Positions 1 to 64,000 of a stretch of DNA of 64,000 nt are shown one piece after another. A program made the position numbers and the translations under genes. The DNA comes from Actinomycetota bacterium (GTDB lineage: Bacteria > Actinomycetota > Acidimicrobiia > Acidimicrobiales > Ilumatobacteraceae). Below the pieces are notes generated by a model. It did no database searches. It was given only the letters and a program-made list of their open reading frames with translations, and had not been told where the DNA came from. The stretch spans positions 1 to 64,000 of the forward strand of contig JACQZZ010000035.1 of NCBI GenBank assembly GCA_016213625.1, written 5' to 3'. Each line of letters starts with the position of its first letter. Position 1 is the first letter of the stretch.

Positions 1-1
1 C

Positions 2-628
2 CTGGACCAGACCACCCGGTGGCTGCGCGCGGTGGGGAGCGGCCGCGTCGGGCGACTGCGCGTGGGCATGATCGACATCGCTGCGGTGCACCACTGCCGC
101 GATGCCGTCCGTCGATTCCGGCGAGCACACCCCGATCTCGACGTGGGATACACCGTGGCGCCCACGGGCGAACTGCTGAGTCGACTGGAGCGCAGCGAGC
201 TGGACGTGGCCGTGTGCGTGGACCCGGAAGGCGCGGGTTCGTTCGACACCACTCCGCTGTTGCGCGACGAGTTGGCCGTCTACGCGCCGCCCGGCGTGGC
301 CGCGGATTCCGCGCCGGCGCAGTGGGGTCCGTGGCTGTTGTTCCCGTCGAGCTCGCGCACCCGCACGGCCATCGATCGACGATTGCGCGAGATCGGTGCA
401 CCGCTGGTGGTGGAGATGGAATCGCACCAGCCGGAGGTGTTGGTGGAGATGGTGCGCCTCGGTCTCGGCTGGACGGTGCTGCCCACCACGCAGGCCGAAC
501 ACGGGGCGCATCGACTGGCGCGGGCGATGACGGAACCGCTGTTGAGCCGCACGATCAGTGCGGTGACACGTCGTGGCGGGGCCATGCATCCGGCGGTGGC
601 ACCGTTCGTGGCCGCGTTGAGTTCGTGA
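2..628 (+). CDS. LysR-type transcriptional regulator, C-terminal part (5' end outside window)
   Basis: The reading frame is open from the first bases of the window, so the N-terminal helix-turn-helix domain is missing only because the window starts inside the gene. What remains, about 208 residues, looks like a LysR substrate-binding domain. It has a first strand (GRLRVGMIDIAAVH), a stretch resembling the usual LRRFRxxHPDLxV helix and strand (RRFRRAHPDLDVGY), the characteristic DVAVCVDP segment, and a C-terminal LGLGWTVLP segment that matches the G-x-G-x-x-x-L-P pattern of the family. Such domains bind a small effector and modulate a DNA-binding dimer. The gene lies directly upstream of the ilv operon on the same strand, but the ilv attenuator separates them. 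Whether it regulates ilv cannot be told from the sequence. Confidence 0.8.
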   Translation: MDQTTRWLRAVGSGRVGRLRVGMIDIAAVHHCRDAVRRFRRAHPDLDVGYTVAPTGELLSRLERSELDVAVCVDPEGAGSFDTTPLLRDELAVYAPPGVAADSAPAQWGPWLLFPSSSRTRTAIDRRLREIGAPLVVEMESHQPEVLVEMVRLGLGWTVLPTTQAEHGAHRLARAMTEPLLSRTISAVTRRGGAMHPAVAPFVAALSS

Positions 629-671
629 TCGGGGTTGCGAAGTCGTCGACGCGGGTGCCAGACTTGCGCCG

Positions 672-719
672 ATGCGTCGCCAGCACCTCACCACTGCGCT
701 CGTAGTACTTCTCGTGTAG
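672..719 (+). CDS. ilvB leader peptide (attenuation peptide)
   Basis: A 15-codon frame encodes MRRQHLTTALVVLLV and stops at 717. Six of its last seven sense codons are Leu or Val (ctc gta gta ctt ctc gtg), the end products of the operon that follows. A hairpin begins one base after the stop, and a terminator hairpin follows it. This is the standard arrangement of a transcription-attenuation leader: ribosome stalling at Leu/Val codons when charged tRNA is scarce favours an antiterminated fold. Short Leu/Val/Ile-rich leader peptides upstream of ilvB are known in other actinobacteria. No Shine-Dalgarno is visible, and a weak promoter-like pair (ttgcga at 635, cagact at 659) would place transcription initiation at or next to the ATG, so the leader may be translated as a leaderless mRNA. 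That promoter reading is tentative. Confidence 0.8.
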   Translation: MRRQHLTTALVVLLV

Positions 720-745
720 ACGCACGCGTCCATATCCGCGTGTGT
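720..745 (+). promoter_or_regulatory. Leader hairpin of ilv attenuator (probable pause/alternative helix)
   Basis: Bases 720-728 pair with 737-745 (nine pairs, one of them G-T) around an eight-base loop, starting one base after the leader peptide stop. Its 5' arm can alternatively pair through gcacg (722-726) with cgtgc (746-750), which would extend into the terminator stem base. It is therefore a candidate pause hairpin or partner of an antiterminator. The exact antiterminator pairing is not resolved by eye. Confidence 0.5.
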
Positions 746-748
746 CGT

Positions 749-778
749 GCCTCCCGTTCGGGAGGCTCTTTCGTTTTT
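749..778 (+). terminator. ilv operon attenuator (intrinsic terminator)
   Basis: A perfect 8-bp stem, gcctcccg (749-756) with cgggaggc (759-766), closes a two-base loop and is followed by a T-rich tract (767-778). It lies 34 bases upstream of the ilvB ATG. Position, stability and T tract fit a Rho-independent terminator controlled by the upstream leader peptide. Confidence 0.85.
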
Positions 779-811
779 CGGCCCACTTGTCAGGAATCCC
801 CAGGAGCAACC

Positions 812-2556
812 ATGAAGATCACCGGGGCGCAAGCCCTCATCAAAGCACTCGAGATGGAACAGGTCGAGACCATCTTCGGCCTGCCCGGCGGGTGCATCCT
901 GCCGGCGTACGACCCGTTGCTCGACTCGTCGATCCGGCACATCCTCGTGCGCCACGAGCAGGGCGCCGGCCACATGGCCGAGGGCTACGCCCACGTGACG
1001 GGCCGCCCGGGCGTGGCCATGGTCACCAGCGGTCCGGCGGCCACGAACATGGTCACCCCGCTCATGGACGCCTACATGGACTCCATTCCCATGGTGTGCA
1101 TCACGGGTCAGGTGGCCACCACGGCCATCGGCAGCGATGCGTTCCAGGAATGCGACACGATCGGCATCACGCGCAGCACCACGAAGCACAACGAACTGGT
1201 GATGACCGCGCAGGACATGCCGATGGCCGTGCGCCAGGCGTTCCACATCGCCACCACCGGCCGTCCGGGACCGACGCTGATCGACATCCCGAAGGACTGC
1301 CTCATCAACACGATGGACTGGTACTGGCCCACCGACCAGGAGGTCCTCGACAGCCTCCCCGGTTACCGGCCCAACACCAAGGGCCACCCGCGCATGATCA
1401 AGGAGGCGGCGAAGCTCATCCTGGCGAGCGAGCGGCCCCTCATCTATGCAGGCGGCGGCATCCTGAAGGCCCGCGCCGCCGAGGCGCTGCGCGAGCTGGC
1501 CGAGCTGTGCGACATCCACGTCGTCACCACCCTCATGGCTCGCGGCGCGTTCCCCGATGATCACCCGCTGTGCTTGGGCATGCCGGGGATGCACGGCAAC
1601 GCCACGGCCATCACGTCGATGCAGAAGAGCGACCTGCTCATCACGCTCGGCGCACGGTTCGACGACCGCATCACCGGCAAGGTGAGCAGCTTCGCTCCCG
1701 AGGCCAAGATCATCCACGTCGACATCGACCCCGCCGAGCAGGGCAAGGTGCGTCGTCCCGACGTGCCGATCGTCGGCGACGCCAAGTACGTCATCGAGGA
1801 GATCATCAAGGCCATCAAGGACCTGCTGCAGGGCGGCACCGTCCAGGCCGACACCGGCGCGTGGAAGAGCCGCATCAGCGGCTGGCGCGAGCAGTTCCCG
1901 CTCTCCTACGAGCCCAGCGAGCCCGGCGATGCGCTGAAGCCGCAGTTCTGCCTCGAGCAGCTGCGCGACTCGGCACCCGAGGGCACCATCCTCGTGTCGG
2001 GCGTCGGTCAGCACCAGATGTGGAGCAGCCAGTACTGGACGTTCAACGAGCCCTACACCTGGGTGAACTCGGGCGGTCTGGGCACGATGGGCTTCAGCGT
2101 CCCCGCCGCCATCGGCGCCAAGGTCGGTCGCCCCGACCGCACCGTGTGGGCCATCGACGGCGACGGTTGCTTCCAGATGACCGCCCAGGAGCTGGTGACC
2201 GCCAGCGTCGAGCGCATTCCGGTGAAGGTGGCCATCCTCAACAACAGCTACCTCGGCATGGTGCGTCAGTGGCAGGAGATGTTCTACGACGAGCGCTACT
2301 CCGAGGTGTACCTGTCGCCCGAGGTGCCCGACTTCGTGAAGTGGGCCGAGGCGATGGGCTGCGTCGGCATTCGCGTCGACAGCCCCGAAGAGGTGCAGCC
2401 GGCCATCGACAAGGCCAACAGCATCGACGACCGTCCCGTCGTGGTCGACTTCCGCGTCGACGCCCGCGAGAAGGTCTTCCCGATGGTCCCCGCCGGATAC
2501 AGCAACGACGATCTGCTGCTGCCCGACTTCCAGAACGCATGCCGGAGCAACCTGCG

Positions 2557-2560
<4 letters not shown>
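812..2560 (+). CDS. ilvB: Acetolactate synthase large (catalytic) subunit
   Basis: This ThDP- and FAD-dependent enzyme condenses pyruvate with pyruvate or 2-oxobutyrate, the first common step of valine, leucine and isoleucine synthesis. The ATG at 812 has an aggag Shine-Dalgarno at 802; the open frame extends further upstream, but that part is the attenuator. The 582-residue product has the usual length. Visible signatures are the N-terminal GLPGG region, the catalytic glutamate E49 (RHEQGAGHMAEGY), the central FAD/regulatory domain and the C-terminal ThDP/Mg motif from GDG (about 450) to NN (about 478). The stop codon overlaps the ilvN ATG by four bases (ATGA), giving translational coupling of catalytic and regulatory subunits. 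Expression should follow the Leu/Val leader-peptide attenuator upstream. Confidence 0.97.
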
Positions 2561-4124
<1,564 letters not shown>

Positions 4125-4133
4125 TGGCTCCGG

Positions 4134-4167
4134 GAGGGCCGCCACGTTCGAACACGTGGCGGCCCTC
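4134..4167 (+). terminator. Perfect 14-bp hairpin after ilvC
   Basis: Bases 4134-4147 are exactly complementary to 4154-4167, with a six-base loop. No T tract follows, as is common for GC-rich actinobacterial terminators. It sits directly behind the ilvC stop, so termination of the ilv operon is the simplest reading, but it overlaps the most likely start of the downstream acyltransferase. Confidence 0.7.
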
Positions 4168-6021
4168 GTCGGCCTCCGCGCGCTCGCGGTGGCCGCGGTG
4201 TTGGTGTTCCACTCCGAACTCGGACTCGCCGACGGCGGGTTCCTCGGGGTGTCGGTGTTCTTCACCCTGTCGGGGTTCTTGATCACCACCCTGCTCGTTC
4301 GCGAGCACCATCGTTCCGGCCATGTGGCGTTGGGGGCGTTCTACGCGAGGCGTGCTCGCCGGCTCGTGCCCGCGGCGTACGCGTGCATCGCGGCGGTGTT
4401 GTTGCTCGCCCCGCTGTGGTCGGTCGCCCAGCGGAAGGATCTGGCCGGCGACGCCATCGCGTCGGTGGCCAATGTGGCCAACTGGCGGTTCGCGTTCGCC
4501 GGCCAGTCGTACCAGGACCTGTTCACCGGCACGCCGAGCCCACTGGCGCACTTCTGGTCCCTGGCCATCGAGGAGCAGTGTTACCTGCTGCTCCCGCTGG
4601 TGGTGACCTGGGCGCTGCGATGGGGTGGTGTTCGTCGGCTGGCGCAGGTGCTGGCGCTGCTCCTGATGGGGTCCATCGTGGCGACGCTGCTCACCCACGA
4701 CCTCGATCTGGTCTACAACGGCACGCACACCCGTGCCGCGGAACTGCTGCTGGGTGCGTTGGCCGCGATCGTGGTGCTGCACCGCCGGCCGGGTGAGCGT
4801 GCGCTGGCGGTGATGAGCGCCGCGGGGCTCGGGGCGCTCACCGTGTTGGTGGCTGCCACCGGCCTGGACGACCGGTGGCTGTACCGCGGCGGGTTCGTGC
4901 TCGTGGGCGTGTGCTCGGCGGTCACCGTGGTGGGTCTGCTCGGCTCGCACCGCGTCGCCCGCGTGGTGGGGTGCCGGCCGATGGTGGCGGTGGGCCGCCG
5001 CAGCTACGGCGTGTACCTGTACCACTGGCCGGTGTTCCTGGTGCTCACGGAGGAACGAACCGGTTGGTCCCAGTGGCCACTGCTCGCCGCTCGGGTGGCG
5101 GTCACCGCGTGCATCTCCGTCGCCTCGTACCGTTGGCTGGAGATGCCGGTGCGCACCCGTCGGGCGTTGCGTGGTGCGCGTCCCGCGGGCATTGCGCTCG
5201 TCACCGCGGCGGTCGCGCTGGTGGTGTCGTCGATCGCGTTGCCCGCACCCACCCTGTCCGCGTCGGAGCGACTGCTGGATCAGGTGTCGTCGGGCAGCGT
5301 CACCCTGTACTCGCCGATCACGACAGTCGTCGGCTCCACGATCGCCGCGGTGCCCGAGGGTCGATTGCGCGTCGCCGTCATCGGGGATTCCACGTCGGTC
5401 TTCGCCGCCCGGGCGCTCGCGGACGCAGGCGCGCGGGAGTTGGTGGTGCAGTGGGCCGGCGAGGAGGCGTGCCCGTTCGCGACCACAGTGGCAACTCGTG
5501 CCGCACCATCGTTGGATTGGACGCCGTCGGAATGCGTTGGGCCGGTGGCCAAGCTCGACGGGCTGCTCGACTCGTTCCGGCCCGATGCCGTCCTGCTGGT
5601 GGTGGGAGCGATGGGGTTGATGGAGCACCGGTATCCGGGCGACGACACGGGCCATCTTCCGGGTGTGCCCGCGTACCTCGCCGCGCACTCGCAGGCGCTC
5701 GACGACGTGATGGCCGTGCTGCGGCCGCGTGACATCCCGCTGGTGGTGGCCGACACGCCTCCGCTGGGGGTGGGCGCGTTCTCCACGTTCGAGATGGCCG
5801 ACCCCGCGCGTGCCGAGGCGTTCAACTCGATGATCGCCGACTGGACCTCCAGCGTCGACGTCGCCGTGCTGCCCTTCGGTGCGCGCATCGTGGCCTACGA
5901 GGCGGAGCGCGGCAACATCCGCTTCGACGGCTCCCACCCGCAGCTCGAGCCGCTCACCGAGATCGCCCGCGACTGGTTGGTCGGCGACCTGGTGGACACG
6001 GTGCGGTCGTTGCGGGCGTAG
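4156..6021 (+). CDS. Membrane acyltransferase (acyltransferase-3 family) fused to SGNH domain
   Basis: The N-terminal half is an integral-membrane acyltransferase-3 domain with about ten or eleven hydrophobic segments; its opening GLRALAVAAVLVFHSE carries the family arginine and histidine. The C-terminal, probably extracytoplasmic domain looks like an SGNH hydrolase/transferase: GDS with D411 and S412, and a C-terminal DGSH with D591 and H594 as the other catalytic residues. This OafA/YrhL-like architecture O-acylates cell-surface glycans or lipids; the substrate here is unknown. The start is uncertain. GTG at 4156 gives the shortest N-terminus consistent with the family, and a TTG at 4102 inside ilvC is the in-frame alternative. 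Neither has a good Shine-Dalgarno, and both conflict with the hairpin at 4134-4167. Length is 621 residues from the chosen start. Confidence 0.85.
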   Translation: MAALVGLRALAVAAVLVFHSELGLADGGFLGVSVFFTLSGFLITTLLVREHHRSGHVALGAFYARRARRLVPAAYACIAAVLLLAPLWSVAQRKDLAGDAIASVANVANWRFAFAGQSYQDLFTGTPSPLAHFWSLAIEEQCYLLLPLVVTWALRWGGVRRLAQVLALLLMGSIVATLLTHDLDLVYNGTHTRAAELLLGALAAIVVLHRRPGERALAVMSAAGLGALTVLVAATGLDDRWLYRGGFVLVGVCSAVTVVGLLGSHRVARVVGCRPMVAVGRRSYGVYLYHWPVFLVLTEERTGWSQWPLLAARVAVTACISVASYRWLEMPVRTRRALRGARPAGIALVTAAVALVVSSIALPAPTLSASERLLDQVSSGSVTLYSPITTVVGSTIAAVPEGRLRVAVIGDSTSVFAARALADAGARELVVQWAGEEACPFATTVATRAAPSLDWTPSECVGPVAKLDGLLDSFRPDAVLLVVGAMGLMEHRYPGDDTGHLPGVPAYLAAHSQALDDVMAVLRPRDIPLVVADTPPLGVGAFSTFEMADPARAEAFNSMIADWTSSVDVAVLPFGARIVAYEAERGNIRFDGSHPQLEPLTEIARDWLVGDLVDTVRSLRA

Positions 6022-6048
6022 GGTGCGGGTAACCGAACGGAGGGCGTC

Positions 6049-6165
6049 ATGCCCGAGAAGTCACCGCAGAAGCCCAGTGCCAAGAAGACCGGCAAGTCGC
6101 TGAAGGAAAAGCGAGCCGCCAAGCACGAGAAGGCGGCGGACAAGAAGTCGCGCGGCGCCCTGTAA
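6049..6165 (+). CDS. Small lysine-rich protein, 38 aa
   Basis: A short frame beginning ATG at 6049, preceded by ggagg at 6039-6043, encodes 38 residues, 12 of them Lys. It begins MPEKSPQKPSAKKTGKS, continues with LKEKRAAKHEKAA and ends KSRGAL. Short basic proteins with a SLKEKRAAKxxK core are recurrent in actinobacterial genomes, but I know no function for them; nucleic-acid or ribosome association is only a guess from the charge. It stands alone between the acyltransferase and metY. The good ribosome site and clean codon use argue that it is real. Confidence 0.6.
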   Translation: MPEKSPQKPSAKKTGKSLKEKRAAKHEKAADKKSRGAL

Positions 6166-6211
6166 TTCCGACTTGCCAGGTCGGGATTCATGGGTCTAGG
6201 GTGCGACACCT

Positions 6212-7522
6212 ATGAGCGACACCTGGGGTTTCGAAACACGACAGATCCACGTGGGCGGCGAGCCCGATGCGGCCACCGGCGCACGCGCAGTGCCGATCTA
6301 CCAGACCACGAGCTTCCAGTTCCGCGATGCCGAGCACGCGCAGAACCTGTTCGCGCTCGCCGAGATCGGCAACATCTACACCCGCATCATGAACCCCACC
6401 CAGGGTGCACTCGAGGCGCGCCTCAGCAGCCTGGAGGGTGGCGTCACCACTGCCGTCGGCCTGCCCGGCGCGTTGGTCGTGGCCTCGGGTCAGTCGGCCG
6501 AGACCATCGCCATCCTCACCCTGGCCGAGGCCGGCGACCACATCGTCGCCAGCCCGTCGCTGTACGGCGGCACGTACAACCTGTTCCACTACACCCTGCC
6601 GAAGATGGGCATCGAGGTCACGTTCGTCGACGACCCGCACGACCTCGAGCAGTGGGCCGCCGCCATCCGCCCGAACACCAAGGCGTTCTACGGTGAGGTG
6701 CTCGCCAACCCGCGCAACGACGTGTTCGACATCGAGGGCGTCAGCAAGGTCGCGCACGACAACGGCATCCCGCTCATCGTCGACAACACCGTGCCCACCC
6801 CGTACCTCATCCGTCCCATCGAGTGGGGCGCCGACATCGTGGTGCACAGCCTCACCAAGTTCATCGGCGGTCACGGCACCTCCATCGGCGGCGCCATCAT
6901 CGACGGTGGCACGTTCGACTTCGGTGCCAGCGGTCGCTTCCCGAACCTCACCGAGCCCGACCCCAGCTACCACGGCCTGCCCTACTGGCCGGCCCTCGGA
7001 CCCGGTGCGTACATCATCAAGGCCCGAGTGCAGATCCTGCGCGACCTGGGCGCTGCGGTGTCGCCGTTCAACGCCTTCGCCTTCATCCAGGGCCTCGAGA
7101 CCCTGAGCCTGCGCATGGAGCGCCACTGGGCCAACGCCGACAAGGTGGCCCAGTTCCTGGTGGATCACCCGCAGGTGGAGAGCGTGTCGTACGCCGGTCT
7201 GCCCAGCAGCCCGTGGCACGAGCGGGCCAAGAAGTACGGCGGCGGCAAGGGCTACGGCTCGGTGCTCGCGTTCGACATCAAGGGCGGCAAGGAAGCCGGC
7301 CAGAAGTTCGTCGGCGGCCTGAAGCTGCACAGCCACGTGGCCAACATCGGCGACGTGCGCAGCCTGGTCATCCACCCGGCCAGCACCACCCACAGCCAGC
7401 TCACCGAAGAAGAGCAGGTCTCCACGGGTGTGCGCCCCGGCCTGGTGCGCCTGAGCGTCGGCCTCGAGACCATCGAGGACATCATCGCCGACCTCGAACT
7501 GGGCTTCGCCGCCGCCAAGTAG
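6212..7522 (+). CDS. metY: O-acetyl-L-homoserine sulfhydrylase (Cys/Met metabolism PLP enzyme)
   Basis: The 436-residue protein is a fold-type I PLP enzyme that makes homocysteine directly from O-acetylhomoserine and sulfide. The length and the N-terminal ETRQIHVG ... [14 protein letters not shown] block are those of the MetY branch rather than the shorter cystathionine synthases and lyases of about 390 residues. The Schiff-base lysine is K216 in [13 protein letters not shown]. The C-terminal [14 protein letters not shown] and [13 protein letters not shown] segments are diagnostic of the family. It is a single gene with only 46 bases separating it from the small basic protein. No SAM riboswitch is seen upstream. 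Confidence 0.92.
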
Positions 7523-7537
7523 TCAGCTCGAGAAACG

Positions 7538-7984
7538 TCAGTCGATGAACAACTCGCCGACGGTCTGGCCGTAGAACTCCGGGCCGGTCGGCGTGAAGCC
7601 GAGGTTCAGGTAGTAGTCCTCGGGGCCGTCCTCGCGGGGGATCCACAACACCGTGACGCGCTGTTCGCCGCGCCGGCGGGCTTCGTCGATCACGCCCTGC
7701 ACGGCGAATCGGCCATAGCCGCGCCCTTGGTGCTCGCCGCTGATGTTGAGTCGCCAGATGCCGCAACGGAAGAAGTCGATCTCGTTGTCCGGATCGAACG
7801 ACCCCATCACGAAGCCCACGACGTCGTCGCCATCTGTCACGAGGCGCGGCCATGCGGCGGGGTGCACGTATGCCTCGGCCAGCGATTGCACGACGGGTGC
7901 GACGAACTGCTCCTGGCCGGGGCGCAAGGTGATGCCGACTGCGTTGTCGATGTTGTCGGCGGTGATGGTGGTCAACTGAGTCAT
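7538..7984 (-). CDS. GNAT-family N-acetyltransferase
   Basis: The 148-residue protein has the GNAT acetyl-CoA binding motif A (ISGEHQGRGYGRF, around residues 82-93) and the C-terminal YYLNLGFTPTG strand-helix typical of spermidine/spermine or amino-acid acetyltransferases. The substrate is unknown. ATG at 7984 is preferred; an in-frame start at 8005 would add seven residues. It is divergent from the HTH protein and convergent with metY, 15 bases apart. Confidence 0.8.
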   Translation of the reverse strand: MTQLTTITADNIDNAVGITLRPGQEQFVAPVVQSLAEAYVHPAAWPRLVTDGDDVVGFVMGSFDPDNEIDFFRCGIWRLNISGEHQGRGYGRFAVQGVIDEARRRGEQRVTVLWIPREDGPEDYYLNLGFTPTGPEFYGQTVGELFID

Positions 7985-8112
7985 GGTGCGACGGTACGAT
8001 CGCATTCACGACACAGCTACGTCGGCTTCTGTCGGATTCCGTGATGGCTCCATCGGCTCCCCAACTCCCCACGCGACATCGCCGCCTCGTCGGATCGCCG
8101 CGCACTCCGGGC

Positions 8113-8478
8113 ATGGTGCAACTGCATCAGGCGCTGCCGTTGGTCGAGCGCCAGCATGCGTTGATCGAGGAGATTCGCGCCCGATCGCCTCGCTTCGTCC
8201 CCGGTCGCACCTTGGCCGAACGCACCGGCACGTCGCAACGCACCGTGGAACGCGACGTCGTCCGGATGATCGAGGCCGGGCTACCCATCGAAGTCCGACG
8301 CGGTCCCGGCGGTGGCTACCGGCTCGGTTCGCCCGCCGCACGAGAGACCCTCGTCCTCACCGCCGGCGAGATCGCCGCGCTGGTCGCGTCGCTCGTGGCG
8401 GTGGGTCCCTACACCTCGGCCACCGCGCAATCCGTGCTCGCCAAACTGCTCCACACCTTCACGACTCCCGCTGAGTGA
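8113..8478 (+). CDS. Helix-turn-helix protein, YafY/WYL-like N-terminal domain only
   Basis: Residues 10-60 form a winged helix of the HTH_11 type (FVPGRTLAERTGTSQRTVER, then DVVRMIEAGLPIE and a GGGYRLG wing), as found at the N-terminus of WYL-domain regulators. The frame stops after about 121 residues, just past the LVLTAGEIAALVASLVAV linker helix, so the ligand-binding WYL domain is absent. It may be a stand-alone short repressor or a remnant. The start is uncertain: ATG 8113 fits the family N-terminus, while ATG 8044 would add 23 low-complexity residues and has a possible -10 (tacgat) upstream at 7996. The target is unknown. Confidence 0.65.
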   Translation: MVQLHQALPLVERQHALIEEIRARSPRFVPGRTLAERTGTSQRTVERDVVRMIEAGLPIEVRRGPGGGYRLGSPAARETLVLTAGEIAALVASLVAVGPYTSATAQSVLAKLLHTFTTPAE

Positions 8479-8489
8479 CTCCGACAACG

Positions 8490-8540
8490 CACCGCGGTCA
8501 CCGATCCACTCGATCACCGAGTGGATCGGTGACCGCGGTG
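8490..8540. terminator. Perfect 23-bp inverted repeat, probable bidirectional terminator
   Basis: Bases 8490-8512 are exactly complementary to 8518-8540 around the five-base loop atcac. The repeat fills the gap between the convergent HTH gene (stop at 8478) and channel gene (stop at 8553), where a factor-independent bidirectional terminator would be expected. There is no T tract on either strand. The stem is much longer than other hairpins in this window. Confidence 0.75.
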
Positions 8541-8552
8541 GTCAGCGAGCGC

Positions 8553-9554
8553 TCAGTCGGTGGGTTCGGCGGAACCGTGGCGCACCATGGCGGTCATCCG
8601 CCGCAGGGTCTCGCTGTTGCCGAGCACCACCAACATGTCGCCGGCGCGCAGCGGCCCGTCGGCCTCGTGCCAGCGCCTGACCTCGGTGCCCTGGCGGAGA
8701 CCCAGAATGTGCAGAGCGGGCACTGCGGAGCCGAGCGCGCGTAGGTCCAGACCCTCCGCCTGCGCTCCTGCGCCCACCTCGACCTCCTCGACTCGCATGT
8801 CGGTGCCGGGGATGGCCAGGACGCCCAACACCTCGGCATCGAGTGCGGTGGCGGCCATGCTGGCGCCGACGCTCTCGTACACCGGCACCACGTGCGACGC
8901 CCCCGCGCGCATGAGGCGTTTGCTCCAACTCGAGTCGCTCACCCGGGCCACGATGCGCACGTCCGGAGCAATGGATCGCGCGGTGAGGGCGACCACCGCG
9001 TTGGACGGGTCGTCGAGTGTGGTGATGAGCGCAGCAGCGCGGTTGGCGCCCGCCGTGCGCAGCACCGTGCTGTCGCGAGCGTCGCCCTGCAGGAAGATCG
9101 CGCCGGCCGAGGTGACCGCGTCCTCCACCGTGTCGGTGGAGTCGATGACCACGCACGAACGTCCGGAGCGGATGGCGGCGTCGGCGGACGCCCGCCCGAC
9201 TCGCCCGAAGCCGACGATGATCACGTGGTCCTTCAGGTGCTCGCGCACTTTCGACCTCCTTCGTTCGCGGAGGGCGGCGGTGACGTCGCCCGAGAGGAAC
9301 AGCGCCGTCAACGACGCTGCGGAGTACACGAACACACCGAACCCGGCGAGGATGACGCCGATGGTCCACACGCGCCCGTCGGTGGTGAGCTCGTGCACCT
9401 CGCCATAGCCCACCTGGCCCATGGTGATGACCGACATGTACACGGCGTCGAACCAGCCCCAGTCTTCGATCACCACGTAACCGGCGCTGGCCACCGTGAT
9501 GGCGAGCAACGCCGCGATCGCCGGGCCGCGCAACCGCTCGAGCACCAACTTCAT
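8553..9554 (-). CDS. Potassium channel protein with RCK (TrkA-N/TrkA-C) domains
   Basis: The 333-residue protein has two membrane helices flanking a pore loop (residues about 11-90) with the K+ selectivity filter G49-Y50-G51 in TMGQVGYGE. This resembles MthK or Kch-type channels, except that the usual Thr before GYG is Val and the following Asp is Glu. A cytoplasmic RCK domain follows, with the NAD-type Rossmann motif GFGRVGR at 115-121, and a TrkA-C domain ends the protein (LRAGDMLVVLG). It should conduct K+ under ligand gating. The ATG at 9554 is preferred over an upstream extension lacking membrane character. It is divergent from the AhpD-like gene with only 23 bases between starts. Confidence 0.88.
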   Translation of the reverse strand: MKLVLERLRGPAIAALLAITVASAGYVVIEDWGWFDAVYMSVITMGQVGYGEVHELTTDGRVWTIGVILAGFGVFVYSAASLTALFLSGDVTAALRERRRSKVREHLKDHVIIVGFGRVGRASADAAIRSGRSCVVIDSTDTVEDAVTSAGAIFLQGDARDSTVLRTAGANRAAALITTLDDPSNAVVALTARSIAPDVRIVARVSDSSWSKRLMRAGASHVVPVYESVGASMAATALDAEVLGVLAIPGTDMRVEEVEVGAGAQAEGLDLRALGSAVPALHILGLRQGTEVRRWHEADGPLRAGDMLVVLGNSETLRRMTAMVRHGSAEPTD

Positions 9555-9577
9555 GTGCCCAGAGTAGGTTGACGGGC

Positions 9578-10567
9578 ATGACCAGGGCCGTACGCGACGA
9601 TCTGGCCGCGGCGCACCGGCGCTCGCTGGTGCACGTGGCCGCACCAGGGGCGCGGTTCACCGCCGCCCGTCGCGTGCAGATCGCCGAGGTGGCCATCGCC
9701 GCGTTCCTCGACCCCGAGCCGACCCCGCCCTGGGTGCGTCCGCACGGCGACCTGGCACTCGACGTGGCTCATCGCCTCGCCCGCCACGCCGGCACCATCA
9801 ACCTCGAGTGGTACGAGCAGATCGTCACGGAGGGGTTGCACCCGCTGGATTGGGTGGAGGTCGTCGGCATCGTGGTGTCGGCCGTGCCCCCCGTCGCCTT
9901 CGCTCGCGCCATCGGTGCGCCGCCCCCAGGGCTGCCCGCACCGCAGCCCGGTGACCCCACCGGCCACGAGGCAGCGGAACTGGCGCCAGCCCGCTTGAAC
10001 TTCGTCCCGGTGGCGGCCCCGGCCGATCGGATGCCCTCGGTGGTGCAGGCCTTGAGTGCCCTGCCCGACGAGTGGGACAACCTGTGGCAGCTCGCCGAGG
10101 CGCAGTACATGAGCGACCGGGCGATGGACGACCCGCTGTGGAACCGGGGCACCCTCAGCCGTCCGCAGATGGAGCTGGTCGCGGGGCGGCTGTCGCTCAT
10201 CCGCGAATGCTTCTTTTGAACGACGTCCCATGCAGGCATGCTCAGTTGGAGCAGCCAACAGGACGGCACCCCGGCCGACCTCGACGCGCTCGCGTCGGGT
10301 GACGGCGACGCCGGGCTGCCCCACGGTGCGCTGCTGATGGCGTTCGCCGAGGCGGCCGCGGGTGTCGACGACGCCGCGCTGGCGGAGGCCCGTGAAGCAC
10401 TCGTCGACGCCACGAGTGAGGCGTTCATGATCGACGCCGCGGCGGTGGTGGCCAACTTCGAGATGATGACCCGCGTGGCCGACGGCACGGGCGCACTCCA
10501 CGCCGCGGAGAGAGAAGCGAACGCCACGGCCCTCGCGACCCGCCTCGGGATGGTCGAACGGCCCTGA
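9578..10567 (+). CDS. AhpD-like (carboxymuconolactone decarboxylase family) protein, probable selenoprotein with UGA at codon 214
   Basis: Read as one frame, the gene encodes 329 residues with a single in-frame TGA at 10217-10219. Around it the sequence is E-C211-F-F-[UGA214]-T-T-S-H218-A-G-M-L, which matches the AhpD/CMD redox motif C-x-x-C-x-x-x-H with the second cysteine replaced by UGA. Upstream, SRPQMELVAGRLSLIREC is the helix that normally leads into the motif; downstream, DAAAVVANFEMMTRVADGTG is the usual C-terminal helix. Both halves therefore belong to one protein. AhpD-like selenoproteins are a known bacterial class. A SECIS-like hairpin follows at 10235-10256. Such proteins are disulfide or selenenylsulfide reductases or peroxidases. 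ATG 9578 is chosen; a TTG at 9569 is possible. The alternative reading is a nonsense mutation giving a 213-residue stub. No selA, selB, selC or selD lies in the window. Confidence 0.8.
10235..10256 (+). promoter_or_regulatory. Candidate bacterial SECIS element
   Basis: Directly downstream of the in-frame UGA, ggc (10235-10237) pairs with gcc (10254-10256) and tgctc (10239-10243) pairs with gagca (10249-10253). This leaves one bulged A on the 5' side and a five-base loop, agttg. There are 24 bases between the UGA and the loop. Known bacterial SECIS elements lie inside the coding sequence with the apical loop roughly 16-37 bases after UGA and a G in the first two loop positions, as seen here; several, like this one, carry a GU in the loop and a bulge below the upper stem. 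Confidence 0.65.
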
Positions 10568-10624
10568 CGTCGGGCCCTCGATTCGTCGTAGGGTCCATTC
10601 GGGACTTTTCCCGAGGAGGTTCGC

Positions 10625-13555
10625 ATGCGCACGTGGTGGCGTTCCATCGGCACCTGGCTGAGCCGGCACACGCTGCTCACGCTGGGAGGCGTGCTGGCGT
10701 TGACGGCGGTGTTCGCGATCGGGCTGAATCAGCTCGACTTCGCGACCGGTCAGGACAGCTACATCGATCCGGCGTCGCAGGTGGCGAAGGACAATCACGA
10801 CTACCAGGAGCTGTTCGGCGGCGAGAACATGGTGGTGCTGTTCTCCGTGGACGAGGGCAAGCAGCTCGTCGATCTGTTCACTCCCGCCAACGTCGCCTCG
10901 ATGAACGAGGTGGAGGAACAGCTCAGTGGCGACCCGGCCGTCGTGTCCGTGGTGTCACCGGTGAAGCTGCTCGAGTGGACGAACGATCTCATCGCCAAGG
11001 GCACCGCCAGCGAGATCATCGCCCGCACCATCGAGCGCGACCCCGACGAGGCGAGCAAGGCGCTCCGTCAGGCGGATGCCACGCTGACCACTCTGCGCCT
11101 CGGTGCCGCCGGTGAGCAGACCCTCGACAACCCCGACTGGGTGAAGTTCCTTCTCTACGACAACACCGGGTTCACGGTCGACACCGACAACAACCTGGTC
11201 GTCCCGACCGACGACCAGCTGCAGGTGCGCAAGGCGTTGCGCGCCTTCATGCCCGACGCACAGCACGCGGTGATGGCCGCTGTGCTGGTGGGCAACGCCC
11301 CGCTCGACGACCTGGCCGCCGGCTCCGATGCGGTGAAGGCCGCGTTCGACGGGCGCACCTTCGAGAACGCCGGCGTCATCATCACCGGCACGCCCACCTT
11401 CCTGACGGACATCAACGACTACCTCCAGGGCGGCATGCTCACCCTCGGCGGCATCGCCGTGGTCGTGATGATGATCATCCTGATGGTCGCGTTCCGAGTG
11501 CGCTGGCGGCTCCTTCCCATGATCGGCATGGTCGTCGGTGTGCTGTGGGGGTTCGGCGCCTTCGGGTTCACCGGCACCAAGCTCTCCCTGGTGACCATCG
11601 CCGGTCTGCCGATCCTCATCGGACTCGGCATCGAGTTCTCCATCCAGGTCCACAACCGCATCGAGGAAGAGCGCACCATCGAGCGCGTCGCCGACCCGTA
11701 CGGCCAGACGCTTTCGTACATGGGGCCGCCGTTGCTGGCCGCCACCATCGCAGCGGTCATCGCCTTCCTCACCGTGAAGATCTCGAAGGTGCCGATGGTG
11801 CAGGACTTCGGCGTGCTGCTGTCCATCGGCATCGTGGCCCTGCTGATCGCCGGCATCGTGCTGCCGCTCACCATCATCGGTGGGCGTGAGCGCCGCAAGC
11901 CCACCAGCGAAGCGCCGAAGCCGAGCTGGGTGGAGGCAACCGTCCGCATCCTCGGCAGCCTGCCCCGCGTGGCCGTGCTGCCGCTGGTGATCATCGCCAT
12001 CGGCATTCCCGTGCTCGGCCTCACGTTGGAAGGCGGCACGAAGATCGAGAGCGACCCCATCAACTGGGCCAACCAGGACAGCGTCGCCATCAAGAACGCG
12101 CGCACGCTCGAGTCCGAGGTCGGGTTCTCCAGCACGCTCGGCGTGTTCGTGCAGGCCGACCCTGCCGTCGCGTCCGATGGCGTGTTCACCGACCAGATGG
12201 GCGCCTTCCAGATGAACCTGGTGGAGAGCCAGCTGGCAGGCAACGCGGAACTCGCCGAGGCATCCAGTCTGGCCACCACCGTCGGCTGGCTCACCGAGGT
12301 GCCCTCGGCCACCCCGCTGCCGCCCACCGGCCTCGACATGCTGCAGGCGTACAACACCGCGCCCGACTCGCTGAAGTCGCTGTTGGTGGCCAACGACGGC
12401 AATGCCGCGCAGGTGCTGTTCCAGGTGGGACCGTCGTCGCTGGAAGAGCGTTCGGTCGTGCTGCAGAACGTGGAGGCAGGCATCGCCGATCCGGGTGATG
12501 CGGCGCTCCTGCCGAAGAACGCCACGGCGACCACCGGTGGTCTCGCCGTGGTGGGCGTGGGGCTGCTCGAGAACATCACGGCCAACCGGGCCGAGCTCAC
12601 CATCGTTGCCATCCTGTTGGTGGCCGCGTTCATCATCCTCCGGTACCGCGACCTCGCGCGTGGGCTCATCACGATGATCCCCGTGCTGCTGGCCGTGGGC
12701 ATGTCGGCCGTGCTCGTCCGCCTGCTCGACATCACCCTCAGCCCGCTCACCACCGTGGGCGGTCCACTCGTGGTGGCCACGTGCGCCGAGTTCTCCGTGC
12801 TGCTCGTGGACCGGTATGCGGAGCAACGCGCCCGTGGGTTCGACCCCGAGGAGAGCAACCGGGTGGCCGCGGAACGCACCGGTCGAGCGTTCTTCACCTC
12901 GGCGCTCACCACGTTGGGCGGGTTCGCGGTGCTGATGTTCAGCACCCTGCCGCTGCTGGCCGACTTCGGCATGGTGGTCACCATCAACATCGCCGTCGCC
13001 CTGCTGGCCGCGCTCGTGGTGGTGCCACCGTTGGTGAAGGAGGCCGATCGCCGGCGCCTGTTGCTGATGGGCCCCGCGCATCGTGCCGCCAATGTGCGCC
13101 AACGCCGCATCGCGATGGCGCTCACCAGTGCACTGCTCGCGGCCGGTGGACTGGTGCTCGTGCTGCGTGCCAGCAGCGACACCACCGAGGCGGCGGTGGA
13201 GCCGAAGATGACGGAGTCGGCCGAGCAGCCGGCCACCACACCGCCGGTCACCACCACACCGCCCACCACGTCGCTCGCACCCGACTCCACGTTGCCTCCC
13301 GGCCCGGCCGAGCGTCCCAGCGGTCTCGTGGCCGGCGTGTTCTACGACGGGCTCACCGCCGTGGGTGTGGACCCGGGCGTCGCTCGCTGCGCGGCCGACG
13401 ACCTGATCGCCACCACCTCCGAGGCCGACCTGTTGGCGATGGGCATCGCCAGCGTGCCGCGCCCCGCCGAGGTGAACGCGTTGCTCGACGGTGCCGCCAA
13501 GCGGTGCGGTGTCACGCAGGAGCAGCTCGACGCCGCGGCAGCCGCCGCGGGTTAG
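10625..13555 (+). CDS. RND/MMPL-superfamily transporter (HAE3-like) with extra C-terminal domain
   Basis: The 976-residue protein has the duplicated RND layout: a first transmembrane helix at about 13-35, a large extracytoplasmic loop (about 36-270), five helices to about 420, then the same pattern again (helix near 440, loop, helices near 680-830). It resembles hydrophobe/amphiphile efflux-3 and MmpL-type proton-driven exporters of lipids or hydrophobic compounds; the substrate is unknown. After the last membrane helix come a Thr/Pro-rich linker (about 860-900, TTPPVTTTPPTTS) and a small domain of about 70 residues with two cysteines (about 922 and 961), unusual for this family. A gaggagg ribosome site precedes the ATG. 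It follows the AhpD-like gene by 57 bases on the same strand and may be co-transcribed. Confidence 0.88.
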   Translation: MRTWWRSIGTWLSRHTLLTLGGVLALTAVFAIGLNQLDFATGQDSYIDPASQVAKDNHDYQELFGGENMVVLFSVDEGKQLVDLFTPANVASMNEVEEQLSGDPAVVSVVSPVKLLEWTNDLIAKGTASEIIARTIERDPDEASKALRQADATLTTLRLGAAGEQTLDNPDWVKFLLYDNTGFTVDTDNNLVVPTDDQLQVRKALRAFMPDAQHAVMAAVLVGNAPLDDLAAGSDAVKAAFDGRTFENAGVIITGTPTFLTDINDYLQGGMLTLGGIAVVVMMIILMVAFRVRWRLLPMIGMVVGVLWGFGAFGFTGTKLSLVTIAGLPILIGLGIEFSIQVHNRIEEERTIERVADPYGQTLSYMGPPLLAATIAAVIAFLTVKISKVPMVQDFGVLLSIGIVALLIAGIVLPLTIIGGRERRKPTSEAPKPSWVEATVRILGSLPRVAVLPLVIIAIGIPVLGLTLEGGTKIESDPINWANQDSVAIKNARTLESEVGFSSTLGVFVQADPAVASDGVFTDQMGAFQMNLVESQLAGNAELAEASSLATTVGWLTEVPSATPLPPTGLDMLQAYNTAPDSLKSLLVANDGNAAQVLFQVGPSSLEERSVVLQNVEAGIADPGDAALLPKNATATTGGLAVVGVGLLENITANRAELTIVAILLVAAFIILRYRDLARGLITMIPVLLAVGMSAVLVRLLDITLSPLTTVGGPLVVATCAEFSVLLVDRYAEQRARGFDPEESNRVAAERTGRAFFTSALTTLGGFAVLMFSTLPLLADFGMVVTINIAVALLAALVVVPPLVKEADRRRLLLMGPAHRAANVRQRRIAMALTSALLAAGGLVLVLRASSDTTEAAVEPKMTESAEQPATTPPVTTTPPTTSLAPDSTLPPGPAERPSGLVAGVFYDGLTAVGVDPGVARCAADDLIATTSEADLLAMGIASVPRPAEVNALLDGAAKRCGVTQEQLDAAAAAAG

Positions 13556-13559
13556 TTAG

Positions 13560-16813
<3,254 letters not shown>

Positions 16814-16857
16814 TCAGGTGACAGACACTTGTCGGATCGCCGTGCAGGCTGGTCCAC

Positions 16858-18012
16858 ATGCAACACAGGTTGATCGAGGTACGGGAGCGGGCGGCACGGC
16901 CGTCGGCGGCTCGGCGCGCCACGATCGTGCTCGGCTCCGCGGCCGTGTGCCTGGGCGCTGTGCTCGCCTTCGCCGGCGGTGACGATCTCGCCGGGTCGGG
17001 ACCCGACATCACGGTGCCGGTGACCACCACCGTCCCGGCAACGACCACCACCGTGCCGGCAACGACCACGGTCGCACCCAGCACCACGCTGCCTGCCCCC
17101 ACGGATCTGGTGGCCGCGTCGGCCCGGGTGCACGACGTGCCTCGTCTGGTGCTGGCCGACCTGCCGGCGTCGGAGCAGCTGGTGCGCATCTCGAACATCG
17201 CCTACGGACCCCTGCCCGAGCAGCAGCTCGACATGTGGCGTTCCTCGGGGCCCCGGTTGCATCCCGGCGCCATCGTGTACGTGCACGGCGGGGCGTGGAA
17301 CGGCGGCGACAAGGACATCGTGGCCACCCCCTTCGCCACGTTGCTCGAACACCTCATCACCGAAGAGGGCTGGACGGTGTTCTCCATCAACTACCGGGTC
17401 GGCGCCGCGTTCCCCGATGCGCTGCTCGACGTGAACCGGGCGGTGCGGTGGGTGAAGGCCCACTCGTACGAGTACGGCATCGACCCGGAGCAGGTCGTCG
17501 CCTACGGGCACTCCGCAGGTGGACACCTCGCCGCGATGTTGGGCACCACGTGGAACGACCCGACGCTGCAGCCCGCCGATCTTCCCGCACCGCTCGCCAA
17601 CGTGTCGCCGCGGCCGGTGGGCGTGGTGAGCCTGTCGGCGCCGCTGGACCCGAAGGCGTGGGGCGACTCCAATCCGAACCCGGCCGACCAGTTCTCGGGT
17701 GGTGGGGCGGTGGCCACGTTCGCCGGATGCGTCGGCGAGTGGTACACGTCGTGCACCCCCGAGCAACTGGCTGCCGTCGACGTGTCCACCTACGCCGACC
17801 CTGCCGACCCGCCCGTGTACGTCGCCCACGGCGACCTCGACGGCGTCGTCCATCCGTTCGAGCAACAGGGTGCGTTGCTGCGGATGCAGGCGGCCCACGA
17901 AGTCGTCTGGTACGACTTCGCCACTGTCGGCGCCGAGGCCGATCGCAACCACGTGATGGACGCGGTGGTCAACGTCGCTGCGCTGCGGGCGTTCCTCGAT
18001 GCGGTGACGTAA
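16858..18012 (+). CDS. Secreted or membrane-anchored alpha/beta-hydrolase (esterase/lipase-like)
   Basis: An N-terminal hydrophobic segment (about 22-41, ATIVLGSAAVCLGAVLAFAG) and a Thr/Pro/Val-rich linker (about 50-80) place the catalytic domain outside the membrane. The domain of about 270 residues resembles the BD-FAE/hormone-sensitive lipase group: an oxyanion-hole HGGAW at about 143, nucleophile S219 in GHSAGGH, a candidate acid in HGDLDGVV, and a histidine near the C-terminus (RNHVMD). It should hydrolyse small carboxylic esters; the natural substrate is unknown. The downstream patB starts 10 bases after the stop, so the two may be co-transcribed. Confidence 0.8.
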   Translation: MQHRLIEVRERAARPSAARRATIVLGSAAVCLGAVLAFAGGDDLAGSGPDITVPVTTTVPATTTTVPATTTVAPSTTLPAPTDLVAASARVHDVPRLVLADLPASEQLVRISNIAYGPLPEQQLDMWRSSGPRLHPGAIVYVHGGAWNGGDKDIVATPFATLLEHLITEEGWTVFSINYRVGAAFPDALLDVNRAVRWVKAHSYEYGIDPEQVVAYGHSAGGHLAAMLGTTWNDPTLQPADLPAPLANVSPRPVGVVSLSAPLDPKAWGDSNPNPADQFSGGGAVATFAGCVGEWYTSCTPEQLAAVDVSTYADPADPPVYVAHGDLDGVVHPFEQQGALLRMQAAHEVVWYDFATVGAEADRNHVMDAVVNVAALRAFLDAVT

Positions 18013-18022
18013 CGTCGCCGGC

Positions 18023-19186
18023 GTGCAGGACTTCGACTTCGACTCGCTCTCGCTCGACTGGCTTCGGGCCAAGCCAGGTGCCAAGTGGGGCCAGAACCGT
18101 GAGGTCGTCAACGCGTGGGTGGCCGACATGGACTTCGCGCCGCCTCCGGTGGTGAACGAGGCGTTGCGCGCCATCATCGATGCGGGTGACCTCGGGTATC
18201 CGGCGTGGGCGCTCGAGCACTCGCCGGCGCTCGACGCGTTCGTGGCCCGCTCCGAGCAACGGTACGGCTGGCACACCGCGCCCGACGAGTACCGCGAGCT
18301 CAACGACGTCACCCAGGGCATCCAGATCGTGCTCGAACACCACACGGTGCCGGGCGACGGCGTCGTGGTACTGCAACCGTCGTACCCGCCGTTCCTGAAC
18401 ACCGTGCGTGACGGCGGTCGGCGAATGGTGCCCGCGTTCGGCGCCCGCGACGCCTCGTCGGTCACCGGGTGGGCGTTCGACTGGGACCGGCTCGAAGCCG
18501 ATCTCGCGCAGTCACCGGCGAAGGTGCTGCTGCTGTGTCATCCGCACAACCCCACAGGGCACGTCTTCTCCCCGGCCGAACAGCAACACATCGTCGACAT
18601 GGCCGCGCGCCACGATCTGCTCATCATCTCCGACGAGATCCACGCCGACCTCACGTACGCGCCGCTGGAGCACCGTCCCATCGCGCTGCTCGCGCCGGAA
18701 CGCACGGTCACCATCCATGCAGCGTCGAAGGCCTTCAACCTCGCTGGGCTGCGCTACGCGGTCCTGCACCTCGGCCCGATCGATCTGCGAGCCAAGGTGC
18801 TCGGCGTGGCCAACCACCTGTACGGCGAGCCGAACCTGATGGGCCAGGCTGCCGCCGCGGCCGCATGGACGGTGGGCGACCCATGGCTCGACGACTGTCT
18901 CCGCCATCTCGATCACATGCGGCATCTTGCCGTCGACCTGCTCCGCGAGCACCTGCCACAGGTCGTCGCATCGGTGCCGGCGTCCACCTATCTGCTGTGG
19001 CTGGACTGTCGTGCGCTGGAACTCGGCGAGGATCCGTCGAAGGAGTTCCTCCGTCGTGGTGTGCGCCTGAGCGACGGTCCCGACTTCGGCGAGTTGGGCC
19101 TCGGCCACACCCGGCTGAACTTCGCCACGTCGTCGGGTGTGCTCCGCGAAGTGGTGCAGCGGATGGCTACCGCGCCTGCGCGCTGA
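18023..19186 (+). CDS. patB: MalY/PatB-type C-S lyase (cystathionine beta-lyase activity)
   Basis: The 387-residue PLP protein matches the MalY/PatB group of fold-type I lyases that cleave cystathionine or other cysteine conjugates to a thiol, pyruvate and ammonia. Diagnostic segments are the N-terminal WVADMDFAPPPVV, the GYPAW motif, the CHPHNPTGHVFSP and SDEIHADLTY blocks, the Schiff-base lysine K236 in HAASKAFNLAGLR, and a C-terminal RLNFAT. It begins with GTG 18023. Its last 20 bases overlap the end of the convergent cobS. Confidence 0.85.
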   Translation: MQDFDFDSLSLDWLRAKPGAKWGQNREVVNAWVADMDFAPPPVVNEALRAIIDAGDLGYPAWALEHSPALDAFVARSEQRYGWHTAPDEYRELNDVTQGIQIVLEHHTVPGDGVVVLQPSYPPFLNTVRDGGRRMVPAFGARDASSVTGWAFDWDRLEADLAQSPAKVLLLCHPHNPTGHVFSPAEQQHIVDMAARHDLLIISDEIHADLTYAPLEHRPIALLAPERTVTIHAASKAFNLAGLRYAVLHLGPIDLRAKVLGVANHLYGEPNLMGQAAAAAAWTVGDPWLDDCLRHLDHMRHLAVDLLREHLPQVVASVPASTYLLWLDCRALELGEDPSKEFLRRGVRLSDGPDFGELGLGHTRLNFATSSGVLREVVQRMATAPAR

Positions 19187-19904
19187 GCACCACCAGGCAC
19201 AGGCACTCGGCCACCTGCTCGGTGGCGCCCAACACATCGCCGCTGATGCCACCGATCTTCCTGCGGGCGAGCATGCCCGTGCCGACCACCGCCACGAGCG
19301 CGGCGCCCGTGAGGGCGGCTGCCCACCAGCCCACCGCCAGCGTCGTGATCGCGATGCCGGCGATCACTCCCACGGCGGCTCGCGGGCGGGTGGTGCCCCG
19401 TCCGTAGTCGGCGCCGAGGCCGGAGTGGGTGGCCAACTTCATCGAGCCGGCCATCGCGACCGCGGCCACGCGGCCCATCGTGTGTGCGGCGACCGCACCG
19501 GTGAACATCGCCCACGGGCCTGGCAGGGACCAGAGCGCGATCATTCGCACGACGATGGAGGCACAGATGGCCGCCACGCCGTAGGTGCCGTGGCGCGAGT
19601 CCTTCAGGATCTCGAGTCGACGCTCGACCGTCCACCCTCCTCCGAACGCGTCGGCGATGTCGCCCAGCCCGTCCTCGTGGAACGCCCCGGTGATGAGCAG
19701 CCCGACCACCACGGCCACCGCGCCCGCCACGACCGGTGGCACCACGAACCACAACCCGGCCGCGACGCCACCCACCGCCGCACCGATGATGGCGCCGGCG
19801 ACCGGGACCCACGCGATCGTGTCGGGCAACGACGGCTCGCGGCGCAGTCGGATGGGCACCCTCGTGAGGAACTGGAGGGCGGCGAGGAGGTTCACTCGAA
19901 CCAT
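19167..19904 (-). CDS. cobS: Adenosylcobinamide-GDP ribazoletransferase (cobalamin synthase)
   Basis: This polytopic membrane enzyme joins adenosylcobinamide-GDP to alpha-ribazole(-phosphate), the last assembly step of cobalamin. The roughly 245-residue protein shows the N-terminal ALQFLTRVPI motif, the metal-binding GAFHEDGLGDIADAFGGG (about residues 70-87) and RHGTYGV, with several membrane segments. ATG 19904 and GTG 19895 are both possible; the GTG overlaps the cobT stop as GTGA. It is last in the cobO-cobU-cobT-cobS unit. Its 3' end overlaps patB by 20 bases. Confidence 0.93.
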   Translation of the reverse strand: MVRVNLLAALQFLTRVPIRLRREPSLPDTIAWVPVAGAIIGAAVGGVAAGLWFVVPPVVAGAVAVVVGLLITGAFHEDGLGDIADAFGGGWTVERRLEILKDSRHGTYGVAAICASIVVRMIALWSLPGPWAMFTGAVAAHTMGRVAAVAMAGSMKLATHSGLGADYGRGTTRPRAAVGVIAGIAITTLAVGWWAAALTGAALVAVVGTGMLARRKIGGISGDVLGATEQVAECLCLVVLSAQAR

Positions 19905-20881
19905 TCGCCGAACGTGGGCACGTCGGTGATGCCGACGCACGCCATGGCCACCAGCGGAACGGCCGCCATCGCCCCGGAGCCTTCGCCGAGACGCATGCCC
20001 AGGTCGAGCAGCGGGCGCTTGCGCAGGTGCTCGATCACTCGCGAATGGCCGGGCTCTGCGGATCGATGACCCACCAGGCAGTGGTCGAGCGCGCCGCGCT
20101 GGGCCACGGCCAACGGCAGCACCGCCGCGGTGACCACGTAGCCGTCGAGCAGCACCGGCAGCTTCCGGTGACGGGCCGCCAGGACCGCCGCGGCCATCGC
20201 CACCAGCTCGGCGCCGCCGACCTCGCGGAGCACCTCGAGCGGGTCGTGCACGTGCGCGACACGGGCCACCGCGGCGGCCACCGCCTCGCGCTTGCGGTCC
20301 ATGCCCTCGTCGTCGACCCCGGTGCCGCGACCCACGAACTCGACCGGCTGCTGAGGGTCGAGCATCGCGGCGGCCACTGCGGCGGCTGCGGTGGTGTTGC
20401 CGATGCCCATCTCGCCGATCACCAGCAGGTCGGCATCGAGCGCCTCGACCGCAGCACGGCCTGCCTGCACGCATTCCTCGAAGCGCTCCGGGGACAGCGC
20501 CGCCTCCACCCGGATGTCGCCGGTGGGGCGACCCACGCCCACGTCGATGGCATCGACCGTTGCGCCGACGACGCGGGCGAACGCCGACACGGTGCTCTTG
20601 CCCGCGCGGTACGCGGCGAGCATGGCGGCGGTGACGTCGATGGGGTAGGCGCTCACGCCGGCCGCGGCCACGCCGTGGTCGGCGGCGAAGATGAGACCGG
20701 CGGGCTTGCCGACGTGGGGGTGCGGCGTCTCCTGCCAGCGAGCCATGAAGGCGGCCACCGCGTCGAGTTCGCGCAGCGCGCCGGCGGGGCGGAGGATCTC
20801 CACGCCGCGGTCGCGGACCGCGTCGCGCGATTCCAGATCGCCCGTGGGCATGGTGGCCAATGCATCGCGCAGCCAGGTCAT
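19892..20881 (-). CDS. cobT: Nicotinate-nucleotide--dimethylbenzimidazole phosphoribosyltransferase
   Basis: It activates the lower ligand base of cobalamin to alpha-ribazole phosphate. The 329-residue protein has the IFAADHGVAAAGVSAYP motif near 65-80, the GEMGIGNTTAAAA segment, and the catalytic-glutamate loop LGEGSGA near the C-terminus. ATG 20881 overlaps the stop of cobU as ATGA, and its own stop overlaps a cobS start. No lower-ligand biosynthesis gene lies next to it. Confidence 0.95.
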   Translation of the reverse strand: MTWLRDALATMPTGDLESRDAVRDRGVEILRPAGALRELDAVAAFMARWQETPHPHVGKPAGLIFAADHGVAAAGVSAYPIDVTAAMLAAYRAGKSTVSAFARVVGATVDAIDVGVGRPTGDIRVEAALSPERFEECVQAGRAAVEALDADLLVIGEMGIGNTTAAAAVAAAMLDPQQPVEFVGRGTGVDDEGMDRKREAVAAAVARVAHVHDPLEVLREVGGAELVAMAAAVLAARHRKLPVLLDGYVVTAAVLPLAVAQRGALDHCLVGHRSAEPGHSRVIEHLRKRPLLDLGMRLGEGSGAMAAVPLVAMACVGITDVPTFGEWFE

Positions 20882-21393
20882 GGCAGCAACTCCCAGGGGT
20901 CGGTGAGGCGGACGGCACGGCCGGCCACCATGAGCAACGTGGTGTCGGCGATGGCGGCGACGGCCTGGTTCAGGCGGCCGAGCTCGTCGCGGTACTCGCG
21001 TCCGAGCGCGGACTCGGGGTGCACGCCCATGCCCACTTCGTTGGTGACCACCACCGTGTCGCCGCCGCGGCCGGCGACGGCGGCGATGAACGCGTCGAAG
21101 AACGGCGCGACCTCGTGTGCGAAGAGATTGCCCAGCCACACCGTGAGGCAGTCGACGACGAGGAAGTGATCGTCTGGCACCGCGGCAACGGCGTCGGCGA
21201 GGTGCACCGGGCACTCGACGGTGGTCCAGTGAGCGGGACGTTCGGCGCGGTGCCGTTCCACCCGCTGGACGAGATCGTCGTCGAACGGCTCGGCGGTGGC
21301 GATGAACGTGACTGGTGCGTGCTGGCGTTCGCCCGTGCGTACCGCGAGTGAGCTCTTGCCACTGCGCACCCCGCCGACGAGCAACGTGAGCAT
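20878..21393 (-). CDS. cobU: Adenosylcobinamide kinase / adenosylcobinamide-phosphate guanylyltransferase
   Basis: The bifunctional enzyme phosphorylates adenosylcobinamide and transfers GMP to it. In the 171-residue protein the P-loop is GGVRSGKSSLA (7-17), ERHRAERP carries the candidate guanylated histidine, and the VVDCLTVWLGNL and VVTNEVGMGVHPES signatures are present. The cobO stop and this ATG share a base (TGATG) and cobT overlaps its stop, so the cob genes are tightly coupled. Confidence 0.94.
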   Translation of the reverse strand: MLTLLVGGVRSGKSSLAVRTGERQHAPVTFIATAEPFDDDLVQRVERHRAERPAHWTTVECPVHLADAVAAVPDDHFLVVDCLTVWLGNLFAHEVAPFFDAFIAAVAGRGGDTVVVTNEVGMGVHPESALGREYRDELGRLNQAVAAIADTTLLMVAGRAVRLTDPWELLP

Positions 21394-21968
21394 CAGTAGT
21401 CGATGCCGCGCTTCGCGAGGATGCCCTGGTCGTACGCGTGCTTCACGTGGTGCATCTCGGTGACCGTGTCGGCGATGTCGATGAGGGCCTGCGGCGCGTC
21501 GCGGCCGGTGACGATGACGTTCACCTTCGGCGGACGGTTGACGATGGCGGCGACCACCTCTTCGGTGGAGATCCATCCCCACGTGCACAGGTAGGTGAGC
21601 TCGTCGAGGATGACCAGATCGTGCTCGCCGGCGGCGAGCACCTGGGCCGCAGTGGCCCATGCGGCGCGTGCGAGATCGATGTCGTGCTGCAGGTCGTCGG
21701 AGTCCCAGGTGAAGCCGCCGCCGAGCGAGTGCCAGGTGACGCCGAGTTGGCGACCCATCTTCTCCTCGCCCACCTTCCAGTCGCCGCTCTTCACGAATTG
21801 CAGCACGGCGACCTTCCAGTCGCGGGCCAGCGCACGCAGCATGACGCCGAACGCCGCCGAGCTCTTGCCCTTTCCGTTGCCGGTGTTGACGAGCACGAGG
21901 GACTCGGCCTGGCGCCCTCCGGTGGGTCGGGGATCGTCGATGAGGGGCTGGAGGTCGTCGGTGCTCAT
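21393..21968 (-). CDS. cobO: Cob(I)alamin adenosyltransferase (CobA/CobO type)
   Basis: It adds the adenosyl group to Co(I) corrinoids. The 191-residue protein has a P-loop (NTGNGKGKSSAAFG, about 29-42) and the family signatures VLQFVKSGDWKVGE, HSLGGGFTW, DLVILDELTY and VNVIVTGRDAP. It is first in the cobO-cobU-cobT-cobS unit and divergent from the cobalamin riboswitch, which is on the other strand and so does not control it. ATG 21968 is chosen; ATG 21983 would add five residues and lies inside an inverted repeat (21985-21991 with 22000-22006). Confidence 0.93.
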   Translation of the reverse strand: MSTDDLQPLIDDPRPTGGRQAESLVLVNTGNGKGKSSAAFGVMLRALARDWKVAVLQFVKSGDWKVGEEKMGRQLGVTWHSLGGGFTWDSDDLQHDIDLARAAWATAAQVLAAGEHDLVILDELTYLCTWGWISTEEVVAAIVNRPPKVNVIVTGRDAPQALIDIADTVTEMHHVKHAYDQGILAKRGIDY

Positions 21969-22001
21969 GGAGGGTTGGAGCATAGGCAACCGCTGCTATG
22001 G

Positions 22002-22172
22002 TTGCCCCGTCCGGCTCGAAACCCGATCCGGATGCATGGTTCGCAGCGAAGTCCGGTGAGATCCCGGCACTGTCCCGCAACGGTGGTTCGTGTTCGACAC
22101 GACGAGTCCGGTCGCCTGGTGCTGTGCGCGACAACCAGACCCTCGAGGCAAGGGCGGTCCGCGACGGGGCAA
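22002..22172 (+). promoter_or_regulatory. Cobalamin (AdoCbl-type) riboswitch aptamer
   Basis: The region contains the conserved core of the B12 element around 22050-22086: gaagtccggtgagatccc, then a ggcactgtcccgc segment followed by aacggt. The outer helix P1 is a perfect 10-bp pairing of 22002-22011 with 22163-22172. It stands immediately upstream of the B12-binding lipoprotein and ABC transporter genes, as expected for repression of uptake by adenosylcobalamin. Confidence 0.92.
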
Positions 22173-22191
22173 TCCGTCGAGTTCCCAACTT

Positions 22192-22235
22192 GTCCTCCCG
22201 AACTGGAGGACATGGGTCCTCCGGAAAGCGGAGGA
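22192..22235 (+). promoter_or_regulatory. Riboswitch expression platform with four alternating complementary segments
   Basis: Four short segments alternate: gtcctcc (22192-22198), ggaggac (22205-22211), gtcctcc (22216-22222) and cggagga (22229-22235). The last is the Shine-Dalgarno of btuF, six bases before its GTG. Segments 1:2 and 3:4 can pair together and hide the Shine-Dalgarno; pairing 2:3 (7 bp, four-base loop) frees it. The 3:4 hairpin (22217-22223 with 22229-22235) is followed by tttt, so it could also act as a weak terminator. Translational control is my preferred reading. Confidence 0.7.
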
Positions 22236-22241
22236 TTTTCC

Positions 22242-23099
22242 GTGAAGCGTTTCACCTCCATCGCCGCCCTGACGGCGTTCATGCTCACCGCGGCCGCGTG
22301 CGGTGACGACAGCACGACGTCGTCGTCGAGCAACGACCTCAAGATCGTCAGCCTGTCGCCCACGGCGACCGAGATGCTGTTCGCGATCGGTGCCGGGCCG
22401 CAGATCATCGCGGTCGACGATCAGAGCAACTATCCGGCCGAGGCGCTCGACAAGCCGCACGACCTGTCGGGCTTCGAGCCCAACGTCGAGGCCATTGCCG
22501 CGCTGAAGCCCGACCTGGTGATCATGCAGGACCCCACCATCCAGGAGCAGCTGGAGGCACTCGGCATCACGGTGTGGATCGGCTCGGCCGCCGCGTCGTT
22601 CGACGACGTGTACACCCAGATCGAGCAGCTCGGCGCGGCCACCGAGCACGTCGGTGAAGCTGCCGAGCTGGTGTCGAAGATGCAGACCGACATCGCCGCC
22701 GCCGTGGCCGCCGCACCGCAGGCCAAGGGCCTGAAGGTGTACCACGAGCTGGACAACACGTTCTACAGCGTCACCAGCAACACCTTCATCGGTCAGGTGT
22801 ACGCCCAGTTCGGCATGGTCAACATCGCCGACGAGGCGCAGCCCGGCAACGACTACCCGCAGCTCAACGCCGAGTACATCGTGCAGCAGAACCCCGACCT
22901 GGTGTTCCTGGCCGACACGAAGTGCTGCGGCGAGTCGCCCGAGACCGCGGCCACCCGTCCGGGCTGGGATGCCCTCGCCGCCGTGCAGAACGAGGGCGTG
23001 ATCGGTCTCGACGACGACATCGCATCGCGCTGGGGACCGCGTCTCGTGGACTTCATCACGGCGGTGTCCGACGCCGTGGCCAAGGTGCCGGCGGCCTGA
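22242..23099 (+). CDS. btuF: Cobalamin-binding lipoprotein of ABC transporter
   Basis: The 285-residue periplasmic-binding-protein homologue captures vitamin B12 or a corrinoid and delivers it to BtuCD. A signal peptide ends in a lipobox (LTAAAC, C20), anchoring it to the membrane. The ligand-binding domain has the class III pattern: KIVSLSPTATEMLFAIGAG, then VDDQSNYP, ALKPDLVIMQD and the linking helix. The GTG at 22242 is set by the Shine-Dalgarno cggagga, which is the 3' arm of the riboswitch platform. The btuC ATG follows two bases after the stop. Confidence 0.92.
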   Translation: MKRFTSIAALTAFMLTAAACGDDSTTSSSSNDLKIVSLSPTATEMLFAIGAGPQIIAVDDQSNYPAEALDKPHDLSGFEPNVEAIAALKPDLVIMQDPTIQEQLEALGITVWIGSAAASFDDVYTQIEQLGAATEHVGEAAELVSKMQTDIAAAVAAAPQAKGLKVYHELDNTFYSVTSNTFIGQVYAQFGMVNIADEAQPGNDYPQLNAEYIVQQNPDLVFLADTKCCGESPETAATRPGWDALAAVQNEGVIGLDDDIASRWGPRLVDFITAVSDAVAKVPAA

Positions 23100-23100
23100 C

Positions 23101-24072
23101 ATGTTCGACCGACGTCGCGTCAGCCGATGGTGGATCGCAGGAGCCGTGGTGCTCCTCGCGGTCGCCGTTCTGGTGGGCGCGATGATCGGTCCGGCCGGCA
23201 CCATCAGCAGCGCCAACTGGGACATCATCTGGAACATCCGCCTGCCGCGCGTCGTGCTGGCAGGTGTGGTGGGGTCGATGCTGTCGCTGTCGGGCGCGAG
23301 CTATCAGGGCGTGTTCCGCAACCCGTTGGTCGACCCCTACCTGCTGGGGGCGGCCGCGGGCGCGGGCCTCGGCGCGACGCTCGTGTTCGCGTACGGACGC
23401 ACCGCCACGAGCGGTTGGCCGGTGGACCCCCTGCCACTGGCCGCCTTCGTCGGTGCGCTCGCCGCGGTGCTCGTCACCTACGTGGTCGGTGCCTCGTTCG
23501 GCGGCAGCGGGCTGAGCCTCGTGCTGGCCGGTGTTGCGGTCGCGGCGCTGGGCACCGCCATCCAGCAGTACCTCCTGTTGCGCAACAGCGACGTCATCAA
23601 GGAGGTGTACAGCTGGATCAGCGGGCGTGTCAGCACGGCCACGTGGGACGACGTGAAGCTGGTGATGCCGTACGTGTTGGTGTCGTCGGCCGTGTTGCTG
23701 GTGCACCGTCGCCAGCTCGACGTGTTGCGGGTGGGCGACGAGGAGGCGATGACCCTCGGCAGCGAGGTGCGCCGAGTGCGCCTGGTGGTGGTCATCGCAG
23801 CCACGCTCGGCACGGCCGCGGTGGTCAGCGTGAGCGGGCTCATCGGGTTCGTCGGCATCATGGTGCCGCATCTGGTGCGCCTGGTGGCCGGCTCGTCGTA
23901 CCGCGTGGTGTTGCCGCTGAGCATCCTCGTCGGAGCGTCGTTCCTCATCCTCGCCGACATCCCCGGTCGCATGATCGAGCACGGTGGCGAGACGCCCATC
24001 GGCGTGGTCACCGCGTTGGTCGGTGCGCCGATGTTCATCTTCGTGTTGCGCTCGAGGCGGGTGCCCGCATGA
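23101..24072 (+). CDS. btuC: Vitamin B12 ABC transporter permease
   Basis: The 323-residue FecCD/BtuC-family permease has about ten membrane segments. Visible signatures are NIRLPRVVLAGVVGSMLSLSG in the first third, GDEEAMTLG, and the conserved ATP-binding-protein contact GLIGFVGIMVPHLVRL. It starts directly after btuF and its stop overlaps btuD as ATGA. The riboswitch and the adjacent cob genes point to cobalamin rather than iron-siderophore transport. Confidence 0.93.
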   Translation: MFDRRRVSRWWIAGAVVLLAVAVLVGAMIGPAGTISSANWDIIWNIRLPRVVLAGVVGSMLSLSGASYQGVFRNPLVDPYLLGAAAGAGLGATLVFAYGRTATSGWPVDPLPLAAFVGALAAVLVTYVVGASFGGSGLSLVLAGVAVAALGTAIQQYLLLRNSDVIKEVYSWISGRVSTATWDDVKLVMPYVLVSSAVLLVHRRQLDVLRVGDEEAMTLGSEVRRVRLVVVIAATLGTAAVVSVSGLIGFVGIMVPHLVRLVAGSSYRVVLPLSILVGASFLILADIPGRMIEHGGETPIGVVTALVGAPMFIFVLRSRRVPA

Positions 24073-24848
24073 GCTCGCTCGGCTTCGAATGCGTCAACGT
24101 CCTCTACGGCGAGCGCGAGGCGGTGTACGCGCTGGACGAGCAGGTGCGCCCGGGCGAGTGGCTGTGCCTCATCGGCCCCAACGGTGCCGGCAAGTCGTCG
24201 GTGCTACGAGCGGTTGCGGGCCTCGTGAAGTACCGGGGCAACATCACCGTCGACGGAGCGCCCATCGAGATGCGCTCGCCCCGGCGTCGCGCGCAGATGG
24301 TGGCCTATGTGCCGCAGACACCGCTGATGCCCGACGACATGACCGGTGCCGAGTACGTGCTGCTCGGCCGGAACCCGTACGTGGGCTACTTCGGCAGCGA
24401 GACCAAGCACGATCGGTCGCTGGTCGCCGACGTGCTGGAGCGGCTGGACCTCGACGAGTTCGGCACACGCCGGTTGGGGACGCTCAGCGGCGGCGAGCGG
24501 CAGCGACTGGTCATCGCCCGGGCCATCGCCCAGGAGGCGCCGATCCTGCTGCTCGACGAGCCGACCAGCGCGCTCGACATCGGCCATCAGCAGCAGGCAC
24601 TGGAGCTGGTGGACCGCCTGCGCCGCGAGCACGGTCTCACCGTGGTGTCGGCCATGCACGACCTGACCCTCGCCGGCCTCTACGCGGATCGACTGTCGTT
24701 GTTGCACCAGGGTCACGTGGTGGCCAGCGGCAGTGCCAACCACGTGCTGCGCCCCGACATCCTCAGCGAGTTCTACGGCGTGAGCGTGAGCGTGCACGAA
24801 CAGGACGACGGCACCGTCGTGGTCGTCCCCAAGCGCGGCCGCTCGTAG
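24069..24848 (+). CDS. btuD: Vitamin B12 ABC transporter ATPase
   Basis: The 259-residue ATPase contains Walker A (GPNGAGKSS, about 38-46), a Q-loop (YVPQTP), the signature LSGGERQRL, Walker B (ILLLDEPTSALD) and the H-loop histidine (SAMHDLT). It energises BtuC. The start is fixed by ATGA overlap with btuC. It is the last gene of the btuFCD unit; a short tandem repeat begins at its stop codon. Confidence 0.93.
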   Translation: MSSLGFECVNVLYGEREAVYALDEQVRPGEWLCLIGPNGAGKSSVLRAVAGLVKYRGNITVDGAPIEMRSPRRRAQMVAYVPQTPLMPDDMTGAEYVLLGRNPYVGYFGSETKHDRSLVADVLERLDLDEFGTRRLGTLSGGERQRLVIARAIAQEAPILLLDEPTSALDIGHQQQALELVDRLRREHGLTVVSAMHDLTLAGLYADRLSLLHQGHVVASGSANHVLRPDILSEFYGVSVSVHEQDDGTVVVVPKRGRS

Positions 24849-24871
24849 CTGCCGTTCCTAGCTGCCGTTCC
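24846..24871. repeat. Two tandem 13-bp units
   Basis: The unit tagctgccgttcc occurs twice in a row, starting with the btuD stop codon, and is followed by a partial third copy (tagct). It probably reflects a small local duplication and has no evident function. Confidence 0.8.
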
Positions 24872-24887
24872 TAGCTAGGGTCGCGCC

Positions 24888-25047
24888 ATGCTGGCGTGGC
24901 TGTTCGTGAGCGCGTTGCTGGGGTACTGGATCGGCAAGAAGAAGGGCTACCCCGAATGGGGTGTGCTGCTCGCCGTGGTGCCCCATCTTCGGCCTGCTCA
25001 TCATCGCCATCTGCTACCCCAGAGAACCGGACGAGCAGGTCGCGTGA
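24888..25047 (+). pseudogene. Small two-helix membrane protein, interrupted by a one-base frameshift
   Basis: The frame from ATG 24888 gives MLAWLFVSALLGYWIGKKKG and continues with YPEWGVLLAVVP, then loses hydrophobic character. Removing one C from the run cccc at 24981-24984 restores PIFGLLIIAICYPREPDEQV and a stop at 25045-25047. The corrected product is 52 residues with two membrane helices separated by KKKGYPEWG. The uncorrected frame runs to 25076 and overlaps the end of the HNH gene with Arg/His-rich sequence. A homopolymer error in the assembly or a real single-base insertion are both possible. No function is known. Confidence 0.6.
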
Positions 25048-25057
25048 GCGCGCTGGG

Positions 25058-26335
25058 TCAGGCCGCGTTGGGGTAGTGGATGCGGTGGATGGGCCAGCCG
25101 AGTTCGGTGCCGTCGGGGCGGTAGGTGTGCCAGAGGCCGTCGGGATCGCGCCAGGTGCGATAGCCCTTGTTCTTCAGCGGGTTGTGGTGGTCGCACAGGG
25201 GTGCACCGTTGCTGGCGGAGGTGGGGCCGGCGTGGGAGAACGGGAGCACGTGATCGGCTTGGCAGTCGGCGGCATGGAGGTGGCAGCCGACCCATCCGCA
25301 ATGATGCGCGGCGAGCAACACCGCTTCACGCAGGGCGCCGGTGAACAGGCGTTTGCGGCGTCCGAAGTCGAGCACGACCCCGTCGGTGGACAGCACCATC
25401 CGCCGCACCCGCCCAACGAGGGCGGCGGCGATCATCGCCCGTGGGTCGATGACCGCGCCGGTGTGGTCTTCGCAGCGGCGGGTGACCGCAGTGGACGGAT
25501 CCGCCGGGGTGGGTGTGCCTCCGAGCGCTGCTTCCAGATGGTGTTCGAACGTGGCTTGATCGACGACGATGTTGACGGTGACCTCACCACCGGCGTGTTG
25601 GGATCCGGCGGCGTCGTCGAACAAGCGACGCAGGGCGTCGAAGCGGCGTTGGGCGGGGGTGCGTTCCATCAACCCCGGATGCATGATGTCGCCGTAGCGG
25701 CGGACACCCTCGTCCCATTCGTTGCGCCACTCGATCTCGCAGTAGCGATCGAACACCTCGCGCATGAACACCCCGTCCATCGCCGGGCCCGCGGCGTCGA
25801 CGAACGATCGTTCACCGATGACCTGCACCGACGCCCGCCGCTGCTGCGCGGCACGATCATGTCGTGAGCGGGCACCATCGGCGTCCGCGAGTTCGACCCA
25901 GTGCTGCAAGAACGTGACCAGATCATCGAACGGCAACGACGTCGCCTGACGAGTGAACAATGCGTCCGCGGCCGCGAGATGGTCCCGCACCCGCGGGTTG
26001 CCTGCCACAGCGGCGACGGCGTGCATCTGCGCCACACCGACATGACCGGCCAGACACGCGGCAGCGAAGGTGGGCATCGCCTGCATCGCCCGACCCAACT
26101 TCGCCAGACGGGAGGCTTCGGCACCGGACCAGTTGCACGCCGCACGCCCCCACCCCGCGACCTGACGGAACCCGTCCTCCACCTGCGCACCCACCGCATC
26201 CACCCGCTGCAACAACAACGCCTGACGCGCCTCACCGACACGACGATCGACATCCAACAGATGCGCCACGTGCATCAATGCGGCCGGCGACATCGACACC
26301 ATCTCGTCGGTGGTGGGCACACCCGTCGCATCCAT
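25058..26335 (-). CDS. DUF222 / HNH endonuclease domain protein (13E12-repeat-like)
   Basis: The 425-residue protein has an N-terminal DUF222 region (about 30-300; ALMHVAHLLDVDRRVGEARQ, TPAQRRFDALRRLF) and a C-terminal HNH nuclease fold: CHLHAADCQADHVLPFSHAG, then SNGAPLCDHHNPLKNKG, with paired Cys and DH/HH/N residues for metal and catalysis. This combination is abundant and multicopy in actinobacteria and resembles the mycobacterial 13E12 repeat proteins; some have been associated with mobile introns or with repeat sequences, but their role is unsettled. The start at ATG 26335 is preferred. It is a single gene, convergent with the broken small membrane gene. Confidence 0.85.
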   Translation of the reverse strand: MDATGVPTTDEMVSMSPAALMHVAHLLDVDRRVGEARQALLLQRVDAVGAQVEDGFRQVAGWGRAACNWSGAEASRLAKLGRAMQAMPTFAAACLAGHVGVAQMHAVAAVAGNPRVRDHLAAADALFTRQATSLPFDDLVTFLQHWVELADADGARSRHDRAAQQRRASVQVIGERSFVDAAGPAMDGVFMREVFDRYCEIEWRNEWDEGVRRYGDIMHPGLMERTPAQRRFDALRRLFDDAAGSQHAGGEVTVNIVVDQATFEHHLEAALGGTPTPADPSTAVTRRCEDHTGAVIDPRAMIAAALVGRVRRMVLSTDGVVLDFGRRKRLFTGALREAVLLAAHHCGWVGCHLHAADCQADHVLPFSHAGPTSASNGAPLCDHHNPLKNKGYRTWRDPDGLWHTYRPDGTELGWPIHRIHYPNAA

Positions 26336-26451
26336 ACCTCCATCATGAACAAGGGGTCTCACAGGGTTTCTCGAAGCGGCAGTCGCCCTTCCCTCCCGGA
26401 GTTCGCTGATCGGACTGGCGCATGCGGGCGGAGTCTCGCTCATGGATGAGC

Positions 26452-26477
26452 GGTTCCGCGCCCGTGGGCGCGGAACC
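26452..26477 (-). terminator. Hairpin downstream of zwf
   Basis: Bases 26452-26463 are exactly complementary to 26466-26477 (12 bp around two bases). It lies 42 bases past the zwf stop on the minus strand and upstream of the DUF222 gene, so it probably ends the gnd-zwf transcript. Three T residues follow it only on the plus strand. The rest of the 183-base gap between the two genes holds nothing I can identify. Confidence 0.6.
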
Positions 26478-26518
26478 TTTCGTGAATGAACGCGATCGCG
26501 CCCAACGTCAGCGACGCG

Positions 26519-27915
<1,397 letters not shown>

Positions 27916-27919
<4 letters not shown>

Positions 27920-28929
27920 TTCGACACCTCTGCGTGGCCGCCGAAACCGGCTCGCATCGCCGAGAGCACCTTGTGGGCGACGTCGCCTCGGTCGCGGGAG
28001 TACCACCGGTCGAACAGTGAGGCGGCCAGCGTGGGCACCGGCACGCCTTCGTCGATGGCCGCATGGAGCGTCCATCGACCCTCACCCGAGTCGCTGACGT
28101 GACCCTGGAACGCATCGAGATTCGGGTCGGCGTGCAGCGCCTGCGCGGTGAGATCCAGCAACCAACTGGACACCACGCTGCCGCGGCGCCACACCTCGGT
28201 GATGGCCTCCAGATCGAGGTCGTAGCGGTAGTACTCGGGGTGGGTGAGCGGCGCGGTCTCGGCGTCCTTGGCGTGCGACTCGCTGCCGATGTCGGCCTTG
28301 GCGAGCACGTTCAACCCCTCGGCGTAGGCGGCCATCAAGCCGTACTCGATGCCGTTGTGCACCATCTTCACGAAGTGACCGGCGCCGCTGGGGCCGCAGT
28401 GCAACCAACCGTGCTCGGCCGGAGCGAGGTCGCCCGTGCGGCCCGGTGTGCGAGGTGCTGCGTCGGCACCGGGAGCGAGCGATTCGAACACGGGGGCCAT
28501 CTGCTGCACGGCTTCGGCGGGCCCGCCCACCATGAGGCAGTAGCCGCGCTCGAGCCCGAACACTCCGCCGCTCGTTCCGACGTCGAGGTAGTGGATGCCC
28601 TTGGCCGCGAGCGGACCCGATCGGTCGACGTCGTCGCGATACCAGGAGTTGCCGCCGTCGATGAGCGTGTCGCCGGGGGACAGCAGCGGTTCGAACACGG
28701 CGATGGTGGATGCCACGTACGCGGCCGGCACCATCAGCCAGATGTGGCGCGGCGGCGTGAGCGCGTCGATCACTTCCTGCGGGCTGCGAGCACCCCTGGC
28801 ACCCTCGGCCTCCATGGCCGTGACGGCGTCGGCGTTCACGTCGTAGGCGATGCATTCGTGCCCGTCGCGCTGTAGCCGTCGCACCATGTTGGCGCCCATG
28901 CGCCCCAATCCGACCATCGCAATCTGCAT
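27916..28929 (-). CDS. gnd: 6-Phosphogluconate dehydrogenase, decarboxylating (short, GntZ/YqeC-like)
   Basis: It oxidises and decarboxylates 6-phosphogluconate to ribulose 5-phosphate. The 337-residue length is the short form rather than the 470-residue enterobacterial enzyme; short forms are often NAD-dependent. The Rossmann motif is MVGLGRMGANM (5-15), DGGNSWYRDD is the substrate loop, and the catalytic helix GAGHFVKMVHNGIEYG carries the lysine and asparagine. A 20-residue Ala/Pro/Gly stretch (ADAAPRTPGRTGDLAPAEHG) is inserted before that helix. It is first in the gnd-zwf pair, divergent from the mycothiol-type gene. Confidence 0.92.
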
Positions 28930-28971
28930 CTGAACAGGTTGCCAGGTTTTCCACGGGTTACCCTCACGGCG

Positions 28972-29619
28972 ATGGATGAACGGCAACGCGACCTCCAGGG
29001 GGCCGTCGCAGCCCACCGAATGCTCGAGGCACATCTGGCGACGCTCACCGACGCACAGGTGGCGGGCCCCTCGCTGCTGCCCGATTGGACGGTCGGTCAC
29101 GTCGTCACCCACATCGCGCGGAACGCCGACGGTGTGCGGTTGATGCTCGAGGGCGCGCTGCGTGGCGAAGTGGCGGCGCAGTACCCCGGAGGGATCGACC
29201 AGCGCGCGGCCGACATCGCCGCCGGCGCCGTGCGCGGCGCGGCCGGTGTGGTGTCCGACGTGCGTGCCAGCAACCAGCGACTCGAGGCAGCGTTCGACGC
29301 GATGACCGACGAGGCGTGGCAGGGGCAGGGCCGATCCGTGGTCGGGATGGTGCCCGTCGCCGAGCTGCCGTTCCGGCGCTGGCGCGAGACGGTGGTGCAT
29401 CACGCCGACCTCGGGTTGCAGTACACCTGGCGCGACTGGCCCGCCGAGTACGTGCGGTTGGAACTCCGCACGCAGACCATGTTGTGGAACAGCCGCCAGT
29501 CGATGGGGCTCACCGGCCTGCCCGCCGAAGCGCTGGCGGTCGACGAGCACCGGCGCGTCGCCTGGCTCCTGGGCCGTGCCACCATCGAAGGGTTGTCGCC
29601 CGCCGGGTTGATGGCATGA
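28972..29619 (+). CDS. Maleylpyruvate-isomerase-like, mycothiol-dependent enzyme family (DinB fold)
   Basis: The 215-residue protein has the N-terminal DinB/MDMPI metal-binding fold: AAHRMLEAHLATLTDAQ, then LPDWTVGHVVTHIARNADG with the first metal histidine, and RWRETVVHHADLG carrying the later histidines. The family includes maleylpyruvate isomerase, which uses mycothiol as cofactor, but most paralogues have unknown substrates. ATG 28972 is chosen over an upstream TTG. Its stop overlaps the CopC-CopD start as ATGA. Confidence 0.82.
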   Translation: MDERQRDLQGAVAAHRMLEAHLATLTDAQVAGPSLLPDWTVGHVVTHIARNADGVRLMLEGALRGEVAAQYPGGIDQRAADIAAGAVRGAAGVVSDVRASNQRLEAAFDAMTDEAWQGQGRSVVGMVPVAELPFRRWRETVVHHADLGLQYTWRDWPAEYVRLELRTQTMLWNSRQSMGLTGLPAEALAVDEHRRVAWLLGRATIEGLSPAGLMA

Positions 29620-31220
29620 GGATCCGCGGTCTGCTGCTGGCCGGCCTCGTCTTCGTGGCACTGCCGTCGTCGCCGGCGTTCGCGCATGCCTCGTTGCAGT
29701 CCAGCACCCCGGCAGCGAACTCGGTGCTGGAAGACGGCCCTCCGGCCATCGTGCTCGACTTCGACGAGGAGATCGAAGCACCGCTCGCCGACATCCAACT
29801 GTTCGACGGCGACGGTGAACCGGTGGAGTTGGGCAGCCCTCGCGAGGGCGACGACGCCACCATCACCACCGCGTCGGTGCCCGAGCTGAGCGATGGGCTG
29901 TACGCCGTCATCTGGCGCGTCACCTCGGCCGACGGCCACGTGGTGAACGGTGCGTTCAGCTTCCAGGTGGGTACCACGGCCACAGGCGACGGGCAGGATC
30001 TGCTGGATCAGGTGCGCAACGGCGTCGGTGCCGACCGCGGGCTCACGTGGTTCTACGGCATCGCCCGGTTCCTCGCGCTCGCCGGTGCCATCACCGCGCT
30101 CGGCGTTGGCTGGTGGAGCCTCCAGGGCCGACCCGCCATCGGCTCGCGCCGTGCCGTGCGGCGAGCGATGTGGGTCGGATGGGGGCTCCTGGCCGTGGGT
30201 TCGGTGGCCGCGTTCCTCGGATTCGCCGCGCAGGTGCAGGGTGGCACGCTGTCGCGGTTGTTCGACACGTCCACGTGGGGAGATGTCGCCAGCACGCAGA
30301 CCGGTCGCATGCTCGTCCTCCGTGTGGTGCTCACGGTCGTGCTCGGTGTGCTCGGGTGGCGGTACTCGTCGAACGCGCAGGGGTGGTGGCGCGGTGCGGC
30401 GCTCGCCGCCGGGCTGCTCACCATCGTCACGTTCTCCATGTCGGGGCACCCCAACTCGCTCTCGCCGCGATGGCTGTGGGTCGTCGTCGACGAGGTACAC
30501 CTCGGCGCCATCACGCTCTGGCTGGGTGGGCTCATGGCGCTCGCGTTCGTGGGCCGCGAGTGGATGACCGAACCCGAAGCGGTGCGTCCGATCGAACGGT
30601 TCTCGCTCATTGCCACCGTGTGCGTGCCCCTCATCGTCGCCACCGGTGTCGCTCAGACCCTGAAGCTCGCCGGTGGGCTCGACGACGTGACTGCCACCGA
30701 CTGGGGTCGGATGTTGCTCACCAAGGTGATGGTCGTCATCGCGCTCCTCGCGATGGCGGGCGTGTCGCGGTGGCTGCTGCGTCACGACGGTGCCGCATCC
30801 ATCCGGCGCACGGTCATCGCCGAAGCGGTGCTCGGGCTGGTGGTCGTGGGGCTCGCCGCCGGCATGGTGGGCCAGCCACCTCGGGTGGGCGTGCCCAGCC
30901 GCGCGTTCGAGGAGGTCATCACCGCGAACGGCGTCATCGCCTCGGTGTCCATCAGCCCCGGGCAGGTCGGTGCCAACGAGATCCACATCCTGGTCACGCC
31001 CCCTGGCGGTTCGCTCACGCCCGTCTCGTCGGCCACCGCTCGCGTGTTGCTGCCGTCGGCCGAACTGCCCGCAGCACCGGTCACTTTGGTGCCCGAGGGT
31101 CCCAATCACTTCAGCGGCGCGATCACCTTCCCGCAAGCGGGCGACTGGACCTTCGAGTTGGTGGTGCAGATCACCGAGACCGACAGCGCGCTGTTGAAGG
31201 CGACCGTGCCTATTCCCTAG
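29616..31220 (+). CDS. CopC-CopD fusion, copper resistance/transport protein
   Basis: The 534-residue protein starts with a signal peptide cleaved before H24 (PAFA^HASLQSS), giving the mature N-terminal histidine that CopC uses to bind Cu(II). The CopC domain (24-125) ends with the typical VTSADGHVVNGAFSF. It is followed by about eight membrane helices of the CopD/YcnJ family (about 140-430, with SGHPNS and DEVHLGAITLWLGGL) and a C-terminal extracytoplasmic immunoglobulin-like part resembling a YtkA or CopC-like fold. Such fusions take up or handle copper at the membrane. No copper chaperone or regulator is adjacent. The 3' end overlaps the convergent patatin gene by 11 bases. Confidence 0.87.
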   Translation: MRIRGLLLAGLVFVALPSSPAFAHASLQSSTPAANSVLEDGPPAIVLDFDEEIEAPLADIQLFDGDGEPVELGSPREGDDATITTASVPELSDGLYAVIWRVTSADGHVVNGAFSFQVGTTATGDGQDLLDQVRNGVGADRGLTWFYGIARFLALAGAITALGVGWWSLQGRPAIGSRRAVRRAMWVGWGLLAVGSVAAFLGFAAQVQGGTLSRLFDTSTWGDVASTQTGRMLVLRVVLTVVLGVLGWRYSSNAQGWWRGAALAAGLLTIVTFSMSGHPNSLSPRWLWVVVDEVHLGAITLWLGGLMALAFVGREWMTEPEAVRPIERFSLIATVCVPLIVATGVAQTLKLAGGLDDVTATDWGRMLLTKVMVVIALLAMAGVSRWLLRHDGAASIRRTVIAEAVLGLVVVGLAAGMVGQPPRVGVPSRAFEEVITANGVIASVSISPGQVGANEIHILVTPPGGSLTPVSSATARVLLPSAELPAAPVTLVPEGPNHFSGAITFPQAGDWTFELVVQITETDSALLKATVPIP

Positions 31221-32040
31221 CGAGGCCGAGCCACGCATCCGTGTTGGCGCGGGCCTGGTCGATCATCGCGCCGGACCGCCCCACGTCGAACGTGGTGAGC
31301 TCCGACGGCTGGGCGGGGATCTCCACCACCGTCAACTCGGGCGGTGGGCGACGGAGCACGGTTCGGCCGTGTGCTTCCACCCCCAACGAACTGGCTCGGA
31401 ACAGGATGTCGATGGCGTTGCGTGGCGGCTCACTTGCGGCGAGCGGAGGGATGGACAGCACGAGTGCCGTGGCCGCACCCTGCGCTACCGCGATGTCGAG
31501 CGGCACGTCGGCCACCACACCGCCGTCGATGAACGTGCGACCCTGGAAGTGCACGGGCGGATACACGCCCGGGAACGCGCTGCTGGCCAGCACTGCCGTG
31601 ACCGTGTCGCCCTCGGTGAGTGCCACGCCCTCACCAGAGGACAGGTCGGTGCCGACGATGACCAGGCGCACCGGAGCATCCTCCAGTCGCCGCACACCGA
31701 GTTGGTGGCGGAGGAACCGGTCGCCGTGGCGGTTGTCCAGGAACGACGGGTGGCGGCCGGCCACGGCGAGGGCCATGCGATGCGGCTGGAACCGCATCAG
31801 GTCGCGACGGCGGATGCTGCGCCAGATGTCCACCAGTCGCTGGATGCCGTCGTCGTCGCTGTTCCACGCGTACAGCGCAGCGTTGACCGACCCGGCGGAC
31901 ACACCGATGAGGAGATCGGGATGCACGCCCGCTCCGGTGAGTGCCTTCAGCACGCCCACCTGGTACGACCCGAGGGCGCCTCCACCGGGCAGCACGAAGG
32001 CCAGCGGACGAGGCAGCGCGGCGAGTTCCTCCGGAGTCAC
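31210..32040 (-). CDS. Patatin-like phospholipase
   Basis: The 276-residue protein contains the patatin catalytic dyad and oxyanion loop: the glycine-rich FVLPGGGALGSYQVG (about 15-29), the nucleophile serine in GVSAGS (about residue 47), and the aspartate in the DGGVVADVP motif. It should hydrolyse phospholipid or other acyl esters and lacks a signal peptide. The GTG overlaps the stop of the large hypothetical gene as GTGA, making it the last member of a three-gene unit headed by a WXG100-like gene. A role as a T7SS-linked lipase is speculative. Confidence 0.85.
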   Translation of the reverse strand: MTPEELAALPRPLAFVLPGGGALGSYQVGVLKALTGAGVHPDLLIGVSAGSVNAALYAWNSDDDGIQRLVDIWRSIRRRDLMRFQPHRMALAVAGRHPSFLDNRHGDRFLRHQLGVRRLEDAPVRLVIVGTDLSSGEGVALTEGDTVTAVLASSAFPGVYPPVHFQGRTFIDGGVVADVPLDIAVAQGAATALVLSIPPLAASEPPRNAIDILFRASSLGVEAHGRTVLRRPPPELTVVEIPAQPSELTTFDVGRSGAMIDQARANTDAWLGLARE

Positions 32041-33779
32041 GGCATGAAGAGTGTCACACTGTGAGCGCCCATCATGCCGGGGTTGATGACGGCGTACACG
32101 TGGCGGGTGACGTGATCGGCCAGCGGGCCGTACTCGCCGCCCGGCAGCGACGCTCGCCAGTCGTCGAACTCCCACATGAACTCCTGCGACGGCAGGTCTG
32201 CCTGCGGGTCGGCCGTGGGTGGCATCGCGAAATCGGCGGGCAACGACCCGTCCGCCTTCCACTGCAACGCGATCTTCTCGGCGACGGCGGCGCCTGCGCT
32301 GGTGGACGCCAGATCCGCACCGAAACCCGCTTGCCGTGCGGTACCCCTGGGGTCGGGCGCGACGCTGGAGCCGATGATGACCAGGCCCATGGCGGCCCCG
32401 GCCCCCACGGCGATGCCTGGGATCGCGGCGGTCAACAGTCCGGCGAGCGTGGTGATCATCTCCCACCCCTTCTGGCGGGTGAGGGACGTCTGTTCCCGGT
32501 TGTTCACGATGAGTGCTCCGATCATGGCCATGAAGGCCCCCAACTCGTCGAGGGCGTGTTCCTCGCCGGACGAGATCGATGTGACGAACCCTGCCTGCAC
32601 ACGGTCGGCCCGCTCGACGAATCGCTGGAGCGAGGCCTCGTCCTCGAGCACGAAGCTCAGCAGTCGCTCCCGTCCCTCGTTGCTCAGCGGCCACTGCTGG
32701 TTCTGCGGCGAGAACTGCAGCATCCACGGCGACACCAGGTCCACCAGGAAGGCGCGCCAGTTCTCGGGCCGCTCCTGCGCGGTGTAGCAGGCCTCGTCGC
32801 AACTGGGATCGGTGGTGGCGAAGTGCTGTACCAGCCGCGGCAGGATCACGCCCGCCTGCTCGGCTGACATGCGGGCCGGGTCGGTGGCGTGCAGCACCAG
32901 CCGGTACCCGGCCGCGGTGTCCGATGGGCGGTCGAACAGCACCTCGGGGTGACGGGTCGCGAGCGAGAGGAATCGCGCGGACGCCACCGAGTCGGCAGCC
33001 ACCAACGGAAACAACACATCGGCGGCGTTCGGCCCCGAGAGCGCGTCCATGTCGGTGATCGGATGCTGCGCGAGGATTCGATCGGCGGCGACTGCGAGGG
33101 CCTCTCCGTGCAACCCCAGGAAGCGGACCATGGCCGCTGCTGCATACGGGTTCATCTCCGTCAGCCAGGCAGGTTCGGTCGAGCGTTCCACGTGCGCCAT
33201 CGCGGCGAACACGCCGTCGAGCTCGGGCACCGTCACCGTCGTGCGTGCATCCACTCCGGCCACGATGCGCGCTCGAAGTCGGCCGAGCGCGTCGCCCCAC
33301 AGCGCCCACTCGTGGAAGTTGGCGAGGAAGGAAGCGGCCAACACCGGGTCGGCCGCGATGCGCTCGAGCCGACCGGCGAGCCACCGGAGCTCCGCCGGAT
33401 CGGACACGAACGACGCGGCGTCGGCCCGGTTCATCCGCGCGCCCAACGCGCGGGCTTCCTCGGGTGTCATCAGATCGGAGCCGGAAGGGTCGTCGGTGAC
33501 CGCCCAGTCGGTGCCGACGGCCATCACGAACGCGAGGGAGTTGCGCAACTCACCCAGATCGGCCGGCAACGCCTTGCCGGTGAGCGACAGCGAGGCAGCC
33601 ACGCGCCGGGCGAGTGGGAGCCACTGCGTCTCGATCTCGTCGCGCAGCAGGCGCACGGTTCGCAGCGCCTCGTAGGCCGCGGGGTCGTCGCACCGCACGG
33701 TCCACAGCTCGTCGAGCGACCGCACCATCGCGGCTGCCAGACCGTGCACCTGGATCGGGTCGAACGCGAGGTAGGTCAT
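32037..33779 (-). CDS. Large conserved-looking hypothetical protein downstream of WXG100-like gene
   Basis: I do not recognise this 580-residue protein. The N-terminus (MTYLAFDPIQVHGLAAAMVRS) and the helix-rich, repeated ADPxxAAxF-type segments resemble actinobacterial proteins that accompany small WXG100-like partners. A glycine/alanine-rich hydrophobic stretch (about 440-475: AAIPGIAVGAGAAMGLVIIG) could be a hairpin membrane segment. The C-terminus (VTRHVYAVINPGMMGAHS) is compact. It overlaps both neighbours (ATGA with the upstream small gene, GTGA with patatin). A secreted or surface effector, or a structural partner, would fit; there is no direct evidence for either. Confidence 0.6.
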   Translation of the reverse strand: MTYLAFDPIQVHGLAAAMVRSLDELWTVRCDDPAAYEALRTVRLLRDEIETQWLPLARRVAASLSLTGKALPADLGELRNSLAFVMAVGTDWAVTDDPSGSDLMTPEEARALGARMNRADAASFVSDPAELRWLAGRLERIAADPVLAASFLANFHEWALWGDALGRLRARIVAGVDARTTVTVPELDGVFAAMAHVERSTEPAWLTEMNPYAAAAMVRFLGLHGEALAVAADRILAQHPITDMDALSGPNAADVLFPLVAADSVASARFLSLATRHPEVLFDRPSDTAAGYRLVLHATDPARMSAEQAGVILPRLVQHFATTDPSCDEACYTAQERPENWRAFLVDLVSPWMLQFSPQNQQWPLSNEGRERLLSFVLEDEASLQRFVERADRVQAGFVTSISSGEEHALDELGAFMAMIGALIVNNREQTSLTRQKGWEMITTLAGLLTAAIPGIAVGAGAAMGLVIIGSSVAPDPRGTARQAGFGADLASTSAGAAVAEKIALQWKADGSLPADFAMPPTADPQADLPSQEFMWEFDDWRASLPGGEYGPLADHVTRHVYAVINPGMMGAHSVTLFMP

Positions 33780-34021
33780 CGGAGCTCGATGGCCTGACGC
33801 TCGAGGTCGCGGGCGGTGGACAGCAGCAGGTCCACATGGTCCAGCAGCTGGCGTCGCCGGCCGCGGAGGGACTGCTCGCAGGCATACGGCGACGGACCCA
33901 CCCAGGTGCGGTCGCTCGCTCTCGACGCGAGGGTCAACGCCTCCAGGTGCTGCAGCCGGCGCGCCAGGGTGCGCAGTGCCGTGGCGCGGGCGCGAAGTCG
34001 GTCGGCGGGAGTGATGGGCAT
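33776..34021 (-). CDS. Small WXG100-like protein, 81 aa
   Basis: The 81-residue product is entirely helical in character: RLRARATALRTLARRLQHLE, then TWVGPSPYACEQSLRGRRRQ and LLDHVDLLLSTARDLERQA. A Trp-x-Gly (WVG) in the turn between two amphipathic helices and the charged heptad-like pattern resemble the WXG100/ESX secreted-protein fold, although it is shorter than the usual 100 residues. It lacks a clear C-terminal YxxxD/E secretion signal. It is encoded just before, and overlaps, the 580-residue protein, as expected for a WXG100-like partner. No ESX core genes are in the window. Confidence 0.55.
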   Translation of the reverse strand: MPITPADRLRARATALRTLARRLQHLEALTLASRASDRTWVGPSPYACEQSLRGRRRQLLDHVDLLLSTARDLERQAIELR

Positions 34022-34046
34022 CTCGCCCACACTGGGTACGACGAGA

Positions 34047-34496
34047 TCAGGAGATCGGCAAAAGCTCGCGCACCACCAGGTGGTGTGGCAGCTGCGTGGC
34101 CTCGTCGACGAACCCGTCACCCTCCACCACGAATCCGTGGCGCAGGTAGAACGCGAGCGCGGCGTCGCGAGCGCGAGCCCACACCAGCTCGAATCCCGCG
34201 GACGCGGCACGGCGGCAGCCGTCCTCCAACAGCACGCCGCCCAGCCCCGTGCCCTGCAGCGACCGATCGGTGGCCATGCCCCGTAGCTGCACGGCGTGGC
34301 GCTCGTGGTGGGGACGCGGCACCCAGCTGGACGTGCCCACCAGTGCGCCGTCGACCTTCAGTCCGAGGTGCCACGACCCGGGCCACTCGTCCTCGGGGAA
34401 CACGACGTCCTTGGTCGGTGTGTCGAACCGCAGCACGTCCAGCCGCAGCGGGTGCGTCTCGGCCGCGGTGATCTCGACGACCTCCGGCGCGCTCAT
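34047..34496 (-). CDS. GNAT-family N-acetyltransferase
   Basis: The 149-residue protein has a GNAT core with motif A MATDRSLQGTGLGGVLLEDG (about 73-92), a preceding beta-strand RHAVQLRG and a C-terminal FYLRHGFVVEGDGF. The ELLPIS C-terminus is unremarkable. ATG 34496 overlaps the stop of the upstream oxidoreductase as ATGA. The substrate is unknown. It is part of the long minus-strand run below the TPP riboswitch; a link to thiamine is not evident. Confidence 0.8.
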   Translation of the reverse strand: MSAPEVVEITAAETHPLRLDVLRFDTPTKDVVFPEDEWPGSWHLGLKVDGALVGTSSWVPRPHHERHAVQLRGMATDRSLQGTGLGGVLLEDGCRRAASAGFELVWARARDAALAFYLRHGFVVEGDGFVDEATQLPHHLVVRELLPIS

Positions 34497-35515
34497 ACGA
34501 CGATCGACGCCCCTTCGTCCGCCGCCGACTCGTACATCGCGTCGACCAGACGATGGGCTTTCACGGCGGTGTGCAGGTCGGGTGATGCCGCTCGTCCTTC
34601 GAGCACGGCGCGCACGAACTCGCCGTCGGGGTTGCTGCTGCCGTCGCGCATCGGCGCCACGGCTGCCTCCAACGCCTCGCCCTCCAGCGATCCGGTGGTG
34701 CCGTCGCTGTCGGTCCAGCTGACCGGACCGAACCAGTCGTCGCCCTCGATGACGATGTGGCGCCGCTCGCAGAACACTTCCACCCGGCGCAGGCTGGGGC
34801 GAGCGAGGTTGTCGTGCCACACACTGTTCAGCACGCCGGTGGCCCCGTTGGCGAAGCGCAGACTGGCGGTGGCCACGTCCTCGATGCCGTCGAAGCCGTG
34901 GAAGTTGGCGGTGTGCGCACTCACCCGGGAGACATCGCCCACGAGGAAGCGCAGCATGTCGACGTCGTGGATGCTGTGCTCGAGCAACGTGCCGGCACCC
35001 ACCAGCGAACGGTCGCCGCGCCAGGTGCTGGCGTAGTGGCCCTGGATGGGGATGAACTGATCGTCACGGAACACCACGGTCATCACCCGACCCGCGGACG
35101 GGTCGTCGATGAGGTGCTTCGACCACAGGTAGGCGGGCGAGAACCGCAGCACGAGGCCCACCTGATGGGTGATGCCGGCGGCCTCGGCCAGCGCGGCCAT
35201 GCGCTGTGCCTCGGCGGTGGTGAACGCCAACGGCTTCTCGCAGAACACGTGCAGCCCGCGCTCGGTGGCGGCCTCGAGGAGGCGGGGATGGGTGTTGGTC
35301 CAGGTGCAGATGTACACCGCGTCGCAGCCGTCGAGCACGTCGTCCTCCGTGTCGCACACGGTGTGACCCGATGCCGCGGCGAAGGCGGCCGCCCGTGCAC
35401 GATCGGGGTCGAACACGCCGGCGCGCACGACCGGCGCTCCACTGTGTCGCAGGCTCTTGGAGTGATACGTGGCGATGAGTCCGGCGCCGAGGAAGCCGAT
35501 GCGGAGAGAGGTCAC
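34493..35515 (-). CDS. Gfo/Idh/MocA-family oxidoreductase
   Basis: The 340-residue protein has an N-terminal NAD(P) fold (RIGFLGAGLIATYHSKSLR, residues 5-23), the family EKPLAFTTAEAQ motif with the catalytic lysine near 94, and the C-terminal GFO_IDH_MocA domain with HSIHDVDMLRFLVG. Members oxidise or reduce sugars, inositols and related compounds; the substrate is unknown. The GTG start overlaps the ATPase stop, and the acetyltransferase overlaps its own stop, so it is translated as part of the thiamine-riboswitch run. Confidence 0.85.
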   Translation of the reverse strand: MTSLRIGFLGAGLIATYHSKSLRHSGAPVVRAGVFDPDRARAAAFAAASGHTVCDTEDDVLDGCDAVYICTWTNTHPRLLEAATERGLHVFCEKPLAFTTAEAQRMAALAEAAGITHQVGLVLRFSPAYLWSKHLIDDPSAGRVMTVVFRDDQFIPIQGHYASTWRGDRSLVGAGTLLEHSIHDVDMLRFLVGDVSRVSAHTANFHGFDGIEDVATASLRFANGATGVLNSVWHDNLARPSLRRVEVFCERRHIVIEGDDWFGPVSWTDSDGTTGSLEGEALEAAVAPMRDGSSNPDGEFVRAVLEGRAASPDLHTAVKAHRLVDAMYESAADEGASIVV

Positions 35516-36135
35516 GAGGGGTCAGCTTGCCAGGTGACGACACGGCCGGCGATGGCGGCCGCCTCGTCGTGGTCGTGGGTCACCAGCACCGTCGTGGTGC
35601 GGGTGGCGCGCAGCACCTCGGCCAGGTCGGCCACGAGGCGATCGTGCAGTTCGCGGTCCAGCCCCGTGAGCGGCTCGTCGAGCAGCAGCACGGCCGGGCT
35701 GGGAGCGAGGGCGCGGGCGAGTGCCACCCGTTTCGCCTCGCCGCCGCTGAGGTTGGTGACGCGACGACCTCCGAATCCCTGGAGTCCCACGAGCGCGAGC
35801 AGCTCATCGACCCGGGCAGGGTCGGACCGCCGTTGCATCCGCAGTCCGAAGCCGATGTTCGCGGCGACGTCGAGGTGGGGGAAGAGCTGCTCGTCCTGGA
35901 ACATCAGGCCGATGTGTCGTCGATGAGGTGCGACCGCGGAGATGTCGGTGCCGTCGAGCCACACCTGTCCCTGGTCGGGCACGAGCAGGCCCGCGATCAC
36001 GCGCAGGAAGGTGCTCTTGCCCACGCCCGACGGGCCGAGCAGTGCCACCACCTCGCCGGTGTCCACGTGCAGGCTCGCTTCGTGCAACACCGTGCGCTCG
36101 CCAAAGGTGACCGTGACGTCACGAACGTCGAGCAT
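35512..36135 (-). CDS. thiQ: Thiamine ABC transporter ATPase
   Basis: The compact 207-residue ATPase carries Walker A (GPSGVGKST, about 34-42), Q-loop (MFQDEQLFPH), signature (LSGGEAKRV), Walker B (VLLLDEPLTGLD) and H-loop (VTHDHDEA). A short length without a C-terminal regulatory domain suits ThiQ. It overlaps the permease by 17 bases. The assignment to thiamine rests on the TPP riboswitch and thiN at the head of the operon; sequence alone would also allow Fe(III) or another small molecule. Confidence 0.85.
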   Translation of the reverse strand: MLDVRDVTVTFGERTVLHEASLHVDTGEVVALLGPSGVGKSTFLRVIAGLLVPDQGQVWLDGTDISAVAPHRRHIGLMFQDEQLFPHLDVAANIGFGLRMQRRSDPARVDELLALVGLQGFGGRRVTNLSGGEAKRVALARALAPSPAVLLLDEPLTGLDRELHDRLVADLAEVLRATRTTTVLVTHDHDEAAAIAGRVVTWQADPS

Positions 36136-37678
36136 GCACTGCCTCCGTCGCCATGATGATCACCGCGGTCACCACCATCAACACCGTGGCCATCGCGAAC
36201 CCCTGCGCGCGAGGCACCTCACCGGCACGACCCAACAGGCGGTCGATGGCGATGGGCATGCTCTCGGTGCCGGCACGCGTGAGGAACGTGGTGGCGCCGA
36301 ACTCTCCGAGCGAGATCGCCGCGGCGAAGCCGGCACCGGCCGCCAGCGGTCGAGCGAGTCGTCGCACCTCCACCTCCCACCACGCACGCAGCGGCGACGC
36401 ACCGAGCGTGATGGCCGCGGCCCGTTGGTCGGCCGGGAACGAACGCAGCACCGGCACCAGGCTGCGCACGACGAAGGGTGTCGCCACCAGGGCGTGACCG
36501 AGCGGCACGAGCCACCACGACGCACGCCAGTCGAACGGTGGCCGGTCGAAGGTGATCAGCATGCCGAGACCGATGGTGACGGCCGACGTGCCGAGCGGCA
36601 GCATCAGCCCCACGTCGAGCAGACGACCGTGACGGCGGGCGGCGCCGATGGCCAGTGCGGCGGCGCCGCCCAACACCACGCTGATCGCCGTGGCCGCGAC
36701 GGCGTAGCGCAGCGAGGTGGCCAGCGAACCGAGCGGATCGATGCCCAACGACACGCCGGGGCGAACCTCGTCGTCGCCGAGCGTGCGCCACGCCGCCAGC
36801 GACCACACGCCACCGAGACGGAACGAGCGCGTCACGAGCACGACCACTGGCGCGAGCATCGCGACCGCGGTGACCGCGACCACCGCGGTCACGCCCCGCC
36901 GCTGCGCAGCGGATCGCGGCCGACGAGTCGCGGCGTCACCGTGCAGTGCCACACGTGCGCGCCGCTGCCATCGCGCCGACCACCAGATGACGACTGCCAG
37001 CACCAGCAGTTGCAGTACTGACAGGACGGCTGCCCCGTCGATGTCGCCCAACTGCGTGGCCCGCCGGGCGATCTCCACCTCGAGCGTGGGATGTGCCGCG
37101 CCGCCCAGGAGCTTCACCACGCCGAACGAGGTGAAGGTGAACAGGAACACCACCGACGCCGCGGCCCACAGTGCAGGGCGCAGCACGGGGAGCACCACGT
37201 GCCGCAACACCTTCGTGGGGGACGCACCCAGCGTGCGAGCGGCAGCGGTGAGGTCGGTGGGCAGCACGGCCCACATCGCGCCCACCAGGCGCACCATCAC
37301 CGCGATGTTGAAGAACACGTGAGCGACGATCACGGCGCCGGCGGTGCCGTGCCACGATCGAGGCAGGAGCGCGAGGAACGCGGCGCCCACCACCACCGTC
37401 GGCAACATGAACGGCACGGTCGCGATGGCCAGCACGGCCCGCCGTCCGGGAAAGTGGTAGCGGGCCAACACGTAGGCGGGCGCGAACCCCAGTACGAGGG
37501 TGAGGGCGGTGCTCACGAGGGCCTGCCACAGCGTGAACCACAACACGCGCGGCAGTCCCGGTGCACGCAGGGTGTCGGCCACCGATGCCGGCCCCACCAC
37601 GCGCGCGAACAGGGTGACGAGGGGCCATGCGTAGAAGAGCGCCAACGCGATGACGGGGAGCGCGGCCAGCGCGGGCAC
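36119..37678 (-). CDS. thiP: Thiamine ABC transporter permease (two fused BPD_transp_1 modules)
   Basis: The 519-residue protein contains two copies of the inner-membrane permease module with about twelve membrane helices. Each copy has the EAA-type loop (AARTLGASPTKVLRHVVLPVL near 180, and AAITLGASPLRAWWEVEV near 440). This duplicated form is found in ThiP and FbpB. GTG 37678 is the likely start because no ATG is available near the first helix; 20 bases separate it from the thiB stop. Confidence 0.85.
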   Translation of the reverse strand: MPALAALPVIALALFYAWPLVTLFARVVGPASVADTLRAPGLPRVLWFTLWQALVSTALTLVLGFAPAYVLARYHFPGRRAVLAIATVPFMLPTVVVGAAFLALLPRSWHGTAGAVIVAHVFFNIAVMVRLVGAMWAVLPTDLTAAARTLGASPTKVLRHVVLPVLRPALWAAASVVFLFTFTSFGVVKLLGGAAHPTLEVEIARRATQLGDIDGAAVLSVLQLLVLAVVIWWSARWQRRARVALHGDAATRRPRSAAQRRGVTAVVAVTAVAMLAPVVVLVTRSFRLGGVWSLAAWRTLGDDEVRPGVSLGIDPLGSLATSLRYAVAATAISVVLGGAAALAIGAARRHGRLLDVGLMLPLGTSAVTIGLGMLITFDRPPFDWRASWWLVPLGHALVATPFVVRSLVPVLRSFPADQRAAAITLGASPLRAWWEVEVRRLARPLAAGAGFAAAISLGEFGATTFLTRAGTESMPIAIDRLLGRAGEVPRAQGFAMATVLMVVTAVIIMATEAVHARRS

Positions 37679-37698
37679 CGTGGCCCGCGGCAGGCGCG

Positions 37699-38691
37699 TC
37701 AGCGCAGCACGATCTCGTTCCACTGGTCCTGCCACTGCTGTCGATTGGCGGCGATGCGGTCCGGGTCCATGGTGTGCGGGTTGTTGCTGATGACCGCGTA
37801 CTTCGTGAACACGTCGGGCAGCGGCACGTTGTCGGACACCGGGTACACGAACAACGTGAGCGGCATCTCGCGCTGGAACGGTTCGCTGAGGAGGAACTGC
37901 ACCAGTTGGCGAGCTTCGTCGGGGTGCTTCGACCCTCGCAGCACACCGGCGTACTCCTCCTGGCGGAAGCACGTCTGATCGGCCACGCTGGTGGGTGCGG
38001 TGTCCACGGGAGGATCGGCGAACACCACCTCGGCCGGCGGGCTGCTGCCGTAGCTGACCACGAGCGGACGGTCACCGGCCGACCCGGCGGCGCCGCTGAA
38101 CCGCTCGTAGTACGCGCTGTCCCACGAGTCGACCACCTCCACGCCGTTGGCGCGCAGCTCGGTCCAGTACTGCTGCCAACCGTCGTCGCCGAACTCGTCG
38201 ATGGTGGCGAGCAGGAACGCCAACCCCGGCGACGAGGTGGACGGGTTCTCCACGACGAGCAGGTCCCGGTACTCCGGCCGAAGCAGATCCTCGAGGGTGT
38301 CGGGCGGTTCGATGCCCTCGTCGGTGAACCAGGCGATGTCGTAGTTGACGCACACGTCGCCGAAGTTCACGGGTGACGGGTTGCCGTCGAAGATCTGGCC
38401 GTCGGTCGCGGCCGAGAGGAACGTGTTGTCGACCCCCCACATCACGTCGCCCTCGGGGTTGCCGGCCGTGAGGACGGCCTTGGACACCATGGTGCCGGTG
38501 TCGCCTGCGGTGACGATGTCCACCGAGATGCCGGTGTCGTCGGTGAAGGTCTGCAGGGCTTCATTGAGCGGCGTGCCGTCCTTCGGGAACGAGTCGTAGG
38601 CGACGAGGGTGATGGCCACGGGACCGCCGTCGTTGTCGTCGCCACACGCGACGACGCCCATCAGGAGCAGGATGACAGCGGCGAGCTTCAC
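37699..38691 (-). CDS. thiB: Thiamine-binding lipoprotein of ABC transporter
   Basis: The 330-residue substrate-binding protein has a short signal with lipobox (MGVVAC, C16). The mature start ITLVAYDSFPKDG and the following PLNEALQTFTDDTGI, then the DVMWGVDNTFLSAA block, are typical of the ThiB/TbpA branch of class II binding proteins. It captures thiamine or its phosphates for ThiPQ. The GTG overlaps the thiN stop as GTGA. Confidence 0.88.
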   Translation of the reverse strand: MKLAAVILLLMGVVACGDDNDGGPVAITLVAYDSFPKDGTPLNEALQTFTDDTGISVDIVTAGDTGTMVSKAVLTAGNPEGDVMWGVDNTFLSAATDGQIFDGNPSPVNFGDVCVNYDIAWFTDEGIEPPDTLEDLLRPEYRDLLVVENPSTSSPGLAFLLATIDEFGDDGWQQYWTELRANGVEVVDSWDSAYYERFSGAAGSAGDRPLVVSYGSSPPAEVVFADPPVDTAPTSVADQTCFRQEEYAGVLRGSKHPDEARQLVQFLLSEPFQREMPLTLFVYPVSDNVPLPDVFTKYAVISNNPHTMDPDRIAANRQQWQDQWNEIVLR

Positions 38692-39326
38692 GGCACCACC
38701 ACCGTCACCACGCCGGTCGTGCACGTCACCATCGTCTGTTCCTCCGCTTCGTTGCTCACCCCGCGCGCCTCGCCCGCGCCCAGGTCGGCGTCGTCCAATG
38801 TCCATCGCGCGCCGCGCACCGACACGCCACTGGCGGGTCCGTGGAGCGCGAGCACCGAGAACGTGGCGCCCGGGTCGAGGTCGAGCGACACCTTGCGTCC
38901 GGGGTGCACCACGGCGACCTCGGTGCCGCCCAGGTACCCGCGCACCTGGCGGAAGTGCGCCAGCCGCGGGTGCCCCAACGCCAGCAGCGTGCCGAGCGTG
39001 TGGTCCAGCCGGTCGCCTGACCCACCGAGCACCAGGAGGTGGGTCGCTCCATCGCGCCCGGCCGCGGTGGCCAGCGCGAGTTCGGTGTCGGTGAGGTCCT
39101 TGTCGGTGGGTTGCTGATCGATCACCAGCTCGTGTGCGTACGCCCACATCCGCCCGGCGGCGCTGATGCTGTCGAGGTCGCCCACCAACGCATCGGGTCG
39201 AATGCCCGCTGCCACGGCGTGGTCGAGCCCGCTGTCGGCCGCGATGACGAATGCACCTTCGGGGACGGACGCGACGGCTTCCGCCGAGAGCTCTCCACCA
39301 CCGATGATGACCACCACGTGCGTCAT
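38688..39326 (-). CDS. thiN: Thiamine diphosphokinase (thiamine pyrophosphokinase)
   Basis: The 212-residue protein transfers pyrophosphate from ATP to thiamine, forming TPP. The catalytic-domain signatures are visible: AADSGLDHAVAAGIRPDALV, then GDLDS, the acidic PTDKDLTDTELAL segment, and the nucleotide-binding GGSGDRLDH. It is first gene of the thiamine salvage operon thiN-thiB-thiP-thiQ. The ATG at 39326 is eight bases past the 3' edge of the TPP riboswitch, whose last bases (ggaggga) are its Shine-Dalgarno. Confidence 0.92.
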   Translation of the reverse strand: MTHVVVIIGGGELSAEAVASVPEGAFVIAADSGLDHAVAAGIRPDALVGDLDSISAAGRMWAYAHELVIDQQPTDKDLTDTELALATAAGRDGATHLLVLGGSGDRLDHTLGTLLALGHPRLAHFRQVRGYLGGTEVAVVHPGRKVSLDLDPGATFSVLALHGPASGVSVRGARWTLDDADLGAGEARGVSNEAEEQTMVTCTTGVVTVVVP

Positions 39327-39333
39327 TGACCAA

Positions 39334-39417
39334 TCCCTCCGCTGGCATTACCCAGATCAGGTTCTCGGGTCGATGGCCTTCACCACCCTCTCAGCCCGTT
39401 CAGCGAGCTCCCCGTGT
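39334..39417 (-). promoter_or_regulatory. TPP riboswitch (THI element)
   Basis: Read on the minus strand, the element contains the conserved acacggggagc start, ctgagagggtg, acccgagaacctgatctggg and taatgccagcggaggga. These are the standard thi-box segments forming the pyrimidine- and pyrophosphate-binding arms. Its 3' end overlaps the thiN Shine-Dalgarno, so direct occlusion of translation initiation on TPP binding is the likely mechanism. It begins only 14 bases after the EamA stop on the same strand, so it may lie inside a longer transcript. Confidence 0.95.
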
Positions 39418-39431
39418 TTCGTGACTCGACT

Positions 39432-40310
39432 CTACCCCCGGCGAGTCTGCAGCGTGACCGCCGCGAGACCGATGATCACGAGCGCCATGCCCACGATCTG
39501 CCAACCGTTCACCACGCTTCCGAGGAACAGCACCGACCACACCACGGCCAACGCCGGCTGCGACACCTGCAGCATGCTGATGACCCCGATGGGCACCGAC
39601 TTCTGCGCGTAGACCATCAGCCCGTGGGCGATGGTGCCGGTGAGCAGCGCCAACAGCACGATGAAGATCACCGATCGCCACGTGACCTGGGTGAGCGAGC
39701 CGGGGAAGACGAACAGACCGAGCGGCAGTGTGACCAGCGTGGCGATGGGGGTGATGGCCGCCATGACGGCGGCGACGGAACGGCCTTGGCGCAGGCTGCG
39801 ACTGGTGAGCAGGTAGGCGGCCCACAGGCACACCGCGCAGCCGATCCAGGCCACACCGCCCCACGAGAACTCTCCGGTGGTCGGTGCGTTGAACAGCACC
39901 AACCCCAGGCCCACCAACGAGATCAGGCCGTACACGAGCGCTCCGAGCCGAGTGCGCTCCTTGAACATGATGGCCCCGAGCGGCACCACCAGCAGCGGGG
40001 TGAGCGCACCGGTGAACTCGGCGGATGCCACCGTGGTCTTGGTGACACCGGTGAAGAAGAAGGTGATGTTCAGGCCGAACGCGACGCCGGGCCAGAGGGA
40101 CACCTTCAGGTCGGTCCAGTTCAGCCAGCGGCCTTCGGTGGCGCGCAACACCCCGATCCAGATGCCGCTGCAGAGCAGCATCCGCCAGAAGGCGATGGTG
40201 ACACCCGGGGTGTGCGACAGCTTGACGAGCGTGGAGCCCAGGCTGAAGGAGACGATGACCACCCCGAGAGCGACGAGGCCCAGTGTGCGTCCGCGTGCGT
40301 CGCGGTTCAC
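39432..40310 (-). CDS. EamA/DMT-family transporter
   Basis: The 292-residue protein has ten predicted membrane helices in two EamA repeats (about 10-145 and 155-290), with FGLNITFFFTGVTKT in the first and LALLTGTIAHGLMVYAQK in the second. Members export or import amino acids, nucleosides or metabolites; the substrate is unknown. GTG 40310 overlaps the CDF stop as GTGA. A thiamine-related role is possible because the TPP riboswitch follows on the same strand, but the riboswitch is downstream of this gene. Confidence 0.85.
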   Translation of the reverse strand: MNRDARGRTLGLVALGVVIVSFSLGSTLVKLSHTPGVTIAFWRMLLCSGIWIGVLRATEGRWLNWTDLKVSLWPGVAFGLNITFFFTGVTKTTVASAEFTGALTPLLVVPLGAIMFKERTRLGALVYGLISLVGLGLVLFNAPTTGEFSWGGVAWIGCAVCLWAAYLLTSRSLRQGRSVAAVMAAITPIATLVTLPLGLFVFPGSLTQVTWRSVIFIVLLALLTGTIAHGLMVYAQKSVPIGVISMLQVSQPALAVVWSVLFLGSVVNGWQIVGMALVIIGLAAVTLQTRRG

Positions 40311-41224
40311 TCCTCCAGCTTCCGTCGGATGTCGGGTTCGATGTAGACCATCTCGGCCAGTGGGACCGCCGCACGCAACGCCGTCTCGGTGTCGTCGATG
40401 GCCTGCGCCAGCTCGGGCACGCTGAGGGAGTGGTCGTAGTCGATCTTCGCGGCCACCAGCAGCTGATCCGGGCCGAGGTGCATGGTGCGCAGGTGGATGA
40501 GCCCGTTCACCTTCGGTGCGCCGTTGATCGACGCGTGGATGGCGTCGAGATGCTCGTCGCTGGCTGCTTCGCCGATGAGCAGGCCCTTCATCTCGACCGC
40601 GAGGATCATCGCGATCACCACGAGCAGGATGCCGATGGCGATGGAGCCCACCGCATCCCAACGTGCATCGCCCGTGATCTCGGCCATGGTGAGGCCGAAG
40701 AGGGCGAAGAACAGACCGGTCTCGGCGCCCACGTCCTCCAACAGCACGACCGGCAGCTCAGGGGCCTTGGCAGTGCGGATGAACTGCCACCAGCCGCGAT
40801 CGCCGCGCACGTGGTTGGCTTCCTTCACCGCAGTGCGCAGCGAGAACGTCTCGAGCACGATGGACACGCCGAGGATGACGTACGCGACCATCGCGCTCTC
40901 GATCTCGTGCGGGTTGCCCAGCTTCTGGATGCCCTCGTAGAGCGCGAAGAGGCCACCCATGCTGAACAGCACGAGCGCCACCACGAACGACCAGAAGTAG
41001 CGCTCGGGGCCGTAGCCGAACGGGTGGGCCCGGTCGGCCGGGCGCTTGCCGCGCTTCCCACCGAACATGAGCAACGCCTGGTTGCCCGTGTCGGCGACAC
41101 TGTGTCCGGCTTCGGCCAAGAGACCGGCCGAACCCGTGATGAGGAAGCCCACGAACTTGGCGATGGCGATGCCGAGGTTCGCGAAGAACGCGGCGATGAT
41201 GGCTTTGCGGCTGCCGTCTTGCAC
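40307..41224 (-). CDS. Cation diffusion facilitator (CDF) family transporter, atypical metal site
   Basis: The 305-residue protein shows the six-helix CDF fold and a cytoplasmic C-terminal domain (MHLGPDQLLVAAKIDYD). The helix 2 site has H41-x3-D45 (GHSVADTGNQ), but helix 5 has D164-x3-E168 (LLEDVGAETG) instead of the HxxxD of zinc CDFs. This resembles the SLC30A9-like branch more than ZitB or FieF. The transported ion is uncertain. It begins at GTG 41224, divergent from the SDR, and is the first gene of a 12-gene minus-strand run. Confidence 0.87.
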   Translation of the reverse strand: MQDGSRKAIIAAFFANLGIAIAKFVGFLITGSAGLLAEAGHSVADTGNQALLMFGGKRGKRPADRAHPFGYGPERYFWSFVVALVLFSMGGLFALYEGIQKLGNPHEIESAMVAYVILGVSIVLETFSLRTAVKEANHVRGDRGWWQFIRTAKAPELPVVLLEDVGAETGLFFALFGLTMAEITGDARWDAVGSIAIGILLVVIAMILAVEMKGLLIGEAASDEHLDAIHASINGAPKVNGLIHLRTMHLGPDQLLVAAKIDYDHSLSVPELAQAIDDTETALRAAVPLAEMVYIEPDIRRKLEE

Positions 41225-41286
41225 GCCGGCCAGACTAGAGGCCCACGACCACGACTCGCGTGGTGCGCGTGGGTGAGAATGGCGCC

Positions 41287-42069
41287 ATGAGCGAACTGAA
41301 CGGTCGTGTGGTGTTGGTGACGGGTGGCGGTCGTGGCATCGGCCGCGGCATCAGCGAGTTGTTGGCCGCGCACGGTGCGACCGTGGCGGTGAACTATCGC
41401 AGCGATGCGGACGCCGCCGCCGACACGGTGGCCGCCATCACCGCCGCCGGCGGCGCGGCCAAGGCGTACGCGGCATCGGTCGACGACGTCGACCAGTGCG
41501 CGGCCATCGTGCAATCGGTCATCGACGACTTCGGCGGCATCGACGTGCTCGTGTGCAACGCCGGCATCGCGTCACGTGGCCGGGCCGTTGCCGACACCGA
41601 CCCCGAGGAGATGGCCCGCGTGGTGGCCACCCACGCCTTCGGGCCGCATCACCTCAGCCGTCTGGCCATCCCGTCGTTGCGTCAGCGCGCAGCGGCCACC
41701 GGGCGCGCCGACATCGTGATGATCTCGTCGGTGGCCACCAGCCACATGGCGGCCAACGGCGCTCCGTACAACATGGGCAAGGCGGCGATGGAAGCCCTGG
41801 CCTTCACGCTGGCGAGGGAGGAGCGGCCGCATCACATCCACGTGAACGTCGTGGCACCTGGCCTCGTGGAGACCGACATGGGTGTGCGCCTGAGCCGAGC
41901 GATGACCGGCAACCGCGAACTGCAGGACCTGCGGTCACTCGATGCGGCGTCGCCATTCGGCCGCGTGTGCCAGCCCAGCGACATCGCCAAGGTGGTGTTG
42001 TGGTTGTGCAGCGACGGAGCCGGCTACGTGACCGGACAGCGCATCGAGGTCGACGGCGGAGGCCGCTGA
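41287..42069 (+). CDS. Short-chain dehydrogenase/reductase (FabG-like)
   Basis: The 260-residue classical SDR has the cofactor motif TGGGRGIG (12-19), NAG (CNAGIAS), the catalytic Ser/Tyr/Lys set (MISSVATSHMAANGAPYNMGKAA) and the C-terminal YVTGQRIEVDGGG. The arginine after the second strand (NYRSDA) suggests NADP(H). The substrate is not deducible. It is a single gene, divergent from the CDF gene and convergent with the DUF3048 lipoprotein three bases away. Confidence 0.85.
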   Translation: MSELNGRVVLVTGGGRGIGRGISELLAAHGATVAVNYRSDADAAADTVAAITAAGGAAKAYAASVDDVDQCAAIVQSVIDDFGGIDVLVCNAGIASRGRAVADTDPEEMARVVATHAFGPHHLSRLAIPSLRQRAAATGRADIVMISSVATSHMAANGAPYNMGKAAMEALAFTLAREERPHHIHVNVVAPGLVETDMGVRLSRAMTGNRELQDLRSLDAASPFGRVCQPSDIAKVVLWLCSDGAGYVTGQRIEVDGGGR

Positions 42070-42072
42070 CCC

Positions 42073-43143
42073 TTACTTGGGAACGGTGTCGCCCTGACGG
42101 GGCAGCTCGATGAACGTGCGGCCGGGGGTGAGCTCCATCACGTTGCCGGCGTCGTCGGTGAGCGTGAACGGCTGCGTGCGATCGGCGCGGGTCCAGGTGC
42201 CGTGTTGCATGGTGCCGCCCGAGAACACCCACGCCTCACCGCTGCCGGTGCTGACCGCATCGGGGCTGCCGGAGATGCCCGGGTTGTACACCATCGACAG
42301 CACGACCACGTTGTTCGTGGTGAGCGGATCGCCGCTGCGGTCCTTGTCGGTCTTGCCGTTCTGGACGCGGTCGTAGAGGCCGGTGCCGGCGTTCCATGTC
42401 CAGTCGATCTTGTACGAATCCATCTTCAGGTTCACCCCGGCCGACGGTGTGCCGGCGGGTGCTTCGTCGGCGTCGCGGTAGGCGAACTGCTGCTGGGGCA
42501 CGCCGGCGTTCTCGAAGGTGAGCGCGAACACCTTGTCGACGTTGAACATCAGCGTGAACTCGCTGGGGCTGTCGTCGTTGGTGCGGTAGCAGGTGCCTTG
42601 GCAGCGGAACTGGCTGAGGTCGACGAGGTCGCTGTTCTCCACCTCGGCGGTGACGGTCTTGTTGCCGCCGGCCCAGGCGAACACGGGCTTGTTGAACGCG
42701 CCGAACAGGTCGACGTCCTGGCGGCGGCCCGAACGGATGGGCCCGACCTCGGACGCCGACTGGCTGTGGTACACGAAGGCGAACCGCGACACGTTGGCGT
42801 TGATGATCTCTTCGTAGATGATGTCGGCGGCGAGGCTGCCGCGCTGCGGGTGGGCGTCGTAGTTGCCCACCTTCACCACGACGGCCGGACGGGTGAGGCC
42901 GGCGGGGTCGGTGAGGGGCAGTCCGGTGAGCGGCCACACGGGGGCCGGGGCCTCGGTGGTGGTGCTGGCCGGTTCGGTGGTGGTGGACTCGGGCACGGTG
43001 CCCTCGGTGGTGGAGGGCAGCGAGTCGATGGCGATGGTGTCGCCGGCCGTCGTGGCCCCACCACTGTCGCTCCCGCCGCCGCAGGCGGCCACGACCAGGC
43101 CGGCAACGAGGAGAGTGGCGGGGAACAATCGAGACAAACGCAT
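42073..43143 (-). CDS. DUF3048-family lipoprotein (YerB-like)
   Basis: The 356-residue protein has a lipoprotein signal (GLVVAAC, C21), a Thr/Glu-rich linker (about 45-75), and then two domains. The first (about 78-220) has VVVKVGNYDAHPQRGSLAAD, IIYEEIINANVSRF and HSQSASEVGPIRSGRRQD; the second ends VMELTPGRTFIELP. DUF3048 proteins such as Bacillus YerB are widespread surface lipoproteins of unknown function. ATG 43143 gives a proper signal peptide. It is divergent from the amine-dehydrogenase-like gene. Confidence 0.85.
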   Translation of the reverse strand: MRLSRLFPATLLVAGLVVAACGGGSDSGGATTAGDTIAIDSLPSTTEGTVPESTTTEPASTTTEAPAPVWPLTGLPLTDPAGLTRPAVVVKVGNYDAHPQRGSLAADIIYEEIINANVSRFAFVYHSQSASEVGPIRSGRRQDVDLFGAFNKPVFAWAGGNKTVTAEVENSDLVDLSQFRCQGTCYRTNDDSPSEFTLMFNVDKVFALTFENAGVPQQQFAYRDADEAPAGTPSAGVNLKMDSYKIDWTWNAGTGLYDRVQNGKTDKDRSGDPLTTNNVVVLSMVYNPGISGSPDAVSTGSGEAWVFSGGTMQHGTWTRADRTQPFTLTDDAGNVMELTPGRTFIELPRQGDTVPK

Positions 43144-43223
43144 CCCGAAAGTGTGGCAGACCCCTCCGCACAAATGGCGGCAGCGTCGCGTGACAGGTAT
43201 CGCACCTGCTACACCATCTCGTC

Positions 43224-45248
43224 ATGCGTGATCCTCGCTACGACGTGCTGTTCGAACCGGTGGTCATCGGCCCGAAAGTGGCCCGAAACCGGTTCTTCCA
43301 GGTGCCGCACTGCAACGGCATGGGCCACCGTCACCCCACGTCACTGGCCGCGATGCGCGGGGCGAAGGCGGAGGGCGGATGGGCCGTGGTCTGCACCGAA
43401 GAGGTGGAGATCCACCACACCACCTCGCTCGACGGCGCGGTGGAGGGCCGGCTGTGGGACGACGCCGACGTGCCCGTGCACCGTCGCATCGTCGACGAGG
43501 TGCACTTTCACGGGTCGCTGGCCGGCATCGAACTGGTGCACAGCGGGCTGAACGCGAACAATGCGTATCCGCGGGTGGCCGCGTTGGGGCCGTCGGCTCG
43601 GCCGCTCACCTCCGGCATCCCGGCCCAGGGCCGGGCGATGACCCTGCACGACATCGAGCAACTTCGCGAGTGGCATCGGGCGGCGGTTCGGCGCTCGCTG
43701 GAGGCCGGCTACGACCTGGTGTACGTGTACGCAGCACACGGACTCACCATCTTCCAGCAGTTCCTCAGCCGTCGCCACAACGATCGCACCGACGCCTACG
43801 GCGGGTCGCTGGCGAACCGGGCGCGCCTGCTGCGCGAGGTGGTGGAGGACACGCTGGAACTGTGCGCCGGCAAGGCCGCGGTGGCGGTGCGGCTGTGCGT
43901 CGACGAACTCATCGGTGACGCCGGCCTGCAGCGCGACGAGATCGAGGAGCTGTTCTCGCTGATGGGTGAGATGCCCGACCTGTGGGACCTGATGGTGGGC
44001 GAGTGGGACTTCGACTCCAGCACCTCGCGGTTCGAGCAGGAGGGCTACACCGAGCCCTGGGTGGAGGGGCTGAAGGCGCTCACCTCCAAGCCGGTCGTCA
44101 TCGTCGGGCGGTTCACCTCACCGGACACGATGGTGCGGCTCGTGCGGAATGGCATCACCGACTTCATCGGCGCGGCGCGTCCGTCCATCGCCGATCCGTT
44201 CCTTCCTGCGAAGATCGAGGAAGGGCGCCTCGACGACATCCGCGAGTGCATCGGCTGCAACATCTGCGTGGCCGCCGACTGGATGGTGGTGCCCATCCGC
44301 TGCACGCAGAACTCCTCGATGGGTGAGGAGTGGCGCCGCGGGTGGCATCCCGAGCGCATCCGCCCGAAGGCGTCGGACGCGAAGGTGCTCGTGGTGGGCG
44401 GTGGACCTGCCGGGTTGGAGGCGGCGCTGTGGCTGGGCCGGCGTGGATACGAGGTCGTGCTCACCGAGGCCTCCCGGGTGCTGGGTGGCCGCGTGGCCAG
44501 AGAGTCGAAGTTGCCAGGGTTGTCGGAGTGGGCGCGGGTGGTCGATCACCGTCTGCTGCAACTGGCCAAGCTGCCCAACGTGATGGTCACGCTGGAGAGC
44601 CCGATGGCCGCCGACGAGATCGTCGGCTACGACTTCACCCACGTCGCCGTCGCCACGGGTGCCACCTGGCGCACCGACGGCGTGGGTGTGTGGCATCACA
44701 CACCCGTGTTCACCGACGCATTCGCCGTGGACGCATTGCTGGGCGGCGAACGGCCCGCGGGCAAGCGGGTCACCGTGTTCGACGACGACCACTACTACCT
44801 CGCCGGGGTGCTGGCCGAACGGCTGGCCAAGGACGGCCACGACGTCACGCTCGTGACCCCCGAGGCACGGGTGTCGGCGTGGACGGTGAACACCATGGAA
44901 CAGGCGCGTATCCACCGACGACTGGTGGAGGCCGGCGTCGTGCTCGTGCTGAACACCACGGTGCTCCAGCACACCGACGGGGCAGCCGTGCTGGCCGACA
45001 CGTTCACGGGCCGCGAACACGCCATCGCCAGCGACGCATTGATCAGCGTCACCTGCCGCACACCCAACGATCGACTGGTGGAGGAACTACGCGGGCGCAT
45101 CACGGTGCAAGCGGTGGGCGATGCCTGGAACCCGGGCATCATCGCCGATGCGGTGTTCGACGGACGTCGCTACGCGGAGGAGTTCGATGCTCCGCCGACT
45201 GACCCCGGTTCGACCCCGTTCCTCCGGGAGATTATTCAGCTCGCCTGA
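43224..45248 (+). CDS. Trimethylamine/histamine-dehydrogenase-like iron-sulfur flavoprotein
   Basis: The 674-residue protein has the TMADH/2,4-dienoyl-CoA-reductase layout: an FMN TIM barrel (1-340), a 4Fe-4S site (C342, C345, C348, C360) and an ADP/FAD-type Rossmann domain (VLVVGGGPAGLEAALW, about 391-406). C30 in RFFQVPHC sits exactly where TMADH has its covalent 6-S-cysteinyl-FMN cysteine. Y169, H172, W261 and D264 correspond to TMADH Tyr169, His172, Trp264 and Asp267. The substrate bowl differs: position 60 is Glu instead of Tyr, and the position of Trp355 is Asp352 (or W353, with a one-residue shift). An amine dehydrogenase is likely, but not for trimethylamine itself. It is followed by an Nfu protein after 15 bases, which could help supply its cluster. 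Confidence 0.85.
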   Translation: MRDPRYDVLFEPVVIGPKVARNRFFQVPHCNGMGHRHPTSLAAMRGAKAEGGWAVVCTEEVEIHHTTSLDGAVEGRLWDDADVPVHRRIVDEVHFHGSLAGIELVHSGLNANNAYPRVAALGPSARPLTSGIPAQGRAMTLHDIEQLREWHRAAVRRSLEAGYDLVYVYAAHGLTIFQQFLSRRHNDRTDAYGGSLANRARLLREVVEDTLELCAGKAAVAVRLCVDELIGDAGLQRDEIEELFSLMGEMPDLWDLMVGEWDFDSSTSRFEQEGYTEPWVEGLKALTSKPVVIVGRFTSPDTMVRLVRNGITDFIGAARPSIADPFLPAKIEEGRLDDIRECIGCNICVAADWMVVPIRCTQNSSMGEEWRRGWHPERIRPKASDAKVLVVGGGPAGLEAALWLGRRGYEVVLTEASRVLGGRVARESKLPGLSEWARVVDHRLLQLAKLPNVMVTLESPMAADEIVGYDFTHVAVATGATWRTDGVGVWHHTPVFTDAFAVDALLGGERPAGKRVTVFDDDHYYLAGVLAERLAKDGHDVTLVTPEARVSAWTVNTMEQARIHRRLVEAGVVLVLNTTVLQHTDGAAVLADTFTGREHAIASDALISVTCRTPNDRLVEELRGRITVQAVGDAWNPGIIADAVFDGRRYAEEFDAPPTDPGSTPFLREIIQLA

Positions 45249-45263
45249 CATAGCCTGTGCGGC

Positions 45264-45896
45264 GTGAGCCCCCTCGCCCCCGACACCACGCACCAGATCA
45301 TCACCATCACGCCCGAAGCCATCAGCGAGCTCTCGAAGCTGCGCGACACCGAACCCGACGCCGACCGTCTGGGCCTGCGGCTGGAGATCATCAGCAAGCC
45401 GGGTGAGGACTTCCAGTACGACCTCAGCTTCGACGTCATCACCAAGGCGGCGTTCACCGACGAGGTGCGCACGCACACGGCCGAGGGCGTGTCGTTGAAG
45501 GTCATCATCCCGTCCTCGTCCATCGACCTGCTCGAAGGTGCCACGCTCGACCACTCGGCGAACGCCGGCCTCGTCATCCGCAACCCGAACAAGCCGCAGG
45601 CGCCGGAAGTGGAAGGCCTCATCCGCGACGACGAGCTCAGCGCGCAGATCGAGACGCTGGTGTCCACCGAGGTGAACCCGGCGCTGGCTGCACACGGCGG
45701 TTTCGTCACCTACGTGGGGCACGACAACGAGGGCACCGCCTACCTCACCATGGGCGGCGGGTGCCACGGGTGCAGCATGAGCCGCATGACCATGCTCGAC
45801 GGTGTGCAGACGATGATCGTCGAGCAGATCCCCGCCATCGAGCGGGTGCGCGACCTCACCGATCACTCATCCGGCGAGAACCCCTTCTACCACTGA
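45264..45896 (+). CDS. NfuA-like iron-sulfur cluster carrier
   Basis: The 210-residue protein has an N-terminal degenerate A-type (HesB/IscA-like) domain (ITITPEAISELSKLRD through VIRNPN, without its cysteines) and a C-terminal NifU domain with the cluster-binding C167-x2-C170 (GGGCHGCSMS). This is the domain order of E. coli NfuA, which delivers 4Fe-4S clusters to targets. It starts at GTG 45264, 15 bases after the amine-dehydrogenase-like gene. The last 30 bases overlap the convergent acylase gene. Confidence 0.9.
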   Translation: MSPLAPDTTHQIITITPEAISELSKLRDTEPDADRLGLRLEIISKPGEDFQYDLSFDVITKAAFTDEVRTHTAEGVSLKVIIPSSSIDLLEGATLDHSANAGLVIRNPNKPQAPEVEGLIRDDELSAQIETLVSTEVNPALAAHGGFVTYVGHDNEGTAYLTMGGGCHGCSMSRMTMLDGVQTMIVEQIPAIERVRDLTDHSSGENPFYH

Positions 45897-48326
45897 GTCG
45901 CTCACGGCACCGGCGGTCACGTCGGCCTCGGTGAACAGGATGGGGCGGAACCGCTGTTCGCCGAACAGCGCGGTCTGGGCCGTGAAGTTCGGGTCCGCCG
46001 GATCGTCGGGCTGGCCGTAGGTGAGGATTGCTTCCGCGACCGGACCGTCGGAGGTGAACTCCAGGGTCATCACGAAGCTGTTGCCGTAGGTGACTGGGTA
46101 GCCGGTCGTGCGATACGACCGTCCCTCCACCCGGCTGCCCACGTCGCCGGCGGGTGCGAGCGTGTTCGAGCCGCTGCAGCAGCCGACGATGGAGATGGCA
46201 CCCTCGAAGCCTTCGCCGCCCGGCACCGACACCGGGTCGGTCACGTTCCGGCCGTCCTTCTGCACGTCGCCGAGCGCGATGTCGAGCGCCCACCCTTGCG
46301 ACTGCAGCGACATCATCGCCACCGCGATGTTGTTCACGATGGTGGTGTTCTCGGCGAGCGTGTTCGGTGTGCCCACAGGGTCGGCGGGGTCGAACGGCAC
46401 GGCATAGAGATCACCGGCGTTCTGCAGTGCATCACCGGAGAACGCGTTGATGAACTCGCGCCACAGCACGGCACCCTTGGACTCCGGGTTCAGGCGACCG
46501 TCCCACGCCTTCAGCACGGCGCACGCGGGCAGGATGTCGAACGGCTTGCCTTCCACGAGCACCACCTGCTGGCTCTCGCAGGTGGCCACGACGTCGGCGA
46601 GCAGCAGGTCGGCGTGGAGCGCACGGTTCGAGTACCACGCCTCCTGCACCTCGGTGAGCGAGAACTCGTTGTCGACGCCACGCAGGTCGGGGTCGAGCAG
46701 GAGCCGGGCGTTCTCGCGAGTGCGCGGACTCTGCGGCACACCTTCGGGGCCGGTGAGCGGCGAGAACCCGGTGAGCAGTTCGGCGGGGTTGGCCAGCCAG
46801 TGCGAGTCGTTGGCGTTGAAGATGAAGTCGTCGCGTTCGAGTTGCGGCTGCGCCGAGAACGGCAGGAGGCCTGGCCGCGTCGCGGCGGGGTCGTCGACCC
46901 ACTCGTTCACCGGGTCGCTGCCGTTCAGCAGGATGGCACCGTTGTCGAGCACCAACTTGGCCGTGCCACCCGCGGCGACCGCGGCCTGCCAGCCGGCGAT
47001 GGCCTCGGGCGACAGGTTGGGGGTGGACGCGGTGTCGGCGTACCAGGCCCGCCCGTCGGCGGAGGTGGCCATCGTGTTGACCCACGGGACGCCGTTGTAG
47101 GTGCGGTGGGCGTCGATGAACTCGTCCATGCTCGTGGCCGCGTCCATCGCGAAGAACTGGCCGAGCACCTCGGTGTTGTCGATGTTCGCGTCGCGCATCG
47201 TGTACGCCTTCTCGCCGGTCCAGCCGAACGGCAGGTCGAGCATGGGGCCGTAGTGGCTGTTCCACATCGTGCGCGTCTGCTCGCCCCCGCCCTTCACCTC
47301 GACGGTGATCTCCTCGGAGGTCATGTCCTTGGTCTCGGTGCCGTACCGGTACGTGGTGGGCGACGACGGGTCGAGGTCCAGTTCGTACAGCGTCATCCGG
47401 TAGCCGGCCGACACGGTGTGGGTCCATGCCACGGCGTCGTTGAAGCCGATGAGCACACCCGGAGCGCCGGTGAGGGTGACGCCGTACACGTTCAGCTCGC
47501 CCGTGGTCAGCGTCAGCTGGCTCTCCCACAGTCGCTTCTCGCCTTCCCACGGGAAGTGGGGGTTGGCCAGCAGCAGCCCGCCGTCGCTCTCGCTGGCGGC
47601 CGCGCCGATGGCCCAGCCGTTGCTGCCCAGGTTGGCGGGCAGGCCGAGGCGCCCGAGCGGCGCGGCGGTGGTCTCGAGTGTGGTCGTGTCGGCCGGGGTC
47701 GTGTCGGGGGTCGGGGTCGCTTCCGGCGGCTGGGCAGTGGCGATCGGGTCGATGAGGACGCCGCCGCTGGCGAACAGCACCACGTCGTTCATGTTGGCGT
47801 AGAGGTCTGTGGTGGTGACGGCCTGCACCCACGGCTCACCGGCGCACCAGCCGTTGGGGCCTTCGTCCTCGAGTTGCTGGTTGAACCCGGCCACGTAGCC
47901 GACCACCATCTGCTGCACGTTGTCGGGAACGTCGGCGAACTTCTCGTCGGCGTCCTCCCACAGGTGCAGGTGTCGATAGGCGAAGTCGCTGTTCAGGTTG
48001 GCGTCGCCGTCGCCCGGGCCGAACCACTTGCTGCGCTCACCGCGTACCTTGATCACCTGGTCGAGCAGCGTGCACGCGCGGTCCTGCGCGTAGGCGTAGC
48101 CCTGCCCGAACCCGAGGCCACCCCAGTCGTCGGCGGTGATGTGCGGAATGCCGTACTCCGTGCGCACGATGCGCGCCTGGTACCCCGGTGCCGCGGCCTC
48201 GGTGGTGGTGCTGGCCGCGTCGGTGGTGGCGACGGTGGTAGTAGGTGAGGAGTCGGTGGAGTCGTTGGAGCACGCCGCGATGAGCAGCGCCGCCGCCAGG
48301 ACCCCCGTCCAGCGTGTGGTGCGCAT
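45867..48326 (-). CDS. Penicillin-amidase-family acylase, predicted lipoprotein
   Basis: The 819-residue Ntn-hydrolase precursor begins with a lipobox (LLIAAC, C19) and a Thr/Ala-rich linker. The alpha-chain region starts ARIVRTEYGIPHITA; the beta chain would begin at the autocatalytic serine S235 in LGSNGWAIG, which is the G-S-N-x-W pattern of the family. Between them lies an unusual Thr/Pro-rich spacer (about 200-228, with TPDTTPADTTT). Relatives hydrolyse N-acyl-homoserine lactones, aculeacin or beta-lactams; the substrate cannot be told. Later conserved blocks include FNDAVAWTHTVS and NANDSHWLANPA. Its 3' end overlaps nfuA. Confidence 0.88.
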   Translation of the reverse strand: MRTTRWTGVLAAALLIAACSNDSTDSSPTTTVATTDAASTTTEAAAPGYQARIVRTEYGIPHITADDWGGLGFGQGYAYAQDRACTLLDQVIKVRGERSKWFGPGDGDANLNSDFAYRHLHLWEDADEKFADVPDNVQQMVVGYVAGFNQQLEDEGPNGWCAGEPWVQAVTTTDLYANMNDVVLFASGGVLIDPIATAQPPEATPTPDTTPADTTTLETTAAPLGRLGLPANLGSNGWAIGAAASESDGGLLLANPHFPWEGEKRLWESQLTLTTGELNVYGVTLTGAPGVLIGFNDAVAWTHTVSAGYRMTLYELDLDPSSPTTYRYGTETKDMTSEEITVEVKGGGEQTRTMWNSHYGPMLDLPFGWTGEKAYTMRDANIDNTEVLGQFFAMDAATSMDEFIDAHRTYNGVPWVNTMATSADGRAWYADTASTPNLSPEAIAGWQAAVAAGGTAKLVLDNGAILLNGSDPVNEWVDDPAATRPGLLPFSAQPQLERDDFIFNANDSHWLANPAELLTGFSPLTGPEGVPQSPRTRENARLLLDPDLRGVDNEFSLTEVQEAWYSNRALHADLLLADVVATCESQQVVLVEGKPFDILPACAVLKAWDGRLNPESKGAVLWREFINAFSGDALQNAGDLYAVPFDPADPVGTPNTLAENTTIVNNIAVAMMSLQSQGWALDIALGDVQKDGRNVTDPVSVPGGEGFEGAISIVGCCSGSNTLAPAGDVGSRVEGRSYRTTGYPVTYGNSFVMTLEFTSDGPVAEAILTYGQPDDPADPNFTAQTALFGEQRFRPILFTEADVTAGAVSDSVVEGVLAG

Positions 48327-48377
48327 GGACGAACCGTACTCCCGTCGGGCGCGATTCCTGTCGACCCCGAGCGTCCT

Positions 48378-48393
48378 CGCGCCCACGGGCGCG
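48378..48393 (-). terminator. Possible terminator after anti-sigma-like gene
   Basis: A GC-only 7-bp stem, cgcgccc (48378-48384) with gggcgcg (48387-48393), lies 43 bases past the stop of the membrane protein gene on the minus strand and upstream of the acylase start. There is no T tract. The remaining bases between the two genes (110 in total) show nothing else I can name. Confidence 0.4.
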
Positions 48394-48436
48394 TCCTCAC
48401 TCATCCCCGAGCGAAGTCGCGCCCGACCTGGAGTGG

Positions 48437-49063
48437 TCAGCCGAGGGAGGTGGTGGTGGTGCCCATGGGTTCGAGCGCCGTGATCGGGACGGTGTTGGTC
48501 GTGGTGGGCGAGAACGGGGGGATCGTGTTGAACGCCGTGCTCAGGGACTCGAACCCGATCGTGGTGTCGACGAACTCGACGGTCGACGGTGGGATGGTGG
48601 TCACGCCAGGCGACACCTGCTCACACGACAAGAACACGTCGCGGCCGAACTCGTCGGAGCCCACGCGGTCGGTGCAGTGCCAGGTCCATCCCGATCCCTG
48701 TTCGCACGGGACCTGGTAGGTCTCGAGGCCAGTCGTCGTCGTGGACTCGAGGGCGGTCACCGGAATGGTGAAGGGCGCGGTCGTGGGCACGATGGTGGTG
48801 GCGAAGGAGTAGCAGGCGATGGTGGTGGCGGTCGGTTCCTCGCCCGCATCCGCACCCACGCCGGTCTGTTCGCCGGGGTGGCGGGTGGCCAGCACGGCCA
48901 CGGCGCCCGCGCCGGTGATGGCTGCGCAGCCCACCAGGGCGGCGTTGCGGCGGGTGTGGCGGCGGCGGGCACGCCAGCGCACGTCGACCAGCGAGGGGGT
49001 GATGTCGTGGGGGACGTGGCGCGACTGGAAGGCGTCGTGCAGGGTGCGGTCGAGTTCGTTCAT
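48437..49063 (-). CDS. Predicted membrane partner (possible anti-sigma factor) of ECF sigma factor
   Basis: The 208-residue protein has a cytoplasmic N-terminus of 40 residues (MNELDRTLHDAFQSRHVP, then a basic RWRARRRHTRRN), a single membrane helix (about 41-60) and an external Thr-rich tail with three or four cysteines. Its position directly after, and overlapping, an ECF sigma gene suggests a regulator of that sigma factor. The usual zinc anti-sigma motif (HxxxCxxC) is absent, so the function is inferred from context only. The repetitive C-terminal segments (FTIPVTALESTTTTG near 115 and NTVPITALEPMGTTT at the end) are a partial internal duplication. Confidence 0.6.
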   Translation of the reverse strand: MNELDRTLHDAFQSRHVPHDITPSLVDVRWRARRRHTRRNAALVGCAAITGAGAVAVLATRHPGEQTGVGADAGEEPTATTIACYSFATTIVPTTAPFTIPVTALESTTTTGLETYQVPCEQGSGWTWHCTDRVGSDEFGRDVFLSCEQVSPGVTTIPPSTVEFVDTTIGFESLSTAFNTIPPFSPTTTNTVPITALEPMGTTTTSLG

Positions 49064-49545
49064 GGGGACACCTCGGTGCGGAGTCGGGCGAGTGCCCGGT
49101 GGAGGGTGGACTTCACGGTGCCGAGGGGGATGCCGAGCGTGTCGGCGATCTCCTGGTCGGACAGTTGCAGCTCGTAGCGCAGCATCACCACGTTGCGCTG
49201 CTTGGTGGGCAGGCGGCGTACGGCGTCGACGACATGGTTGAAGCCGAGCGAGCCGTACTCCTCCGCCGGCGGGGGTTGCCGGCGCAGCAGTCGACGGCGG
49301 CGCAACACCTTGCGGCCGCCGTTCAGCACGCACACGCGCAGGTAGGCCTCGGGATGCTCCAGCACGCGGTAGCGGAGGAACACCGCGGCGAACGCCTCCT
49401 GCACCACCTCTTCGGCCTGCTCGGGTGCGTCGACCAATGCGGTGGCCAGGCGCACCATGGGTCGGAACTCGCGTTGGTAGAGCGATTCGAAGGGCTCGGT
49501 GACGGTGATCGTGTCGCGTGCCATGGGGATCGCTGCGTCGCTCAT
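49060..49545 (-). CDS. RNA polymerase ECF sigma factor (SigE family)
   Basis: The 161-residue protein has sigma region 2 (FESLYQREFRPMVRLATALV through EEVVQEAFAAVFLRY) and region 4 with a helix-turn-helix (LPTKQRNVVMLRYELQLSDQ, then EIADTLGIPLGTVKSTLHRA). The opening matches the SigE-like group common in actinobacteria. It should direct RNA polymerase to a small regulon under control of the overlapping membrane protein (ATGA overlap). The inducing signal is unknown. The start at 49545 is an ATG. Confidence 0.9.
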   Translation of the reverse strand: MSDAAIPMARDTITVTEPFESLYQREFRPMVRLATALVDAPEQAEEVVQEAFAAVFLRYRVLEHPEAYLRVCVLNGGRKVLRRRRLLRRQPPPAEEYGSLGFNHVVDAVRRLPTKQRNVVMLRYELQLSDQEIADTLGIPLGTVKSTLHRALARLRTEVSP

Positions 49546-49589
49546 TCACCCGTACCGAGTCGTGAACCCCACGATCGGTTCCATCGGGC

Positions 49590-50219
49590 TCAGAGGAAGT
49601 CGATGATCGCGTCGACCAGCGTGGGCAGGTCGGGGCCGAGTGTGGCGACGTGGCCGCTGTTCGGCAGCCGCAGGCGTCGAACCGGACCGCCGAGGTTCTC
49701 GGCAATGACATCGGCCGACATGGGGTCGACCACGTCGTCGTGTTCGCTGCTCACCAGCAGCACCTGCGCGTTCACCGAGTCGAGGTCGATGGCGTGCACG
49801 CCCTGCACCATCTCGATGAGCGCGGTGATGGGGAGGCGGGTGTAGCCGGCCTCGCCGGGGGCGAGTTCGGGCGCGTCCACCCAGTCGTGACCGCGAGAGC
49901 GTCGCCACTCGAGCCCCTCGATGGCGTCTTCGTCGGCGACGGGCGGGTTGATGGCCACGACGGTGGTGACGTGGTGGTTCACCGCGGCCACGGTGAGGGC
50001 GAGCGAGGCGCCCATCGACTGCCCCACCAGCACCTCGGTGTGGGGGACGGCCGCCAGCCACTCGCTCCAGCCCACCTCCACCAGGTCGTCGGGGTCGGTG
50101 CCGTGGCCGGGCAGGGTGACGGTCTGCACCGTGTGTCCCCGCTCGCGCAACGCGTCGGCCAATGGCTGCATGGTGGCCGCCGTGCCGCCGAGTCCGTGGA
50201 TCAACCCGATGACGGCCAT
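49590..50219 (-). CDS. Alpha/beta-hydrolase (carboxylesterase/monoacylglycerol lipase-like)
   Basis: The compact 209-residue hydrolase has an N-terminal IGLIHGLGGT (oxyanion hole), LPGHGTDP, nucleophile serine in VGQSMGASLAL (about 73), a candidate acid in SSEHDDVVDP and a histidine in LPNSGHVATLG. This is the layout of Est30-type esterases and monoacylglycerol lipases. It lacks a signal, so it is cytoplasmic. The ATG shares a base with the stop of the upstream PLP enzyme (TGATG), so the two are coupled. Confidence 0.83.
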   Translation of the reverse strand: MAVIGLIHGLGGTAATMQPLADALRERGHTVQTVTLPGHGTDPDDLVEVGWSEWLAAVPHTEVLVGQSMGASLALTVAAVNHHVTTVVAINPPVADEDAIEGLEWRRSRGHDWVDAPELAPGEAGYTRLPITALIEMVQGVHAIDLDSVNAQVLLVSSEHDDVVDPMSADVIAENLGGPVRRLRLPNSGHVATLGPDLPTLVDAIIDFL

Positions 50220-51388
50220 CAGTCGGCCAGCGCCTGCTGGAAGTCCGCGAGCAGATCGGCGGGGTCCTCCAGGCCGACCGACACCCGGAGCAGGCCGGGC
50301 GTCACGCCCTGCGCGGCGGCTTCCTCGGGGGTGAGGCTGGCGTGGGTGGTGGTGGCCGGGTGGCACACGAGTGTCTCCGGCCCGCCGAGCGACGTGGCCA
50401 CGCGGAGCAAGCGGACCTTCGACAGGAACTGGTCGACAGCAGGCACACCCCCAGCGAGTTCGAGCGCGAACACCGTGCCGAAGTGGCGCATCTGGCGCTT
50501 GGCCAGGTCGTGCTGGGGGTGCGTGTGCAGCCCGGGGTAGTGCACCGCGGTGACCAGTGGATGACGCTGCAGCGATTCGCCCAGGAACTGCGCGCTGGCC
50601 GACTGGTGGTTCGTACGCACCGCCAAGGTGCGGATGCCGCGCAACGCGTTGAGCGCGTCGAACGGCGACGGCGTGGCGCCGTGCAGCACGCTGTAGGCCC
50701 ACACCGCGTCGACCAGCTCGCGTTCGCCGCTGATGACACCGAGCGTGGCGTCGTTGTGGCCGGCGATGCCCTTCGTGGCCGAGTGCAGCGACAGGTGCAC
50801 GCCGTGAGCCAACGGCTGCTGCCCCAGCGGCGTGGCGAATGTGGAGTCGACCACCGTGATGGGACCGCGCAACGCGCCGAGCTCGTCCATGTCGACGAGT
50901 TGCAGGCACGGGTTCGACGGGGTCTCGGCCAGCACCATCATCGTGCGACCGGGGCGGATCGCAGCGGCGAACGCGCCTGGCTCGGTGCCGTCGACGAAGG
51001 TGACCTCGATGCCGAACCGGGCGCACGGGCCCTGCAGGAACGCGAGCGTGGCCGCGTACAGGTTGCGCTGCGCCACGATGTGGTCGCCGCTGCTGCACAG
51101 CCCCAGCACCACCGAACTGATGGCACCCATGCCGCTGGCGAACGCGAGCGATGCCTCGGCACCCTCCAGTTCGGCCACGGCATCCTCGAACGAACGGACC
51201 GTGGGGTTGCTGTATCGGCTGTAGAACTCGCCCGACCGCATGCCGGTCGCGCGGCGGCGCGCGTCGGTCATGTTCTCGGACTGCCAGACGCTGCTCGCCC
51301 ACAGTGCCGGGGCCAGCGAGCGCCCGCTGTGTGCACGACCACTGGTGATGGCCCGGGTCGCGGGCTGGTGCGAAGTGTCGTCGGGCAT
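50219..51388 (-). CDS. Cystathionine gamma-synthase/lyase-family PLP enzyme
   Basis: The 389-residue Cys/Met-metabolism PLP enzyme shows EFYSRYSNPTVRSFEDAVAE, GMGAISSVVLGLCSSGDHIV, the ETPSNPCLQLVD block, the Schiff-base lysine K206 in SLHSATKGIAGHNDATLG, and the C-terminal VCHPATTTHASL. Length and motifs fit MetB, MetC or CGL; it could make or cleave cystathionine. Together with metY and patB, the window holds three separate transsulfuration-type enzymes. The exact reaction needs comparison with characterised members. Confidence 0.82.
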   Translation of the reverse strand: MPDDTSHQPATRAITSGRAHSGRSLAPALWASSVWQSENMTDARRRATGMRSGEFYSRYSNPTVRSFEDAVAELEGAEASLAFASGMGAISSVVLGLCSSGDHIVAQRNLYAATLAFLQGPCARFGIEVTFVDGTEPGAFAAAIRPGRTMMVLAETPSNPCLQLVDMDELGALRGPITVVDSTFATPLGQQPLAHGVHLSLHSATKGIAGHNDATLGVISGERELVDAVWAYSVLHGATPSPFDALNALRGIRTLAVRTNHQSASAQFLGESLQRHPLVTAVHYPGLHTHPQHDLAKRQMRHFGTVFALELAGGVPAVDQFLSKVRLLRVATSLGGPETLVCHPATTTHASLTPEEAAAQGVTPGLLRVSVGLEDPADLLADFQQALAD

Positions 51389-51425
51389 CTGGTACAGGCT
51401 ACGCCACCGATCTACGCTGCCGCTC

Positions 51426-52049
51426 ATGACAATCGACTTGGGCGTGCTGTACCGGACGTGTCGCGAACGGGTGACCGAGCTGGTCAGTGGGGCCGACCCC
51501 GACCTGGCGGTGCCGGCCACGCCCGGGTGGACGGTGCACGACGTGATCGCCCACCTGTCGGGCATCAGCGAGGACGCCGCCAACGGCAACATGGCCGGCG
51601 CTCCCGGCGAGGAGTGGACCGGGGCACAGGTGACCCGCCATCGCGACACGCCGATGGCCGACCTGCTGGCGATGTGGGGCGAGTACGCCCCTGGCATGGA
51701 GGCGTTCTTCTCGTCGCCGAACGGTGCGGCCATGTCGGCCGGCGTGTTCGACATCCACACCCACGAGGCCGATCTGCGCCACGCGCTCGGACTGCCGTTC
51801 CACATCCCTGCCGACGCGCTCGCGTGGGCGGGTGAGCACATGCGCTCGGGGTTCGCCGAGGCCGTGGCCGCTGCGGGGCTACCTCCCGTCGAGCTGCCCA
51901 TCAGCGACGTCGAGTGGTTCCGAGCCCGACTCGGTCGGCGCACCGAGGCCGAGGTGCGTGCCTTCCCGTGGCCGGCCGACCCGGAGCCCTACCTGGACCA
52001 CTTCTTCATCTTCGGCCGGGCCGCACACACCCTCGGGGAGGCCGCGTGA
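51426..52049 (+). CDS. Maleylpyruvate-isomerase-like, mycothiol-dependent enzyme family
   Basis: The 207-residue protein has the MDMPI/DinB-type metal fold with PGWTVHDVIAHLSGIS (first metal histidine) and DIHTHEADLRHALG (two further histidines), plus a C-terminal domain ending FIFGRAAHTLGEAA. It is a paralogue of the gene at 28972. The substrate is unknown. The stop overlaps the following VOC gene as GTGA, suggesting joint function. Confidence 0.8.
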   Translation: MTIDLGVLYRTCRERVTELVSGADPDLAVPATPGWTVHDVIAHLSGISEDAANGNMAGAPGEEWTGAQVTRHRDTPMADLLAMWGEYAPGMEAFFSSPNGAAMSAGVFDIHTHEADLRHALGLPFHIPADALAWAGEHMRSGFAEAVAAAGLPPVELPISDVEWFRARLGRRTEAEVRAFPWPADPEPYLDHFFIFGRAAHTLGEAA

Positions 52050-52408
52050 TCGGTCGCCTCGACGAGGTGGTCATCGACTGTCACGACCCCATGGTGCTCG
52101 CCGAGTTCTGGCAGCACCTGCTCGGCGGCTACGTCGTCCGCCAGAGCCACGAATGGGTCGCGCTCGAACCACCCACCGGTCTCACCGTGTCGTTCCAGTT
52201 GGTACCGGAGACCAAGACGGTGAAGAACCGCGTGCACCTCGACATCGACGTCGCGGATCTCGACGTCGCGGTGAAAGCCGCCGAAGCGGTGGGTGCCACA
52301 CGTCTGGGCGATGTGGTCTACGACGAACTCGGCGGCTTCCAGGTGATGGCCGACCCCGAGGGCAACGAGTTCTGCTTCATCAACGGCCCCACCGCCATCA
52401 CGGCGTAG
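52046..52408 (+). CDS. VOC (glyoxalase/dioxygenase-like) superfamily protein
   Basis: The 120-residue protein shows two beta-alpha-beta-beta-beta modules: RLDEVVIDCHDPMVLAEFWQ, then KNRVHLDIDVADLDVAVKAA and FQVMADPEGNEFCFI. Candidate metal ligands H67-equivalent (RVHLDID) and E in GNEFCF are present. Such single-unit proteins are often dimeric lyases, dioxygenases or resistance proteins. It is coupled to the mycothiol-type gene. The function is not assigned. Confidence 0.8.
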   Translation: MIGRLDEVVIDCHDPMVLAEFWQHLLGGYVVRQSHEWVALEPPTGLTVSFQLVPETKTVKNRVHLDIDVADLDVAVKAAEAVGATRLGDVVYDELGGFQVMADPEGNEFCFINGPTAITA

Positions 52409-52411
52409 GGG

Positions 52412-53239
52412 TCACAGCTCGACGGTGCCGGCCACACAGGTGACGGCGTCGCCGCCGACCCACACCTGACCACTCGGATCGGTGGCGATGTGCACGCGGC
52501 CCGCTCGACCCAGACGGGCACCTTGCGACGCGACATATGGAGCAGTCACCCGGCCGGACTCGATGAGCCACTGCGCGGCCGAGGCGTTGAGGCTGCCGGT
52601 GACGGGGTCTTCGAACGTGATGGCGCCGTCGGGGAAGAAGCCACGCACCTCGTAGGCGAAGTCGTGGCCGTCGGGATACGGGCCGATGACACCGAGCTTG
52701 AGCGCCGTGTTCGCCACATCGATGGCCAGCACGTCGTCGGCCGATCGCAGGAGGATGCCCGCCCATCCCGGACCGTTGTCGATCCACGCCGAGTCGACGA
52801 TCGCGTCGGGTGGCACGCCGAGCGCGCGGGCGGCCTCGGCGAGGGTGTCGAGGTCGAGTGGGCCGCCGCGGAGCAGTGGCGGCGCCGCAAAGGCAAGTCG
52901 ATCGCCACGATCGATGCGCACCAGGCCGACGCCGCACTCCTGGACGACCGCACCAGGTGACGTCGGCGTGCCGCCCGCCTCCAGCCACGCGTGGCACGTG
53001 CCAATGGTGGGGTGCCCGGCGAACGGCAGCTCGGTGGACGTGGTGAAGATGCGCACGCGGTAGTCGGCGTCGGCCGAGGTGGGCGGTAGGACGAACGTCG
53101 TCTCGGAGAAGTTGGTCCAGTTGGCGAACCGCTGCATCTCGTCGTCGGTGAGGCCGTCGCCGTCGATGACGACCGCCAGCGGGTTGCCGCGATACGGGAC
53201 CTCGGTGAAGACGTCGACCTCGGCGAATCGGCGGCGCAT
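52412..53239 (-). CDS. PhzF-family isomerase/epimerase-like protein
   Basis: The 275-residue protein has the duplicated diaminopimelate-epimerase-like fold of PhzF: FTEVPYRGNPLAVVID, the catalytic glutamate in NFSETTFVL (about 46), ELPFAGHPTIGTCHA, and in the second half FEDPVTGSLNASAAQWL. Family members isomerise dihydro-aromatic or related acids; most have no known substrate. ATG 53239 is chosen; a GTG at 53245 overlaps the amidohydrolase stop as GTGA. No phenazine genes are adjacent. Confidence 0.85.
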   Translation of the reverse strand: MRRRFAEVDVFTEVPYRGNPLAVVIDGDGLTDDEMQRFANWTNFSETTFVLPPTSADADYRVRIFTTSTELPFAGHPTIGTCHAWLEAGGTPTSPGAVVQECGVGLVRIDRGDRLAFAAPPLLRGGPLDLDTLAEAARALGVPPDAIVDSAWIDNGPGWAGILLRSADDVLAIDVANTALKLGVIGPYPDGHDFAYEVRGFFPDGAITFEDPVTGSLNASAAQWLIESGRVTAPYVASQGARLGRAGRVHIATDPSGQVWVGGDAVTCVAGTVEL

Positions 53240-53241
53240 CG

Positions 53242-54960
53242 TCACTGCCCCGAGCGCAGCAGTCGGCCCGGCAGTTCGCCGGTGAACTCGTCGTCGGCGA
53301 CGGTCTGCACGCCGCCGAGCCAGGTGGCCACGTAACCGTTGGCCTTCTGCACCAGGCGACGCCCGCCGGCGGGCAGGTCGTGCGCCATGCGTGCGGGGCC
53401 GAAGCTGAGGTGGTCGTAATCGATGAGGTTCAGGTCGGCGCGCATGCCCGGCGCCACCACACCGCGATCGCCGAGTCCGTAGAGCGCGGCGGTCTGCGCG
53501 GTCTGTCGGTGCACGATGTACTCGAGCGGCAACTTCGGCCCGCGGGATCGGTCGCGGGTCCAGTGGGTGAGCATGAACGTGGGCACGCCACCGTCGCAGA
53601 TGGCGCCGCAGTGGGCACCGGCATCGCTGAGCCCGAGTCGGGTGTACTGGTGCTGGGTGGCCTCGTAGGTCATCGACAGGTCGCCGTAGCTGTAGTTGAA
53701 GAACGGCGCGTAGAGCATGCCGTTGCCGTCGAGCGACGTGAGCTGATCGAGGATGAGTTGCATCGCCGGCACACCCTGCGCCCGGGCGAGTGCGCCGACG
53801 CTCGTGTCGGGTCCGGGCTCGTAGTCGATGTTGCCGTCCTCTGGGATCCACATGCGGTCGACCTTGCTCAGCACCGCCGCCTGCATGAAGCCGCCGTCGT
53901 CGGGCACGTCCTCGATGATGCGGCGGCGCCGCTCGGGCTCGGCGAGTGCGGCGAGCTGCTAGGCCAGCGGGAGGTGGGCGATCTCCTGGTACGCCGGGTG
54001 GAACAGCAGCGGGTGCACGCTGCCCTGCAGGCAGTAGAGGATGCCGATGGTGCGGCCGGCCACCTGGGCGAAGATGGGCAGGCCGTCCTGATGTGCCTGG
54101 TCGAGCAGCCCCATCACCTCACGCCACACATGGGGCGCGCTGTCGGGCTGGTTCACGTTCACGCTCACCGGTTGACCGGTGAGCGCGGCCAGTCGGCGCA
54201 TCCACGGCCATTCCTTCACCGGGACGTACGCATGGTCGGGTGCGAACTGGAACACCCCGCGGCCCACGCGGCGGATGGCCGCGCCGATGCCGAGCAGCTC
54301 GCGCTCGTCGGCGTTGGTGCCGGGCACCAGCTCGCCGTCCTTCGCACGGTGCAGCGGGGTGCGGCTGGTGCTGAACCCGAACGCGCCCGCGCGCAGCGCT
54401 TCCTCCACCAGTGCCGCCATCGCCGAGATGTCGTCGTTCGATGCAGGCCCGTCGTCCATGCTGCGCTCGCCCATCACGTAGGCGCGCAGGGGGCCGTGCC
54501 CGATCTGCGCGCCGACGTCGAGTACTCGCGGCATCTCGGCCAGACGATCGAGGTACTCGGGGAAGCTCTCCCAACCCCAGGTGATGCCCTCGGTGAGCGC
54601 CGAGCCGGGGATGTCCTCCACGCCCTCCATCAGTTGGATCAGCCAGTCGTGCTGGTCGGGTCTGGCCGGCGCGAAACCCACACCGCAGTTGCCCATCACC
54701 ACGGTGGTGACGCCGTGCCAACTGCTGGGCGTGACCCACGGGTCCCAGCTGACCTGGGCGTCGTAGTGGGTGTGCACGTCGACGAACCCCGGGGTGACCA
54801 GGCGACCATCGGCGTCGACGGTGCGCGTGCCGGCGGTGATGGACCCTGCGGGCTCGACGGCGGTGATGATGTCGCCGTCGACGGCGATGTCGGCGTGGCG
54901 ACCGGGCGTCCCGCTGCCGTCGACGAGGAACCCGTTGCTGATGACGAGATCGTGGCTCAC
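53242..54960 (-). pseudogene. N-acyl-D-amino-acid deacylase-like amidohydrolase interrupted by in-frame TAG at codon 334
   Basis: The frame would encode 572 residues of the D-aminoacylase/amidohydrolase-3 family. N-terminal metal ligands H-x-H ([11 protein letters not shown]) and the cysteine of [10 protein letters not shown] are intact, as are the later ATGFHA-equivalent regions. At 53959-53961 (minus strand) HLPLA is followed by TAG and then, in the same frame, QLAALAEPERRRRIIEDVP, which is the usual continuation after a glutamate or similar residue. The catalytic aspartate region (LSDAGAHCGAICDGG) lies after the stop, so the 333-residue product should be inactive. A single-base change (for example GAG to TAG) or a sequencing error explains it. 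It is coupled by GTGA overlaps to hisN and phzF. Confidence 0.8.
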
Positions 54961-55754
54961 GCCAGCATTCTCACATGCTCGTGCAGCAGCCCGTTCGACG
55001 AGATGGCGGTGTCGCTGGTGAACGTGCGCACTCCGTGCCGGTCGGTGAACGTGCCGCCCGCTTCCTCCACCACCACCATCACGGCGGCGAGGTCGTACTC
55101 CTGCAGTCCGACCGCGTCGACAGCCAGGTCGACGGCGCCCTCGGCCACCAGCATGTGCTGCCAGAAGTCACCGAACCCGCGGGCTCGATAGCTGCGCTGC
55201 TGCAGCTTCACCAGTTCGTCGGTGAGGCCGAGTTCGTCCCAGCCTGGCGCGAAAGTGACACAGACCTGGGCCTCGTCGAGCGCGGCCACCTTCGACACCT
55301 GGAGGCGGCGACCGTCGGCGAACGCGCCGAGCCCCCTGGCTGCCCACCACCGTCGGCCCATCGCCGGTGCGGAGACGACGCCCACGACGGCACCGTGTTC
55401 GGCGTGGGTGAGCGAGATGAGCGAGGCCCACACCGGAATGCCGCGAACGAAGTTGCTCGTGCCGTCGATGGGGTCGATGATCCATCGCCACGGGCTGTTC
55501 GCATCGCCGACCAGACCGTGCTCCTCGCCGAACAACCCGTGAGCCGGTCGGTGTGCGAGCACCTCGGCGGCGATGGCCGTCTCGGTGTCGCGGTCGGCCT
55601 CGGTGACCTCGGTGCGGTTCGCCTTCCAGTCGAGACTGAACGAGCGGTTCGTGTAGTGCGGCAGCGTGATCTCGTCGGCCAGGTCGGCCAGTTGGATCGC
55701 GAACTGCAATTCGGAGAACGCGTCGAAGTCGGGAATGGCGGTGGGGGTGGTCAC
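54957..55754 (-). CDS. hisN: Inositol-monophosphatase-family phosphatase, probable histidinol-phosphatase
   Basis: The 265-residue protein is a Mg-dependent phosphatase of the inositol monophosphatase superfamily: GEEHG (about 98), the metal-binding WIIDPIDGTSNFVRGIPVWA (about 111-130) and the C-terminal LQEYDLAAVMVVVEEAGG. The FVRGIPVWA continuation and length fit actinobacterial HisN, which dephosphorylates histidinol phosphate; inositol or other sugar phosphates are alternatives. GTG 55754 is the start, nine bases after the dxs stop. The amidohydrolase start overlaps its own stop. Confidence 0.83.
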   Translation of the reverse strand: MTTPTAIPDFDAFSELQFAIQLADLADEITLPHYTNRSFSLDWKANRTEVTEADRDTETAIAAEVLAHRPAHGLFGEEHGLVGDANSPWRWIIDPIDGTSNFVRGIPVWASLISLTHAEHGAVVGVVSAPAMGRRWWAARGLGAFADGRRLQVSKVAALDEAQVCVTFAPGWDELGLTDELVKLQQRSYRARGFGDFWQHMLVAEGAVDLAVDAVGLQEYDLAAVMVVVEEAGGTFTDRHGVRTFTSDTAISSNGLLHEHVRMLA

Positions 55755-55763
55755 GCCCGCAGG

Positions 55764-57704
55764 CTACGCGAGCAGCCGACGAGCGGCCGCAGCGATACCG
55801 GCGGCGTCGAGGCCGAGCTGGGCGATGATGTCGTCGGCCGAGCCCTGCGGGAGGAACTTCGCCGGGATGCCCAGCACCTGCACCGGCACCGTGGAAGCGA
55901 GCTCGTGCACCTGATCGGCGATGGTCATGCCGATGCCCCCGTCGCGAATGCCGTCCTCCACGGTGACGACCGCGCCATGGGCTGCGGCGTCGGCGATCAT
56001 CTCCGGGTCGAGCGGCGCGCAGGACCGCACGTCCCAGACCGTGGCGTCGATGCCGTGCTGGACCAGCAGGGCTGCGGCGTCGATGGCCTCGCTGACCATC
56101 TTTCCCACGGCGAGGATGGCAAGGGAGTTGGTGCCGTCGAGGGCCTTGCGTGCGTGCAGGCCGACACCCACTTCGTGCTCGCTGACGTGGCGAGCGGTGC
56201 CGCGAGGCCACCGCAGCACCACCGGGCCCTCGTCGGCGAGGGTGAGCGCGTCGTGCAGCATGGCTGCCAGGTCTTCGGCGCTCGACGGTGCGAGCACCCG
56301 CATGCCCGGCACCTTCGCCATCAAAGCCATGTCGTACATGCCGTGGTGGCTGGCGCCGTCGGGCCCGGTGATGCCGGCCCGGTCGAGGCAGAACACCACG
56401 GGCAGACGGTGCAGCGCCACGTCGTAGACCACTTGGTCCCAGGCCCGGTTGAGGAAGGTGGAGTAGATGGCCACCACGGGGCGCAGGCCACCCATGGCCA
56501 TGCCGGCCGCACCCGTGACCGCGTGTTGCTCGGCGATGCCGACGTCGAAGAAGCGGTCGGGGAAGCGCGCCTGGAAGGGCAGCAGGCCGGTGGGGCCGGG
56601 CATGGCGGCGGTGACGGCCACCACTCGCGAGTCGGCCTCGGCTTCCTTGATGATCGCTTCGGCGAAGGCCTGCGTGTACCCGGTGACCACCGCAGGTGGC
56701 GGGCCGATGGCCGGGTCGAAGACGGGGGCGTCGTGCAGGTGCTTCTCGTCGTCGTCCTCGGCGGGGGAGTAGCCCCGACCCTTCTGGGTGAGCACGTGCA
56801 CCACGATGGGGCCTTCGGCCGACAGCTCGACCGCGTTGCGGAACGTCTCTTCGAGTGCGGCGATGTCGTGGCCGTCGACGGGCCCGACGTAGCGCACGCC
56901 CAGCGCCTCGAAGAACGACGGCGGCTGCAGGAACTCGCGCACCGCGGCCTTCATCGCCTCGACCGACTTCTCGGCCTGCTGGCCCACGTACGGAAGGTCG
57001 CGCAGGAACTGTTCCAGTCGGCGCTGGCGGCGCACGTACACCGGGTTGAGGCGAATGTCGGTGAGCGCGTGCGACAGCTTCTCGGTGATGCGGTCGGGCA
57101 GCGAGGGATGATCCATCTCTGCCTGCTCGCGAGCCGTGGGGCCGGCCGTGAGGTTGCTGATGGTGGGGGCGTAGCTGCGACCGTTGTCGTTGAGGACGAT
57201 GATGACGCGCTGCTTGCTGTGGCCGATGTTGTTCAGCGCTTCGTACGCCATGCCACCGGTGATGGAACCGTCGCCGATGACGCCGACGATGTGGCGATGG
57301 TGGTTGGTGCCGAGGTCGCGACCCACCGCGAGCCCATAGGCGTAGCTGAGCACCGTGGAGGCGTGGCTGTTCTCGATGAAGTCGTGCGGGCTCTCTTCGC
57401 GGTTCGGGTAGCCCGACAGGCCACCGGCCTGGCGAAGGTTCTCGAACCCGGCCTGACGACCGGTGACCATCTTGTGCACGTAGGCCTGGTGTCCGGTGTC
57501 CCACAACACGGCGTCGGTGGGCGACTCGAACACCCGGTGGAGTGCCAGTGTGAGCTCGACCACGCCCAGGTTGCTCCCCAGGTGACCCGCGTTCTCGGCC
57601 ACCGCCTGCACGATGAAGTCGCGGATCTCGCCGGCCAGGTCGGCGAGTTCGGGGTAGCTCAGTTCGCGGAGGTCGGCGGGCTGCCGGATCTTGTCGAGGG
57701 CCAT
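55764..57704 (-). CDS. dxs: 1-Deoxy-D-xylulose-5-phosphate synthase
   Basis: This ThDP enzyme condenses pyruvate and glyceraldehyde 3-phosphate in the first step of the MEP isoprenoid pathway. The 646-residue protein contains the N-terminal GHLGSNLGVVELTLALHRVF, VLWDTGHQAYVHK, the ThDP/Mg motif GDGSITGGMAYEALNNIG (about 150-167), the catalytic-region FDVGIAEQHAVTGAAGMA and the C-terminal transketolase domain. ATG 57704 is the family start. It heads a minus-strand run dxs-hisN-amidohydrolase-phzF. Confidence 0.96.
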   Translation of the reverse strand: MALDKIRQPADLRELSYPELADLAGEIRDFIVQAVAENAGHLGSNLGVVELTLALHRVFESPTDAVLWDTGHQAYVHKMVTGRQAGFENLRQAGGLSGYPNREESPHDFIENSHASTVLSYAYGLAVGRDLGTNHHRHIVGVIGDGSITGGMAYEALNNIGHSKQRVIIVLNDNGRSYAPTISNLTAGPTAREQAEMDHPSLPDRITEKLSHALTDIRLNPVYVRRQRRLEQFLRDLPYVGQQAEKSVEAMKAAVREFLQPPSFFEALGVRYVGPVDGHDIAALEETFRNAVELSAEGPIVVHVLTQKGRGYSPAEDDDEKHLHDAPVFDPAIGPPPAVVTGYTQAFAEAIIKEAEADSRVVAVTAAMPGPTGLLPFQARFPDRFFDVGIAEQHAVTGAAGMAMGGLRPVVAIYSTFLNRAWDQVVYDVALHRLPVVFCLDRAGITGPDGASHHGMYDMALMAKVPGMRVLAPSSAEDLAAMLHDALTLADEGPVVLRWPRGTARHVSEHEVGVGLHARKALDGTNSLAILAVGKMVSEAIDAAALLVQHGIDATVWDVRSCAPLDPEMIADAAAHGAVVTVEDGIRDGGIGMTIADQVHELASTVPVQVLGIPAKFLPQGSADDIIAQLGLDAAGIAAAARRLLA

Positions 57705-57774
57705 GGCGGCGACCACGCTACCCCCGCACCGTCCGGCCCCGATCATCGGTCCGACCGCGGGTTACGGTGGCGGA

Positions 57775-58605
57775 ATGTCCAAGAGCGAACAGGTACTCGC
57801 CGGTCAGGTGGCCCTCGTCACCGGGGGTGGCAGCGGCATCGGGTTGGCGTGCGCCACCGCGCTCGCGGCCGACGGTGCCATCGTGGTGCTGGCCGGTCGG
57901 AACGGGGAGAAGCTGGCCAACGCGGCGAGCGAGCTGCGGGCCACCGGGGCGGTGGTGCACACGGCCGTGTGCGACGTCACCGACGAGGCAGCGGTGCAGT
58001 CGGCGTGCGACGACGCGGCGGCCGCCGGACAGTTCACGATGGTCGTGGCGAACGCCGGCACTGGGGCGGCCTCGCCGCTGCACCTCACGTCGCTCGACGA
58101 GTGGAACCAGGTGATGAACACCAACCTCACCGGGGCGTTCCTCACCATCAAGCACTCGGCTGCACATCTCGCCGCGTCGGGCGGCGGCAGCATCGTGGCC
58201 ATCTCGTCCATCGCCGCGCCGCTCACGCACCGCTACATGACCCCGTATTGCGTCAGCAAGGCGGGTCTGGAGATGCTGGTGAAGCAAGCGGCTGATGAAC
58301 TCGGCATCGTCGGGGTGCGCGCCAACGCGGTGCGGCCCGGCCTGGTACCCACCGACATCTCGGTCGGGCTCACGAGCACCGAGAGCATCGTGGCCGACTA
58401 TCTCGACCAGATGCCGCTGCAGCGTCTTGGTCACGTCGACGACATCGCCCAGGCGGTGCGGTTCCTGCTCGGCCCCGAATCGAGCTGGATCACCGGCCAG
58501 TGCATCAGTTGCGACGGCGGGCACACGCTGCGACGAGGACCCAACCTCACACCGTTGATGGAGATGGCGCTCGGCGAGCACGCACACCCCGGGGTCGTGG
58601 CGTGA
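57775..58605 (+). CDS. Short-chain dehydrogenase/reductase
   Basis: The 276-residue SDR has TGGGSGIG (16-23), VANAGTG, the catalytic Ser-Tyr-Lys (SISSIAAPLTHRYMTPYCVSKAG read as S...Y-x3-K) and the C-terminal SSWITGQCISCDGGHTLRRG. A cofactor-specificity AGRNGEK loop suggests NADP(H). A Pro-rich C-terminal extension follows the usual end. The stop overlaps the next SDR as GTGA. The substrate is unknown. Confidence 0.85.
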   Translation: MSKSEQVLAGQVALVTGGGSGIGLACATALAADGAIVVLAGRNGEKLANAASELRATGAVVHTAVCDVTDEAAVQSACDDAAAAGQFTMVVANAGTGAASPLHLTSLDEWNQVMNTNLTGAFLTIKHSAAHLAASGGGSIVAISSIAAPLTHRYMTPYCVSKAGLEMLVKQAADELGIVGVRANAVRPGLVPTDISVGLTSTESIVADYLDQMPLQRLGHVDDIAQAVRFLLGPESSWITGQCISCDGGHTLRRGPNLTPLMEMALGEHAHPGVVA

Positions 58606-59372
58606 GCGGCCTGTTCGATCTCACTGGGCACGTCGCCCTCGTCACCGGTGGCAACAGTGGCATCGGGTTGGGCATGGCCGACGCACTCGCAGCACAGGGC
58701 GCCGACGTGGCCATCTGGGGCACGAACCCCACCAAGAACGAAGCCGCTGCGGCGCAGCTGCAGGCGCACGGGCGCCGCGTGTTCCACCTCGTGTGCGACG
58801 TGGGCGATCATCAGGCCGTGATCGACGGCATGGCGGCCACGGTGCACGAACTCGGTCGCGTCGACAGCTGCTTCGTCAACGCCGGTGTCGGTGGCCACGC
58901 CGAGAGCTTCGCCACGATGAGCGACGAGGAATGGCACCGCGTGCTGCGGGTGAACCTCGACGGTGCGTTCTACACCGCGCAGGAAGCGGTGAAGCAGATG
59001 GTGGCCCAGTCGCCGCAGGGTGGCTCCATCGTGTTCACCACCTCCGGCTCGGCGTTCTTCGGTCAGCAACGCGGGCAGCACTACGGCGGCAGCAAGGCCG
59101 CGTTGAACGCGATGATGAAGGGCATCGCGGTCGAGCACGCCCGCCATGGCATTCGTGCCAACTCGGTGTTGCCCGGCTGGGTGGAGAGCGACATGACCGC
59201 GCCGGCCTTCGGCTGGGACAAGTTCGTCAGCAATGTGATGCCCCGCATCCCGATGCGCCGGTGGGGCACCCCCGCCGACTTCGGTGGGCTGGCGGTGTAC
59301 CTGGCCAGCAACGCGAGCAGCTGGCACACGGGCGACGTCATCACGATCGACGGCGGCTACCACTCGTTCTGA
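58602..59372 (+). CDS. Short-chain dehydrogenase/reductase
   Basis: The 256-residue SDR is a second, divergent paralogue: TGGNSGIG (15-22), VNAGVGG, catalytic TTSGSAFFGQQRGQHYGGSK (Ser and Y-x3-K) and HTGDVITIDGGYHSF at the end. It starts with GTG overlapping the previous stop and lies 12 bases from the ThDP enzyme gene, so the three plus-strand genes probably form an operon acting on one set of acyl or keto substrates. Confidence 0.85.
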   Translation: MSGLFDLTGHVALVTGGNSGIGLGMADALAAQGADVAIWGTNPTKNEAAAAQLQAHGRRVFHLVCDVGDHQAVIDGMAATVHELGRVDSCFVNAGVGGHAESFATMSDEEWHRVLRVNLDGAFYTAQEAVKQMVAQSPQGGSIVFTTSGSAFFGQQRGQHYGGSKAALNAMMKGIAVEHARHGIRANSVLPGWVESDMTAPAFGWDKFVSNVMPRIPMRRWGTPADFGGLAVYLASNASSWHTGDVITIDGGYHSF

Positions 59373-59384
59373 AACACTGGGGCG

Positions 59385-61019
59385 ATGACGTCCTACGACA
59401 CTCGTCGCGTGGAGGGCCACGCCGGCCAGCAGGCCATCGCCGCCCTCATGGCATTCGGCACCGACACCATGTTCACCCTCAACGGCGGCCACATCTGGCC
59501 GCTCTACGACGCGGCCCGCGATCAGGGGATGAAGGTGGTCGACACGCGTCACGAGCAGACGGCCACGTTCGCCGCCGAGGCGTACGCCAAGCTCACTCGT
59601 CGTCCCGGTTTCGCCGCGCTCACCGCGGGTCCCGGCATCACCAACGGCACGTCGGCGGTCACGTCGGCATGGTTCAACGGGTCGCCGCTGGTGGTGCTCG
59701 GCGGTCGCGCGCCAGAGCTGCGCTGGGGCAGCGGCTCCCTGCAGGAGTTCGACCACGTTCCGGTGATGACGCCCATCACCAAGTCGGCCGCCACGGTGAA
59801 GGACGCCACGCAGGCGGGCGCGATGGTGCACGCCGCAGCCCGGCTGAGCATGACCCCGCATCGTGGGCCCACGTTCCTCGACTTCCCGCTGGATCTGTTC
59901 GGACCGGCCGCCGGCGATGTGCCCCTGCCCGACGAGTGCGTGGGCCTGGGCATCGCGCCGAATGAGGAGGCCGTCGCCGAACTCGCCGCGCTCGTCGCCG
60001 GCGCCGAGCGGCCAGCGTTCATCGTGGGCAGCGACGTCTACTGGGACGGTGCGTGGGAACCGCTGCGTGCAGCGGCGGAACACCTGCGCGTGCCGTGCTT
60101 CTTCAACGGCCTCGGCCGCGGCACGCTGCCCGCCGACCACGAGTTGGCGTTCCTGCGCACCCGCGGTCTGCTGAAGGCTCGGGCAGATCTCGTGGTGGTG
60201 CTCGGCACGCCGCTCGACTTCCGCCTCGGCTTCGGCCGCTTCGGCAACGCACGCGTCGCCCATGTCGTCGATGCACCCAGCCAGCAGGCGCCGCACGTCG
60301 AGGTGCTCACCGTGGCCGGCGACTCGAACATGGTGTTGCGTGCGCTCGCCGACTACTCGGGCGCCCGAGTGGATCACGACGGATGGGTGGCCGAACTGCG
60401 CGCCGCCGAGGAAGCAGGTCGTCAGTCCGACCAGGCGCTGCTGTCGGTGGCCGACGCGCCCATCAAGCCCAGCCGCATCTACGGCGAGCTCGGCCGTCGC
60501 CTCGCACGCGACGCAGTGGTCATCTGCGACGGCGGCGACTTCGCCAGCTACGCGGGCAAGTTCGTCGAGGTGTTCGAGCCGGGTTGCTGGCTCGACACCG
60601 GCCCGTATGGCTGCCTCGGCAACGGCCCGGGCTACGCCATCGCCGCGCGCACGGTTCGGCCGAGCAGCCAGATCGTGCTGCTGCTGGGCGACGGCGCCGC
60701 CGGGTTCAGCCTGATGGACGTCGACACGATGGTGCGCCACCAGTTGCCTGTGGTGATGATCGTGGGCAACAACGGCATGTGGGGTCTCGAGAAGCACCCG
60801 ATGCAAGCCATCTACGGCTGGGACATGGCGTGCGACCTGCAGCCCGGTCTTCGCTACGACGACGTGGTGAAGGCCCTCGGTGGTGCGGGCGAGACCGTGA
60901 GCGATCCGGCGCAGATCGGGCCGGCGCTCGACCGAGCCTTCGCCTCGGGCGTTCCGTACATGGTGAACGTGCTCACGGATCCGAACGACGTGTACCCACG
61001 CACCAGCAACCTCGGGTGA
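59385..61019 (+). CDS. ThDP-dependent acetolactate-synthase-like enzyme (mycobacterial IlvG type)
   Basis: The 544-residue protein has the three-domain ThDP fold: catalytic glutamate E57 in DTRHEQTATFAAEAYAKLTR, AGPGITNGTSA, a central domain, and a C-terminal LLLGDGAAGFSLMDVDTM plus the NNGMWG metal/diphosphate motif. It resembles the mycobacterial gene usually named ilvG (GGRAPELRWGSGSLQE is characteristic), rather than ilvB at the start of the window. Oxalyl-CoA decarboxylase-like or 2-hydroxyacyl-CoA lyase activity is also possible. It lacks the ilvN-type partner and follows two SDRs. Confidence 0.83.
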   Translation: MTSYDTRRVEGHAGQQAIAALMAFGTDTMFTLNGGHIWPLYDAARDQGMKVVDTRHEQTATFAAEAYAKLTRRPGFAALTAGPGITNGTSAVTSAWFNGSPLVVLGGRAPELRWGSGSLQEFDHVPVMTPITKSAATVKDATQAGAMVHAAARLSMTPHRGPTFLDFPLDLFGPAAGDVPLPDECVGLGIAPNEEAVAELAALVAGAERPAFIVGSDVYWDGAWEPLRAAAEHLRVPCFFNGLGRGTLPADHELAFLRTRGLLKARADLVVVLGTPLDFRLGFGRFGNARVAHVVDAPSQQAPHVEVLTVAGDSNMVLRALADYSGARVDHDGWVAELRAAEEAGRQSDQALLSVADAPIKPSRIYGELGRRLARDAVVICDGGDFASYAGKFVEVFEPGCWLDTGPYGCLGNGPGYAIAARTVRPSSQIVLLLGDGAAGFSLMDVDTMVRHQLPVVMIVGNNGMWGLEKHPMQAIYGWDMACDLQPGLRYDDVVKALGGAGETVSDPAQIGPALDRAFASGVPYMVNVLTDPNDVYPRTSNLG

Positions 61020-61030
61020 TGGCCAGCGCC

Positions 61031-61291
61031 TCAGGTGCAGCCGCTGCCGGGAGCGGCGACGACGTTGCCGTGCGCGTCGAGGTCCATGATCGGTGATGCC
61101 ACCACGAGGTAGTTGGGCACCAGCGCCATCTCGTCCGGGGGCGGTGAGCCCTCCAGGAGGTCGTACGCCTCGACGGCTCGTTCCATGTCCTGGCGAGCGG
61201 TGTGGCACGCGGCCGCGTTGTTGGTCTGGTCGGCCTTCATCGTCGCGCACGACGAGAGCAGGACGACGAGGATGACCCCGGTGCGTCTCAT
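61031..61291 (-). CDS. Small predicted lipoprotein, 86 aa
   Basis: An 86-residue frame begins with a short signal and lipobox (ILVVLLSSC, C15) followed by a soluble stretch with cysteines (AACHTARQDMERAVEAYDLL, ending PGSGCT). I do not recognise the family. The ATG overlaps the thioesterase stop as ATGA, so it is co-translated with it. Confidence 0.55.
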   Translation of the reverse strand: MRRTGVILVVLLSSCATMKADQTNNAAACHTARQDMERAVEAYDLLEGSPPPDEMALVPNYLVVASPIMDLDAHGNVVAAPGSGCT

Positions 61292-61665
61292 TGCGTCTTG
61301 TCCATGAATCGGTCGACCTCCACCAGCACGCGGGTGACGCGCCCAGCGGCCACCAGCCCTTTGGTATCGGACGCCGAAACCATGAACGTGAGCCTTCTTC
61401 CCTCGATCTTCTCGAGTATGGCCTCGGCCTCCACCGTGCCGCCCACCGGCGTGGGTTGCAGATGGTCGAGTTGCACGCGCATTCCCACCGTGGTGGTGCC
61501 CTCGGCGAGGTGACCCGTGAGGGCCGCGCAGGTGGCCTGCTCGCAGAGCGCGACGACGCGCGGCGTGGCCAGCACTGCCACCGACCCCGAACCCATGGCG
61601 ATGGCCGTGTCGGCCTCGGTGACCACCATGCTCGCGAGGCCTTTCAGGCCCACCACTGCACTCAC
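61288..61665 (-). CDS. Hotdog-fold thioesterase (FlK-like)
   Basis: The 125-residue protein has a single hotdog domain. VLATPRVVALCEQATCAAL carries the threonine and glutamate, and MRVQLDHLQPTPVGGTV the histidine, that form the catalytic set of FlK-type acyl-CoA thioesterases, followed by a VEAEAILEKIEGRRLTF strand pair. It would hydrolyse acyl-CoA or a related thioester. It starts at GTG 61665, divergent from tldD. The small lipoprotein downstream overlaps its stop. Confidence 0.82.
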   Translation of the reverse strand: MSAVVGLKGLASMVVTEADTAIAMGSGSVAVLATPRVVALCEQATCAALTGHLAEGTTTVGMRVQLDHLQPTPVGGTVEAEAILEKIEGRRLTFMVSASDTKGLVAAGRVTRVLVEVDRFMDKTQ

Positions 61666-61728
61666 GGAGCGTCACGCTACGCCTCGCACGAGGGGATCGG
61701 CGAACTTGCTGTCGGTAGAGTTCGCCGG

Positions 61729-63120
61729 GTGATCGACAGCGACGTGTTGGAACGGGTACTGGCCACGGCGGTGCGCACCGGCGCCGACTTCGCCGAGGTG
61801 TACGCAGAGGACAAGCGATCCACGAGCGCCGGCCTCGACGACGGGCGAGTGGAACAGGTGAACAGCGGTCGCGACCGCGGAGCCGGCATCCGAGTGGTGA
61901 AGGGCGACACCACCGGCTTCGCGCACACGGCGGACCTCAGCGAAGCCGGGTTGCTGGCCGCCGCCGAAGCAGCGGCCGCCGCGGCCAGTCAGGGCGATGG
62001 GGTCACCCGCACCATCGCGCTCACCCGCGGCCCGCAGCGCACCGTCAGCCCGGTGGCGCAGTACCCCGACGACATCCCCAAGGCCGCCAAGGTGGAGCTG
62101 CTGCAGCGCATGGACCAGGCGGCCCGCGGCGCCGGTGGCTCCATCGTGCAGGTGAGCGCCGGGTACGGCGACAGCCACAAGCACATCCTGGTGGCCAACA
62201 CCGATGGCGTGTTCATCACCGACGAGCAGGTGCGCACCCTGGTGCGCGTCAGCGTCGTGGCCGACGGCGACACCGGCATGCAGACCGGGTATCAGAGCGC
62301 CGGCCACACCATCGGCTTCGAACTGTTCGGCCAGGTCGACGTGGAGGATCTGGCACGCGACGCTGCCCGTCAGGCGCTCACCAAGCTCAACGCGCGTCCC
62401 GCCCCCAGCGGTGCGTTGCCGGTGGTCATCAAGCGCGGCAGTGGTGGCGTGCTGTTCCACGAGGCGTGTGGTCACGGCCTCGAGGCCGATCTGGTGGCCA
62501 AGGGTGGCAGCGTCTACCGCGGCAAGCAGGGCGAACTCGTCGCCTCGCCGCTGGTCACGCTCGTCGACGACGGCACGATGACCGGCGAGTGGGGCGCCAT
62601 CTCGTACGACGACGAGGGCCACGCCAGCCAGTACAACGTGCTCATCCAGGACGGCGTGCTCACCGACTACATGTGGGACTACCTCCGGGCCAAGAAGGAG
62701 GGTCGTCCGCAGAGCGGCAACGGCCGCCGGCAGAGCTACCAGCACCTACCGATGGTGCGCATGACCAACACCTACGTGCTGAACGGCACCGAGGAACCCG
62801 ACGACATCGTGCGGGCCACGGAGTACGGCGTGTACGTGGCCAAGCTCGGTGGCGGCAGCGTGAACACCGCCTCGGGCGACTTCGTGTTCGGCATGACCGA
62901 GGCCTACCTCATCGAGGACGGACAGATCACCGAGCCGCTACGCGAGGGCAACCTCATCGGCAACGGACCGCAGGTGCTGCTCGACATCGACCTGTTGGGC
63001 AACGACTTCGCGATGGGCAACCCGGGCACGTGCGGCAAGGACGGTCAGGGCGTGCCGGTCGGCGACGGCCAACCCACGCTGCGGGTGAAGAGCCTCACCA
63101 TCGGCGGGACCGCGGCATGA
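61729..63120 (+). CDS. tldD: TldD-family metalloprotease subunit
   Basis: The 463-residue protein is the metal-bearing subunit of the TldD/TldE protease, which trims unstructured peptides and processes some antitoxins and RiPP precursors. The zinc motif H244-E245-x3-H249 (FHEACGH) is intact, preceded by the SGGVLF segment, and the C-terminus has FAMGNPGTCGKDGQG. The start is GTG 61729, and its stop overlaps the partner gene as ATGA. Confidence 0.92.
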   Translation: MIDSDVLERVLATAVRTGADFAEVYAEDKRSTSAGLDDGRVEQVNSGRDRGAGIRVVKGDTTGFAHTADLSEAGLLAAAEAAAAAASQGDGVTRTIALTRGPQRTVSPVAQYPDDIPKAAKVELLQRMDQAARGAGGSIVQVSAGYGDSHKHILVANTDGVFITDEQVRTLVRVSVVADGDTGMQTGYQSAGHTIGFELFGQVDVEDLARDAARQALTKLNARPAPSGALPVVIKRGSGGVLFHEACGHGLEADLVAKGGSVYRGKQGELVASPLVTLVDDGTMTGEWGAISYDDEGHASQYNVLIQDGVLTDYMWDYLRAKKEGRPQSGNGRRQSYQHLPMVRMTNTYVLNGTEEPDDIVRATEYGVYVAKLGGGSVNTASGDFVFGMTEAYLIEDGQITEPLREGNLIGNGPQVLLDIDLLGNDFAMGNPGTCGKDGQGVPVGDGQPTLRVKSLTIGGTAA

Positions 63121-64000
63121 GCGAGGAACTGCAGGAACTGGCCGACCGTGTGGTCGCGCAAGCGCACGCCGGCGAGCAGGTGGAGGCGTACGTGTCGCGC
63201 GATGTCGAGACCGACATCCGTGTGTACGGCGGCGAGGTCGAGCACTTCGTCAGCGCACAGAGCGAGGGCATCGGCATCCGCGTCATCAAGGACGGGCGCA
63301 CGGGCTTCGCCTATGCGGGCACGCTCGATCCCACCGCCATCGCCGAGGTGCTGGCCGAAGCGCGCGACAACGTCGCGTTCGGCACGCCCGACGAGTGGGC
63401 GGGCCTGGCCGAGCCCGACGGCGTCGAGATGGTGCCGCAGGAGCTGTGGAACGAAGCGCTCGCCGACTACGCCACCGATCGCAAGATCGCGCTGGCCAAG
63501 GAGCTCGAGCGGCTCACGCTCGCGGGCGATTCGCGAGTGCGAGTCGACGACGCCAACTACGCCGATGTCGCTGTCGAGAGCGCGGTGGCCTCCACCACCG
63601 GGTTGCGCCGAGCGGGTCGCGAGAACGGGTGCTACGTCAGCGTCAGCACCCTGGCCGACGACGGCGACGAGACGCAGACCGGGTTCGGCTTCAGCGTCGG
63701 CCGGTCGCCCGACGAGTTCGACCTGCACAAGGCCGCAACCGAGGCCGCCGATCGCGCCACTCGGCTGTTGGGCGCCACCAAGCCGTCCAGCAAGCGGGTC
63801 ACCGTGGTGTTCGACCCGTATGTCACGGCGATGCTGCTCGGCATCATCTCCAGCACGCTCAACGGCGAGGCCGTCGCCAAGGGTCGCAGCCTGTTCAAGG
63901 ACCGCGTGGGCGACACCGTGGCCAGCCCACTGTTCACACTGGTCGACGACCCCACCAACCCGCTGGCCTACACCGCCACCGATCTCGACGGCGAGGGCCT
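63117..64000 (+). CDS. pmbA: TldE/PmbA-family protein (3' end outside window)
   Basis: The first 294 codons of the partner of TldD are present. RVVAQAHAGEQVEAYVSRDV, then GIGIRVIKDGRTGFAYAGTL and VVFDPYVTAMLLGIISSTLN match the PmbA/TldE family, which pairs with TldD but lacks its zinc-binding motif. The start overlaps the tldD stop as ATGA. The frame is open to the last base of the window, so the end is cut by the window edge. Confidence 0.9.
   Translation, partial: MSEELQELADRVVAQAHAGEQVEAYVSRDVETDIRVYGGEVEHFVSAQSEGIGIRVIKDGRTGFAYAGTLDPTAIAEVLAEARDNVAFGTPDEWAGLAEPDGVEMVPQELWNEALADYATDRKIALAKELERLTLAGDSRVRVDDANYADVAVESAVASTTGLRRAGRENGCYVSVSTLADDGDETQTGFGFSVGRSPDEFDLHKAATEAADRATRLLGATKPSSKRVTVVFDPYVTAMLLGIISSTLNGEAVAKGRSLFKDRVGDTVASPLFTLVDDPTNPLAYTATDLDGEG

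Follow-up and report, generated by a model that had tools for sequence, protein, structure and literature searches.

A UGA codon within an AhpD-related gene of an acidimicrobial genome is very probably read as selenocysteine

The forward-strand reading frame at 9578..10567 of the window (the whole stretch of DNA that was analysed, 64,000 nucleotides of the Ilumatobacteraceae assembly GCA_016213625.1) is interrupted by a TGA triplet, and we asked how this codon is read. The initial annotation had proposed that it specifies selenocysteine in place of the second redox cysteine of an AhpD-like protein. Translation of the frame confirmed that the TGA at 10217..10219 (+) is the only internal one and that it is codon 214, in the context RECFFUTTSHA. 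When this codon is read as selenocysteine (Sec214), as the frame and the homologue alignment indicate, the gene codes for 329 residues and finishes at the terminal TGA, 10565..10567. The ATG at 9578 is probably the start codon and is favoured over an upstream TTG (9569..9571, +), an alternative start that would add three residues. Translation with Table 11 gave a product of 213 aa from ATG 9578, or of 216 aa from TTG 9569, stopping at 10219 in both cases, and a separate ORF of 109 aa at 10238..10567. The expectation that automated annotation would split the gene into proteins of 213 aa and 109 aa is thus true of the Table 11 ORFs, but it may no longer apply where the NF041238 model is used, because the NCBI library already contains that model.

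Profile searches with NCBIfam revealed that the protein belongs to NF041238 (AhpD_rel_CFYUT, "alkylhydroperoxidase-related (seleno)protein"), with a score of 271.5 bits against a cut-off of 175 and a match running from residue 5 to residue 325 and over positions 1-352 of the 357 of the profile, that is, nearly full length. The motif agrees with that of NF041238; it reads CFFUT, with F for Y at one position of the name-giving CFYUT, while most relatives carry CFYU, and this is no difference in kind. The Pfam CMD model PF02627 gave 15.9 bits, under its cut-off of 23, and Pfam by itself would miss the gene; TIGR01926 gave 33.2 bits, under its cut-off of 81.8. Judged by the scores of these two models, the protein is a divergent relative and not a member. 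The sequence flanking the UGA had been called family-typical on both sides, which is strongly so by NF041238 only and weakly so by Pfam CMD. In a review of 2026 (PMC13188914), NF041238 is entered under "AhpD-related protein (hypothetical protein 1, Sargasso Sea metagenome)" with the motif CxxU, and the 2005 study of the Sargasso Sea selenoproteome described four sequences of hypothetical protein 1 (PMC1088965). The selenoprotein family was therefore already known; like its other members the protein of the window has a CxxU motif, one Sec and a SECIS element downstream, and the gene adds a member to this family and nothing new in kind. A search of the available literature found no actinobacterial or acidimicrobial account of the NF041238 family and no biochemistry of the family.

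An isolated stop within a reading frame is often an error or a sign of decay when the assembly is fragmented (this genome has 117 contigs, 4.5 Mb and a completeness of 92%), and the two ORFs might then be the broken halves of an AhpD-like pseudogene or the product of a sequencing error. The homologues argue against this. A sample of 298 genomes from the order to which the window belongs yielded matches in 72, and almost every strong match holds exactly one TGA. Alignment of 30 genes read from the order, that of the window included, showed TGA at the same codon in 29 and TGC in the remaining one. A second collection, partly overlapping with the order set, consisted of 77 loci found in GTDB genomes by a profile built on the region that precedes the UGA, and the aligned codon was TGA in 76 of them. 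Agreement of this extent in the two sets far exceeds what chance would give. The exception, L068, has AAC at this codon and loses the family motif just there (from ~3676); the DNA farther on is still SECIS-like in another frame, and a one-base frameshift is for that reason likely. Cysteine replaces selenocysteine in three homologues (L040, L050 and L051), so that position 214 is occupied by UGA or, in these three cases, by Cys, as a selenoprotein gene had been expected to show. The columns E199, C211, U/C214 and H218 are invariant across 18 aligned members and lie on both sides of the codon. Since dozens of independent genomes share this TGA, a base-call error can in practice be excluded, and decay or error as the source of the codon is extremely improbable.

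The relatives whose titles were available were mostly MAGs of Acidimicrobiia. The closest of them by title, L056-L058, matched at 79% over 213 residues and carry the label Acidimicrobiaceae or Actinomycetota; the labels of a few loci read Acidobacteria, Binatia, Gammaproteobacteria or other proteobacteria. In several genomes of the order the family is represented by two to four members, nearly all of them with UGA (for example G249, G132 and G230), and in G094 a UGA copy and a Cys copy were both present.

The genome of the window carries the four components of the selenocysteine machinery for which a search had been proposed. Genome profile searches placed selA (392 bits) next to selB (277 bits) on contig C35, selD (313 bits) on contig C71 and tRNA-Sec, with the anticodon TCA (UCA), on contig C116 (66 bits), all above the curated cut-offs; ARAGORN agreed on the tRNA. 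In the order sample selA was found in 57 of the 58 genomes with the TGA form and in 122 of the 240 without it (Fisher p ~1e-13, uncorrected for kinship). The one genome with the TGA form and no selA hit, G170, is an assembly 83% complete; G250, which carries the Cys form L050, gave no selA hit either. These results bear on a reading of UGA as Trp or Cys through a changed genetic code or a suppressor, which may draw on the three Cys homologues, since they indicate that Cys is tolerable at this position. Against it, the gene and many of its homologues end on TGA, which is thus a normal stop here, the tRNA with the TCA anticodon scores as tRNA-Sec and is present together with SelA, SelB and SelD, and the hairpin described below is conserved at the RNA level. 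We consider the insertion of another amino acid exceedingly unlikely.

The bacterial SECIS hairpin lies at 10235..10256 (+) and has the sequence GGC-A-UGCUC-AGUUG-GAGCA-GCC, with an outer stem at 10235-10237/10254-10256, a bulged A at 10238, an inner stem at 10239-10243/10249-10253 and the apical loop AGUUG at 10244-10248. Its geometry was as first described: 15 nt lie between the UGA and the hairpin, and 24 nt between the UGA and the 5-nt loop. The published bSECIS model (PMC13188914, Fig. 2) calls for a loop of 3-9 nt on an upper stem of 4-16 bp, a G in the first two loop positions followed by G or U, 16-37 nt from UGA to loop, and an MFE of -7.5 kcal/mol or lower. Comparison with these values indicated that the hairpin lies within all four: the 5-nt loop sits on an upper stem of 5 bp, the loop AGUUG has G at position 2 (GU or GG was found in 93/93 sequences), the spacing is 24 nt, and the hairpin is the MFE structure, at -12.2 kcal/mol, of the 45-nt segment that runs from the UGA. 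This folding energy is not beyond chance (z = -0.95; 36 of 200 shuffles folded equally well), and because it is unremarkable the significance of the hairpin rests on comparative evidence.

Alignment of the region downstream of the UGA revealed a stem-loop consensus, CUC-NGUNN-GAG, to which one or two further pairs are added. Codon 9 after the UGA, the loop codon, specifies Ser, Arg or Gly, yet it is NGU in 29 of 29 genes, where codon usage would lead one to expect 3.7; the codon that follows specifies six different residues and ends in G in 29 of 29, against 13.2 expected (kinship was ignored in both expectations). In the second collection the loop codon was NGU in 72 of the 76 UGA genes and CGG in the other four, and CGG, too, agrees with the published G[G|U] rule (PMC13188914). 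The four UGA members with CGG (L088, L101, L119 and L123) belong to differently labelled lineages. L040, one of the Cys homologues, also has CGG, which might suggest that its SECIS was lost; we dropped this reading, since four UGA genes have CGG too; among the Cys homologues the loop signature is clearly lost only in L050 and L051. Pair 27-33 joins the third base of codon 8 to that of codon 10; of 93 distinct sequences, 87 have C-G here and 6 have U-A, with no mismatch. Marine acidimicrobials and one genome with the label proteobacterium are among the six U-A cases; with U-A present in at least two groups, the change probably arose or moved at least twice. A formal covariation count on 29 sequences was mildly above shuffled alignments (35 of 500 reached the same count). 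By these alignments the hairpin is conserved beneath the amino-acid level, that is, as RNA.

The two Table 11 ORFs might also reflect two genes or a regulated stop, with a functional 213-aa product and a UGA that mainly terminates, and in any selenoprotein gene the UGA can partly terminate. The AhpD motif, however, spans the codon, with Cys211 (10208..10210, +), the first residue of C-x-x-U and the sole cysteine of the protein, before it and the invariant His218 (10229..10231, +) after it, as had been noted when the UGA was assigned to the second Cys position of this motif (C211-x-x-U214-x-x-x-H218). The Cys homologues read straight through, and the predicted catalytic domain takes in helices encoded downstream of the codon. 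A UGA acting mainly as a true stop is accordingly very unlikely, and we return to one readthrough product, whose fold was predicted as a whole.

The AlphaFold2 model of this product was confident (pLDDT 94.7, pTM 0.93). It comprises a helical, cysteine-free N-terminal AhpD-like half (about residues 1-112; 9578..9913, +) and a C-terminal half (about residues 137-310; 9986..10507, +), which is the predicted AhpD/CMD-like catalytic half. Plain Foldseek searches returned nothing under E 0.001. The C-terminal half matched AhpD-like chains with VIA Z values of 10-12.5, and by profile search it matched 6k40 with E 1.7e-11. The whole chain best matched Sestrin2 (VIA Z 16.6, rmsd 3.1 over 226 residues, model residues 1-305, identity 10%), which gave no match in sequence searches. 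Helical proteins can reach high Z values through shared arrangement alone; for the C-terminal half, the relation to AhpD is not drawn from Z alone, because the sequence match to 6k40 supports it too. The model and the invariant residues together gave the helical fold with E...C-x-x-C/U-x-x-x-H that characterises the AhpD superfamily. On the strength of this confident model, the single chain would consist of two AhpD-like domains in a Sestrin2-like arrangement, and its C-terminal half would carry the active site.

When compared with the peroxidase-related enzymes of TIGR01926, 2PRR and 6K40, which belong to the AhpD superfamily and have CxxC, the C-terminal half aligns (VIA Z ~12) and shares C-x-x-C/U-x-x-x-H, while the protein of the window differs in having Sec for the second Cys and an additional AhpD-like N-terminal half. 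Sestrin2 is a eukaryotic fused AhpD-like pseudo-dimer (PMC4674687) and likewise pairs two AhpD-like domains in one chain. In contrast, its active site is N-terminal and keeps only the first Cys (PMC4674687), whereas in the colinear alignment the active site of our protein is C-terminal; the N-terminal catalytic Cys of Sestrins is absent here, and Cys211 and Sec214 both lie in the C-terminal half. Sestrins are further defined by an acidic hinge of the DDYDY type that replaces the motif in the C-terminal domain (PMC11429811), and in our protein the CxxU motif is still present in that half, between helices. Fused AhpD dimers of bacteria, with no cysteine in the N-terminal half, are on record from Corynebacterium and Comamonas (PMC11429811), and the architecture is therefore not new. 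Compared by description and not by sequence, these dimers resemble our protein in having CxxC/U in the C-terminal half and an N-terminal half without cysteines, and differ in that theirs is Cys where Sec is found here. That the family represents a selenium-dependent bacterial counterpart of Sestrin, with the cysteine-free half serving the Sec-bearing half as a sensing or docking module, is an unlikely but conceivable reading; if it were true, peroxide reduction and regulation would be united in one chain.

Analysis of the gene neighbourhood showed a divergent potassium-channel gene (Ion_trans_2 and TrkA_N) at 8587-9554 (-), with 23 nt between the two start codons. So short a gap can hardly hold a promoter; the transcript is likely to be leaderless or to start from a promoter within the neighbouring gene. 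Downstream lies an MMPL-type transporter gene and, farther off, genes of amino-acid metabolism. Within 3-kb flanks, only the closest relatives share the channel and MMPL genes (L058, and for MMPL also L060), and the neighbouring genes point to no substrate or reductant. In G232, of the same genus, the selenoprotein gene begins 6 nt past the ilvC stop and behind an ilvB-like gene (L052, 5148-6818), a conceivable tie to branched-chain amino acid synthesis. In the window ilvC (3096-4124) lies ~5.4 kb upstream of the selenoprotein gene, with other genes between.

The in-frame TGA and its conservation, the machinery, the conservation of the hairpin as RNA, the family membership and the predicted fold are computational observations; selenocysteine decoding of UGA 10217..10219 is supported, and the proposal outlived every refuting test that the initial annotation had named for it. 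We are nearly certain that the gene codes for a selenoprotein of the NF041238 family in which SelB and the SECIS element decode the UGA, with a predicted fused AhpD-like fold and, most probably, AhpD-type thiol/selenol chemistry. What we infer from this is that Sec is inserted in vivo, and how the enzyme would act, on what substrate and with what reductant. SelB with Sec-tRNA(Sec) would decode the UGA under the direction of the hairpin, with its loop 24 nt downstream, and readthrough would run on to the terminal TGA (10565). In the C-terminal half, C211-x-x-U214-x-x-x-H218 and Glu199 (10172..10174, +), an invariant alignment column, would form the active site. By analogy with AhpD, a thiol/selenol oxidoreductase cycle of the AhpD type is most likely: one of C211 and U214 may attack an organic hydroperoxide or an oxidised partner, a C211-U214 selenenylsulfide would form, and a dithiol reductant would reset the pair. 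Glu199 and His218 are the probable proton-relay residues, a role suggested by AhpD, 2PRR and Sestrin2 (PMC4674687).

Taken in this way, the UGA very probably inserts selenocysteine into the active site of an enzyme predicted to handle peroxides. The locus confirms a real recoding event at which plain ORF callers cut the gene in two, in a selenoprotein family that is poorly studied and is common in one order, probably of the Acidimicrobiia, the UGA form being present in 58 of the 298 genomes sampled. With its Sec forms, natural Cys forms, clear SECIS element and confident model, the NF041238 family offers a target for asking why selenocysteine is kept in an AhpD-like site.
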